A stretch of 64,000 nucleotides of DNA from Cliona cf. orientalis. Lineage: Eukaryota > Porifera > Demospongiae > Clionaida > Clionaidae. The stretch spans positions 25,232,058 through 25,296,057 of the forward strand of contig OZ005689.1 in NCBI GenBank assembly GCA_963930775.1, in the 5' to 3' direction. Every line of letters starts with the position of its first letter. The stretch's first letter is position 1. Shown here piece by piece: positions 1-64,000 of this stretch. Position numbers and translations under genes: made by a program. Below the pieces are notes generated by a model. It had not been told where the DNA came from. It did not search any database and saw only the letters and a program-made list of their open reading frames with translations.

Positions 1-344
1 TAATCAACAATGAAATGAAGGCATAGTATACAGACATTGCCCTCATGAAACGTCTAATAAAACAAAAATTATTGCCCTATTAATTTTAATACACAAAATT
101 AATGATGGTGGTCATTAATAAGAAATGACCACAGCTGCGATATAGTATGTGGACACAGCTGTCATGGCAACAGCACGGATATCAACTACAGACAAAAACA
201 AACGTAATAGCAATACCTGCAAGGATGTACGTTGCATTACTTGACAGTAGTTGCAGCCCTAGCTGTGTGTATGTATGTGTGCATGTGTGGATATTTAATA
301 ATTATTATTAACAATAGTACACATCATCACACAATATTATATAG
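1..344. other. Non-coding left edge
   Basis: AT-rich sequence with a short GT/AT microsatellite near 260-295. I see no gene. It may hold the promoter of the gene that begins at about 345. Confidence 0.5.
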
Positions 345-3300
345 ATGACCGACACCTCAGTGAAGCATATTAGCCTTATGTGCAACTGTGGATTTGCACG
401 ATGTGCGATTCATGAGCTTGCATCTAAATTTGGGAAGAGACAACTAACAGCAGAGTTTCAGGATATGTTCAAAGATTGTCCAAGCTATGGACTACCACCA
501 TCCTACTTTGATGATGACACACGCCAAGTATCCCCATTTAATCGCCACAGTGATAAGATCATAGCGAGTTGGAATAAGAAGTGGCATCCACCAGAAAATA
601 GACAAAAATACGAGAGTACATTCTCAATTGCAAATTGGAAAGCTTTATCTGTGCAGGTGCAACAGAAACACACACTTGCATGCTGTCAGGAATGCTGCTC
701 TAACCATCAAGACTTGCAGCTGTCTTTCCCACTCAAACCATGTTATGAAGATGTCAGTCAATGTACAGAAACTTGAGAAGCTTGGAAAGAAGGCAGGAAC
801 AAGAAGTGCTTTAACAGAGCTGAATAGTTCATTTAGTGATGTGTTTCAGAAAAATTTTGTTGATACCCTTGTAGCTCACAGTGGCGAAAGAATACAGGTA
901 CATGCGATCTCAAAATCCTCACTGTACTACCCCCACTCATCTTTTTTCCTGCCATCACTCCTCTTCCTCTTCCTCTCTCTCTCTCTCTCTCCCTCCCTCC
1001 CTCTCCGCCCCCACCTCTCATTGCTTACATTACTACATGTATATAACATCAAGTTGCAGGTTAAGCCCTCCCGTGTGGAAAAAAAGAAATAAATAAGAGC
1101 AGTATACAGAAAGTGTCGTGACAAAGAGAATCAATCCCTAAATCAGTTAGTTCCAGCAGCAGTTCTAGTTGAGGATGAGTCCATCCGAGCATACAAACGG
1201 AAACGTAGCCTAGAGCATTTTGAAACTCCCCCAGCTAAACGAAAGCAAACAAAAAAATCCCACTCCCCGAATTTTGACACCGTGACCTGGGACAAGGAAG
1301 CAGTGCTCTGTGACCTCCAGCAACATCCACCAGCTCCTCCGTCAATTAATTGGCAAAAGTTTGCGGGAGAACATGATATCCCAGGTGCAAACTGTGGGCA
1401 AGTGTTGAAACAGTTTGCTGAAAGCTCCAGTATTGATACTTTCAGACTGGATGGGCGAGCATCAGGGACTAGACAGCGCATGAGAAAGAGAAGGCTACAC
1501 GGTGGGGAAATTTCAGCCCCAGCGCCCCCCTACAGCAGGAGCTGTGAAAGAGAGCTGGAAGAAGATGGTGGAGAAAGGAGAGCTGTCACTTGGAGTTCCT
1601 TGTGCTCCGTTCACTCTGTCCCAGTACAGCATCGCAAATGGTAAGCTTGAAATGAGGGAGATAACCGTAACAGGCCGTAAGTTTCCACTTGAAGACCTCA
1701 GGAAGAAGCTCTTGGCAAACCAAGAGAGGTACATGCGCCTACAGACAGACGAAGAAGTTAGCACAATGTCAGCACAGGATATACGTGATAAGTTGTCACA
1801 GTGGAATGAAAATATACCAGATAGTGAGGACGAGCTACGTGAGCGATTCAAGATGCTTCAGCGTACTCGCACATTGGCTCTATGGCATGACCATGCAACA
1901 CTGTTGGGCCTAGGAATAGTGATGATCACTGTGCACGTAGTGTTTGATCCTGCTGTGTTTTATACACAATCCGAATGGAATGATCGATCACTCAATCTCC
2001 AATCCACCATTGAAAGTCCTTTGATTTACATGCTTTGTGTCAGTTCATCTTCAGCTGAGGATCAGGCAGCATTCTTGCAAGACAGAATCAATTGCCTTAA
2101 CTCTCTCTCAGACAGTATTCCTGCATCTAATGAAGTTCCGATTGTCGACAACCTGCGCTTCTTTGTTAGTGATCATCCGGCAAAGCAATTCGAGAGAGGC
2201 ACACAGCAAGGGGGGAAGTATAAATGTGGAGGATGTGGTGTGCATGAATCAATGATGGACGATCTAGCACACACCCTACAACAACCCTGGAGAAATCTTC
2301 AAGAAATCCAGCAAATTGCCACACAGGGAAAATGGGGAAAGAGGCCAGGCGAGCTCAAACCCTTTGACCAGCTCCGAGTACAACAACTTGGGGAAGAGCT
2401 TCACGCATGTGGAAACTTCGAGACTGACAAGTGCAAAGATGTACTGGAGGCAACACTAAAAAGCACCCTGAGAGGAGTCCAACGTGTCCCTACCATTATG
2501 CTCCTCAACCCTACAGGTAAGCTTTCAGATCTTAACCTAGACGAATATGCAATTTTAGATTGCGAGCCACTGCACGATCTGAAGGGCCACCTTATCAACA
2601 TGTGCAAAGAACTCCCCTACCTTTTGACGGGAGATGTCACAAAATCCTGTGGAGACATCATTGCAGCAACAGTTAGTGACAAAATGACTTGTGCAGATCA
2701 TCGAGTCCTCATCTTACAGCTCTACTTGCATTTGCGCCAGGAAAAATCTAGCAAGTGCATACTTAATCTGCTTGAAACAGCAATACGAATATCACAGATA
2801 CTGTACCTACCAGCAGAAGAGCGAACACCACGTCGGATCCTTCAACTATCATAACTGCACGTGGCTTCACCACGAGCTATGCAAGGATTTATTCACACGG
2901 TTGCATGGTGGGATGACCAAATCGAGGATGTTTGGCAGCTATCTGCATGCGTTGGTTGCCCATGCACCATTACAGCTAGAGATCGTCCCCGTACGCTCGG
3001 TAAACACCGAAAATCAGGAAAGGATCTTCAGCCTAGCTAGGAAAACAGCTACAGCAACTACCAACAGACACCCTCAAAACATCATTTCAACTCTTGTGAT
3101 CCGCCTACAAGCTAAAACTGAACTCAAGGGAGTTACTGCAACAGTACAAAACAGTGAAAGTATGGTAACAAAAGCAAGCAAACACATCCCACCATACAAT
3201 GGTACCACAGTGGAAAAAATATTCTTAAGAACTCGCCTAAAAAGTTGGCAGCAGCACCTACGGCGAATTAGTCCATTCCTAGCACCAGGGCCGGGGGTAT

Positions 3301-3893
3301 GGTGGAGGAGTATACTTGGTGGATACACTTTTTATGATGGGGACACAGACGAAGACAGCCATAATGGACCACCACTACTCCACTACCAATCAGCAACAAT
3401 AAAAGATGTTGCAAAACGGCAGTCAATAAACTGGGAGGAGTTGCTCAAAAAAAAGACTGAACTCCCTACTCCAAAAGTGTATCTCTACACCCCTGAAGGA
3501 AACCCCTCTGGTGAGTTAACATACCCAGTACATGTGGACAACCATCAAGACAATACAGGCACAGATCAAGAGAGCATAGACACAACACAGATAAAACTAT
3601 ATGACCACCAAAGTCAAAGATGTAGCACAGGAGAGAGTTGTCACGGGAGTGACAAGGATCAGTATGAAAGTGAGACGAGCAAGGATGACACAAAAGAACA
3701 GGGTGAATTGATGTTTCAAAATGAGGAACTAGCAAGTACACAAGATGAATGCGAACACAATGAAGAGGAACAGAAAGAGCAGAATGAGCAAGATATGAAC
3801 AAAATGAGTGAGGAAGCCAGGCAGACGAGAGGGATTAACCTAAGTATTGACACCGAGGAACCCACACTCTTCAAAACCAAACATGCTGGTTGA
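345..3893 (+). pseudogene. Transposon-like gene of an unnamed family, decayed
   Basis: Consecutive plus-strand pieces read as one multi-exon protein. An N-terminal Cys/His-rich part (345-776) continues in another frame to a GT donor near 897. A basic middle part follows at about 1098-1500. A 450-codon part (1502-2854) contains a zinc-binding signature, KYKCGGCGVHESMMDD, near 2220. A downstream part (from about 2850) contains HHELCKDLF and NRHPQNI, and its tail is acidic and Gln/Glu-rich. From memory, similar proteins occur in high copy in sponges and cnidarians, which suggests a mobile element. I cannot name its superfamily and see no terminal inverted repeats. The frame changes about three times, so this copy is probably not functional, unless the changes are assembly errors. 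Confidence 0.55.
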
Positions 3894-5945
3894 TCTTAGG
3901 AAGTATTGACAAAGTGGTAGAATATGACAAACTTCGCTGTCAGCTGAAATGAGGTGAAAGACCCACTAGGATTCAACGGCAGACACACCACAAGCTACTT
4001 GCCGAATTGCAGTCTCTTGTTCAATCAAAGAAAACAAATGTGGAACAGAACCTCAAACAAGTTGATTCGGCTTATTACAAATAACATTCCACACTCCCCA
4101 CAAATGAAAGTTGCCCAGAACATGCAGAACTAATGAAACAATACAAGTTAATAAACAAACTACTAGCTACATGGAATGTCCAACTCTAACTGCAGGATTA
4201 CAACTCCCATTGACACACACAGTGTACATACACATAGAGGTTGTGTAATCTTGTGTAATAAACAAGATTGACATTTCCAAATATGGACACTACTGACTCT
4301 GACTAGACCTCAAATATGCATGCACCAGGTGTGCATTGTATGTTTACACAGCCCTCTACAAGTATAGACTACACAGACTTTACTAAGATTATTATTTGGA
4401 CACTACTGACTCTGACTACAGACCACAAATATGCATGTACCAGGAGTGCATTGTATGTTTACACAGCCCTCTACCTGTACTAAATATAGACTACACAGAC
4501 TGAGATTAAAGTATATAGGGTAGGTAGGTAGACACAAACAATTGATGCAATCCTACTATTTTGATGTACACTCACTAAATATTTGTGAATGTCCCCTTCT
4601 TTCAAGAGTCAATCCCATCACAGTCCCTAGAACATCACAACATTGAGTTCACCACTCCTGTGCGGCTAGCTATCTGAAACGTTTGGAGAACAATATTAGG
4701 GAATGGAGAACAATACTAGGGAATGCATAGTGTGGATAACTATCGAATGGTGGATGGATGGATGATGGTATTTAATTTTGTATCTTTATTGCGTGTCTGC
4801 ACTTAATAATGACATAACGTGGTCAATATTTGAATTTTGATCTAAGTAGGTGATAAAACCAGAAGTAGTGAATTCCAGCTATATATACTATTTGAAGCCA
4901 AGCATGCACACACCTCTAGATCAATGGCCACATTATAGCCTGTACAGAAGTTAGGCCTATATATACCAAGGGTGTACTTGTTTTATGTTCAGCTGTGAAA
5001 GCTCCCATAGGATACAGTGTGATATGATTGATCACTCACAGGTCTCAATTTCTCAGACATGCAAGTAACAAGGGCAAAAAGAAAAAAAAAAACGATGCAT
5101 AGTGCAACGGTACCCTAGTCCTCAGTTTAGTATTAATAATACTATTCTCGTCCATGGTCTCTGCGCTTTGTAAGAGTCGACCCTCAGCCCCTTACTAGCG
5201 CCCTCACTTTGCTCGGAGTGCTACAGTCGTGTAGAGACCTTGGACTCCGCCTCTACTTTTAGAGATTTTGATGCCCTACCCGAGCCCAAGGCAGCTCAGA
5301 TTTTACTATAAAATTTTTTGGGGCGTACTAGTTCAACTCGGACAAAATTTATACTTTGTACATGCTTATAAACTTACCGCGTAGTGTTCATAATCAGCAC
5401 AGGTAGATGACTTCCTCGCAGCGTCCTTACTCTCGAGGTCTTGCAATTGAACGTTGCTAGCGCTGTCAATCAACGGTCAACAGAGAGAGACGGAGTACCG
5501 CACGATCGCACACTCGTGCCAAGTTTTTACACCATGTCAAACGTTTTATTCGCGAAGGGCGTGGTGAATCATATGACTTTCTTACGTCACGGATGTGTGA
5601 CCATAGCAACCGTGCAATGAATATAATTATCTCAACCGCGCGCGGTCCAGCGACCTGACCCAGGCCTTACCTACGTGGAGCTGTCTATCGATGGAGACAT
5701 TCTTATATACCACTGATATACACACATTGTGTCTCCATGCAGCTACATAGTACATGCACAGTGCTTATTAGTTTATGCCATGCCCTAATATTGTGCAGCT
5801 GCTCACAAGTTGGACTTGGAGGAGGTGGAGATTGGCCAACTCTTGGTGCTGGTGATGGCTGAGGGAGCATGTCATCGTAGTCTCCTTTTAGTAGAAGCAT
5901 TATAGCATTATTATTATTATTTTGGATGGTTTATTGATTATAATA
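3894..5945. other. Non-coding stretch after the first element
   Basis: 3894-4190 still looks like a decayed tail of the preceding gene (Gln- and Lys-rich in short frames). 4280-4480 holds a tandem duplication, listed separately. The rest is AT-rich with scattered GGATGG and GTAGGTAG microsatellites. A short minus-strand frame at 5703-5900 has no support as a gene. Confidence 0.45.
4283..4480. repeat. Tandem duplication, two units of about 85 bp
   Basis: The block starting TGGACACTACTGACTCTGAC at about 4283 recurs at about 4396. Both units continue through ATATGCATG, CCAGG.GTGCATTGTATG and TTTACACAGCCCTCTAC. They differ by a few substitutions and short indels. Confidence 0.8.
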
Positions 5946-6137
5946 TGTGACCGGATCTGAGAAAACCCGGCATATTTGTCAAATGCGCATATGGCGCAAT
6001 GCGCGTTTTTAGTATCAACAGATCAAAGTCCAGTTTTTGTCATATTTATGTCAAAGAACCCTTCTACTAATTGTTGCCACCGCCTACGGAGGGTAAATGT
6101 AAGTTACCAAGGCGAAATAAGCCTTCATCTTGACCTA
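5946..6137. repeat. Left half of a split 650-bp MITE
   Basis: Begins TGTGACCGGATCTGAGAAAA and matches, in reverse orientation, the right half of the complete copies at 37115-37762 and 38146-38812. Homology stops at 6137, exactly at the CACTGG terminus of the inserted element. It resumes at 17769 with the next expected bases. Confidence 0.85.
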
Positions 6138-6169
6138 CACTGGAAAAAATCAGATACTACAAGCTAGCT

Positions 6170-6935
6170 ATAAGCACTGAAATTAAATAAAGTTCTCCTA
6201 AATATTAGTATCCACACTTCATTTAAGTACAATACAAATTGTATTTAGACTGCAATAAACTAATATTAAGTTAAGCACACTATTTGTAAGCTGGTGCTAG
6301 TTAATTCAATCTAAATGCAAGCATATTTTGACTATTCTTAGAATAATAAGTACTAATAAAAATATTTTGTACTATTATCTAGTACTAGGTAGTATCCAAA
6401 AGGCAGATATCCTACTAAAAAAGTAGATATCTATGATCTAAATTATAGAACTGTCAAACTCTAACTTAAGAATACTCATACTAATTACTAGTGTATATGC
6501 ACAGCACATCTTACATTTAGTCATAACCTACTTATATTTAGATAATAATACTATAATAAAGTGTTCACTTCTAAATACTGTATATTCAAGTACTACTGCA
6601 CTAAAATGTAGTGTGTTTAATCTGACGATTAGTGTAGTCTACTGTGATCAATATCTCAAAAGTGCTAAGAATTAGAAGAGAGTGCTAAGTACTCGTTAAG
6701 TAATCTAATTGTGCAAGTACTGGTCTCTAAATTAGAATTTCATACTTATTACTAGTGTATGAGTACAATACATCCATATAATTTAGTCTGAATCTACTTA
6801 AACCTAGACAGTAAGCACTATTTAAGTGCTACTCCCACTTAGCCATATTAGTGTATGTACCACTAAGAATTAGAAGTACATGCAATGAACTAACTAAATA
6901 CTTATATTTAGATCATGAGTACTAGAGTAAATTAT
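6170..6935. repeat. Left subterminal repeat zone of the CACTA-like element
   Basis: Dense short motifs of the types ACTAAATTAGT, TACTAGTGTAT and GAGTACAATACAT in both orientations. The same motifs recur at 10215-10790 and in the right subterminal zone at 17215-17760. In CACTA elements such zones bind the element's own proteins. There is no gene here. Confidence 0.65.
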
Positions 6936-9900
6936 CGAATTTCGACCACGTTTTGGAAAAACATCTCGAACTTTGCCGCCACTTGGCGGTTTTGAACGTT
7001 TTTAAATTTTTTGGAAACTTAAATCTGTTCTCTACACGTCAGTGAAGGTCCCGTTTCTGTAGCCACAATGGTTACGAAGATATTGCAATTTAAAGTGAGG
7101 CACTGCTATTATGATGAATCAGATATTGCAACCTTATATCGGACAAGTTCAGAATACGAAGCAGCTGCGATCAATCGTGCCACTGGGAGGGTCGACTATC
7201 TTGGCACTCCACCGCAATCGATTGACCCACGCCCATCTACATTGCGCATGCGCACTTCCCGTACCAACACATTTTGTTCACAAAACTTATGCGCAATAAT
7301 TTTTACTCCATAATGATACACACACAATGTCATACAATATTATGATGTCAAAAGAGAAAACTCAGTGCTTTAACTGTGATCTTGTACGACAAGATATGCT
7401 AGATGGTGGCTTCTGTAACTGGCTGGTCTCCTGCTCGACTCCTATCTGGTCATCGGATTCCAGCAATGCTTTAACTTGTGATCTTGTTCGTGAAGAAATC
7501 CTTGCTGTTGGATCCTGTAACTGCTTGTTTTGGCCGTTTGACAAAAGTTCTTCTTCACCTTTCTGAACTTCTTTTGATGCTTCAACTGCTCTTGTTTTAG
7601 ACGAAGTTTTAGACGAAGTTTTAGAGAGTCTTGATGCTGAATTCAACCCACAGGTTTTAGCCTGTTTGACACATGCTCCTGCAAGTAGAAGATTCTCAAT
7701 GCACTAGATATATAGGCATTCAGCTTTTTTTTCCCTTAAAATTTGACACGGCATTAATTTTAACACAAGTCATGATATGCATCAGCCATTGTTACCAAAT
7801 GGGAGGGTAAGCCCCCGTTATTATTTAGTATGCATGACTATTAAGAGTAAAACAATCACACACACTCTGCTATATAGGCTAAAGGGTTATTTGCTTGTCT
7901 TTAGTGGTGGCAAATCCACCTAGAAATTAGGGAGTCATAACTAATCCATTAAGGAAACTTACTTCCTGCTGTGGTGCTGCCCTTCTTTGGTCCAGATTTT
8001 GGCACACTAGCAGCGTGGGTGGCCTTCTTAGCAGCCCGAGTAGCAGCCTTTTCCAGCCGTACTTGCTTCCGTTGCTCCTTTAATTGTGCTTGTTTCTTCT
8101 TTTCTTCCTCTTTCTTGTCTAGTTCGAGAAGAAATTCGGCACTAGTGAGAACCCTTGCTTCACCAGGCTTCTTCTTGGTAAGGGTACTCGGAGGAGGAGG
8201 AAGTTTAACAAACTGATCTAGCTTTAGCTTTCGAGAGATGTTTGCTGTACACGGTGGGCTTGAGTCATTCAGAGGAAGGTCAGTCTTGTCTCCCACTGTA
8301 TCTGCTCCTTGCTCCAATGTGTCTTCTAGATGGAGAGAGTCATCAGGATTCAAAGGTGAAAATTGCAGTTGACATCGCTCTGATATGGCTTCAGGGTGGT
8401 GGTTTTGCAACCACTGATTGTACCTGCTGTCTGTGGTGATGTCAAAACCTTCTTCATATCTAGTCTGAAAATGCTGCTTCTCTTCAGCTGTAAATGAAAT
8501 GTAGTGTGTCTCTGGTGATACTGGAGAGAGAGGTGAAAGTGAAAGTGGTGATAGCATTTCAGGAGATGGTGCAAATGAAACCCGCTTTTTAGACGTATGA
8601 GGACTATACAGAGGGAGATAGCTGATGCCGTTTGATTTCGCAACATCTTCAATAGGAATACTCTTTCTTTTTGGTGTGTGTTCGCCAGGAATTTTCACAG
8701 CGTATCGATCCACTGGATACACTCCTGTTGCCTTAAAGCCAGCACGAATGGTACTTGGAATCATAGCCTTTTCCCAAGCATCATGAAATAGCTTGTTGAA
8801 CTGGTAGACAGTTACTAGCCTTCCCGGATTTGCAGTCATGTATGTATTTATGACGTCATCCCAGTGCTTCTTGAGAGCATGAAAGCATGTCTTATCCAGT
8901 GGTTGGGTAGCATGAGTAGTGTTGGGTGGTAGACAAAATAAAATCACTCCCTTACTGGCTGCTGTACGCACTACATCTGCCATGTAGTGGGACGAGTGTC
9001 CATCCAACATCAAGAGGAGAGGTCTGGAAGCAGGGGCATAAAGAAGAAAATGTCGTTCCAGCCAATCGCAGAAAATCTCACCATCCATCCATCCAGATGG
9101 ACTCAAGCCGTACATCGTACCTTCGACTTCTCCCTCCATGAGAGGCTTGACCAAGTTCTTGCGCTTGAAGACAACGAGAGGTGGAATAGCATAACCAGCT
9201 GCATTTACACAGGCAAGAATGGTAATTTGCGTTTTTACGCCAGTTCCATATACCAAAACGTGCTTTGCTCCTTTCTTTGCTATCCTTTTTCCCGGTCGAA
9301 AATCCAGTGGCATTCCACTTTCATCGCAGTTGAATATACAAGATGGTCGATCTCCAAGATTATTTTTTGAAATTGTTTCCTCCAACAGATCGAAATACTT
9401 GTCAATCACATCCCTGTTAGTCGCTATAGCTCTTTTGTACGCTAAAGACTCTCCTTGACGCAGTGAAAGGTTAGGGTGCCGCTTTTTGAAACGCTCCCAC
9501 CATCCTGTGCTAACACAGCCCACATCAGAATCTGCATTTCTTGAAAGAATTGCACCCACCAGAGTCCGTACTTCCCGCACCGATTTGGGGTACCCGATCT
9601 CAGCACTTCCTATCAGAAAGTGAACCAGTTCTTCCTCCTCCTCTGGTGATAGATAGGTTGGCGCACCACTCTTGGTGCCAGGAACTACACGTCCTGAAGC
9701 ACGGTCCCCCAAGGTGCTTCTTGGGACGCCATATTCTTCTGCAGCACGTCTGATGGTCATGGACCTTGACGACACTTCCTCTAGCGCTTTTTCCATGGTG
9801 GCATCATCCCAATTTTTGTACGAAATCGGGCGAATACTAGGCTCCCTGTTCTGCAATGTTTTCTTTGTGAACTCCTTACTTTTCGAGACTCTCCCATAAA

Positions 9901-10214
9901 GTGATGATGCCATCTAATTTTAAAAAAATGGCAGTCAATAAACTAATCAGCACTCAAAGGTATTCGTAAACATCAACATGAATGCACGATTTCAACGGAT
10001 AACTTACTTCTTGCTTTCCTCTTTCTCTCTCACAAAAAGGCACGAGGTGGTTGCTCGGGGAGCAACTGCGCATGCGCAAAATTCTAACCGCATATATAAT
10101 AAGTTACCGCCCATGCGCAACTCAGCGAATAGATAGCTGGGCGTGTCTCAAAAGTAAAATGTCCGGACAATTGATAGCCACGTCCGATATCTGGTACTGT
10201 CCGATGATTGGTAA
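6936..10214 (-). mobile_element. pogo/Tigger-type element nested in the CACTA-like element
   Basis: This block interrupts the AT-rich TAGT/ACTA subterminal zone, which continues on both sides (to about 6935 and from about 10215). It contains one large intact transposase gene on the minus strand. I could not fix its terminal inverted repeats, so the boundaries are approximate to some tens of bases. Short frames at 7068-7646 are not supported as genes. pogo elements duplicate TA, and TA dinucleotides are present at the likely borders but are not diagnostic. Confidence 0.6.
7949..9913 (-). CDS. pogo/Tigger transposase, intact
   Basis: A 654-codon open frame. Residues about 33-75 form a Psq-type helix-turn-helix (WDDATMEKAL, RRAAEEYGVPRSTLGDR). 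A CENP-B-type helix-turn-helix follows at about 85-155 (GWWERFKKRHP). The DDE_1 catalytic core has Asp197 in NCDESG, Asp304 in LMLDGHSSH and Asp340 in ATQPLD, so all three acidic positions are present. The C-terminus is Lys/Glu/Ala-rich and basic, probably a coiled or nuclear-targeting tail. The ATG at 9911-9913 fits the Psq domain position. The enzyme would cut and paste its own element in the nucleus at TA sites. Length and motifs are normal for the family and nothing appears broken. Confidence 0.93.
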   Translation of the reverse strand: MASSLYGRVSKSKEFTKKTLQNREPSIRPISYKNWDDATMEKALEEVSSRSMTIRRAAEEYGVPRSTLGDRASGRVVPGTKSGAPTYLSPEEEEELVHFLIGSAEIGYPKSVREVRTLVGAILSRNADSDVGCVSTGWWERFKKRHPNLSLRQGESLAYKRAIATNRDVIDKYFDLLEETISKNNLGDRPSCIFNCDESGMPLDFRPGKRIAKKGAKHVLVYGTGVKTQITILACVNAAGYAIPPLVVFKRKNLVKPLMEGEVEGTMYGLSPSGWMDGEIFCDWLERHFLLYAPASRPLLLMLDGHSSHYMADVVRTAASKGVILFCLPPNTTHATQPLDKTCFHALKKHWDDVINTYMTANPGRLVTVYQFNKLFHDAWEKAMIPSTIRAGFKATGVYPVDRYAVKIPGEHTPKRKSIPIEDVAKSNGISYLPLYSPHTSKKRVSFAPSPEMLSPLSLSPLSPVSPETHYISFTAEEKQHFQTRYEEGFDITTDSRYNQWLQNHHPEAISERCQLQFSPLNPDDSLHLEDTLEQGADTVGDKTDLPLNDSSPPCTANISRKLKLDQFVKLPPPPSTLTKKKPGEARVLTSAEFLLELDKKEEEKKKQAQLKEQRKQVRLEKAATRAAKKATHAASVPKSGPKKGSTTAGSKFP

Positions 10215-10896
10215 ATTACTCTATTTAGAAGCAGATTGTTGCATTAGTAATTTTTAATACCACTCCACTAGAATTTAGTGCACTGAAAGAAGTGAGTATA
10301 TAAGTATTCTAAATCAGAACATACTCTCCCAAAAAGTAGCATGCTCAAGTACTTAGATTTAGATGTTTATTCACTAATATTAAAATCAGAACACTACTTT
10401 TAAGCATTGTAATATTAGTATCTTATAGCAGAACCTTTCTAGTATCTGAGTACAATACATTCCTTATTTTAGTCCAAACCACTTGTACTTAGATTCAATT
10501 CCTCTATCTTCAAGTACTTAACCGTTACTATAGTCGAGTGTATGTACCGCTAAGAATTAGGTGTACAATGTCATGACAGTACTAAAAATTAATGCTTAAA
10601 ATTAGTACTAATACTAAACTTTTAGAAGTAAATGATTGGACCAAATACCCTTATCCACTAGATTTTAGTGTACTATAACATATATAATATGCTGAAGATC
10701 AGTACATGCCCACTGTAATTAAGATAGAGTACACTGGAAACCAATACTAGTGAGCACTACAATAATACTGAAAAAATATACGTCATCGTAACACATGCAT
10801 GCAGGCTTCCAATTATCTTGAATTTGTGTGTGCTGCATAATAATTACCAAAATATAAAAAAATTAACTGCATGAGGCAAAAATAATTATAGAGATC
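10215..10896. repeat. Displaced part of the left subterminal zone
   Basis: AT-rich sequence with the same TAGT/ACTA motifs as 6170-6935, for example GAGTACAATACAT near 10450. It appears to be the continuation of the left subterminal zone after the pogo insertion. The transposase gene's stop lies just beyond, at 10897. No other gene is visible. Confidence 0.55.
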
Positions 10897-13800
10897 TCAG
10901 TAGTTACAGTAGACAGTAAGGTCATACTTTGACTTAATGTATAGATTCCCACCATAGTTAACGGCATTTAAAGGATGGTAGCAACCACGGCTAACAACGG
11001 ATCTGTGAAAAACTCGATACTCTTGCAGTTGTTTTACTTTATAAGCACCCAGTATAGGATCATAATCAAGGGTATCCATAGCAAGGAAAACAAAGTAAAT
11101 ATTTGCTTCAGACCCTTGAACGATGATGTCATACAGCAGTCCAAACTGTGGTACAGTACCAAAAGAAATGTCGGTAGTGCCAATCATTAACCAGCATTTT
11201 TCAGCTCTGTACATTGTTCCCATAATAGTTACATATTTACACCTGAACATAAAAGTTTCAAATAATATTATTAATGGAATAAATAATTTCACGAGAACAA
11301 ACCTGTATAATTCACAATCCAATAAGTTTGGGTAACCTGTCCGGATTGTTTCACCGTATGGTAAAAGCAATGGAGTACCAAGTTTAGTGGCTATAAGCAA
11401 TAAAAGTAATGATAGCATACTAAGTCAACCTGATTAACTTACTCGCTCCCGTAGATAGAGTAACTGATGCATATCCAGAGTTACATTGCAGGTTATATGC
11501 CAGTAGTCGCTGGTGATGCTGAGAGAGAGTCTTGAGAATATTTTTGAAGCTCGTTGATCTAGCTACACTTTTGAATTGCTTATGTTTTCCTTCAAATCTC
11601 ATTGACCATAGATGAACAAGTGGACCGTACCTACATTATATGGATGTATAAAATAGTATCATCATCATCGAAGTTCACACTTGTACCTGTTGATGAGGTT
11701 AGGCAAGTGAACCATGAAATGAAACTTTGGAGTCAAAGGTCGGTGTGGATACAAAGATGTGAATTGCTCAAGATACTGCTGAATCTGTCCTCTTAAGAAA
11801 GGGACTTGATTATGAGCAATTATAGATGAAAATAAATCGTTGCAATGTCATTTAGTAGCATGAAGCACTCGTAATGTGGGTTACAAGGAGGAAATTTCTT
11901 GCCGATAAGGAATGGTAAAATATTGAACAATTCCCACATTTGAGAAGCTCATTAGGATACAGGTATAATAATAGGCATAATAATCACGAGCCATTAGTAT
12001 AATTATACCTGATTGGTTTCCATGAGGATCAAGATTCCTTAAAGGTGCTGGCTTTTCCTCAAAATACGCATATGGGTGCGACATTATTCGATGATTGATT
12101 TCAGCCAAGGTCATAAAGGACAGTGTATCAACTAGATACTTCAAAAGCTCATTCACATGAATATGAAATACCCCCTCCAGCAGAACATGCATTAGATCTT
12201 GTGGTAGTTGTTCTGTCACATTGAAATGTGGTACCTCGCAAAGAATGCTAGTACGATTAACTCCATAAACTTTGGAGTAGTGGTCCTTCTCAGACTCCGA
12301 CATTCCAGGGTAATCAAGATAATCACAATGCTGTTTATGCAGGTCCTTATTTCTTATCTGAAACTCTTCTTCTACAAACTGCACAATAACACATTAGCTT
12401 CCTATAGTATCACATAATAAAATTGATTATACGTACCTTGATTTGAATTTGTGAATTTGTGGCTAAACAATGACGGCATTTCCTCATCGCCCCTCCAACA
12501 CCTTCCTTAAAACCACCAGCCATATTGACAGCTGGTGTATCACCTACAAACGCTATCAATGCACCTTCAACATTGTACATAGAATCCTGAATGGTCATGG
12601 TGACACCACCAGGCTTCAAAATAGATTAAGAGCATGAAATAATTTTTTACGCAGAAAATGTGACAACATACGTACAGCAGATAGCTTCTTAAGATCCGAA
12701 ACAAATGGGTCCATAATGGAATCAAAAGAGTATGTTTCCAACAGATTTGCTTGAAATAAAGCAACAAGATAGATAGAATCCAAGCGAGATCTTAGGGCTG
12801 GATCAATATTTCCCAAAGAAAAGTAAATAGCACCTAATTTGAGCAAGTCTGCATGAATACAAAAGTAGAAGCAACTTTATATTGTGTGTACCTATCTTAT
12901 GTTTCTTGGCCCTTGATCCTATTGGGTTTGTTAGTGTTACTTCGTCATAATATCCGATTATCTGTAGTGCCTTCTCATTTCCTCGAAACACACAGTGATC
13001 AGCAAACAGATCACCATCACAAATATCCATCATGAAGTCACCCTGCGTTTGATGTGCACCAGACATTACCTGGAGATTTGTAATTGTTGTTTGCATGCAT
13101 GCATGTATCACTAATTTATCATAACTATATACCTGATCAAACACTGATGTGTTGTTCAAAAGTATCTCCAACGTCTGTAGAAGAGGGACATAATAGAAAC
13201 CATCAGATACGTTTGTTGGTGTCATATTTCGTCCCACAGTACCCACGTGTGTTCCAAGTTCATACCAGATAGGCTCCTAGGAAATAGACACCACATAATA
13301 CTATATACATAAGTACATGGTGATAAAATCATAACATGCTATACTGTATGCACTAGCACGTACACATGCATGCACATAATAGTTGTAGTGCCTTAAATGG
13401 GGTGCATGCATGACATGCATGGCCGAATGCATCCCAATTAAGGCACTACAACTATTTTGTAGGCCTGTGACCCCTCTCATCATTGGCCTACCACCTGCAC
13501 CCCTTTGGTAGCCCGAAATTTACCTATAAAAACTTTGGTTGGTAGGCGGTGGCCTACAAATACACATGTAATACAAGCAACTAATCAAACTCACAACATA
13601 GGGGAAATTTTTCGAGACATATGTTTGCTGCCTGTATGCTGTTTCCAGAGCAGAAAATGGGTTGCTCACATCTTCAGCTATCTTGGGTAGATTCTCAAAG
13701 AATGGACTTGTGAGATCCATGCCATGGGCTTCTGCTGATTGCTCTACTGCAGACAGGGTTTTTGTGACCACGTGATCTGTCATGATTCCAAATACTTGAA

Positions 13801-14218
13801 TAACTTCATCAACTGCCGCATGTGAAAGTTTGTATTTTTCTTTAAGCTTCAGTAACATTCCAGCTGCCGCATCTGGGGAAATGTTTGGTGTGCATGAATT
13901 AGGACACGAGGGGTTGGTCGATGGGTCTGGCTCTTCTCCAACATCATCGCCAGTAAAATTCTCCATTTCTTCGTCATCTGGTTGAGGATTTTCAGCAATT
14001 GACATCTCTCTCGTAAAATATTCCTCCTTATGCTGACGTCTCACATGTTTATACCATGTATTTGTTTTCTTGAAAATACTAGGGCATTCCTTCACTTGAC
14101 AAACAAAATTCAAGTTACAATCTGATGAATGAGCTGCCCTAACATGCACGACCAGTTCAAACAGAAGAGCGTATCTTGATTCACAAAGTTGACACTTCCA
14201 TGTCAGTGTTGCAGCCAT
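10897..14218 (-). CDS. tnp2-type transposase of the CACTA-like element
   Basis: About ten exons read on the minus strand. Exon 1 (14218 to about 13592) starts MAATLTWKCQLCESRYALLF and has two C2H2 zinc fingers (C..C...H...H and C....C...H...H), probably for DNA binding. Later exons at about 13276-13139, 13071-12890, 12850-12675, 12612-12437, 12380-12010 and 11960-11690 carry the tnp2-like core, including DLMHVLLEGVF and ASQMWELFNILPFLIG. An exon near 11620-11430 has the conserved MRFEGKHKQFK, and the C-terminus ends near 10897. Introns have normal GT/AG borders. One frame change of a single base near 11835 (within LLNDIA...SSIIAHNQ) breaks the reading frame. It may be decay or an assembly indel. 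Confidence 0.8.
13378..13560. repeat. Two-hairpin foldback repeat, copy 1
   Basis: Hairpin 1 (13378-13456) pairs AATAGTTGTAGTGCCTT with AAGGCACTACAACTATT. Hairpin 2 (about 13456-13560) pairs TTTGTAGGCC with GGCCTACAAA around a conserved loop containing CATCATTGGCCTAC and TATAAAAACTTTGG. It lies in an intron of the transposase gene. A related unit is at 45162-45371. Confidence 0.7.
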
Positions 14219-14245
14219 CGTGCTGAGATCCGCGTTGTATCATAC

Positions 14246-14511
14246 CAGGAGTACATTACCAGGAGTGTGCAACGCACACATGCATGTACATGGGCCTGAA
14301 TATCATTAGAAGGTTCTTACGCTGCAACCACTGAGTTACATTCTGTATAGATGCAGCTGCAGCTAGTTACTGATAGGATAGTGCAGACACAACCTTCATG
14401 GCTTCATGGTTTTAGTGGTTGCATATTAATGATATTCTGTGATGTCAAATCTGGAAAGAGATGTTTGTACTACTACTGAGTAGGTTGCACACTCCTAGTA
14501 ATGTACTCCTG
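14246..14511. mobile_element. CAGGAG-type MITE, copy A
   Basis: Terminal inverted repeats CAGGAGTACATTACCAGGAG and GTTGCACACTCCTAGTAATG, ending in CTCCTG. The flanks carry a 7-bp duplication, ATCATAC, at 14239-14245 and 14512-14518. It is 266 bp long with no coding capacity. It sits between the transposase start (14218) and the SAM-domain gene start (14749), in what must be their shared upstream region. A second copy is at 46954-47273. The ends and duplication are hAT-like. Confidence 0.88.
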
Positions 14512-14748
14512 ATCATACGCATGCGCACTATACGGATGCGATGACGCAATTCATGTGATCATCATGTGATAGCTAAAAAAAGGCGCGCATTTCATCCAGC
14601 CAACACAGCTGACATCGAGACTCGAGGACACCGACTAATTTTGTTTGTTTGGACTGAGCGCAGTGAGCGTGCTTTGGATCGTTGCTGGTAAATGTACTTA
14701 AAATATTTTATTTAGTTACCATATTATATATCTGATTTGCTACAGGTG
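14512..14748. promoter_or_regulatory. Shared upstream region of two divergent element genes
   Basis: The two genes of the CACTA-like element start at 14218 (minus) and 14749 (plus), so their promoters must lie in 14219-14748. The plus gene seems to have a non-coding first exon, because an acceptor (GCTACAG) directly precedes its start. No core promoter motif is clear. Confidence 0.4.
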
Positions 14749-17033
14749 ATGGCTGACTCGTGGGGGTTTGATACCGTAGAAGTGGAGTTCGTCGATATCA
14801 TGACATGCACGGAGCTTGTGTCGTATTTGATACAGCTAAATTTTCCAAAAGAGGATATGATGGAACTTGAAAGTAAGTTATGCAATGCTATGCCAGTAAA
14901 ACTAGTCTCCTAATAGCTACTAGTTGAGATAATTAAATTTGAGTGCAAACTCAACGCAGCTGTATAACACATACCCAGGAGGGTTGTCCTAGTAGGTCCT
15001 AATAGGTCAACTTGCATAATATTTAGTACTTACATAGCATGTTATGTTAGTGGACATATATAGGGTCTCATATTTTATTGTGTATCATTCCAGAAAGGGA
15101 AGTTGATGGTGACGCTTTTTGCCATTTAAGCAGAGAGGACTTTGCGACAATATTTCCTTCTCCTAAGCAATTTATTTTAGGATCAAAATTGTACAAACTT
15201 GTCCAACGTGCTCGTTCTTCCAAAGAAAGCTCAAGCATGGACACAAGTGACGTATCACTGACAGGTGATTTGGAGGAAACCCTCTCCCGGTCTTCTTTGA
15301 AGCAGAGTGCATCCACGACTAATTCTTCATCAACAGGATCCAGTCGGAAGCGTTCAAAGCCAGAATTAGATTGTGCACCTCAGCTGAAAAAAAAGCATTC
15401 TGATCAATCATCCAGTAGTACAGCTGAGTCTACTGGTACCTCTTTCAAGCTTCCTGTCTATTCACCAGATCTACAGAATTGCATCAGCAATGATGCCTTT
15501 TACACTCCCACGCAAACTAATCGGCTTATTAAACAATCATGTGTTGCTCTCCGTGGATACTGTTGGGAACGGGGGAACCCAGTTTTCAACAGCGAAAAGG
15601 AAGCTCTGGCCAAGAAAATCTATGAATTGGCTCCTAAAAGTCTTGGAAATCCTAAAAGTGGAAAGAAGTCACCTTATGTAAGTGTGCATATATATCAGCA
15701 AGCTATACTATGTTCAGTATTCTTTGATGTGGTAGTCAAAATAATTTATGTGGTCACAGACTACCTACCTATGCCCACCTGCTATGCCCGGGAGAATCCT
15801 ATGATTATGCTAATTATAACATCCCTTATATTGTGTAGGCTGATCTCTATGGTCGAATTATTAAGTGGTTTCAAAACCACTCATACATCGACAGAAAGGC
15901 GTGTGGACAGGTGAAGTCTAAAAAGACAAAGGATCAAGTACCTGATGGTGCCAGACAAGATGATGAAGAGGCTGTCCAGCTGCACCTTCAAGAGCTCAAT
16001 AAGGAGCTGAGGAAAAAGCACAATAGGGATTCTGACAAGCTAACCAGATTGTTGTCCTCGACATTTTATGCACGGAGAAGTGAGACGCTGTCAGTAACAG
16101 CAAGTACCCGTGTTGCAACATTTTTGGAAAAGTATGAATGCTTTAAGAGGCCAATTTGTGTGAGTTTTTTGTATTAATTTTAGTAAACGTACACTACTTA
16201 CCTTTGATTATTACATACAGCTAATACAGGAAATGTACCATGTTAGAGGTCAGAAGTTCAGCAATGTTGGTGAGGTCAAGCAAAAGGTGTCCACTTTGGG
16301 AGAGCGATGGAGCAACAAGCTTATTCCGTCAATCTGTCAGTTTACTAAGGAGACTGAGGAGCCTCCACCATCCTCAGATTTGCCAAATGGTATATTATAA
16401 CCATGATATTAAATATATGTGTGCAGGTATTACAGCAGAATTGTATGTATTAATGCAGAGCTGTCTATGTACTGCTTAACAACATTGTTGGCAAAACTAA
16501 AACCACGAACTGGCAAGACTACAGTGCAAGAGAGGCTTAATGCCATCATCTGTTTCTCCCCAGTATGTTAACATTCAAGTGTATTATTATTCACATAATC
16601 TTATTAATTTTAATCAATGCTACAGAATGCAGAAGAAGCAATGGACAAAAATAAGGATAACACTCACCCTTGGATACTTTGTGTTGGCACCCCACGCGAC
16701 ATAACATCTGCTGTTTTGGTTTACCAGCGTAAAGTCATATCAAACGATATCGGGAAAACCGTCTTCTCAGCACTTTTAATTCTTCTGGCGACGCTCTACA
16801 CGTATGAATTTGCATACAACCCACTTGTCCAGCAGGCTTTGGAATTCCTCCAAGAAAAGTTGCTTGGTGATGGACTACCTGCGTCAAGAAAGATATCGGT
16901 TGCTTATTCTAGCCTATTTCGTGCCATCGACTGCATTGAGCAGAAAATAACAGAAGGCATCGAGAAAGATTCTGAGATCGATACTGCTGATATGTCCGAG
17001 GATGGTACACAGGCATTTTGCGAATTTGATTAG
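14749..17033 (+). CDS. SAM-domain protein encoded by the CACTA-like element
   Basis: Six coding exons with GT/AG borders: 14749-14872, 15094-15677, 15839-16159, about 16221-16389, about 16457-16562 and 16625-17033. Exons 1-2 encode a SAM domain (LVSYLIQLNFPKEDMMELE, then EVDGDAFCHLSREDF and KLYKLVQRA). A Ser-rich, Lys/Arg-rich linker follows, then a conserved block (NPKSGKKSPY, ADLYGRIIKWFQNHSYIDRK) and a helical C-terminus. SAM domains usually mediate protein-protein or RNA contacts. From memory the same SAM architecture occurs in fish and cnidarian genes. Its place beside the transposase, inside the same termini, suggests an accessory transposition protein. That role is inference. The frame is open throughout. 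Confidence 0.8.
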
Positions 17034-17766
17034 ATGTGCATCCAAGGAACTCTGATATTGCTGTGCAACATGGACTCACTTCGTATGTTATCAACAAAAT
17101 TAATAACTGTAATTGACTATAATTTATGCCTACATGTAGAATGCATGTTATTATGACATTGTATGATTCTGGTTAGAAATATTGCTACTTATATTGATAT
17201 TGAAAGAATTTGCTACTACAGTTAAGTACATGGGGTGTTAGATTTAGTGGTGCATATAATCTAAAATTGTGCATAATGCCACTAAACATTAGACATCTAT
17301 AATCCAGATATTAGTACTTGGAATGATTGTTTTGAGATTGTATTGATACAACAAAACACTAATAATGATACACTTCATACTAAATTTAGGTACCACTGGC
17401 TCTTGGAATTAGTGTGGTATGGTGTTGCATGCTTCCTACTAAAATTAATTTTTACGTCTTAAACGTAGCAGTTGTATACTAAAATGAAACACTTGTATAC
17501 TAAAAATAAGTTCAGTAATTGTTTGTGACAGTGAATAGTAAAAACACTTATATCTAGAAGCTATTACTTAAGATTAGTACTAGTTGATCTTAAAATTAGT
17601 GTTGCATGTTGGGGGGTGCAAACTACTAATAGTAAGACAATATATTCTTAAAGTGAGGTAGCTCTATACTAAAATTAAGATAAATTAACGCTTGTGACAG
17701 TGAATGCCGAAAACACTAAAAGTTAGCAGTTTTTCTTCTTTAATTTAGTATGCATTTTTTCCAGTG
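17034..17766. repeat. Right subterminal zone of the CACTA-like element
   Basis: AT-rich sequence with many ACTAAAATTA and TTAGTAC-type motifs and a repeated phrase, GTGACAGTGAATRCCGAAAACACT (near 17530 and 17695). It ends at CCAGTG (17761-17766), followed by the duplicated TA. No gene. Confidence 0.65.
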
Positions 17767-17768
17767 TA

Positions 17769-17955
17769 CCTAGTCAGTACGGCCGCCGTACACGGAGCCC
17801 GTTGCTATGGGCGGTAATTAGAATTCTCTACCTAGATACAGCTAGATTCATCGAACTACTGTACGTTCGCTCACCTTTTTAGCTTCTTGGGCATCTTAGA
17901 ACAATCGCCGACCGTTGTCAATGGGGATTGACTACATTCACAACGATCAATGATG
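17769..17955. repeat. Right part of the split MITE
   Basis: Continues the MITE from 6137: CCTAGTCAGTACGGCCGCCG, then the conserved ATTCTCTACCTAGATACAGC. It follows the family to about 17950, where a variant interior also seen at 33056-33110 (GACTACATTCACAACGATC) is present. The far end is not clearly preserved. Confidence 0.75.
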
Positions 17956-18078
17956 AGTCACATGCATAATACACCCATGCCACGCCCCCATCGCGAGCGC
18001 ATGCACATTTTCCACGCACGTGTCTTTCGCGCACTTCAATTTCTAAACGCAGGAAATTTTTGTGTGCACACGGTGAGT

Positions 18079-21000
18079 ATGGACTCGGATGGTGTTCAAC
18101 CTGCATGGGCTCTAGGGCTAAAAAGGAGTGGCCTCTACTATGAAGGATTCGTTGACAACTTGGAAGATACACTGGAGGCACATCGACGATGTACTGTCAC
18201 TACCTATGGCACCAGGACTTCAAAAAAGTCACCAGCAACCACAGTAGTCCCTAGTAGCAACACTGACCAAGAGAATGACAGATATGTAGCAAATCAGAAG
18301 GTATAATAAATAAATTATATCATGTACGTATCTATAATGCCAAAATATATTATAAGTTTGTCAATGCAATGCCCCATCAACTAAGGCTTGTGTGATCATG
18401 ATGGGCCGCAATGGTAGCTATACACTGGCCTCTAATAGGCTAATTTTTCGATGGTAGAGGGGCATGCAGTATTGATAGAGTTATTTGTTGTATCTTGTAC
18501 GCAAGGTAGCCTTGAGAAACCTGCATAAAAAAATTAATATAACATGATAACTATTATCGCTATAGATTACCACTCAGAAATATCATTGGAAGCACAGTGC
18601 GGCAGGTAAAACGATAATACACCCTTCATTATTGGGGAAAAGAGAGATCTCCATTGCCAATTTGGTGACCACTACTTAAAAAAAAAGCCAAACAAATCAG
18701 ATACTCCAGTCACTAAGGACAGTGAACAGCCAGAGCCATTACAACCTAAACAAGTACCCAATACCAAACAAGGTACTTTTGAACAAGCCACATCAAAAAA
18801 AAAATCTAGGCCAAAATTAAGTCTTCAAGGAACACGGAAAATAGGTTGCAATGCTGGAATAAACATTCGAGAGTATATATTGTATCCAGATCACAGGGTA
18901 TCCACCGACACTCAAAATAAGTGGCAACAGCGGAAAGCACAAGAAGAAATGCTGACTCGCTTAAGGCAAGACCTCACTGATGGGAAAGCTGTGAAAACAG
19001 CAACCAAATACTACGTGTCTCTGCCAGCTGAAGAAGCCCACCACAAGTCCCACAAGACAGGCGGGATGCACGCAATGGCACAGCGTGTTCACCCAAAGGT
19101 GATAATGAAAATTCATGAGCTGGTTGGAGCAGGCATATCAGAGGTATCGGAAGTAAAACGGGCCTTAAAACTTTATATTACTAAAGAATTATGCCCAACA
19201 GATCTCCCAAACAGGGACGATAGAGCCTATTATCCAACAAATCACGACTTATCGAACCACATTCACAAAGCCAAATCACAGTTGCAGCTATCAAAGCTTG
19301 ATCAAAAAAATTTGGGACTAAAAATAGACGAATGGAAGAAAAATAGCCCAGATTCTAAGCTTTATTTTAGGCCATACAAAAAGAAATCACCCAAACAACA
19401 GCTAGAGATGGTTAATACTGAGGATGAAGTGACTGAATATGAACAAACATTACTTTGGATCCACCAAGAATCATGGCAACAGGATTTATTAATTAAGTAT
19501 GGCAATACTATCACCTTAATGGATGCTACCTATAAGACCACCCAATACGAACTAGCTCTATTCTTTCTCACAGTGAGAACAAATGTAGGCTATTCTGTAG
19601 TTGCAGAGTTTGTAATTCAACACGAGAAACAGAAGATATTACTGAGGCTCTAAAATTCATTAAACAATGGAATCCCCAATGGTCACCAAAATTCTTTATG
19701 TCTGACTATTCAGAAGCCGAAATAACAGCAGTTGAACAGACCTTCCCCACCACAAAACTGTATTTGTGTGACTTTCATAGAGAGCAGTCATGGGAAAGAT
19801 GGATAAAAAATCATCAAAATGGAGTCTCACCTGACGACCAAGAAACCATTCTTGAACTTCTTCGTTCATGTGCATGGGCTCCACCACCAGATCCAACTGA
19901 GGGCCTCCCAGTGGATGTCAATTACCAGAATGCTGTTAAGAATCTAAAAGAGAATGACATTTGGATTGAAAATAGTCAGCTGCAGTCATGGTTGAACACC
20001 ACATGGTTCTCCATTCCTCAGGTATGTTGAGATTAACCACAAGTGGTTACCACAAAACACACATGCACATGTACACTGTATAGAGATACATACCCACTCC
20101 CAAAACATACATATGTGGCAGTCCCAGGTAGAAATCAAAGATTATTCCTAGTCAATTTTGACCACTTTTTTGAATTTGAAGCTTCATAATTTAGAAATGG
20201 TAGCATCCCAGAATTTTACATTTAGTTTAGAGATACTACAATCACCTTAGAATAGGTATCTAAAATTTGGGACTAAACGATCAAGAGATATTAAAAATAT
20301 AATTGATTTAATTAACCCAATTAAAAACAGAATAATATTCGATTTCTACCTGGGACTGCCACATATATTATAATACAAGCAGGGTGACCCCTTCGACCTT
20401 CAAGCATCATCCATATACAATGTACCGTATAGTGGGAAACTTTGGCGAGGTTTTTAATTTGGCGATTTGGCGAATTTTGAAGAAAATCGCCAAATTAAAA
20501 CTCGCCAATATTTAAATAACGTATTTTTATGATGTAATGACTACGTGTGCGCATGCGCATGTGAACGAGAGCAGTGCAAAATTAGATTGATTGCTCGCAT
20601 CGCAACCTTGGTGTAAAAGAGAATCGTTTGTCTGGAATCAATGTCGCTGCTCAAGTTCTTTCAAGTTAAATATCCAACGCTACCTTCGTCATCAACTTGT
20701 GCGTACTCGTCTCTCAGCAGGAAGGACCTCGACCACGCGAACAAAGAAGTGAAACGGCGCGTTCTTGCTGTAGAGAACTCATGTGAGAAAGAAGCACCGA
20801 CACCTAGAGGCAAGTACAATAGTTGCTCACCAGAAGAAAGGGCTCAGATAGGTAAATATGCCCTAGAGAACGGTAATACCCGAGCTGCTAGACACTTCTC
20901 CAAGGTTCTCAATCGAAAGATTAATGAATCAACCGCGAGGAGGCTCAAGAGTGAGTATGTGCAAGCGTTGGCACAGAGGAAGAATGACCCTGAAGGTCCA

Positions 21001-24000
21001 TTGGTAAAATGCCTGCCAACGAAGACACAAGGAAGGCCTCTTCTTCTTGGCCAAGATATTGACAAGGCGGTCCAGGAGTACATCGAAGCGACCAGGGCAG
21101 CAGGTGGAGTTGTAAACACAGCCATTGTCATGGCAGCAGCTGTTGGCATAATGTCTTCCCGTGATGTTACAAAGCTGAGTTCGCATGGAGGGTACGTGAA
21201 CATCACAAAAACTTGGGCGAAGTCTCTACTCAATCGGATGGGGTACGTGAAGAGGAAGTGCTCTAATGCTGGAAAAATCTCTCCCATACTGTTTGCAGAG
21301 ATTCAAGAAGTTTTCCTGGCAGATATTAAGGCACAGGTGCTGATGAATGATATTCCTGATGAACTAATCATCAACTGGGACCAAACTGGTCTCCCACTTG
21401 TCCCTACTGGTGAGTGGACCATGCACCGTGCTGGTGAGAAGATTATCCCCATTGCCAATTCCGATGACAAACGTCAGATAACAGCCGTTCTTGCAGCTTC
21501 AATGGCTGGTGAATACCTTGCCCCTCAGCTGATCTTCCAAGGGAAGACACAACGCTGCCATCCACCAGTAGCCTTTCCGAAAGGATGGGACATCTGGCAC
21601 TCTGAAAATCATTGGTCAAATGAAGATACCATGCAGCGATACATTGAGCAAATTGTCATTCCCTTTATCGATCAAAAGCGCCAAGATTTAAGCCTAGACA
21701 AATCACATACAGCTCTGGTACTGTTTGACTGTTTTCGAGGCCAGACGACTGCTACTATTGAGTCACTGCTACAGCAGAATAACATCGTTGCGGTACGGAT
21801 CCCTCCAAATTGCACTGACAAGTTACAACCAATGGATGTATCGATCAATAAGCCTATGAAGGATGGGATGAGGACCAGGTTTCAAACCTGGTTTGCAAGC
21901 GAAGTGCAGAAGCAGCTAAAAGATGTCCCAGTGGACCAAGTGAAAGTTGGTGTCACTGCTGCTGCTATCAAGCCCTTGAGTGCTAACTGGATCATTTCTA
22001 CCTGGCAAGAGATTGAAAACAGACCAGACCTTGCTATCAATGGGTTCCGGGCAGCAGATATTTTGAGTGCTGTTGAATCTATTCGAGCAGACCTCATTAG
22101 AAGCTACACAGTCATAGCTACAGTATCGACATGTTTTGTGTATGTATAATAGTTATGAATAATGTATGATTAAAAACAGTTGATGAATGTAATACAGATA
22201 CAATGTTGATAGGGAGTATGATGGACTCTGAACTACCGGTAATACTTGTTAGCATGGAAATGGAGTTAGGTAGTAGTTCTCAAAACACGTAACTAGATGA
22301 GATCTCATGTTCTCCTGAATGAATTGCCCAGGCTTTTTGTTGTTAGCTAGTGCCACACATGTTGCGATTGCATAGAGACCACAGTCTAAGGCTCCATCCT
22401 GCCGTGGACTGTCTCCCATTTGAATAATACTCGGCCCAAACAGGTTTGTAAGGAACTTGGTTGTTACTTTGTCAACATCTGAGTACAAAGAGTCAAACAC
22501 CTGAAGTTTAGGTGCACATCCTATATTTGTCGCCGCAATCCAGTGGTTTCCCCGGGTGTGAATTATCTGCAAATAGGTAGAAGTTACTGGTCCTTTCTGA
22601 TGCTGATACTTATCAAGGACTAGAGTCGACTGAAGACCAGAAATATGAGGAAATTGTGTCTGTAATAATTCCTGTGCGAAATTGATATGATTGTCACTGA
22701 GCTCTTGTCCAGACATGAGCCTAGTTTTGTCCACTTCCGTCAGGTTAATCCCCTTCCAGCTGAGCCATCTGTTTGGTGAAGTGTCAGGAAGCTTCAGCTT
22801 ATCTACCTCTATTATTTCTGAGCTGATCTTTCTCATTTTGTTGGGTGGTTCATTCTCTGCTCCTGGCGCTGTTGTCTGCTTCACACTTAATGGAGCGACA
22901 AGCTTCCGCATTTTGGCCACGTCCTTGGGCTCTCCATGAAATATCAACACGCAGGGTACCTCCAAACCCCCTTGGGGAAGATCATCGGAGAAACGACGGC
23001 TTGCAGTGATCCTACAACCAATAGTGCCCTTTCGTCTCAAGAAAAGTGAACACGCAGCCGATATCTTTCGGGGGACGTGGCCAACTACAGTGCTTCTACG
23101 TACTACAGCGACAGCATATGGATCCTCGGTATTTGTTGGCTCACACCTGCAATCTAACTCTTCTCCAACAGATGGGCTCCAAATATTCTTGTAAATATGG
23201 TGGCGAAGAACACAACTATCGATCTGACACGTCTCCATTTTTGACAGCTGCTGCTAGCTACGTACATGTAGCTCGAGCTCGGCGAATGGCGTGGCCGGCC
23301 GGCCAGCTGATCCATACATTACGTCACTTGTTTATCGCGTCATGCGCTTGCGCTCACAATTTGTCAAGTCGCCAAATTTAAAATTCGCCAATATCTTTAA
23401 GGGAGTGATTCGCCAAATTTAATGCTCGCCAAATTTACCCGCTATACGGTATATCATTGTAGCCAGCAGTTTACTGTTGATTGCCAGATATTGATGATTA
23501 AAATTAATACCTCAATTTCTATAGAAATGGGCTCGAGCATATCGTGATAGGGAATATCATGCTGCTGTTGATACTAATAATGGTGCAGAAGCCCTCAACA
23601 AATCACTGAAGTACTCCTACTTACCAAAGAGACGCACAATGACACTATCAGCAGTTGCTACCCTATTAGTGGAAGATTTTCTCCCTGAATGTCAAAAAAC
23701 TTATCTCTTTAATAACTACAAGCAGTCAAAGGAATACCGGAGCTACAAGGGTATTGTTCCGGATTATTTACAGGACCGTCCTCGGAGTGTGATCTTACAC
23801 TGCTTAGATCGGCAAGCCACTAGTATGAAATTCAAAGAGGAGGACATTGAGGATGTGGATGCCATCAATGGAGTGTTCAAAGTAAATAGCAAGAAGGAGA
23901 GAAGTGTTAACTTTGGACACAACTCACCTGCCTCTATGCCTAGTTGTAGCTGCCCAGACTGGAACAAGTTTCATATGCCATGCAAGCACTTTTTTGCTAT

Positions 24001-25895
24001 TTTTCGGCTTCGACCAGCATGGACATGGAACAGACTACCAAAGACCTACTTGGAGAGTGCCTACCTCAGTCTTGATAACACTGCATTGAGAGATTACCAT
24101 CAAGAGCCTCAGGCACCTTGTCCTGAAACAGGTAGTGATTACACAGTTAGTGATGATTTCACCGAAACTTATCAGGATGAATTGCCACGCAAAAAGGTAA
24201 ATAATACAATGCCATGCACACATTACGGAAAGCATAAAATATGTATCAAGGTAGATAGCTCACTTTAAAACAACATTTGTGTCACGTATGCACTGTACAA
24301 CTCATTTCAATCTTAATATAGGTACTTTCAGTTTGTCAACAAGCACAAAAGGCCAGAATAACACTAAAAATGATTGAAACCCTCACATACTCCTGCCAGG
24401 ATGCTGAACAATTAGCCACTGTGAATTCAAAGCTTGAGGAGATATTTAGCAATATGAAAACCAATATGCCTCAATCAGATGGGCTGGTAATTAGACCAAT
24501 AATTGCTAAGCGAGCTAAGCAGATATCACAAAAGTACAGAAGTCAACTAGCAGTGATTAACAGCAAGTACTCCGCTTTACCACCTGAAAAAAAGCGGGGA
24601 CGACGAAAGCAGAGTGCTTCCTTCAGAAATAGAGTGGGCATAAAAGCACAAAGACTTCGTAAGGTACATAATTACTATTATAATATTGTCATACTAAAAA
24701 TTGATCCTACTCATACCAAAATAAATATAGGCTGGCACTACAAATGCAGGTCGAAGTAAAGTGAGGAGGGAGCTAAGTAGTATAGCGGGAAGTTTTCAGT
24801 GAACACTTAATACTGGTATGAAATCTACAGGGCTTGAACAAAGATGGAGAGAATACAGGGGAAGGAAAGCACAAGACCTATGCCAATACAGTCACTTCTA
24901 AGACGGCTTCAAGCTCACCAACACTTACAAGCACATCCAAATCAACATCTTCAACAGCAGTCGTTACTGCCCAATCAACCACATGCAACTCTCGACAACT
25001 ATCTACACAGCCCTCTACTTCAAAAAGTGCTCCTAAGTCAGGTAAACAACTTGAACATTATGTATACATCTACAGCTGATTCCAGTCAGTATGCAATTTT
25101 GACCATACACCTGTACATCCCACCAGTTCATGTATGTACAACTTACTGTTGAATCATTTTAGGAGTCAAAAGACCACGCTGCTCATGTGAGGGCTGCTCA
25201 TTATCTGACTGCGGAGTATGTAGCAACTGTTGTGACATGAAGAAGTTTGGAGGACCTGGGCGAAAAAAGCAAAGATGTATGAAAAGAAAATGCCAATTCG
25301 CTAAGAGTGTGAAGGTATATAAAATTAATTATAGTATGACATGTATAAACCTGTCATAATGTAATTAACATATCTAGGACCCAACTAATGGATTTAAGGA
25401 AATAGAGTGATTTCTAACTTCCCATCAGAGAAGAGCAACACCAATACAAGCAGATGGCAACTGCTTTTTTAGGGCAGTTTCTGAGGCTCTGTACGGACAG
25501 CAGGAAAACCATGAAGAAATACGCTCCACAGTAGTCTGCTTTATTGCATCAAACAAGGATGTTTTTGTGAAATTTATCCCATCAACAGCTGATTCTTTTG
25601 ACGAGCATTTGCAAAGAATGCTGCAGAGGGGTACATGGGCTACCCACTTAGAAATCTTTGCTACCGCTAGCCTTCTCCAGATTCCCATATACATTGCTTC
25701 ACAAAGGAGTAAAACGATGGTGTACTACTGGGAAATGTACAGCCCACAGAGCTATAATTCAGTACAATACTGCTCCCTCAAAGAACATGGCTTAGGGCAC
25801 ATTGAGTTGGCACATGTACAGAGATGCCACTATATAACAGTGAAGACAAATAGTGGAAGCCAACCAGAGCACCCCCCACCATTAGAAGGTACTGA
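18079..25895 (+). CDS. MULE-type transposase gene with SWIM, CXXC and OTU domains
   Basis: Exons: 18079-18300; about 18566-20021 (N-terminal FIIGEKRDLHCQFGDHY block, then the MULE core with Asp in MDATYKT and MSDYSEAE, and LCDFHREQSW); 23525-24196 (with a SWIM zinc motif, CSCPDWNKFHMPCKHF); 24322-24663; 24831-25041 (Ser/Thr-rich); 25163-25314 (CXXC zinc finger with CGVCSNC and the KFGGPG motif, binder of unmethylated CpG in known families); then about 25378-25895 (OTU Cys protease, DGNCFFRA and CHYITV). The intron at 20022-23524 holds a complete pogo-like transposon. Frame changes lie near 18604 and 19627. One in-frame TGA (at about 25407) separates the CXXC and OTU parts. The OTU part could therefore be a separate gene, but exon phase argues for one ancestral protein. 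Confidence 0.72.
18301..18565 (+). other. First intron of the MULE-type gene
   Basis: AT-rich, between the CAGAAG|gtataa donor at 18300 and an acceptor near 18565. No embedded gene or repeat is recognised. Confidence 0.45.
20641..22149 (+). CDS. pogo-like DDE transposase
   Basis: A 502-codon uninterrupted frame. The N-terminal 100 residues include a helix-turn-helix-like stretch (SPEERAQIGKYALENGNTRA). The DDE_1 core has Asp247 in INWDQTG, Asp363 in LVLFDCFRGQ and Asp399 in DKLQPMDV, so the catalytic triad is complete. It differs clearly from the transposase at 7949-9913, including WDQTG for CDESG and DCFRGQ for DGHSSH. It would mobilise the surrounding 3.0-kb element at TA targets. The stop at 22147-22149 lies 100 bp from the end of the convergent protease gene. 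Confidence 0.92.
   Translation: MSLLKFFQVKYPTLPSSSTCAYSSLSRKDLDHANKEVKRRVLAVENSCEKEAPTPRGKYNSCSPEERAQIGKYALENGNTRAARHFSKVLNRKINESTARRLKSEYVQALAQRKNDPEGPLVKCLPTKTQGRPLLLGQDIDKAVQEYIEATRAAGGVVNTAIVMAAAVGIMSSRDVTKLSSHGGYVNITKTWAKSLLNRMGYVKRKCSNAGKISPILFAEIQEVFLADIKAQVLMNDIPDELIINWDQTGLPLVPTGEWTMHRAGEKIIPIANSDDKRQITAVLAASMAGEYLAPQLIFQGKTQRCHPPVAFPKGWDIWHSENHWSNEDTMQRYIEQIVIPFIDQKRQDLSLDKSHTALVLFDCFRGQTTATIESLLQQNNIVAVRIPPNCTDKLQPMDVSINKPMKDGMRTRFQTWFASEVQKQLKDVPVDQVKVGVTAAAIKPLSANWIISTWQEIENRPDLAINGFRAADILSAVESIRADLIRSYTVIATVSTCFVYV
22249..23238 (-). CDS. HIRAN-Ulp1 (C48) protease encoded by a pogo-like element
   Basis: A 329-codon intact frame. Residues about 8-105 resemble a HIRAN domain (VGEELDC, EDPYAVAVV, VGHVPRKIS, LEVPC). 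A linker leads to a Ulp1/SENP-like Cys protease at about 175-325, with His232 in GNHWIA, Asp249 in VFDSLY, Gln280 in DSPRQDG and Cys286 in DCGLYAIA. That is a full catalytic set. Ulp1 enzymes process or remove SUMO or related modifiers, and HIRAN domains in known proteins bind DNA ends. Its location between the element's own inverted repeats shows that it is cargo or a second element gene. A role in controlling modification of transposase or host factors is inference. Confidence 0.88.
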   Translation of the reverse strand: METCQIDSCVLRHHIYKNIWSPSVGEELDCRCEPTNTEDPYAVAVVRRSTVVGHVPRKISAACSLFLRRKGTIGCRITASRRFSDDLPQGGLEVPCVLIFHGEPKDVAKMRKLVAPLSVKQTTAPGAENEPPNKMRKISSEIIEVDKLKLPDTSPNRWLSWKGINLTEVDKTRLMSGQELSDNHINFAQELLQTQFPHISGLQSTLVLDKYQHQKGPVTSTYLQIIHTRGNHWIAATNIGCAPKLQVFDSLYSDVDKVTTKFLTNLFGPSIIQMGDSPRQDGALDCGLYAIATCVALANNKKPGQFIQENMRSHLVTCFENYYLTPFPC

Positions 25896-26040
25896 AACCT
25901 ATCATCCACTTAATAATGACTATATTATTTACCTCTTTCATTTGTGCTTTTCTTTTTTTTATTTCATACTCCAGTCCAATCGCCAACGTGCCAACTTCCG
26001 GAAGTTTATCTACGCGATTACGTCATATCCAGCTAGCTGA

Positions 26041-26626
26041 GTGCGCAAAAATGGAGGAACGAGGTGAACGGTAAGTTTCGTCATTTATCATCGGCTGTCA
26101 GAAGCACGCCGAGATATTCTATATTTGTTGAAGTACGTAGGATATCAGTCTAAAGTTCTATGTTGTTTAAATCCAGAGAAAGTCTCCCTTTCGCTGCCAG
26201 CTGTATCAAGATGTGTGGAGGTGAAAAACGGCGACTGGGAGAGTGTGGCACTTGAGGGCACTTTTCGACTTCTGTTCGCGTTGGACACACACAGTATTTG
26301 GTAAGCAGTAAGAGCTGAATCTTACCTTTCAAATGGTATACAACATGAAGTATGATAGCTTGCAAGAAAAAAACGGCCCCAATTGATAAACTGCAGCAGT
26401 ATAGTAGTTAATAGGTGATTGCCTCCATTTAGCCAAGAATGCCAGTTGGTTTGGAAATAGTCAGTATTCACTATAAAGAGTGTTTGAATAATTATATAAG
26501 TTGCATTGCCCAAATGCTCCTCCCCTTGCATAGTGCAAATACCTTTTATGTATGAAGTATAATATACACAAAAATCTGATCTCGTAATCTGTAATTTAGA
26601 ACACAAAAATAGACTATTGTATATGC
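26041..26626. other. Between MULE-type gene and CXC-domain gene
   Basis: Holds a possible tiny plus exon (ATGGAGGAACGAGGTGAACG then GT, at 26051) and an open stretch at about 26176-26301 before a GTAAGC donor. Both are weak as genes. At 26361-26382 is the left copy of a 22-bp direct repeat. The rest is AT-rich and non-coding. Confidence 0.35.
26361..26382. repeat. 22-bp direct repeat, left copy
   Basis: Begins TGCAAGAAAAAAACGGC and ends CCCAA. An identical 22-mer lies in the same orientation at 32294-32315, on the other side of the CXC-domain gene. Both copies are preceded by TAGCT. Confidence 0.85.
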
Positions 26627-29600
26627 TCATGGTATGGGCGCTTCTTGCTCTTCGTCACTGTCCTCACTCTGACAACTAGCTTCACTCTCACTACTTTCCT
26701 CAAATATACCCCTCGTTTGTTCCTCTACTTCATTTTGTAGGCTGCTGTAGTGTTCTTCATCATCACTTTCTTCGGTGGTCATTTCTGCCTCCTTGCTGTT
26801 GCAGCTGTGGTGCTCTTCAAGACGTTCATTCACCTCCAACTCCTGAAGAGGTTCTTGCTCCATTGAGGATGAAGGAAGTGATGTAGGTAAGTTTCTGCAG
26901 CCAATGCACTGGCATCCTGGACCACAATAGGCACCATTTTTCTTGCAACTACATTTTCTGGTGTCACACCCGGTTTTGCATTTACAGCCAGATAACGTTT
27001 GGTTTACAATTTCCTTGGCCTTACTGATGTTCTCTGGAGTGTCCCAGATAATGTCCAGTTTCCCTTCACTGTCTCTTGTCCAGCCATACTTCTCCAAATC
27101 TGTGTAATACAAATCCAATATGTAAACATAGAGTATGTTGTGTGTTCTGTGGTACTGGTATGAGTATTTTAGTGTTATCTAAAATTTAATTAGTGACAAT
27201 AGTGATAACTCACCTGGTAGAGCTAGTGTGTTGTGTGTTGCCTGCTTCCACATCTCCAGCACCCATATGCACCGTGCCCAATGAAGTTTCAGTGCCTCTG
27301 TTGATGGCATAGTTTGACTCTCAGTGTCTGCTCTTTGCCATACTATTTGACGAATGGCCTCCAATCACTGTGTGATGCGAATTTCACATGTCGATGCTTC
27401 TGGTATCGAGTGGTATAGAGCAACAGGAGATCTATGCTTGAATGCTGAGGCATGTGCCTTGTAGTATGCACAACCTACTAGCCTCAAAAATGCATAGAGC
27501 TCTGGGCTGTTGGGGTCAGTAGTGATACTCCCCAATGAACCAGTCATTTCTTTGCCTGTAATAAAACTAGCGTACTGAAAAAGTGTGGCTAGAAAAGAAA
27601 TTTTACCAATCCGTTGAAAGAACGAAGTATAATCACTACCTATACATATGTAGGTTGTTTGAAGCACTTGTGGCCTCTGACCTTCCGGGATCATTGCTAG
27701 ATCTGGATCAGATCCCAGCGCTGAAAACAGTGCATTCAGGTGTATGAATTTAGCATCCTTCTTCATGCGTTTGCTCAACTGAATCATGATGTCACAATTT
27801 TGCACCATTTCTGTTTTAGCTGATAGTCCAATGTGATAGATATCAGTGTCCGGGCTGAAAATTAGTATTTTCTGTGCACACGACTTCGAACTGTGCAACC
27901 ATACAATTTGGTCCGCTTCAGATGCATTACTTCGCAAAGTGGGATCCAAAATAATGTTACCTTCTGATCCAACGCGAAATGCATTAGCTCCTTTATTGGT
28001 AACGAACTGATCTCCATCCATTAAAATACTCTTTACCAATAGTAACATCTCCTCTGCTACATAGGTAATTAGTCTGTTTTTGCATATTCTGCATGCTAAG
28101 ACTTGACGCCAGTTGTTTGGAATAGGAAAGGAGCCTTCAAACTGTAAGCATTGATGACTTTCATGTGATACTTTGTCTCTCCTGTAGTGCTCAAGTTCCT
28201 TAGGTGAACCAGGCTGACAGCTGGGGTTGTCAAACACTACGTGTACTGCTGAGACACCAAGTGAGTAGTGTGGTTGTACATAACGTTGTAGTAAATGTTG
28301 TACATAGGACGTCATGTTTGTCATGATGGGAGTAGGTGGAGTTTGTATCATAAACATTCCTTCCAAGATGGCAATGTCAGCTACCCAGTTTGGTGGCAGC
28401 TGCTGGATGATAATGGGTACCTTGCTATATCGCTTTTGAATATATCCGGTTACTGTGCTTTTTGATGATTTATGGGGGAGTCCGCTAGAGTCCATTAATG
28501 CCTTTGGTAACCCTGATATGGGTGCACAACAAATATTCATTGTTGTGGGATCCCCTCCATATTTTGCTATCCAAGACAGTTGTCTTTTCAAGAATCTCTG
28601 ATAGAGTTCTCTTTCCTTTTCTACCTGTTTTACTCTCTGTTTTTCTGTTTTTGTGGCTGAAAAGGTACACAAACGTTCCTTCCTAACGGGAGCTTGAGTG
28701 CTTGCATCTTGTAACAGTTTACTACTGACATAGGTTTCAAATGCAGTTTGTCCTATTGTTCTCAGTGCAAGCATATCATGTGATACTTCAGGCGATGCCT
28801 GAATGTTGTCCAAAAAATTCCACAGACCCTGGTTCGTACTTTCTTCATGGAACATCCCATGTTTTGAGATTGATTCCTGCATTGCTTTTATGTTCGAAGC
28901 TATTTTTTCGTCCTTTTTTCTTCGCTTGTATGAAAATGTGGTGGCTGTTGTCCTCTTCATGTGAATTTGTGATGTGAATTGAATGTGGTGGGAAATGAAT
29001 TCCATCTTCTTTTCACTTGGTCTAACCACAGCTAGTTTGGCGTCTTTGTTGATTTTCATTTCATGGCACTCATCTAGAGCCACAGCACGCCACTTGTTGG
29101 TCGATAGCCTGACACCAAACCCACCTGCTTTCAGGTGCTGCAACACATCATTTGGCATGCTTGCAAGATCCTTGAGATGTTGTGGAATCAGTTTCCGATA
29201 AATAGGTCTATCCAGTGCCTCAAATACTGGTGCCATTAGTTTTAGGCTTCCAGTGCGCAATTGCCAGTTTTGATATCGGATAGCTGTATACAGCCCAATG
29301 TACGCTAGGCAGTCACTTGTCAGAAATTGAAACCATAATTTTATAGTATCTTGTTTAGCTGTCAAATTGGTCATAAAATCCATGAAATCTGTTTGTGATA
29401 CACACAATTTTAGTTTTTCAAATTGTGAATCCACTGTGTCATTAAATTTTTGGAGTTGACTGTCATCTTTGATGCTGGCAAATGAGTCCAAAATTTTGGC
29501 AATTTCCAGCTCAATTGCATTGCTGTGTTGTTGTTTTGACTTGTTGATGTATAGTTCAAGAAAGAACTGAGTTAGAGCTGCCGTTACCTGGATTAGAAAG

Positions 29601-31970
29601 TAATGTGTTCTCTTAAAGTTGGAGCAGTTTATCAGGGATGTAGGGGTTTCTGATCTGTGGCCACTAGATTTTCCGAGGTGTGCAAGTCCAGCATCTGCAT
29701 AGGCTTTCATGAGGGCCTTCTGATAATTGTATAGTGTGTGCCAATCCCCAGGGAATGGAAGAACCCAATTAAAGTGGTCTCCATAGTCCTCCTTTACGGA
29801 ATGAATTGTATTGAATAGTTTAGCATCACCCACTGTTATCAGCCATTTCTGTCGTAGTTCAACAATGAATGTTTGATGTAGCCGAGCTAGTAGCTTCACT
29901 ACAGTTGCTTTATCGTCCGCTCTTTCACTTTGAATTTCAAGGTATACCACATTAGATACTTCTGTAGTGGTACCCTGAACTCTGAAGATCTGTCATCACC
30001 CACGAGGAAGATTTCACTAGCAGACTTCAAAATAGACTAACTGGAGGAGTCAAGTTTGGGATCTTTAAAGGAGAAACCTTTCAAATGCATGCTTCTATTG
30101 TACTACGATTCAAATAGAAGATGCTCAATTCTACCACAACTTCCTTCTCTGCTACACTGCATGCAACCTAAAGAGTTTCTGTGTGCGGTGATCGTTCGGT
30201 TAAACTCCTGCAACGACGTTTAGGTTTAATGGCTACTACTGGCGATTGCATGGGTGATGACCTACGTCGTTTGCTTGCTTCTGTTAGTAGGATTGACTGT
30301 GGTAAGGGTTGTACACACTGCGTTGATACCCCATGCCAACTTAGAGTTGCATCAGTGCTGCATACCATGGCATGTACTTGAAGTACATCAATGTTATCAA
30401 TGGAGACCACAGAGAGTGTATTAGGTATACGTTCTCGTTTGACACCTCGACTAATTCGTGTGGATACCACTGACGTTGCTAGTCTGCTAGCTGTATCTAT
30501 GGAAGCAACAGCTCCTACTCTGTTCATAATCCTTACCAGTTCAAGTGATCCACCATGGCATAGTATGGTATCAGTAACACATGAAGGGGCATGCTGCATG
30601 AACGATTGGTCGTAGAGGAGGACACACATAGCATATACCTGCCTAATCACCTTAGGAGTGATATTTGAGTCATTATATTGAAAATTCTGTTTGCTGGCTC
30701 AGACTGATCTTGTTATCCGTTGAATAAAGGCTAGTAGTGTAGGATCTAACTTTGGTAATAATTACTCCAAGTTGAGAGTGCTGTACTCGTGTGGATTGTT
30801 TTTGTAGTGGGACACTAAATCCTTTGCCTGTTTGTGTAGCCGATTATTGATGTACGATGATGATACCTGTACAAGCCTCTCGTCTAGTGTACAGGTAGCT
30901 GCTTGAGGGGGTGATGGATGGATTTCGTGTGTACTTTTTTGCTTGATAGCCGCTGCCTGTTTTCCTAAGGCATGGGACACAGCTGCTACTAAATCACAAT
31001 CTTTCAGGAATAGTATTGAGCCATGCCTTTTGTGTTTGCATTGCACCTCAAGTAGGCCATTGAAAGTCAGATTTAGTCGTGATAAAAGCCACCTTTGTCC
31101 TGGAATGCTATCTCTGCTTATTCCATTACTTTCGACATCGTGTACAAAGTCATCATATACGGTGGACAAAAGAACTGCTTCATTGTTAGCAAGGCAATCG
31201 GCCAAGATTTTGGCACATCTAGTGCTCGCAAGCTCAAAATAGTCCTGTTTGGACCTTGTTTCCGGTGGAATTATGAGATATTTATGAATTTTCGTATCCA
31301 AACTATTAATAATGTCGTGTACCATAATATTGATGACTGGCTGTGGATATTTCTTTATGTTATGAATAATATTGTTACAGTGTTTATAGCATGGAAGGCA
31401 TAAGCGTGTTTCAGCCGTAAGCATTTTATGTTCATTGCTGATACGATTTAAGTGTGCACTAATTACTTCTGGGTCTGAACATTTTCGGGTAAATGCTGAT
31501 TCTCCTCTCCCTGGAAGTGCTCCGCATGATCCACATGGCTCTTTGGGATGTAGCTCCCTGTACAATGCATTGTAATGATCCCTGCACAGACCCACAGATA
31601 TAGAGGTTGACTCCAACACTGTGAATGCTTCCATCTTGACAGCTAGTAGTTGCTCTATTTCGGATGGTGTGGCTAGTCGAGTATTGGAGTGAATCTGTTC
31701 ATGACAAGATGTGATATTACAAACTCCAGCTTTGTTTGGTTGTTTTTGCACCCACCTAGGACAGGCTTTCAAATTGGGATTTTGAATAAATCGTGCGATT
31801 TGTTTAATGCATGGATAGCATATGCATGATAAATCCGAATGAGTTCGTTTGTATTGAAAGATTACTCCCTTCTCTTCCAGTGTTAAGTCTTGATAGTGTT
31901 TGTACTTTTCAGAGCTCTTTGTGCATAGTGAGCACGGTCCGCATGTATGCAAGCATTCTTTAGTTGCCAT
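26627..31970 (-). pseudogene. Large transposon-like gene, Cys-rich N-terminus and CXC C-terminus
   Basis: Minus-strand pieces read as one protein. 31970-30762 (402 codons, starts MATKECLHTCGPCSLC) has repeated C..C/H pairs, likely zinc-binding. 30650-30168 is basic near its end. 29950-27365 (861 codons) is a long conserved core with VVKLLARLHQTF and VLPFPGDWHTLYNYQKALMK. 27364-27179 (LEAIRQIVWQRAD) continues in frame after one TGA at 27365-27367. 27118-26627 carries a tesmin/TSO1-like CXC domain (CKCKTGCDTRKCSCKK, CGPGCQC) and an acidic Glu/Ser tail. From memory, proteins with this core and a CXC tail are multicopy in sponges and cnidarians. I do not know the mobile element class. Frames change near 29940, so this copy is probably broken. 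Confidence 0.6.
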
Positions 31971-32293
31971 GTTGCCAAACTATTATAAGTGTATTATTTG
32001 TAATCATAATATTATTTCTCTCACTTGTGCACACACACATTGCAGGCAGGAGCCCATGCAAGCACCCTCACATGCACACCTACTTATTCATATTAATATT
32101 ATGCGTAAATGCTAGTATTTACTTCATGAATACTTTATGTGCCTGTTATGATAGCATTCCCTCAAGGCAAAATATGTATATCTTTGTTGATGTATAAAAT
32201 TTATTTTATACTATGGACAGTCATGGTTTTCTACTTTTTATAAAGTACATTAAACCCTACTTGCATTCTCACCTTCGAAGTTAGTGTAGCTGC

Positions 32294-32315
32294 TGCAAGA
32301 AAAAAACGGCCCCAA
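32294..32315. repeat. 22-bp direct repeat, right copy
   Basis: Identical to 26361-26382 and in the same orientation. The pair brackets a 5.9-kb block containing the CXC-domain gene, like a long target duplication or terminal direct repeats. Confidence 0.8.
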
Positions 32316-32388
32316 CCGGAAGAGGAATCGCTAAAGCTGCGGGGGAGCGCTCCTTCTATTGTGGATTTCTTTGAAACCGCACTGGACA

Positions 32389-32734
32389 CAGTGGCGTAGC
32401 CAGGGGGGAGCTCAGGGGGCTCGAGCACCCCCTTCTGCTCTTGGACTAGTTGACATAGTCTATAGAACTGCCTCATCCAGCACCCCCTAAGCTACTCCAA
32501 ACTGTCATTTACTACAAAAACATAGCTTAAAAGACAGTTAGAAACTTATCTTATCCCAAGATTTGGCCGAAAACCGTGAGCTAGCTCGCTAGCTACGTTC
32601 AGAACGCGTTCTCTGTGACTATTTGAACCTTGATCTTACCGGGTGATAAGTGGGTGTGGCTTAAAATTTTGCACGCGCGCGCTTCGCGCGCGTAGTCCAG
32701 CACCCCCTTACCTAAAATCCTGGCTACGTCCCTG
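32389..32734. mobile_element. hAT-type MITE, 346 bp
   Basis: Ends CAGTGGCGTAGCCAGG and CCTGGCTACGTCCCTG are inverted repeats (14 of 16 match). GGACA is duplicated at 32384-32388 and 32735-32739. It is non-coding. The 5-bp duplication with CAGTGGCG ends fits the hAT5 type, which is inference. Confidence 0.85.
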
Positions 32735-33055
32735 GGACAGCTACTACTACGTAGGTGGCAGCTGCACACAGAGTCGAATGGCTTCCCGCGCTGTAGATAT
32801 TGTGGTTTTAGTGGAAGCCGAAAGATTCGCGCATGCGAAATGAAATTATCGCGCAATGTAGATAAATTTGTACGGCAGGTATACAACTTCCAGTACGCTG
32901 GCGATTGGACTGACTCGTTGCCCCACGAACGTCGGGGTTGTCAGCCTAGCTGCGATCGATCGCCATCAACCTCTTGGACACACCCATGTCATGTCATAAG
33001 TTCGCAGTCACGAGCGAGCTCGCCAAAACGCGAAGCGGTTCATGTGACGAATCAA

Positions 33056-33310
33056 TGACGTCACCGCACCGATCGTTGTGAATGTAGTCAATCCCGTTGT
33101 CAATGTCGAAATCCGACCCTTGCTCGATCTTTACGTTCATTTCGAACGGCTCCGCCCAGGTCCATTTAATTGATTTCCGGTTCACACTAGTATACGGAAA
33201 CGCCATACGCGTGCATAGCAACGCCTTTAAACCGTAATTTCTCGATTATTGAGGGTGTGGCGCGATCGCAAACAAAGCGCTCTAGCTCCAAAGACTTGGA
33301 GGCAGGTTAG
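33056..33310. repeat. Truncated, inverted copy of the 650-bp MITE family
   Basis: Shares with the adjacent complete copy, in opposite orientation, the blocks TCGATCTTTACGTTCATTTC, GGTCCATTTAATTGATTTCC and CCGTAATTTCTCGATTATTG. It faces the copy at 33335-33983, so the two make a large imperfect palindrome. It lacks clear terminal repeats. Confidence 0.75.
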
Positions 33311-33334
33311 CCCTATGATACAGCTATCCAAATA

Positions 33335-33983
33335 TGTGACCGGATTTGGGAAAACCCTCCGTATGGGATTTTTTCAGAAAATTGAGTTTGATGCATGGTT
33401 GATAAGCTCTAGCATAGAGTTAACCCGCGTTCAAGTCTTAGGCCGATCGCGCGCTTCGTTGTGGAGATACAGCGCTTTGTTTGTGATCGCGCCACACCCC
33501 CAATAATCGAGAAATTACGGTCTAAAGGCGTTGCTATGTACGCGTATGGCGTTTCCGCATACTACGCGTGACCCGGAAATCAATTAAATGGACCTGGGCG
33601 GAGCCGTTCGAAATGAACGTAAAGATCGAGAGTTGTTGTTGACAACGACAGCCGATTGTTCTTAGATGCCCAAGAAGCTAAAAAGGTGAGCGAACGTACA
33701 GTAGATCGATGAATCTAGCTGTATCTAGGTAGAGAATTCTAATTACCGCCCATAGCAACGGGCTCCGTGTACGGTGGCTGTGCCGACTAGGTGGGTCAAA
33801 ATGAAGGCTTATTTCGCCTTCGTATAGCACGACTAGCCTCCGTAGAAGACGGCAACAGTTAGAAGAAGGGTTGTTCGACATGTATATGAGACTTTGGCAA
33901 ATTTGGACATGAGCTACTAAAAACGCGCGTTGCGCGAATCGCACGCGGATCCCATACGGAGGGTTTTCCCAAATCCGGTCACA
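33335..33983. mobile_element. TGTGACCGG-type MITE, complete copy
   Basis: 649 bp with terminal inverted repeats TGTGACCGGATTTGGGAAAA and TTTTCCCAAATCCGGTCACA, flanked by TA at 33333-33334 and 33984-33985. No coding capacity. TA duplications fit a Tc1/mariner/pogo-type mobiliser. Related copies: 5946-6137 with 17769-17955, 37115-37762 and 38146-38812. Confidence 0.9.
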
Positions 33984-34009
33984 TATACAGCTAACTAAAT
34001 TTTCATGGA

Positions 34010-34040
34010 TTGGCGGGTTCTCTCAGATCCGGTCACATAT
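34010..34040. repeat. Solo end of the TGTGACCGG-type MITE
   Basis: GGCGGGTTCTCTCAGATCCGGTCACA matches the terminal inverted repeat of the family and is followed by TA. Only the end is present. It sits in the first intron of the piggyBac-like fragment. Confidence 0.6.
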
Positions 34041-34047
34041 TATATAC

Positions 34048-34422
34048 CTTCTAAAGAGCTCTCTGACTCATATTTGTAGTCAGTATCCATCCCCAAGTCG
34101 TCATCACTGCCTCCATCCATCCCATGTCCCAAGCTGTCATCACTGTTTAGATGCTGGAGGATATCCTCAACAGACACTCTGGACCTTCGTGCCATGGTCG
34201 ATAGTAACACTCTCGTGGTTTCCACAAAGCATTTGGAGATAAGTGGACAGCTGCACCGTGACCGCTAGTACACTTACGACATCATCCGCCATCGATCGCC
34301 GTGATCGAGTGGGAGTTAAGTTAATGATGGGCGTAGCTACCTCGTACAACGCTTACGCATGCGCCAAAAGGCGCTATCGTCATATAGCGCGTGCGCCAAA
34401 AGGCGCTATCGGCCCTAAAGGG
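34048..34422 (-). mobile_element. piggyBac-like 5' end with first exon
   Basis: The right boundary is TTAA (34423-34426). Reading inward on the minus strand gives CCCTTTAGGGCCGATAGC, then a tandem GCGCCTTTTGGCGC motif. A first exon starts MARRSRVSVEDILQHLNSDD at 34195, is acidic and Ser/Asp-rich, and ends at a GT donor at 34047-34046. TTAA plus CCY ends and an acidic N-terminus fit piggyBac transposases. The rest of the element is missing or displaced by MITE sequence. Confidence 0.5.
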
Positions 34423-34626
34423 TTAAACATAATATTATTAAATTGAGATTTCAGTCCGCATGGGCGATATAACTTCCATATTTGTATAATAATTATATAG
34501 AAGCTGCTACATTGATCCCTTGAAATGGGGTACATGGGCACTTGCCTGGGACACTACGGTACATGCATTTGTACATGTACTCACCTTATTAATTATACCA
34601 TCCATGTGCCACAGGTGTTGAGGCCC

Positions 34627-34986
34627 CTACACAGAGTAAGTCCGTCTTCTCAGATTTCGCAATCTTCGTAGCATGCATCCCTCTGGATCAACTCTGCCTT
34701 GTGACTCACAGACTCTAGAAAAAGGTATTCTGATACCACGAGACACCAAGTGGCCGTACATTTGTGGATTTCCCCAGTTGGGAAATTGCTGCTGAACAGC
34801 TGCTACAAGCTCGTCTAACTGATCATCAGTCATTAAATTATAGGTAGACATTCGATGGCGAATTGTGCTGATAGACACACCAAGAAGTTGTGCTATTTGA
34901 GGAATAGAAAACCTACTTTCAATCAAGAATTGAAGTTGACCACGAGGAATTTTAAAAGCAGGCCTTCCAACTCCACTGGCAATCAC
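34627..34986 (-). pseudogene. N-terminal part of an integrase-core (rve-type) family gene
   Basis: Contains GRPAFKIPRGQLQFLIESRF, a helix-turn-helix (SIPQIAQLLGVSISTIRHRM) and SQGRVDPEGCMLRRLRNLRR. From memory this N-terminus precedes an integrase catalytic core in a gene family of fishes and invertebrates. The catalytic core is not visible here, so I treat it as a fossil fragment. Confidence 0.5.
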
Positions 34987-37114
34987 TACTTGTGTAGGTA
35001 GAACACTGAGATGTCACAGCAGGATAATGAACCATTAATGAATTGATAAACAGGCACATTGTGGTATATGCTTGAGCCAAATAACCAAGAATTTCGATTT
35101 CACCCTCAATCATGTCTCCATTCATCAGCTCCTTTGCCAGTAAATCTGTAATTTAGTTCAATCCTCCACCTATATCCATCGGCTACATCAAATGATTTCT
35201 GTTAAAGTGCATTCATCACTCAGATCAGCGACTACCGCCTGCAAATCAGTCTACTCTAAGAAGCCCCGGTTTGCTTGGAAAACGAGAAATTATATTCATA
35301 CTATGGCATGCACAGCTGCCTATGGCCATATATGGGCTTCTGTGAGGCCTCACCTGACCATACTATATGTAGCCGACCACAAATATGCACACACGAGATC
35401 AGTTTCTGTATACAACATACAGATACTACAGTAGTCTAGAACATGCGCCGCGAAGGACTTAGCTGATCACAGAATGAACTTCTTTCACATTTTGCAAACT
35501 TGAATCTCCATCACGGGTGGATGTCTCAGTTCCACTCAGCCAGCACAGTGTCATAATGGTATGGATTGTGTACAGTAAGTCATGGAGTTTTCGGATATTT
35601 ATTACTGATTTGATCCATTTGCAAATTCTGATTCAGACACCAATTCTATCAAAGTCAGCGGTCAAGATGGTCCACTACCAAAGATCTGTTTAGAACTAGC
35701 TTTTCTCGCTCGGGATATTGTCAGTAGAGAAGTTGAAGATCAGTTTAGTCCTTGTCCTGTTACTTTAGAATTGCTAAATATATTCTGTACTTCATATCCA
35801 GAGAAAGTGCACAAATCGGAGTAATGTAACACTATGAATCATCCAGTGTAGTCTTCTGGTACTAACCTGATGTACAGGAGTGACTTTGGAGCGCTCAGAT
35901 ACCCACTACTGAAATGATGCACTTTGGAAAGTGCTGGTGGACATATGAGGTCTTATCTTTCTTACTGTTTTGTTCGGTGACTCCGGTCTTTTCTTGTCTT
36001 CATTCAGGTATCAAACGTAAGTAGAAAAGTTACTCTGACTAGTCTATACTTAGTTAAGGCAAGCGCTCGTGTTTCTAGAAAGTTACACTTCTCTACACAT
36101 AGCACTGTACAAATCCATGTGCTCAAAGGTCACGCATATCATTAACCCCCATACGTACAATACATTTCACCGTTTACTATGGAAGTAAATGGACTTCCGG
36201 GTGTGGATGGGTAGACTGAAACTCTGCAAAATCCAGGAATCATTCATAGCAGTATAGTAGCTCAGCAGAAAATTCCAAATAAAGCACACTAAGGACTTGA
36301 ATGGCCTTTGACCCTATCGATTAGCGTGGTCAAATATCGTTATGCACATGCGTATGCATTTTGTATTAGCCCCCCAACAAAGTAATAGACCCTCCAAAAA
36401 AGGACACCCCATAAATTTTAGATGCTCCCACAGAAGGAACCTGCTCCACAAAAATTAGACCCTCCCAAACATGGAGCCCTGATTCTCAATGTACACCCCC
36501 ACACACAAAAGTGACTATCCCTATTCCAACAAAATATACATACCTCCAGAAAGACCACACCCTCCCAAAGCTCCAACCACACCCCTGTGCAATTTTGACA
36601 CTAATATACCACCATACCTTTCTTGTGTTGAATCTGCTAACAGCAAGAGATAGCTAAACAGGCAACAGCAGAAGGCGCTAAAGGCTTATGGCTTATGTAA
36701 GTCTCGTCTAATTTCTTTCTCTTCATACTAGTATGCACTGTACTAGCCATGTGCAATTGTGGGCAGGGCCACAACATGAATTATCCGCATGGGTGCCTCG
36801 GTGTGGTGGTATTCACAAAAAAGTTTGGTGATCACAAACTTTCATTCATGGGATTTTCAGCAATTTCACTCAAAATTTGGAGCTATATGGTGATCAGGAA
36901 CTGTTTGCAGAATGGAAATAATACCTTTGTGATGGTTCCAGTGATAATTCAGGAAAAAAGAGGAAAATTTAAAAGGTAACATGACAGGAGAGGTACTTTT
37001 CAATCAATAGCAGCTGGGTAGTAAAACCACAAAATTAATTCATACATCTATTGCAGGCTAGGGCAGTTGTATCTTTCATGATGTATACAGGAGAGCTTAC
37101 AGTATCTGGGAATA
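34987..37114. other. Gene-poor stretch with one small open frame
   Basis: A run of about 65 open codons at 35628-35822 (DGPLPKICLELAFLARDIVS) looks protein-like but has no family I recognise. 36360-36600 is C-rich with repeated CCTCC/CCCCA blocks. A short plus frame at 36749-36979 has no support as a gene. Confidence 0.35.
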
Positions 37115-37762
37115 TGTGACCGTATCTGGGAAAACCCGGCATATAGCGAATTTTATGATTTTTTTAGTTAGCTACGTATTTGATAAGCTCTACCATAGGG
37201 CTATCCCGCGTTCAAGTCTTAGAGCGACTGTGCGCTTCAGCACTTTGTTTGCGATCGCGCCATACCCCCAATAATCAAGAAATTACGGTCTAAAGGCGTT
37301 GCTATGCACGCGTATGCATTTCCGCATACCACGCGTGACCCGGAAATCAATTAAATGGACCTGGGCGGAGCCGTTCGAAATGAACGTAAAGATCGAGCAA
37401 GAGTTGAATTTCGTTGTTGACAACGATAGCCGATTGTTCTTAAATGCCCAAGAAGCTAAACAGGTGAGCAAACATACAGTAGTTTGATGAATCTAGCTGT
37501 ATCTAGGTAGAGAATTCTAATTAGCACCCATAGCAACGGGCTCCGTGTACGGCTGCCGTACAGACTAGGTAGGTCAAAATGAAGGCTTATTTCGCCTTGG
37601 TAGCTTACATTTACCATCCGTAGGTGGTGGCAAAGGTTAGTAGAAAGGTTCTTTGATATGAATATGACAAAAACTCGACTGAGACATTTTTTGACCTGAG
37701 ATACTAAAAGCACGCATTGCACTGCTTGCGCGATATGCCTGGTTTTCCCAGATACGGTCACA
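37115..37762. mobile_element. TGTGACCGG-type MITE, copy with GGCATAT ends
   Basis: 648 bp. Ends TGTGACCGTATCTGGGAAAA and TTTTCCCAGATACGGTCACA, flanked by TA. The interior is collinear with the copies at 33335 and 38146. Its ends resemble the split copy at 5946 more than the other two, so it forms a subfamily with that copy. Confidence 0.88.
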
Positions 37763-38145
37763 TATATACAAACTTTGGTGCAATGGAATACCACATTTTG
37801 CAGGCAATCTAGCTTAGACCAGTGACAAACAGTGATTGTACAAACTGAATATTGACTGGCATAGGTGCTAAAATTCATTATACAAGTATAAAAACAATTG
37901 AATAAAATTGAAGAATGAAGTAGGGATGGCAGGATCAAAAAGTACACAAACAAGAGATAATCGATAATCACATCTACTACACATCCCTACACTTGCTTTT
38001 CTCGACTATTGTTCACCTATTAGCTAATCATGGTTGATGTATTTGTTGAGTACGGTATGTGGGAGACATTCGTACAGGTTATTCCCTAGTTTTCACGATG
38101 GTTCGGGTTTCGGGCGCTGTCACATGACTTCACGATGGCAACATA

Positions 38146-38812
38146 TGTGACCAGATTTGGGAAAACCCTCCGTATTGGATTTTTTCAGAAAATTGAGTTT
38201 GATGCATGGTTGATAAGCTCTAGCATAGAGCTAACCCGCGTTCAAGTCTTACGCTGATCGTGCGCTTCGTTGTGGAGATACAGCGCTTTGTTTGTGATGG
38301 CGCCACACCCCCAATAATCGAGAAATTACGGTCTAAAGGCGTTGCTATGCACGCGTATGGCGTTTCCGCATACTACTCGTGACCCGGAAATCAATTAAAT
38401 GGACCTGGGCGGAGCCATTCGAAATGAACGTAAAAGATCGAGCAAGAGTTGAATTTCGTTGTTGACGACAGCTGATTGTTCTTAGATCCCCAAGAAGCTA
38501 AAAAGGTGAGCAAACGTACAGTAGATCGATGAATCTAGCTGTATCTAGGTAGAGAATTCTAATTACCGCCCATAGCAACGGGCTCCGTGTACGGTGGCTG
38601 TGCCGACTAGGTGGGTCAAAATGAAGGCTTATTTCGCCTTCGTATAGCACGACTAGCCTCTGTAGAAGACAGCAACAGTTAGAAGAAGGGTTGTTCGACA
38701 TGTATATGACAAAATCTGGACTTTGACAAATTTTGACCTGAGCTACTAAAAACGCGCATTGCGCGAATTGCGCGCGGATCCCATACGGAGGGTTTTGCCA
38801 AATCCAGTCACA
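38146..38812. mobile_element. TGTGACCGG-type MITE, third complete copy
   Basis: 667 bp, flanked by TA. Ends TGTGACCAGATTTGGGAAAA and TTTTGCCAAATCCAGTCACA. Very close to the copy at 33335-33983 through most of its length. Confidence 0.88.
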
Positions 38813-39590
38813 TATTCCGAGCATGCGCATTTATACCACAAAATGGCGTATCAGACACACCCATTCGATAATGCGCCGTACACACCCACTATTACGTAGC
38901 TGTCAAGATAAGGCCAAACTAGCGTGCCACTGCACTGCGTGCTACAAAATAGAGTGGATTTATAATCAAAAGTAAGATGAGCGATGGAGGCAGTCTTGAG
39001 CTAGCCCAAGAAACTAGAAAGAAAGAAAATGAGAAATGGCCTATTTTTTGAACATTTGGTTCTGACGTTTACAAATGTTTTGATGAATGATCTTGGTCTA
39101 GTTAGATGCACAATTTGCTGGAGATTCTGATTTTCACACTTATAAATTTCACAAAATTACCTATTTTGAGATATTTGGGTATTTGTAATGTATTATATAT
39201 ATGGCATATCCAGGCCATCCCTACTTATAGAGTCTACCGACTCTATGATATTATATATCTGCATATATCGCTCAACAGTGTACCTTGCATTTGTGTATAA
39301 CCATAGATGGTATAAAACATTCTATTTTATGCTAGAAATTTCTATTTTCTGAAAAATTCCTCAAAATTTGTCAAATACTTCAGAAAAAATGCTAAATGTC
39401 TGTCAACCTGTTTTATTCAGATTTTACTACTCATGCTTTATTTTTTGTAGGTTTATTCAAATTCAAGATTCTGGACGTATTGTCAAATACAGTTGAAACA
39501 ATTTTAGCAAAACACAGTTATCCATATTTTTGTTTCACTGGTTACTATAAATCTTTAATAACTGTTGGACATAAAAAATAGGAACGCCCA
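38813..39590. other. Non-coding AT-rich stretch
   Basis: No gene or clear repeat. Short frames are AT-rich and low in complexity. Confidence 0.4.
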
Positions 39591-40779
39591 TTACATAAAT
39601 TCAATGTCCTCGTATAACTTCTTTAAGTGCAACAGTATCATTTGACAGCCGGTTAGAACGTGAGAGATTGGAGCCATTATGTTTGCGTTTTTATGGACGG
39701 TTAGCACATTAGGCTGCCCTCTGGTTTTCCATTGATTCCAAGTGTCATTGTATCGACCAATCCACCATTCAATGTCCAAATCGAGTTCACGGATGGCCAT
39801 AACCCTTGCAATCTGGGGCACTTCATCGTCGTACTCTTTCAATCGTAGTGCTGCAAAGTGACCAATTTCGATGTTAACAGGTGGATTTGTATCAGTTTGA
39901 GCACCAGGAGTAGTGGTTGAAGTATCGGCTGTCTCAGTAAGAGTAGAAACTGGATCACTCTCCGAGGCTTTCTTCTTTGTTTGTTTTGGAGTTGTTCCTC
40001 CTGCAGATTGTTGATGTGCAATATAAGAGCAATTCTGAAATTTCAGAAAAATATTTTTTTTCTGAAATTTTAGAAAAATTCTAATTCTTTCTAAAATTTC
40101 AGAATTTATGGCATATTGTAACATCACTGGTTCCATACTAGAGGAATCACAATAAAGTAGTGGTCACATGACTTTTAGCCAATCAGATATGGTTGCATAA
40201 ATGCAAAAACATTTGTCCTGGTTGTACGGCAGCATGGCTGGTTAACATTCCTTGGCAATTGTATCCTGAGTGTTTGAAGTGAGCTCATGTAAAGCAGTCC
40301 TATTCTTTGGATGCTACTGTGAGATTCTGAACAAAAAATGCCCCTCAATTACAATCCAGCAAGAATGGAGTGTACCCATTAGGTAATATTCGAATAAAAA
40401 CTAGCAATACTAAATCGGTGATGGTCAGTCGTACAACAGTACTTTCAAATTCAAGTGCAAAAGCAGATAGGTATACATGCAATCCTATATTAACTTAATG
40501 GCGAATGTAAATCCTATAAGGTAATACTCCACACACCTCTCGAGATGGTTATTTCTCAGTCAAATGTAGCTTCAGAATTACATCTGGAATCGCAGGTGCA
40601 GGCTCACTTGCAGGTGGACAATCTTCTATGAAGGTCGATATTTCGTCAACACGCCAAGCTGGGGCAGGTTCAGGAATACTGGCATACTTCTGCTCAAATG
40701 ATTCTAAGAAATGATCCCTCCACTCAATATCAGCACTACTGAAAACTCCAGCTTCTTTGTCACAGGAAAAAAATGCCAA
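39591..40779 (-). CDS. Unrecognised minus-strand gene fragment
   Basis: Two open pieces may be exons. The upstream piece (40779-40549) contains DIEWRDHFLESFEQKYASIP and a Pro/Glu-rich part. The downstream piece (ending at 39591) has a Ser/Thr/Pro-rich linker with basic KKKA, then a compact domain with IGHFAALRLKEYDDEVPQIA and WWIGRYNDTWNQWK. The last block resembles chromo/BAH-like C-terminal modules common in invertebrate transposon-related proteins, from memory only. No start is certain. Confidence 0.35.
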
Positions 40780-41577
40780 TTACAACCAGTGTCAATATAT
40801 TTGCAGCATATTAAAATTAAAATTGCTATGATAATGCACACTCAGTCCGTGCAAAGTATGTAAAATTGCTGTAAAATATGATTCTCCATGTACTGTACTT
40901 GTCCTCGGAGTGCCTAGTGACTTAGCGCGTGCATATATGCATGAGCTCTGAGCTGAGGGCGGGGTCTAGTCAGGGGACGTCCGTCCGGCCAGAGAGCTAT
41001 GGGTACACATGGGCCGGCGCGGCCGGGGTGGGGTCGATAGTCTATAGATATACTATAGTGGGCGTGGTGACGTGATATTGCGCTCTATTTACAGAACAAG
41101 GGCACTGCACTGAGGGACTGGCACCAACCTCACAGATAATTTACTTGATCCAGGTTCAACCCCCGCTAAGATTATTGTCGGCGCATTTTGGCTACAATAG
41201 CTGGTAAGTTCTTAATGTGACAGGGACCGTTATAGCTACGTCAAAGGTGTTGAATTGATATGCTCAGGATCAGTTCTAATTATAGCGTAGCTCTATAAAT
41301 ATAAGCGCCACATGGTGTTTGACAGTATTATTGTCGTTCTAATTATAGCGCGAAGTACAGTCAGAGATATGAAAGCTGGTGCCTTGAGTATTAAATTTTT
41401 TAACTGAGCACCAAGCACAATTCTGGCACTGTAATTAGAACTTTTATGGCCGTAGTGTTGTTCCCATGCAGACCCCTAGCAAGGATGGGATCTGGGAACA
41501 AGACAGATAGTTGAGCTACAATATCGTGAACCCCATTGTTCCCTAGCCCTCCATAGCAGAATCAATCCAGGGTGTGT

Positions 41578-41611
41578 GGGGGGGGGGGGGGGGGGGGGGG
41601 AGGGGAGGGGG
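41578..41611 (+). repeat. G23 homopolymer with adjoining G tracts
   Basis: Twenty-three consecutive G (41578-41600), followed by A, G4, A and G5. It could form a G-quadruplex. Its exact length is unreliable in any assembly. Confidence 0.9.
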
Positions 41612-42452
41612 TCACTCCCATAGGCACTGTGTCCAGAGCTTGAAGATTTTTGACAGTCCTTGACAGTGAATTTTGATTTTTGCCCTTTTGACCATCAATT
41701 ACATACACACTGTATGTAACCACACTTGCGCAAACTCTTAGTGAAGCCTCTCGACCGCAAGTCTAGTGCCTTGACTACATTGTGACCGTGGTGGACAGGC
41801 TTAGTTTCACTAACCGCACCTTTCAATCTCAAGAGAAAGAGGGTCTAGTGACTGTGCATATGAAGTGTCCTGGCGGCAGAATTTGGTCGCATCCATTCAG
41901 ATTCGAGACTTGAATTAATTGGCTTAGCAACGATTTGCTAGTGGCACGTACACATATAGTCGGCCCAACGTTTTTTTTGCATTCATCAGAACTAGCACCT
42001 AAACTAGTTGTACACATGGTCACCAGACTCCACTTTACCTCGAATTGGGGAGTATGGCACACGAGACTACACCTACAGTAGCTACATGTATGGGGGTGAC
42101 CCCCCTGCCAATATGCATATTGATTTGTTCACATTTTTGTGGTTGGACCCATTCCCTTTCTTCCCTTATTGACATGATTAAATTTAGACGAGACAAGTTC
42201 ATTGCAGATGCAGGTGTACATGTACAATAATATCATTAAATTTTTACTATCAGCAGAATGAATGTTGGTCTTGTGAAATGTCCATGTTATTTATTTCCTG
42301 TTAAATAATCAATCATAAAATTAATTTACACATATTACATGGCTTACTTCTTGTTTTTGTTTGGCCTTTCTGGAACTCCTCAAAGTCATCGAGATTAATG
42401 ATTTCCTATGTGTATAATATGTATACATGTACGTGTATTAGCTACCACCATA

Positions 42453-42659
42453 CCGTAGATTGGGATATTTTCGCCAGTAGAGTACATGTATTTCGCTTGT
42501 AAATTATTTGCGTAGTCTAAATTCCATTACCTGACTTTAGTGACCAAAATAGGTATAGGTCGACGTACGTCACACAAAATATTTCGCGTGTCATAAGTTT
42601 AATTTTCGTCGCAAAACGTCGACAAAAATATTTAACAGCAAAAATTTCATGATCTACGG
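42453..42659. mobile_element. Short MITE with CCGTAGAT ends
   Basis: Left end CCGTAGATTGGGATATTTTC, right end CATGATCTACGG, TA on both sides (42451-42452 and 42660-42661). The subterminal ATTTTCG/CAAAAAT similarity extends inward. 207 bp, non-coding. A Tc1/mariner/pogo-type derivative is likely. Confidence 0.7.
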
Positions 42660-44391
42660 TATTGTATAATTTGTTGTTAAGCTTTGCACATATTTGAAGC
42701 CAAACATCCATAGGAAGCATATCACCAGACATTTAAAGCAACCCCTCTGGTAATTGTTGTCCGCATACCACTCTGGGGGGCTTATCTGCAGATACATGTA
42801 TGTGTAATACCAGCACAAAAAGCTTACAGTGAATCAGCATTTTAATTGGTACCCTACGTACAAGAAAGGTATGATCTCCTTCCATCTTACACTTGAACCT
42901 GTTTCCTAGATAATAGCTCAGCTCAATAGTTTTCTATTTATTTAGTTGCTAATACATGGGTTACATGTATATGCTGAACATAAGTATGTACCTTTTCTGT
43001 AAGAGCACACCTTAAATTTCAGCTTAGCAGCCAATAAACTTCAGCAACTGCAACTGTCAATACAAGTGCATTGAACTTTCTCTTCTAGAAGCAGGTGGAG
43101 CTTCAGTATGGTAGCCTATGATTTTTGGGCCACCTGGAGCTTGGTCTTGATTTCCATGTTTACACCTGAAGATTATGTAGAGTAATGTGTCTGCTGTTTA
43201 TTATCAGTACAAGATTGTGTGTAAAGCTCAGTGTGTAGATGCTGGGCCATGGCTGGAGGATAGCAGCAGCATGACATTGTGTGTGTGTTTACATGTACAT
43301 GCATGTACAGTGTACGTGTGATGTGCTGTGTGTATGCATATTATGGTTGCAACTACATTCTTATAGACTAGGATCTCTCCGTTCTCGTGCACCCTTTTGT
43401 GCACTGTAGCACACATACATGTAACATTCCCTGTCCTCCGATTCTCTCCCTCCATTTCTCCCCCCTCTCTCTATATGTACATATGAGTGTGTACTTGGGC
43501 TCTATTTAGAAATGTGGTGTATATCGAGATGCAATATACGTATATGTACTCACATTATATTGGTGTAATGATTCTTTCTCTCCCGTTGCCATTCTCATAC
43601 ATCTCTTCTCATCGTACATGTACATATAGTATGTGCATGCGTGTAACTAGCTCCATGCATCACCTACATAATATATTATACATGTACATCTAGCACACAC
43701 ACATGTATGTGTAACATCCTCTCTCCTGATTCTCTCCTTTCATATTTCTCACAGGTATTATAGTGCACAATTATTTAAAGAATTGTTGCAGGCTGGCCAG
43801 CCTTCAGCTAGTCAATCCAGATCTGTCACTGTGAGAAACTATATTATTATAGTGATCGACTTATAAAGGTGATATGGTATTGTATGTGTGCATGTATGTT
43901 TGTACATGTTCTGCTTGATCCACGTACCTTCATGTACATGTATGTGTGCGTGTATACTGATTAGTACATGCATGTATATGCCACATGTGTACGTGAATGT
44001 GAATGTACATGGGCTCTATTTAGAATGTGAGGTATACAAATTAATGTAACCCCTTCCTATAGTTTTGGAGGGTGTGTGTGTGTGAGAGAGTATAAGTACT
44101 ATTTGCAGTGTATACATGTATGCGTACATGTGTACATACATGCATATCAATCATTATTGATATACAGGCCCTAGCTATTTAATTACAACTCTTCCCCTCT
44201 CTTCTCTCTCTCCCTCTTTATCTCTTCATCAATCTGCATGCACTGCATAGTATACATGTACATGTAGCACATGCATGTACATGTATGTGTAATGTCCTTT
44301 CTATTCTCTCCCTTCATTTCTCCCTGCCCTCCCCTCTCGATCTCCAACACACAGAGGTACATAAATTATATATAATAGTTATCTGACAATA

Positions 44392-45161
44392 GGGTAATTC
44401 CATATCAGTTCACCGAAGGTTCGCACATGACCCCCTCAGATTTGGACGAAATTCGGTTTGTGGGTAGCCCAAGTGGACATATGTAACCCGAAGAGATTTT
44501 ACCTTCATTGCTAGTATGAAATGGCTCATTAAGTTTTCTACTTTGTCGCTGTTTTTGCTGTACCCATGACCATTCAAACCTTCATAACTTCGCCATTTTT
44601 TGTTGTTTTGAAAAACGAATTGCACCACCTTAAAGCTCGAAGAATGAACTTTCATATGGTATATTGAATGGCTTCATTTCACGAAGTTGTTAATAGCCAC
44701 GCCCTCCTAAACTTTGACCTTTGATGTCTCAAAAAGTGCTGATTGGAATTTTTTATTACTTTTTGTGGATAATTACTAGACATTCACCTATTAGCTGTAA
44801 AAGTTTCAATTTGGGGTCTGCATGGGATCCCAAGATAGATGCTCTTATGTAACAGTGTGTAGGGTACTATAATAGAAATATATACCATATGAAAGCTCAT
44901 TCTTCAAGCTTTAAGGTGGTGCAATTCGCTTTTCAAAACAACAAAAAATGGCGAAGTTATGAGGGTTTGAATGGTCACGGGTACAGCAAAAACAGCGAAA
45001 AAGTAGAAAACTTAATGAGCCACTTCTGAGAAGCCATACTAGCAATGAAGGTAAAATTTCTTCGGGTTACATATGTCCACTTGGGCTATCCACAAACCGA
45101 ATTTCGTCCAAATCTGAGGGGATCATGTGCGAAACTTCGGTGAACTGATATGGAATTACCC
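44392..45161. mobile_element. Long foldback element, arms of about 270 bp
   Basis: Starts GGGTAATTCCATATCAGTTC and ends with its complement. The arms (about 44392-44660 and 44885-45161) match over nearly their full length with few mismatches. The spacer is about 225 bp. It is flanked by an 18-bp near-identical direct repeat, AATAGTTATCTGACARTA, at 44374-44391 and 45162-45179. No coding capacity. Confidence 0.88.
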
Positions 45162-45371
45162 AATAGTTATCTGACAGTAATGGGGGTGCATGAGATGCAT
45201 GCATGGTCGAGTGCACCCCAACTACAGTCAGATACATGTACATGTAACTATTTTGTTGGTAGTTGACCTCTGTTCATCATTCGCCTACTTTGTGATGACC
45301 CACCCCCTTCTCATAGCCGGTAAATTGCCTACATGTATATAAACTTTGGCTGCTAGGCAATTACCAACAAA
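45162..45371. repeat. Two-hairpin foldback repeat, copy 2
   Basis: Same layout as 13378-13560. Hairpin 1 pairs AATAGTTATCTGAC with GTCAGAT...AACTATT around GGGGTGCATG. Hairpin 2 pairs TTTGTTGGTAGTTG with CAATTACCAACAAA around the shared CATCATT.GCCTAC and ATAAACTTTGG blocks. Confidence 0.65.
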
Positions 45372-45840
45372 CATACATGTGTGTACATATGTGGGCTCTA
45401 TTTAGAAACATGGGTTACATACACATGTACATGTACATGTACGTAATCTCTCTTTCCCTTTTTATCCTTTCTCGTATACTGTCTCCCCCCCTCGTGTTCA
45501 CCTCTATCCTCTGATTCTCTCCCTTCATTCCCTCCCCCCTCCAGGTACTATACATGTACATGTATACATGTATTGTGATGCTCAAAGGATCATGCATTGC
45601 AGTACTCCCATCAAAGAGATTATGGATCAGTTGAAAGGTACATGTACAATGCTGTATGCACATGTATATAATTAATGTACACTGTACATGATACTCCCAC
45701 TCGATGCGTATATATCATTGTATGTGTGTGCATGTATGTGTATTTCCGTAGTGTCCCGGGTAAGCGCCCATAGGCGCTTTGACATAAATCACGAACTACC
45801 ATACATTAGTATAGAAGCTGCTGCATAGACCCCTATTGAA
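45372..45840. other. Microsatellite-rich non-coding stretch
   Basis: Repeated TACATGTACATG, CT-rich tracts and ATGTATGTG. A block at about 45743-45836 beginning CCGTAGTGTCCCGGGTAAGC is related, in reverse orientation, to 34480-34585. That suggests a short interspersed repeat. Confidence 0.4.
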
Positions 45841-45843
45841 TAC

Positions 45844-46020
45844 TGAAAACAATTCGTTCAGCTATCTCAATGATGCACAAGGAGGTGAATGGTGTTGCTG
45901 TGGGCCAGCATGAGTTGATAACTCCTTCCGGTAAGCCTCTTGTGCTGAATGTCTGCCCAAAAATCTTGGAAATTTTCAGACAATTGCTGCCGTATAAACA
46001 TGAACTGAAAGGCTAATCAA
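45844..46020 (+). mobile_element. Fossil fragment of a tyrosine-recombinase element
   Basis: A short stretch (RSAISMMHKEVNGVAVGQHE, KILEIFRQL) resembles the N-terminal core-binding part of tyrosine recombinases found in DIRS/Ngaro-like or Crypton elements. Only a small, decayed part is present, so the family cannot be fixed. Confidence 0.3.
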
Positions 46021-46159
46021 TGAGTCTTATGGCTGGAACTCTATGTGGTTCAGCTATGGTCTGTGAATCCAAGCCCCAGACTCTCCTCCAAAACAGACAC
46101 TTCGTCCGAGGTTTGATGCATTCGGACATCGCTTTGGAGCGGCTCTAACTCCAAGTATA

Positions 46160-46651
46160 AAGTATGACAATGCTGGCCCTAAGGCTTAGTCCCGACCACA
46201 ATCCCTCTTTAACACCCACTAGAGCGTCCAAACATTGCTGTAGCCCGAGGAACGACTGCTTACTCTATAGTTAAAGTATCACTGTTCAGTGTACTTACCC
46301 TAAGAACTTTTGGACTATCATTAGAAATTTGCTTTGGAGCTGGACTCCGCATTTCTTTGGTGGCATCAGTAGAGGTTTGCACAGGAGCGGGAACCTGGAT
46401 TCTTTGATCATCCTGCACTTGTTCTTCCAATGGAATCTATACATGGCACTGACGTTGATTTCTGGAAAGATCCTTGCCCAAGCATCATCAAGTGGGTGGC
46501 TGTTGCTGTTCAGTGTCGTTCACCTGGGTCCCTCAATCTTGATTACAAGTTCAGCTCTATTACAGTTGACATGAACATTCCTATTGGTACAAAGGGAGTT
46601 CTACATCTTCCAGCTCATGGGAAAAGAGATATCAAAGTGAAGGTATGCTGA
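46160..46651 (+). pseudogene. Fragment resembling a glycoside-hydrolase C-terminal sandwich
   Basis: A plus frame ending at about 46651 contains ITVDMNIPIGTKGVLHLPAH. That is like the C-terminal beta-sandwich of alpha-L-rhamnosidase-type (GH78) enzymes (VPIGT, HLPA). The catalytic domain is not present. It may be an exon of a decayed gene or of one extending elsewhere. Weak evidence. Confidence 0.22.
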
Positions 46652-46795
46652 TTGGGTCAGTGCCTGTGAAGCTATTGATGAAGCAGATTGGGATTCTATA
46701 ATAATATAACTGAAAACATAGATGATGCATGGGAAGCTTGGCTACAGCAATTTATGTCAATTTTGAACCAGTTTGTTCTCTGCAAAATAGATGAA

Positions 46796-46943
46796 ACCTG
46801 CCCTGGCTCACAAAGTCTCTGATTAAGTCGATTAAGAAACGAAATCTGCTGTATAAAATAGCGAAGAAATCTGGCAGCTTCAGAAGTTACAAGCTAGCCC
46901 GCAATAAGACTCTAGCAGACATCCGATCAGCTAAACTCTCCTA
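46796..46943 (+). mobile_element. LINE fragment (linker before reverse transcriptase)
   Basis: An open stretch (WLTKSLIKSIKKRNLLYKIA, YKLARNKTL) matches the conserved segment between endonuclease and reverse transcriptase in non-LTR retrotransposons. It ends at a stop shortly before the MITE at 46954. No reverse transcriptase motif is visible. A plus-strand run at 47400-47780 (YMQDYIRQKTHEVW, ADECTLCHTLLRC) may be a 3' remnant. Confidence 0.45.
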
Positions 46944-46953
46944 ATTCCGCAAT

Positions 46954-47273
46954 CAGGAGTACATTACCAGGAGTGTGCAACGCACACAGTAGTAGTACAA
47001 ACATCTATTTCCAGATGTGACATCACAACCACCCTTATACATGGGCCTGAATATCATTAGAAGGTATATACTTAAGTTGCAACCACTGAGATACATTCTG
47101 CATAGATGCAGCTGCAGCTAGTTACTGATAGGAGTGCAGACACAACCTTCATGGCTTCATGGTTTTAGTGGTTGCATAAATGATATTCTGTGGTGTCAAA
47201 ATTAATCTGGAAAGAGATGATTGTACTACTACTATATATATTTGGGTTGCACACTCCTAGTAATGTACTCCTG
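46954..47273. mobile_element. CAGGAG-type MITE, copy B
   Basis: 320 bp, with ends identical to copy A at 14246-14511 (CAGGAGTACATTACCAGGAG). The interiors are collinear. Relative to copy A it has an extra block with TAGTAGTACAAACATC near its left end. No clear target duplication remains. Confidence 0.88.
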
Positions 47274-48312
47274 TTGGCATTTAGTTACATCCCAATAGTG
47301 ATAATATGACTATGCTCCTGCTCTGATTGGCCACGTAAGATTTTAAACGTGTACGGGGACACGGTAATGCGACCCTTTTCACCAGACCCTTTAACTCTTT
47401 GCATAGGAGGGGCTGGCGAGCGAGACTAAGTGTGGGCATGACCTACAAGCTACATCTATGCCAGCGCTTTAATCACAGAGATGGAGTCAAGGCTACCTAC
47501 ATGCAGGATTACATAAGGCAGAAAACGCATGAAGTTTGGCCAGTGCACTTGTCAGAGTAGGTAACACACATTTTTAACATTCGCAGGATACACGTGGGTC
47601 CCAAAAATGCTCGAGAGGCCATAATTTCTCATAATCATGCAGTTAGGGGCCTGATTACTACATTTTTGATACTGTATGCATACAGCCAATAAGCCATCAT
47701 ATCATGGTCTGAATTAGTTCGCTTCACAGACCCAAGTGCTGACGAATGTACGCTATGCCACACTCTACTCCGATGTTAGTAAGAGATGGAGACCATGTTT
47801 AATACCGGGTATTATACCGTCTATATACGGCGGTTAAGTTGTATGTGCTGATAAATAACTTGTAATATTATTATAAAATTAATAAATGTAACCCTTAGCT
47901 CTGCATTTGTCAATAATATTATATTGAGTGTGAGGCGGACCGATGATATGGTGGAAAAGAAGAGGAGTACTAGCACGTGCACCAAAACTGATATCACCAG
48001 GACAACCAGTACGTGAAAGCCAATTAACCTCGACCTCTGCCATGTCCTAATTGCAATATTAATTATAGATACTATTGCGCAATAGGTCACAGGAATACGT
48101 GACTATAATATGCCACTTACACACATAGTGACCCTTTACCATAATATTATACAACATAGCTATGGGTGTCTCATCATGAACTATACCATAATTGAGATTA
48201 TTATAACTAAATTCGGTGTTATCAGAACAATTAGGGTCAATCTGAATGATTTGAGTTGCTGCAGGTGATAGTGATAAATTATAGTTAAGCTACAGTAATA
48301 AATGTCGACAAT
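47274..48312. other. Non-coding stretch downstream of the kinase gene
   Basis: Possible LINE remnants at 47400-47780. A hydrophobic minus frame at 47821-48090 is AT-rich and unsupported. No terminator signal is definable. Confidence 0.4.
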
Positions 48313-51300
48313 TCAGTCATCATCGGTCTCCTGATCAGCCCACATTCTCAGTACCTAGTGAAATAAACAGAAAATTAATATATCAGATTAACAATTGCAG
48401 CCAGTAGCTAATAAAAGTTATAGTTTGTTATCACAAAACTGTTCAATTTTGGTTGTGATCAGGTGAGTGCTAGAAATGCTAGGTTAGAACTCATGCTCGA
48501 AGGAGTGAGCTTTACTTGCTCACTCCAATAATTATTTATGTTACATGCCCACCTCCTCCATGGTGCATCTTTTCTTATAATTTTGTTGCGTACAACTGTA
48601 CACAACAGCCATAAATCCTTTCAGTACTAATGTTGGGGGTTCATCTTTCATTTTCACATCAGCAGCTGACAGAAATGCAGCTTCATCTGACCACATCTGA
48701 AGTTCCTCTTTACAGTGATCATACTGCAACACGCAAAAATAACAAAATAGCACGTCTATTGACACAAGGCCATAAGACCATATAGCGGAAAAATTTCGAG
48801 GGAGAAAACTTTCCTAGATTGGTAGGAAGGTAGCATTTCGCTGAGAAAACTTTCGTGGAATGTAAACTGATCACATTATGGGTGTGGCATGCCTAAAATT
48901 TCGTGGAGAAAACTTTCGTGGGTGGCTGTAAATTCGTGAAAATTTTCTCCTTCAAAAGTTTCCCGCTATATGGTAATTACTTACAAGAGGAAATGCAGTA
49001 CGTATACAGTGAATAATCAAGCATAAAAAGTTTACCAATTTGCAATCTTCTCGGTTTTCAGCATACGCTAAAAGGCCTGTGAAAGTCTCAATGCAAACCT
49101 ATATACCAGCAACAATCATAACAATATTAATCTAACCCTCAGTGCATGAATAACAACTTACAATACCATATCTGTATACGTCACTCTTTACGCCTCTTTT
49201 CCCATCACAATGTTCGGGAGGTAGGTATCCCCGAGTGCCAGCAAGACCCACCACTCCTTCAGCTGTGACAACTGCAGTAGAGCCTATGTCTTTTGGAAGT
49301 GGGGTTACAAAACCAAAGTCTGCAACTTTAGCCACAAATGTTTCATCCAGGAGAATATTATGCCTATGCATGCAATGTCATGATGTTGTGTGTAATAAAA
49401 TTAATACTTAATTATGCTAGGAGATGTCACTAACGATTTTACATCCTGGTGAAGAAATATGGGTGAAGACGAGTGTAAATAAGCCGTCCTTTGGCTGTAC
49501 CAACCATGATGGTTTTTCTGTGGTTCCAAGAAAGTGGGTGTTCCACCTGTTATAATCGCAAACATTAATCATGCCATCAATAATAATAATTATTAGCTAC
49601 CTTGTACTCATGCAGACAATGGTATGACAGATTGGTCATGTAAGGGTAGATAAGTGCTGGTGGTGATTTACAGTATCCCATTAGGCCTATTAAATTTGGA
49701 TGTTGGAACCTATATAATATAAGTCCAAATTAAAAACATGTAAATAATTTTCACAATGAGAGTTGCCTTCTACCTGGTAAGATTCCGAACTTCTCTTGAA
49801 AGGCTACCTCCGAGATGTTCATTTGACTACCAAAGTTATGGTTGTATACATAATCATAATACAAATCTGTTCACTCACTAACCACATCCAAAATTTTAAT
49901 AGCAACTTCAGTTCCATGGTAACTGCCACGGTATACACGCCCAAATCCCCCCTTTCCAATGAGAGAATTCATGTCATTCGTAGCTTGTGTTGCTTCCTCG
50001 TCAGTGAATTCACGTACACATGAAGGGTATTCATCTACATGGTACAAAATAGAAGAATTTTCAGCTATAATTATACACAAATATGAAAATAGTCATGCAT
50101 GGAATAATATAATATTATGTACACACAACAGCTACTTGAGTCCTAACAGTGAACATACCGCCAACTGGGTTAAGGTTGTTTGGGTCAGTGCCCTTTGAAC
50201 CATCCAGAACTGATGTACTAGTGGAGGGAATTGTACTGGGCTCACTGGTCTGAACAGTAGTACTTGACATGGATTTGGATCGACTGCTTGTTGCTTGTTC
50301 AACAGATACTTCTATACACAAAGTAGTAATTCACATCATGAAAATACACATCCATGGCATATAACATAATACTAGAATCATATTAAAGGTCAACCTTCAC
50401 AAGTGGACTATAAATTTTACTAGGGAGATGAACATGCACAGCATACCTAACCTCGTAATGTATACCTAGGTGAAATTATATTATTGGTGTGTCTATTAGA
50501 TATAGTGCGACAGAATTATTGGTGTGTCTATTAGATAGTGTGATAGAATATTATGTAAATCTAAAAATTACCTTCTCCAACATGAATACTTTTAGACAAA
50601 CATGATTGACCAATTCGATCGCTCGCATGAACTGTGCATCTGTAAACACCTGGCCTGCTTACATAAATTACAGGTGACGCCATTCCCACTTCACCATTCA
50701 CATTTCGCCACTCATACTTGTAAGACAGGGAATGGTTGGATGCGATACAAAAGAGGGGTATAACCTGGCCTGAACATATGGCTGTGTCTTGGCTCTGGTG
50801 AAGTACAACTAAGCTACCTATATATACGACAAATAAATTATAATAATACCATTGTTACTGAAATTAACTCACTTTTGTTTTGATGCACCATAAACCCAGT
50901 ATCTTCATTGTACTCCAATAATGCCATTCCACCTAGTACGTAAAATATTATTAGTCTATATACATAATACAATCAACTTCACATAAATTTTACCACGTTT
51001 GATGCTGCACACTGCGTAGTCTTTTTGCTCAGGATACCAAGGTAGGGGCACATTCATCATGTTACAATTGGGACTGGGCTTTAACTTTTTCCAAAGTTCT
51101 TCCCTACTTGCAGCAGTAGTCATATCCAATCCAATATTGATATTGGCTGCATACATAACTACATAGATTGAAAATAAGTTACATCAAGAGTAAATAATAA
51201 GGAGGGGAAGAGAGTATCGAACGCGCTATATACTCCGTACAAGATGTTTTCGGAAAGTCACGCGCCAGGAATTCAAAAATTGACCAATCAGAGTGCTCGA

Positions 51301-52042
51301 TTCAAATGGTACGTTGTGGGCGTGGTCTCGAGTTCAAGCTAACGCGAGCGCGATTTCGACCGAAAGCACGAGCAGATCACAATAAAAAACGAACATTTAT
51401 GAAGAATCTAGCATAAAACTCATGAAAAACGCCTCTATTCTTCTCAGTTCTTAAAAAAATCAAGTGTTCAGCCACTTGGGCTAGTCACGTGCGCACGGCT
51501 GCAAGTCACGTTACTTGCCGAAAACATAGTACACGGGGTATATAGCGCGTTCGACACTCTCTTCCCCTCATTATTTACTCTTGGTTACATGTATTCCCAA
51601 TCCTATATAGGATAAATGCATGTACCCTGCACATGATTACACTCAGTCTCATTAAAACAAGGACGTTTCGCTGGTGGAAGCTCATCATCTGCAAGTGTGT
51701 CATCCTATATGAAATGCATATACGATATCTGATAAACAATTGACTAGGTTACTACACCAACTTCCTTACTTCAAACAATGCCACTCCCAGCCTTACGTTG
51801 TTAGTACTCTTAACTTGATTTTTTATATACTCCCCCAGTGTCCAACTCCCACTCGACTAAGGTTGATCAACAATACGAATTCCATTTGCACGACAAAGGA
51901 ATGGAGCACCATCTGCAGGATCATAGTCCCAACCAATAGCTTCAACAGCCTTGTATACAGATGCAACGTAATTGTTGTCTGGTGAGAAATTGACCTCAAA
52001 ATAGTCCCCAGACTTTAATCCACGCTGCCTGTTTCTCTCCAT
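48313..52042 (-). CDS. IRAK/Pelle-like (TKL) kinase with Ig-like domain
   Basis: Minus-strand exons include 48313-48354, 48553-48723, 49036-49098, 49162-49363, 49435-49546, 49601-49709, about 49775-49829, one near 49880-50033, a Ser/Thr-rich linker near 50160-50310, an Ig-like exon near 50575-50815, and upstream exons near 50880-51150, 51620-51700 and 51860-52042. The Ig part has Cys and Trp plus PGVYRCTV. Kinase motifs: GKGGFGRVY loop, VAIK lysine, HQDVKSHNILL catalytic loop, DFGF, GTRGYLPPEH, KSDVYRYG. HRD is changed to HQD. No signal peptide or membrane segment is seen, so a cytoplasmic signalling adaptor-kinase is possible. In the exon at 49435-49546 the frame shifts by one base between IMVGTAKG and TAYLHSSSP, so the gene is either a recent pseudogene or affected by an assembly indel. 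Confidence 0.8.
48778..48973. mobile_element. Short MITE with pogo-like ends, in a kinase intron
   Basis: Ends CCATATAGCGGAAAAATTTC and AAAAGTTTCCCGCTATATGG. These resemble the CCGTATAGYGGG ends of the pogo-like element at 20425-23449. It is AGAAAACTTTCGTGG-rich inside and non-coding. It was probably moved by a pogo relative. Confidence 0.6.
51185..51583. mobile_element. MITE with about 70-bp inverted ends
   Basis: Starts CAAGAGTAAATAATAAGGAG and ends with the complement, CATTATTTACTCTTG. The arms share GAACGCGCTATATAC and ATGTTTTCGG. The 7-bp duplication GTTACAT flanks it (51178-51184 and 51584-51590). 399 bp. It lies in a kinase-gene intron. Confidence 0.9.
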
Positions 52043-53468
52043 CTTACAGATTCCAACCTAGTAGTCACAGTAAAATCAAGGATATATGATGACCATTGTA
52101 CTGTGCATTCTAATTAATTAATTAAGCAAAATCGAAGAGGGATACTTTGGCCAAATATCAAAGGATGTTTGTGGTTTTTGTAACCACAACAATTGTAAAA
52201 GGGCTTTTAAAGAGTGGCGCTGCTTCTACTGTGTTGGTGACTTCCCTGGGTATGGTGGATGGCTGATAAGAGTCTACTTGTATATTCAAGTCTACCCGCA
52301 GAGGCTCGCTCTGCTGGGTATTCAAACTAGACTACATGTATATAGAAATTGTATAGGCTCTCGACCATATACTTATCAGTATTCTTACTCCAGTTGTCTA
52401 TAACTGAAGAGTGCAGGCTTCTCAACTCAACTATTGCAAACCTTTGCACTGCACACATTCAAACACTGGGGGTGGCCATACTTACTATGCCTACGTATTT
52501 TTGAACCAATGACCTCATTAACCCTAATACTATATTTATTTGAATGCTAGCAGCAGCTATTGTTACCCCGTGCACAAACGCAAGGGGTAAAGCAATCGGT
52601 ATATCTGCCTGTCGTCCGAAAATCGCCATTCTAGGCCTAGGCATCTGTGCGTGCTGTAAGTACACCAATCGGTAGATATTGGCGAAAAACTGGTTTGCAC
52701 GTGCTTTGAAGTGCTCAAAAAGGATACGTATGCATACTAGTGCTACAAATTGTGTATTTTCTGTTCAGCATGCCTGTGGTTTATCAACCACACCCACTCT
52801 TTTAGCATAATAATATGCTGATGTGCCTGCGCATGATAAAGCTCATGTTGGAAAGGGTCGTCAAGTCCAAAACAGCTATGCTGAAGAGTGTTGTAATACT
52901 AGGCTACAGTAGCTACAGAGAGTGCAGGGATGTGCTCTACAGAGCTCTAGTCAATTTCAGCCTTGCTGGAGTGCCACTACTAATCGAGGGCAGCTCTTAT
53001 TTGAGGGTGGCTTTATTAATCTTGGAGCGACACCTCTTGGAGACATCGATATGATGGGCTTGTTTTTCAATACTAATTTAGAGATAGATGATCAACCAAG
53101 GCAAGGACGTTTTTACCATGCAAACTAATAATCGTTTTCATGGCTTGCGATTGTGACCATGCCTACTTAGTTATGTTTGCGCATGCATGCAGCTACTATT
53201 CGAGGGCGGCTACTCTTCTTTCGCAGAGCTCTGTTACAGTACCTTTAATCCCTGGACCAATGTATAACTACACAAATACAGTGGATTGGGTGGGCATTAT
53301 TTAGAGCTACAAATTAAACAGACAAGTATATCACATTAAACCATGCAGCATAATACTCTACACTCAGTGAAGGATGGTGTCCAGTAACCTATATTATTAT
53401 GGGAGCCACCTGGCTCATTCACATGCAGGCCCTCTCTTAGTCTTCATAATACAGTTATGATAAACTCA
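52043..53468. other. Stretch between two minus-strand host genes
   Basis: No supported exon. It contains an interspersed repeat (52563-52965) and AT-rich sequence. Confidence 0.4.
52563..52965. repeat. 400-bp interspersed repeat, copy 1
   Basis: Begins TTACCCCGTGCAC, then AAGGGGTAAAGCAAT, a short inverted repeat. It then matches 58552-58950 through AAATCGCCA, CTGTTCAGCATGCCTGTGGT and GTGCTCTACAGAGCTCTAGT. Non-coding. It could be a SINE or a MITE remnant. Confidence 0.8.
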
Positions 53469-54543
53469 CAGTGATGGTACGGGCTTTCTTAACTTTTGGT
53501 TTCTTCTGAGCCGCACTGTGACGAGTCAAAGTAGTTCGAGATAAGTGCTTAGCCTTTTGAATGGTCCTCAGTTCATCTACATAATTAATAAATAATTATT
53601 TTTAATTAGTGAAAAATAATACAATGTATGTTTACTAACAAAGGCACCAAATGATCAAGTATTTAATTCTTAAATACTATTGGTGGTGGTCGGGATACCT
53701 TCTGAAATGCTCAAAGAAGAAGCTGCGGAGCTGCCGACACTGGCAGTGGTGGTGGCAGAGTGCGAAGCTCCCCCTAAAGTCCGCTGGAGAATGGTGGACA
53801 GGGAATCGTGGACAACTTTGGAGATTTGGTCGGTGATAGCCTTGATTTTATCACTCTTTTTGGGGCGATCATCGTGAACAAGTGCCTCTCTCTTTGCTAT
53901 TGCGCGTGCGCAGTAGCTACCCTTAACCTAATATCTATCCGAGGCTAGCTCCAGATACTGCTCTTTCTTGTGTCCTGATGATTAAATAAAATGCCTCCTC
54001 CATCCATACTTTTCGGAAAAGGTAGATGAGAATTAAGTAGCTAAATTATTTGATATGGCCTTACTTCCCCCTCAGTTCAAGTCATCTGGCATCCGATTTG
54101 CTAGCTAGCTATTGGATCCCTGAAAAAATTGCTAACCATAATATCTATGGTTAATATTAATTTTATTATAGAACTTGGACTAGAATTCTGCACCATGACC
54201 ATGATAATTATTATTACATGACATGTCAGATGAACCTATCATAATAATAATTATTATTATGAGTATGAAAGCTCCTGTCTCAGAGCATACACGCATATTG
54301 ATCATACTATAAACTATTAGAACCTATCAAAGAAGATTAATACCATCACCTCCCCTGTTAGATAGTATAATATAATTATCACATTTAGATATCACTCTAA
54401 AGGATACCATGCATGCAGGTATGAAGTGAATTGTAGCTGGTAGCTATGCATTAAATATTATTATTCACTCCCCCAATACAAACTATGAGTAGTCCTTTAG
54501 CCTTAACATAGGGGAATTGTTAAATATAAAATTATTATCGAAT

Positions 54544-55190
54544 TTGGGACATGCCAGTGGAGTTCGGTAATCGGACTTGAGGTGCGGTGATCTGACTTCA
54601 GTTTGGAGTTCACGAGTTGAGTTCGATGATTGGACTTGTGTTTGGAATGTGCGAGTCGAGTTTGGTATTTGGAGTTGAGTTTGTAATGTGTGAGTCTACC
54701 TCGGTATTCTGACTTCAGTTTGGAGTTCACGAGTTGAGTCCGATGATGGGACTTGTGTTTGGAATGTGCGAGTCAAGTTTGGTATTTGGAGTTGAGTTTG
54801 TAATGTGTGAGTCTACCTCGGTAATCTGACTTCAGTTTGGAGTTCACGAGTTGAGTCCGATGATGGGACTTGTGTTTGGAATGTGCGAGTCGAGTTTGAG
54901 CTGAGTTTATAATGTGCGAGTCTACCTCGGTAATCTGACTTCAGTTTGGAGTTCACGAGTTGAGTCCGATGATGGGACTTGTGTTTGGAATGTGCGAGTC
55001 GAGTTTGAGCTGAGTTTATAATGTGCGAGTCTACCTCGGTAATCTGACTTCAGTTTGTAGTTCACGAGTTGAGTCCGAGAATGCCATGGGACTTGTGTTT
55101 GGAATGTGCGAGTCGAGTTTCGGAATCGGACTTCAGTTTGGAGTGCACGATCGCGCGAGTTGAGTTCGGACCTTGTCTCATGAGGCTAGT
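54544..55190. repeat. Minisatellite, units of 117 and 109 bp
   Basis: The phrase GACTTCAGTTTGGAGTTCAC recurs at 54594, 54711, 54828, 54937, 55046 (one change) and 55129. The spacings are therefore 117, 117, 109, 109 and 83 bp. Units are full of GAGTTGAGTCCGA and GTGCGAGTCGAG. It lies in an intron of the minus-strand host-like gene. Confidence 0.92.
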
Positions 55191-55697
55191 TCGGACCGTG
55201 AGTTAAATTGGATCACTCAAGCATGAGCTTGGGAACTAGGCTACGAGTTACACGTAGATACCTGAGGATATGGCATGAGAGTCATCACTTTCTGTGCCAG
55301 AATCATCTTCCATATCATCCTGTAACTTCTTCATACTCGATCTTTCTCCTATAAATGTACATATTCCAGGACATATATACATGTACACAAGCGGTCATGC
55401 ATTCACAAGTGTGACAGATAGACCCACTCCCCTCTCCTTTTCATGCTGAGTCAAGTGGGAGCAACTCGTGCTAATGAAGCTGTTGTACAATGTCCCGTAA
55501 CTAATTTGAACTGGACCAATGAGCTTTTTACTTAGTCAGATAGCAGTTGATGCACCTGACCTTGTAGTGTTTACTTAACAATTCAACCACTCAACCACAA
55601 CTGAGCTACAAGAGTTGCTATAGAGATCCTTTCTAATAATATTCAGCTGGAGAGGGGGTGGCCAGACTATGCTACAGTACATACACAGCACTGGGTG

Positions 55698-55725
<28 letters not shown>
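55698..55725 (+). repeat. (CA)n microsatellite
   Basis: About 14 CA units in a row. Non-coding. Confidence 0.9.
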
Positions 55726-55730
<5 letters not shown>

Positions 55731-56290
55731 AGAACAACACCAAGATCACTGAAGCGTGCATAATTGACCACCACTACAGAGACATATGTACAGTACACAT
55801 GTGTACAACTTGTAAACTGCACTCAGGCATCTTCATTAGTGTCAATTAAGACAAACGGTTTTAATACAGGGTAATTATTGATGCCTAAGATCTTCAACTT
55901 CTAGGTAACTTATACATGTATAAGTAGAGAGGGATCTAGTACCCACATTAACGAGTCAATTGTCCAAAAGTTGACACTAAGCCCATTACCTTTTCCAATG
56001 ATCTTCACCGAGTACCATCATCTGCCCCCAAAATTAGCCTCAGCACTGGTTCCTTCAACTATATCAAGCTCTTCATGCCTCACCGATTTTGATGGCAGCA
56101 CATCTAATAACTGCTCATCGTTTTCGCCCTCGTCTAGCCATTTAACAAGAAAGTACAGGCCTGCAAAATAAAGCAGTACGAGTGAATATCTCATGTAAAT
56201 TAATATTAAGGTGCATGAACTGACTCTTTCTGGCATTCTCTTTAGCCTTCTTAATCTGTCTATTTGAGATAGCCGTCATAATTGATCTGC

Positions 56291-56643
56291 CAAAGCGGCG
56301 TCTTGAGCTCAGCTACAGCAAGCTAGCAATGCAGTTTGGATTGGCGCCAAATTCCCACGACTTTTTTGCAACACGGTGCGGCCGGCTTACATGTACAGAG
56401 CCTCCCGGATCCCTGCCTAGGCCAGAGGCTATAGGATCTAGGACACGTGGTAGGTCACATGTGTTGCACGTGTATGTGTACATGCACAGTATGTACTGAT
56501 CAGCTGAAAAGGCAGCTCAGAGCTCGAGTTAGAAGCATTCTCACGAGCTGAAGAGTTCAAGGAGTGGTGTAGAGTCGAGTCCACCACACCATGGATGTCC
56601 TTAGTGTACCCCCTCAGATTCGGAGGAAGATACGTTAAGCTCA
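56291..56643. other. Spacer between divergent genes
   Basis: Between the minus host-like gene (start near 56280) and the plus transposon gene (56644). It is GC-richer than its surroundings, with GGCCGGC and GTGCACGT blocks. No promoter motif is assignable. Confidence 0.35.
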
Positions 56644-57186
56644 ATGGATAGTGAGGGGAGTTCTGGTGAGGAATCGGAGGATGATGAAGGGTCTATGACC
56701 TCATCGAGTGCGTCGTCTACCTTTTGTACAAGTTCTAGTTTGTCGTTCAGTTCATCACCAAGCAGCTCGAGCGATACAGACCAGTCGTGTGTGAGCTCTG
56801 ATGATGAACATAGTAAACTAGGATCTTTGTGTAAGTCGCTTCTTGAGAATAAAACCCCTTTGTATCCAGATTCGCAGGTCACTATACTTGACAGCTATAT
56901 ATTGTTGTATGAGTATTCCTTACAGCACAGCCTAACTAAAGAGGCATTCAAGGAGCTCCTCCAATTAATAACTATTCATATGTCATTAAACGCAAAGTCA
57001 GTGTACCTCTTGCAAGGTTTTTTCGAAAAACATTTCAATGACGCCAAAGGAGAGTGCTTTTATTATTATTCGAAGTGTCACAGAAGTGTTGATGAGGGTG
57101 CACTGTGCCCTAGTGGATGCAGTACAACAATCAGCAAGTTTTTGTATGTACCTGTTGAGCCTCAATTGAAGCGAAGATTAGAAGGT
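56644..57186 (+). pseudogene. N-terminal exon of a tnp2-type transposon gene
   Basis: Starts MDSEGSSGEESEDDEGSMTS with a long Ser/Asp/Glu-rich region. A Cys-rich motif follows (ECFYYYSKCHRSVDEGALCP, CSTTISKFLYVPVEPQLK) and ends at a GTAAGA donor after RRLEG. From memory this is the N-terminus of tnp2-type transposase genes common in sponges and cnidarians. No following exon is visible, so it is a fragment. It differs from the transposase at 10897-14218. Confidence 0.5.
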
Positions 57187-57576
57187 AAGAATTGTCAAGG
57201 GGTGGTCACTACCATAGGTCACGTGTTACCATTTGTGACCGCGATCAAGATGAGATCAAACGATCAAATGGGTCTCCAGGGGAGAATCAAACGATCAAGG
57301 CACCTTGCGAGTGTCGATCAAGACTAATCTCGCAAGCCACACCCTTCGTAGGGGTGGGGTCTGGAGGAGGAACTGGCTAGCTAGGCTAGGCTACCGCAAA
57401 CTTGATAAATCTAAAGCGCATGCACATTTTCAGCCCCACCCTCACGTATAAATAATTGCTCTGACCGCAGACCGCAGGTATTCTTAGTGCTAGCGGGTGA
57501 TTCTGTAGCCTCGTACCCCCGTACGAGACTAGTGATTCTACAGTGTACCAATACAAGCGCGATCGCAGCGTCAGCC

Positions 57577-60500
57577 ATGGAGAGAGTCGCCGTCATCCTC
57601 CACCTTGGGGAAAGTGCCACAGTGAAAACAGTTTTGAGATTCGACAGCAGCAAACGGAGTACATACACCAGAAAGCAAATTGAGGAAGAACTCCTGAGTC
57701 TGTTTCCTGATGTGGAACGCAAAGGTCTTAGGTTTGAGGTGTTCTACGAAGACGACCTAGTTGGAGAGGTACATTCTCTTCATACAATAAATCGTAATAC
57801 GTTCATAGCAAGTTATGTATCATAGGTGGTGATAGAAAGTGATCGAGATGCTTAGGAAGCGCTTGCAGCATTCATGGATGCATCAGGCAATAACCAGGAT
57901 GTTCGCTACCGGTCTATTCATGTCAGAGAGTGTAGCAAGGTACTGCTACAGAGAGAGGACAGATTTGAGCCTCTGGAACCAGAGGCAGAGAGATGCAATT
58001 CTAGGAAAAGAATCCGTCGGCCTGGGGGATCATCCGACAAACCTCCATCCAAAAGAAAGACAACTCTATCAAAGGTATCTTAGTGATGTTGAGATTCACA
58101 TGGCTACATGAATCAAGCTATATTATTGTATCAAGGCACGTAATGAGGTTTAGATTTACGGGACAATCTTTTCCAATCATGCAGGAAGACAAACCAGTAG
58201 ACCTCTCCAAAATACTTTCCAAATGTGTGACTGAAGATGGCATTGATGATGCAAATGAACAGCCACTGTACATAGACTATGAGAGAGAATGTATTGCTTG
58301 TCGCTGGTGTGAAAGAGTCATCAACCAGCATGTGAAAACAGCTATATCTCATAAGCAAAGGAGGCAGCACACCCTTCACCCTGAGAATCATCCCAATCCT
58401 CTTCAAGGTGTGAGACATCAGAACCTATTTTAGACAGTGACAATATTATTATTATTATTACTTGTTTTGTGGTTATATAGAAACAGGAAGCAATTCTTTG
58501 ACATCCTCATGTGCACATGATACTGATAAGGATGAATGTGAGTTCTAATAATTACCCCGCGCGCATGCGCAAGGGGTAAAGCAATTGGTTTGTCCGTCTG
58601 TCGTTGTTGTTGTCGTTGTCGGCACGAAAATCGCCAGATCTCGAGTTTTAGGCGTCTGTGCGTACTATAAGCACATCCAATCGATAGATATCGATAAAAA
58701 ACTGATTTGTACGGGCTTCGAATTGCTCAAAAAGGCTTACTAGGGCTACAAATCGTGCATTTTCTGTTCAGCATGCCTGTGGTTTATCAACCGCACCCAC
58801 TCTTTTAGCATGCTGATGCGGCTGCGCATGCTCAAGCTCAGTGTTGGAAAGGGTCGTCAGGTCATGAAACAGTTCTGCTGTAGAGTGTTGCAGTACTACG
58901 CTACAGTGGCTACAGAGCGCGCGGGGTATGTGCTCTACAGAGCTCTAGTTAATGAATAGGCTGTTCACGTAGCTGTGGTGAAATATAATTGTGCAAATAG
59001 GTTGCGAGGTAGAATGCCAGGGTTTGTGTGATAGAAAGTATGCAGCACTTTATTGTGAAGGAAATCCTGGAGCAACAAGCACAAAGAAACTGTGGGACGA
59101 TGGAAGACAGTCAATGCTGGTATGAGCAAGACAATGGTGAGAAATTCCAGACAGTGTGTTCTTGCTGCACCAATTATTCAGCATGGAAACAAAACCACAA
59201 GGAGCATGCACAAGCTCTTCAGTCTATAGCAGATAAACCATGTTACTACAGAATTTGTGATGACGATGTGCGAGTGCTTAAGAATGGTACCGAGCATCTT
59301 TACAGTGGGACAATTAGAGCACTAGCTTCCGCTCCGAAGGGGGAGTGCTTGAAAACTGCATCAAACATTGGTCCCCACCCATACACATGTGATGCATGTG
59401 AAGCCTTACAGCATGACAAATCTAGCCAGCTACTTCGTAAATTCAATCGGCTATCAACTTTAAAGTATCCTCGTGATGAATGTCCTAGAAGAAAAGGAGT
59501 GCAGCACAAGTATCGAAATAAGGCAGCTCTCACGACAGCATTACAAAAGAGTGTCAGTGATAACAAAATTAATGTCAATCCATAAAAATAATCAAACTGT
59601 CACAAGCAAATGAAAAGCTTATGCATCAGAGCTGGCACAACAACTCCTCTCTACGTCCATTCATAGAACAGATTCTTAATCTTTTTCAGTCACAAAAACT
59701 TAAATTTGATTTGAGCTTCCTAAAGAACTGGCTAGGAAAAAATTAAAGGGGAAATATTTTCATGCAGATGAGCAGGCACGTAATCTTGCCATCCTTTTAA
59801 GCAACCGACTTGGAGAGAAGATGTATTCCACTGTTGCACCAATGATGGGTCTTCCTCTAGCAAGGCAGTCGCAAAAGCTCAGAGCAAAAGACTGTAGTGG
59901 GCACACATACTTACCTGGTCTCAATGATTGGGCACTTTCTGTTGCTGGGCAACGTGATAGTCATCCTTTGCAAAATAGCATGGATGGCACTAGAGTAATC
60001 AGAGCTATTGAATTGTATGCAGATAAAATCCTTGTGGGTGAGTCATTTCCACCAGACATCAGATTACCCACAGCCTACCCAGCTGCCTACAGTGGAGTCC
60101 TGGGAACAAATTCAAAGAGACTGTACGTGAGCAAGCAAAATATGCAGCAGAGGCATACTCACTAGATCTTGTTGACATAACTGGTCAACTCCCAGACCTG
60201 ATGATTGGCTCCATTCCTGAAGCTACCTCCGGAGTGACTGGTTCTCATATCTATGCTATAACGCTTGAAATGGAGAAGCGTGCATGTACATACAACATTC
60301 CCCTTGTTGGGCATTGCACAGATTCTGCAGCTAATTCGTTAAATAGTCTTTTGAAGTTAGCTACACCCACTAAGTTTCTTGTAGAATCAGGGATACACTT
60401 TATTGGCCTGTCCTTCGACGGATTCTATCTGTTCAGTGCATTTTTAAGCAAGCATATCCAGCCATAGCGTATCCATGCTGGGACCACTCATCAAGGACTT

Positions 60501-60820
60501 CCATTAGGAACCTGATTAATCGAAAGCGCATGATTGTTGCCAGTACAACTTCCGACAATGGCATATCAAGGAATCATGTTGCCACTGTTCAAGATTTATG
60601 CCTCCTGAAGCAAAAGGTGCCGAATGCTTCTCTAAAACATAGTGATATTAGCCCATACATTCATCAAAATTGTGATGCTACTTCCCGAGTGTTAACCAAT
60701 CTAGTGGTGTCTGAATTAGCTAAGAATGTCCCAGGGTCTGAAGCAACACAGCTGTTGATGCTTTATCATAGCTGGCCTCGATTCGATTGTAGGAGGGGCA
60801 TGGTCAACCACTATCCCTGA
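57577..60820 (+). pseudogene. Transposase-like gene with N-terminal PB1-like domain
   Basis: Exons: 57577-57769 and 57827-58080 form a PB1-like domain (MERVAVILHLGESATVKTVL, LRFEVFYEDDLVGE, VIESDRDA, EALAAFMD). One TAG replaces an expected codon just after ESDRDA. Next are a basic stretch (KRIRRPGG), an exon at 58183-58407 with CRWCERVI, and from 59037 a Cys-rich block (CSCCTNYSAWKQNHKEH, PYTCDACEALQ). The conserved core follows (NLAILLSNRLGEKMYSTVAP, LQNSMDGTRVIRAIELYADK, TSGVTGSHIYAI, GHCTDSAANSLN, QNCDATSRVL). I recall this core as multicopy in invertebrates but cannot name its superfamily. The core changes frame about three times, and a 400-bp repeat sits in one intron. Confidence 0.5.
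58552..58950. repeat. 400-bp interspersed repeat, copy 2
   Basis: Matches 52563-52965 from TTACCCCGCGCGCATGCGCA to GTGCTCTACAGAGCTCTAGT with substitutions. It sits in an intron of the PB1-domain gene. Confidence 0.8.
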
Positions 60821-60893
60821 GCTAAGGACACTTCGCAATAGCGGACTAAAATTTTGGTCCCAATGGTGTCCGCTTTAGAGGGTTTCCACTGTA
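60815..60893. repeat. Solo Tigger-like terminal repeat
   Basis: Read in reverse: CAGTGGAAACCCTCTAAAGC, then GGACACCATTGGGACCAAAA and GGACACTT. This is like the CAGTGGAACC...GCGGACACT ends of pogo/Tigger-type elements in invertebrates. Only one end is found here. Confidence 0.5.
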
Positions 60894-61047
60894 TTTGTTT
60901 GCGTGTCATAATAATATTATGTCGTGTACATCTGGAATCAAAGTTGAAAAAACATTTCACCACACCCTTTTTCCGATCTGCGTATGGGTACAAGAATATG
61001 CAATCAGGTACTTTGGGAAAACTTCCGTTCCGTTTGTAACATATCAG

Positions 61048-61275
61048 GAGGAGGAGGAAGGATCTGGTGTTGTGCCCAAACTGGAGTTGTACAAGTGCTT
61101 AGCTACTACGCCTGTGTGCAAACCTCACTCGCGAGATGTAGTCTAGTAGCCTAGCAAGCCCGGTACCGATGAAAATTGGTGATGACGTGGAGCAATCTGA
61201 TTGGGCTCCACTCCTGGCTGCAGCAGGTACTAGTCTCGTATACATAGGCATAACACCAGATCCTTCCTCCTTCCC
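61048..61275. mobile_element. Short MITE with GGAGGAAGGATCTGGTGTT ends
   Basis: GGAGGAAGGATCTGGTGTT (near 61053) and its complement AACACCAGATCCTTCCTCC (near 61253) enclose about 200 bp with no coding capacity. Confidence 0.6.
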
Positions 61276-61643
61276 AGTCATAACAATACAAACCTAGCGT
61301 TCGAAGCCCAGTAAATCAGGTGACATGCACACATTTCCATAGTCAGGAAAGGCGAGAAAACTGTCAGTACGCCATATTACATACGACAGACACAGACACA
61401 AAACTTACCAATTATTATCTCGGCAGTGCGCAGACAAAGTTCACGTGGCACGATGGACGATATGCGCATGCGCAGATGGACAGGGGAGGGGCTGATGCAT
61501 GCGCATTTGGAAGGGGTGGGGCTGAAAGCATGACCTTTGACCTTAAAATTGACGACCGACAGCGGATACCAAACTGAGTCATTCAGGTCTCCTACAACGC
61601 TAAAAATGCTCAGCAAAGGGTAAGCGGCTAAAAGAGACTTATA

Positions 61644-64000
61644 TCAGCGCTTCTGGGGCAATTTGGGGATATATCCACCCACGCAATTAAATGGTACCTT
61701 AAGGGCTTTGAAATACCTGTGGATTCTCAACAGCAGGAAGTTGAAACAAATCTCCAAACAGATAGACAGATTTTCCAGCAAACAAAAGTTTGTTCTTTCC
61801 GGCATCCTTTGTTGCAAACAATACAGTTTATGGACTATTTCTAATAGACGTGCCGATATCATGCTACATTCATGTATTATCAGCACGTCTGCATTATTGA
61901 TCGTACTGCAGTAAACAGTCCCCCATTCAAGAAGGTTGACACCCAGCCTGAAATATCTGTGAACTGTCTTTCCACCTAGAAGGTAAGCTGCTGAGCCAGA
62001 TAAGGGCAAAACCTCAACAAATTATTCCTGACAGAGGGTCGGATGACCAACTACAGTATGGATCTGGAAGCTTTTCCCGGTACCACCAGGGCCAGTCACA
62101 AACAGCAATCGTTGCTGCGAAGAGTTGGTCATAAGTTTGAAAGCTTCTATCTGTGACGGAATCAAGAACTTTATACGTGCCTGCAACTCTTCCTCATCTT
62201 TCACTAGTCTAGTTGAATTGCACCCAACTAAGCTGATAAGATCTGTAGATTGTCCTACTCCAGAAGGTAGGTCTACACATGCTCCCTCAACACGTGATTG
62301 GTCATCGCATTTGTCATCACCATCCAGGTCTACTTCTCCCAAACCTAAATCTCTTAGCTTGCTATTCACAGCCTCACTAGCCTCTGTTTTGGAGGATCAG
62401 CATCTTAGCTAGTCTGTGTATGTAATGAACACTAAAACTATGTTTCGCCGTATCTTCAAGGGAACTAATGGCATCCTCCTGCTTTATCAGGTCTCGTAGG
62501 CCTTGTATGTTTTGGAAATATTGCTATTACTCAGCAAGTCTTTCTCACTTCTAAAAGCTATATTGAACTTCTTATGTTCTAGCCAATTATCATTTGCCGT
62601 TACAGTAACAAAAAAATCTGGCACACAAAATGCAGCTAAATCCAAGTATTCTTTGACCCAATACTTCTTTGTTCCTGGTAGAGTTGGGGGGATATACTGA
62701 CCTAGTTATGCACTTTCTCACCACTACCCAAATGTGATAAAACATACTCTTTGTAAGTGGAAAGTCACAATTATAATTCTCAATGGCAGTCATAGGATAT
62801 TTCATGTTGTACATTAATATTCTAAATTTTATGACCCAATCATATGTAAAAAAGGTAATACTTTGTCATGACGCCATCTAGGATCAGCATGCATCAATCT
62901 GATTTTTGCTTACTGGCCGTGAACTGAAGATGAGCGAAGAGTCATGTCAAAGCCCCCTCTATCAAATTGATATAGATGTGGAAACAATTTCTCCTCAATT
63001 TTGGGATCTCTTAAGCTCATTTTGTATGATGTACTAAGGAGTTTCAAATCTTCGTCACTAGCTATTCTCTACGTCTTTGTACACCAGCATTATCCAACAA
63101 TATCATGTCATTTATCCCTTGAATGTGAGCATTCGCAACGTCACCTAGTGGATAGGCTTCTATGATCATTCCTTCACATTGCCCAAGATATTCTGCAGAA
63201 AGCTGTTTACTGGATACTATTTCAATATCACCAGTTTTCATAGGAAGAGGATTCCCAGCTCCACTCACGGTTGTTGATGGAAAATAAGCATATAGTGTTT
63301 CTAACTGAGCCAAAAATTGTTCATATAAGGGATTATTTTTCTTTAGCCAGTGAAAGGCTTTCAAAACGGCTTCTCTGTCGTAGGGTACAGTTATGTCTCC
63401 AATGTGCTTTTGAAATTGAAGTATCCCTGCCATGCCCCTCTAATGATCTATAGACACACCATATCCAATTGGACCTGAACTATGCACATAGGAATAGTTG
63501 GATGGTTTGAACGTGCTACAGTACAATGATCCTATTGCTAGTGTACGGATTTCATCAAACCCAGCTACATCATCCTTAATACAATCTGGTAATGACTCAA
63601 AATCATCAAAAAGCTCTTCACTTGAGCTAAGGTTACCACAGTGTCTACAACATGCCACTTTGAGCACCCCATCCTTATCCATTGTCACAATAGTTAGGCT
63701 GTAGGCTGTAGAGAATAGGTTCTCAAATTTAGAAGCTCTATAGGGAAAGATTTTCTTCCTACTGTTCATCCATTTGACATCACATGGAAACAAAATTATC
63801 CCACACACAACAAATACAAATCAGCTCGCACACACTCAAACCCATCACCAAAATCAATAATTTGTTCACAATATTCATGCCAAATTGACCATTGTGCGTC
63901 CGCTTCCTTTATCCGTACGTTGATTGTTGCTGCTCGAACACCATACTTTTTTGCCAACTCTTTATTATCAGCATTATCCACATCAACACTACATGTAAAC
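61644..64000 (-). pseudogene. Helitron with PIF1-like helicase, partial
   Basis: Minus-strand pieces in order. 63981-63796 and 63808-63440 are N-terminal parts with Cys pairs (CCRHCGNL). 63433-63062 has the Helitron-type DREAVLKAFHWLKKNNPLYE. About 63060-62900 has KIEEKLFPHLYQFDRGGFD. 62369-62022 carries the helicase Walker A (FVTGPGGTGKSF). 62009-61644 carries AYLLGGKTVHRYFRLGVN and the DEAD-like Walker B variant IIHECSMIS. The HUH Rep motifs are not seen, and the gene seems to extend beyond the window. Frames change several times. A 3' end hairpin with CTRR is not identified. Confidence 0.6.

Follow-up and report, generated by a model that had tools for sequence, protein, structure and literature searches.

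On the forward strand of a 64,000-nucleotide stretch of the genome of Cliona cf. orientalis (the whole of which is called the window here), positions 18079-26036 encode first an ALS2CR8 (CARF-type) domain, which is followed by a MULE/ZSWIM-type RNase H core and a SWIM finger; after a basic stretch and then a Ser/Thr-rich linker come a CXXC zinc finger and, last, an OTU protease, the named domains being matched by Pfam. The named domains are real and lie on one strand in the stated order, and they probably belong to one spliced gene encoding a MULE-type transposase that carries the ALS2CR8 domain, a DDE RNase H core, the SWIM finger, a basic linker, the CXXC finger and a C-terminal OTU protease. 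The original prediction had read MULE, SWIM, CXXC and OTU in this order on one strand; the Pfam profile search agrees with the order, but the splice model has to be corrected in places, and the ALS2CR8 domain preceding the core (PF15299, E 5.8e-27) had been overlooked. The features are as follows.

17601-18000, + strand: promoter-like, CpG-rich region ahead of the gene, with a CpG observed/expected ratio of 1.05 (median of the window 0.51)
18079-18300, + strand: possible first exon, provisional; ATG, 74 codons, phase 0; open frame without a Pfam match, weak splice scores (donor -0.3, acceptor 0.5)
18566-18606, + strand: possible, provisional beginning of exon 2; with it the ALS2CR8 match begins at profile position 12 instead of 20, at a score that is no higher (93.8 against 95.6 bits)
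18607-18609, + strand: in-frame stop TAA, first frame break, from ORF reading
18610-19653, + strand: ORF with ALS2CR8 (CARF-type), followed by the N-terminal half of the RNase H core, which includes the D of DATYKT (19522); first halves of the ZSWIM1-3_RNaseH-like and MULE profiles
19620-19640, + strand: second frame break, inside the RNase H core; MULE profile positions 2-45 in one frame, 45-95 in another
19638-20021, + strand: exon end with the second half of the RNase H core and the D of SDYSEAE (19704); Pfam, frame and motif reading
20022-23524, + strand: GT-AG intron of 3503 bases with two insertions; donor among the top 0.4% of GT sites in the window, equally good joins in 3 of 400 random gaps
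20111-20366, no strand assigned: small inverted-repeat element of 256 bases, arms of 37 nt, 95%
20425-23449, no strand assigned: nested pogo-type element with TA on each side, its ends placed to within a few bases; it encodes a DDE_1 transposase (+) and, in a second gene (-), HIRAN with a weak Ulp1 (C48) match
23525-24196, + strand: exon with the third acidic residue, E of NNGAE (23588), and the SWIM finger from 23945 (PF04434; C.C...C.H)
24322-24663, + strand: exon encoding the basic sequence KKRGRRKQ; its frame is open, the introns flanking it are GT-AG, and a candidate start of its own lies at 24209
24831-25041, + strand: Ser/Thr-rich linker exon without an in-frame ATG; frame and splice scoring
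25163-25314, + strand: exon with a CXXC zinc finger containing KFGG (PF02008; KDM2A/2B top in the PDB)
25408-25410, + strand: TGA reached through acceptor 25378 of the original prediction, from frame reading
25429-25888, + strand: exon with an OTU cysteine protease, DGNC, and HY 122 residues after the Cys (PF02338; OTUD1, OTUD5 and OTUD3 in the PDB)
25975-26036, + strand: possible last exon, TAG-ended, provisional; acceptor among the top 0.6% of AG sites, frame closes at the stop

Domains and frame breaks

The ALS2CR8 domain scores 95.6 bits against a cut-off of 28.9, and the first in-frame stop, TAA at 18607-18609, sits between the likely exon start and the ORF that encodes this domain. The second break lies in the core itself: the match to the MULE profile reaches position 45 in the ORF 18610-19653 and picks up at the same position, at about 19638, in the ORF 19536-20030, which leaves no room for an intron and identifies a frame break rather than an exon junction. 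DATYKT and SDYSEAE, which had been thought to be joined by exon phase, are instead found in different, overlapping frames of one exon. Separately, the two halves of the MULE profile (PF10551) stay below the cut-off of 27.6 bits (17.4 bits, E 0.0062, and 24 bits, E 5.3e-05), and read with an X across the break they give 39.2 bits (E 9.6e-10), with ZSWIM1-3_RNaseH-like at E 3.8e-09 in the same kind of reading. The catalytic D, D and E were placed at 19522, 19704 and 23588 by motif rather than by structure, from forms that we take to be typical (DATYKT, SDYSEAE and NNGAE). A PDB search with the ALS2CR8/MULE ORF returned a single weak match, to a reverse transcriptase (E 0.012), and AlphaFold2 models from single sequences were unusable (mean pLDDT 36.4 for this ORF and 32.9 for the OTU exon).

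The copy is broken at 19620-19640 and probably also near 18605-18610, and with two frame breaks this copy, or its assembly, could not give the whole protein. It seems doubtful to us that both breaks arose in the assembly and that the animal itself has an intact gene, a reading compatible with a single gene: the exons from 23525 onward are open through CXXC and OTU when acceptor 25429 is used, as such a reading would have it, but two breaks within about 1 kb are also consistent with decay.

The SWIM finger is marginal, passing the cut-off of 19.6 on its exon alone (20.1 bits, E 0.00047) but falling to 18.1 bits in the joined read. Among 22 stretches of genome contigs found with the SWIM exon, only L001, from a Nitrospina MAG, was confirmed, and it was judged a chance match because the match runs through a stop codon, the core peptide of the match is repeated at another place in L001 and the surrounding ORFs look bacterial by eye. 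The basic exon (24322-24663) has two Pfam matches, both far under the cut-off.

The CXXC finger is well supported by Pfam (E 2e-11), and 25 distinct PDB sequences match its exon at E of at most 0.01, with KDM2A and KDM2B leading; three of the 25 are NLRP1, weak matches that are not credible. The four best PDB matches are the fingers of KDM2A, KDM2B and FBXL19, which have DMKKFGGPGR.KQ in common with this finger. The KFGG of the original prediction aligns to KDM2A/2B, but its eight cysteines are nine, and the first pair is C-x-C where KDM2A, KDM2B and FBXL19 have C-x2-C. This first spacing is one residue short compared with the solved fingers shown, and the remaining six are the same as in KDM2A; judged from the sequence, the shortened pair may or may not disturb zinc binding. 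In contrast to KDM2A, KDM2B and FBXL19, no JmjC or F-box match was found by Pfam in the exons scanned.

The OTU protease with its DGNC motif was borne out by Pfam (E 3.8e-16) and by alignment to OTUD1, OTUD5 and OTUD3. Its six distinct PDB matches comprise OTUD1, OTUD5 (two), OTUD3 and two entries named RNA-dependent RNA polymerase, which are presumably viral OTUs. The candidate catalytic His, that of CHYITV, is plausible by its distance of 122 residues from the Cys and lies beyond the Pfam match; in five of the six PDB matches the alignment offers no partner for it, since four stop short and the fifth pairs no His with it, and the last 76 residues of the exon alone matched no Pfam family. In the joined read from linker to OTU, CXXC (E 5.7e-10) and OTU (E 7.9e-16) are both retained.

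The junction by which this exon had been entered, 25314/25378, does not hold, because it reads DPTNGFKEIE and then the TGA at 25408-25410. With acceptor 25429 the phase stays 0 and the TGA is bypassed, and the score is 3.9, against 1.0 for 25378. As a speculation, both acceptors may be used, giving CXXC-ended and OTU-ended proteins.

One gene or two neighbours

Whether the transposase continues into CXXC and OTU depends on the joins between exons. For each pair of flanks, the best open in-phase join was compared with those obtained when the same flanks were placed around 400 random gaps of the window, using coarse splice weights taken from the metazoan consensus. This control covered the joins from the core to OTU; introns 18301-18565 and 25889-25974, at the two ends of the gene, have splice scores only. 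Equally good joins were found in 3 of the 400 gaps for core to NNGAE exon, for SWIM to basic exon (where acceptor 24400 outscores 24322 and is the best) and for CXXC to OTU, and in 4 of 400 for linker to CXXC. The linker-CXXC junction of the original prediction, 25041/25163, is GT-AG in phase 1. The weakest link is the join between the basic exon and the linker (24663/24831), which was equalled in 34 of 400 gaps. The only AATAAA or ATTAAA in 24600-27200 is an AATAAA at 24720, inside this same intron, so that a transcript could end before CXXC; past the OTU stop there are only variant polyadenylation-type signals, at 26385, 26472 and 26561.

These observations speak for two neighbours, a broken MULE transposase ending after SWIM followed by a separate CXXC and OTU gene, a reading that we consider unlikely. 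It can also draw on possible own starts. The basic exon has one ATG-donor combination (ATG 24209, donor 24250, score 2.1), and the OTU exon has nine, of which three reach a donor score of at least 1.2: a pair within the CXXC exon, and ATG 25060 with donor 25131 (score 1.9), a candidate start of its own. For the CXXC exon, none of the six combinations reaches a donor score of 1.2. Exons 24831-25041, 25163-25314 and 25429-25888 are each preceded by an in-frame stop at a distance of no more than about 20 bases, and none has an in-frame ATG ahead of the domain; for the linker and CXXC exons this absence speaks against an independent gene.

The CpG profile also speaks for one gene. When a bin of 400 bases with an observed/expected ratio of at least 0.95 is called CpG-rich, 18 of the 160 bins of the window qualify, among them those at 17601, at 26001 and at both ends of the nested pogo element, while 23601-26000 contains none. 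In a 200-base profile of 24001-25900 the maximum is a small rise to 0.83 at 24501, a point on the other side. A single gene is thus favoured by the quality of the splice sites, the absence of in-frame start codons and the absence of an intervening CpG-rich bin, and CXXC and OTU as their own gene came out weaker when tested. The continuation of the MULE transposase into CXXC and OTU, as originally proposed, is therefore favoured but not proved, with the weak join 24663/24831 and the possible own starts at 24209 and 25060 on the other side.

Mobile element or immobile host gene

The single gene could also be one that the host has domesticated from a MULE transposase, an origin that CARF- and ZSWIM-like genes may have too, and that is no longer mobile, although we would not regard this as likely. 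It is encouraged by the failure to detect terminal inverted repeats (TIRs), a target-site duplication or a second copy in the window, by the several introns and the CpG-rich start, and by the ALS2CR8 domain, which takes its name from a human gene. Of the 76 inverted pairs between 15000 and 29000, the 25 longest include no terminal inverted repeat, the 20 matches listed in a blastn of the flanks have a lowest E of 0.91 and contain no terminal repeats, and a combined scan of the flanks for repeats and duplications found no terminal inverted repeats either. The same scan gave one candidate duplication of 8-11 bp (score 15.4), but 8 of 10 random placements yielded one at least as good and the other 2 yielded none; two of the 8 are the same candidate, 2 of the 10 placements overlap, and one overlaps the left flank under test. 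The duplication scan had no working positive control, since the nested pogo element, with its duplication of 2 bp, could not serve as one. No second copy is present in the 64,000-nt window. In viral contigs, stretches with the peptide patterns were found for the ALS2CR8/MULE ORF (6), the SWIM exon (4), the OTU exon (3) and the pogo transposase (3), none of which was confirmed, and such one-protein contig scans reach close relatives only.

Against an immobile host gene stand the frame broken twice, the retention of all three acidic residues and the surrounding genes of other elements. An intact open frame would be expected of a domesticated MULE gene, and the assembly has two breaks. MULEs without terminal inverted repeats are listed in PMC6446971.

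The large intron, 20022-23524, would by subtraction be about 220 bases long without its two insertions, similar to the other introns of the gene, and the inverted-repeat and pogo insertions are therefore probably younger than the gene. On the opposite strand of the nested pogo element lies a gene with HIRAN (8e-06) and a weak Ulp1 (C48) match (0.034), and the 400-base bins at the two ends of the element are CpG-rich, with ratios of 1.46 and 1.20. Elsewhere in the window, on the minus strand, we noted a second pogo-type ORF at 7949-9913, open for 654 aa (DDE_1 7.2e-24, HTH_psq and HTH_Tnp_Tc5), a tesmin/TSO1-like CXC ORF (TCR, just under the cut-off) adjoining an 875-aa ORF with weak DUF6589 at 26627-29992, perhaps an element gene, and a weak PIF1-like helicase match (0.0061, under the cut-off) at 62022-62396, perhaps part of a Helitron. 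CpG is depleted in the window to 0.58 of expectation, TpG/CpA is in excess at 1.27, and these values together with the introns fit a methylated animal genome.

Relation to described transposases and host genes

By Pfam, the Cliona gene shares its ALS2CR8 and RNase H-like domains with CARF (ALS2CR8) and ZSWIM1/3. To our knowledge, CARF and ZSWIM1/3 are host genes without CXXC or OTU. ALS2CR8 was absent from the matches listed in the openly licensed literature searched for it, and a transposase with CXXC was likewise absent from the titles and abstract openings among the matches listed in the openly licensed literature. The original prediction that no element with this order has been described is not contradicted to that extent for CXXC, but the OTU protease has published company. 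MuDR-6_HM, a Hydra MULE of clade 14 without a TIR, carries an "Ovarian Tumour Gene" extra motif (PMC6446971); judged by its table description, it pairs MULE with OTU as the Cliona gene does, with no zinc finger listed for it. The available main text of that paper contains no occurrence of CXXC and describes a Phytophthora clade of which 14 members have SET, as well as several clades without TIRs. On Ginger1 transposases, OTU or Ulp1 is found C-terminally, as OTU is here, Helitron proteins with OTU and Mutators with Ulp1 are described as well, and the ubiquitin pathway is proposed to take part in transposition (PMC2836005). The Ginger1 transposase is, however, of the Gypsy-integrase type and not a MULE, and CXXC does not occur in the available part of that paper. 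MULE-derived FHY3-type factors are reported in animals, Amphimedon included, in PMC10027918, the available main text of which mentions neither CXXC nor SWIM; OTU, SWIM and CXXC are all absent from that of PMC13359780, and the available part of PMC12460157 names CXXC for DNMT1 and TET. The pairing of MULE and OTU thus has a published precedent in MuDR-6_HM of Hydra, and the addition of CXXC is without one among the matches listed, as far as the available parts of these sources extend.

If the single transposase gene is taken as a working model, the ALS2CR8 domain and the SWIM finger would hold the ends of the element and the DDE core would cut and join. The CXXC finger might tether the protein to unmethylated CpG, either at the CpG-rich promoter of the element itself or at host promoters, and the OTU protease might deubiquitinate the transposase itself or the chromatin there. 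Judging from the domains, we hold these CpG-tethering and ubiquitin-removing roles to be possible, in a tentative sense, and regard tethering to the element's own CpG-rich promoter, which would protect that promoter against silencing, as no less likely than aiming at host promoters. The aiming at active promoters and the countering of ubiquitin tagging put forward in the original prediction would be tentative in the same way. The stretch 25901-26300, at the 3' end of the OTU gene, is CpG-rich and promoter-like, with a short ATG ORF and a donor by eye; it is the type of site that a CpG reader might choose, and a single case shows nothing.

A more far-reaching idea, which we think quite improbable, is that a MULE lineage took up an OTU protease and a KDM2-like CXXC finger, with which its transposase would find unmethylated CpG promoters in a methylated genome and remove ubiquitin there, with a built-in reader and eraser of the chromatin state. 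KDM2B recruits Polycomb complexes that lay a histone ubiquitin mark at CpG islands, and this mark, at the same islands, would be an example of a target. If intact, expressed relatives keep the domain order, the transposase would connect a readout of DNA methylation with the choice of targets or with evasion of silencing. Conservation of the order in relatives would also add one more family to the transposases that carry a ubiquitin- or SUMO-removing protease, and it would link host genes of the CARF and ZSWIM types to a MULE lineage with regulatory add-ons.
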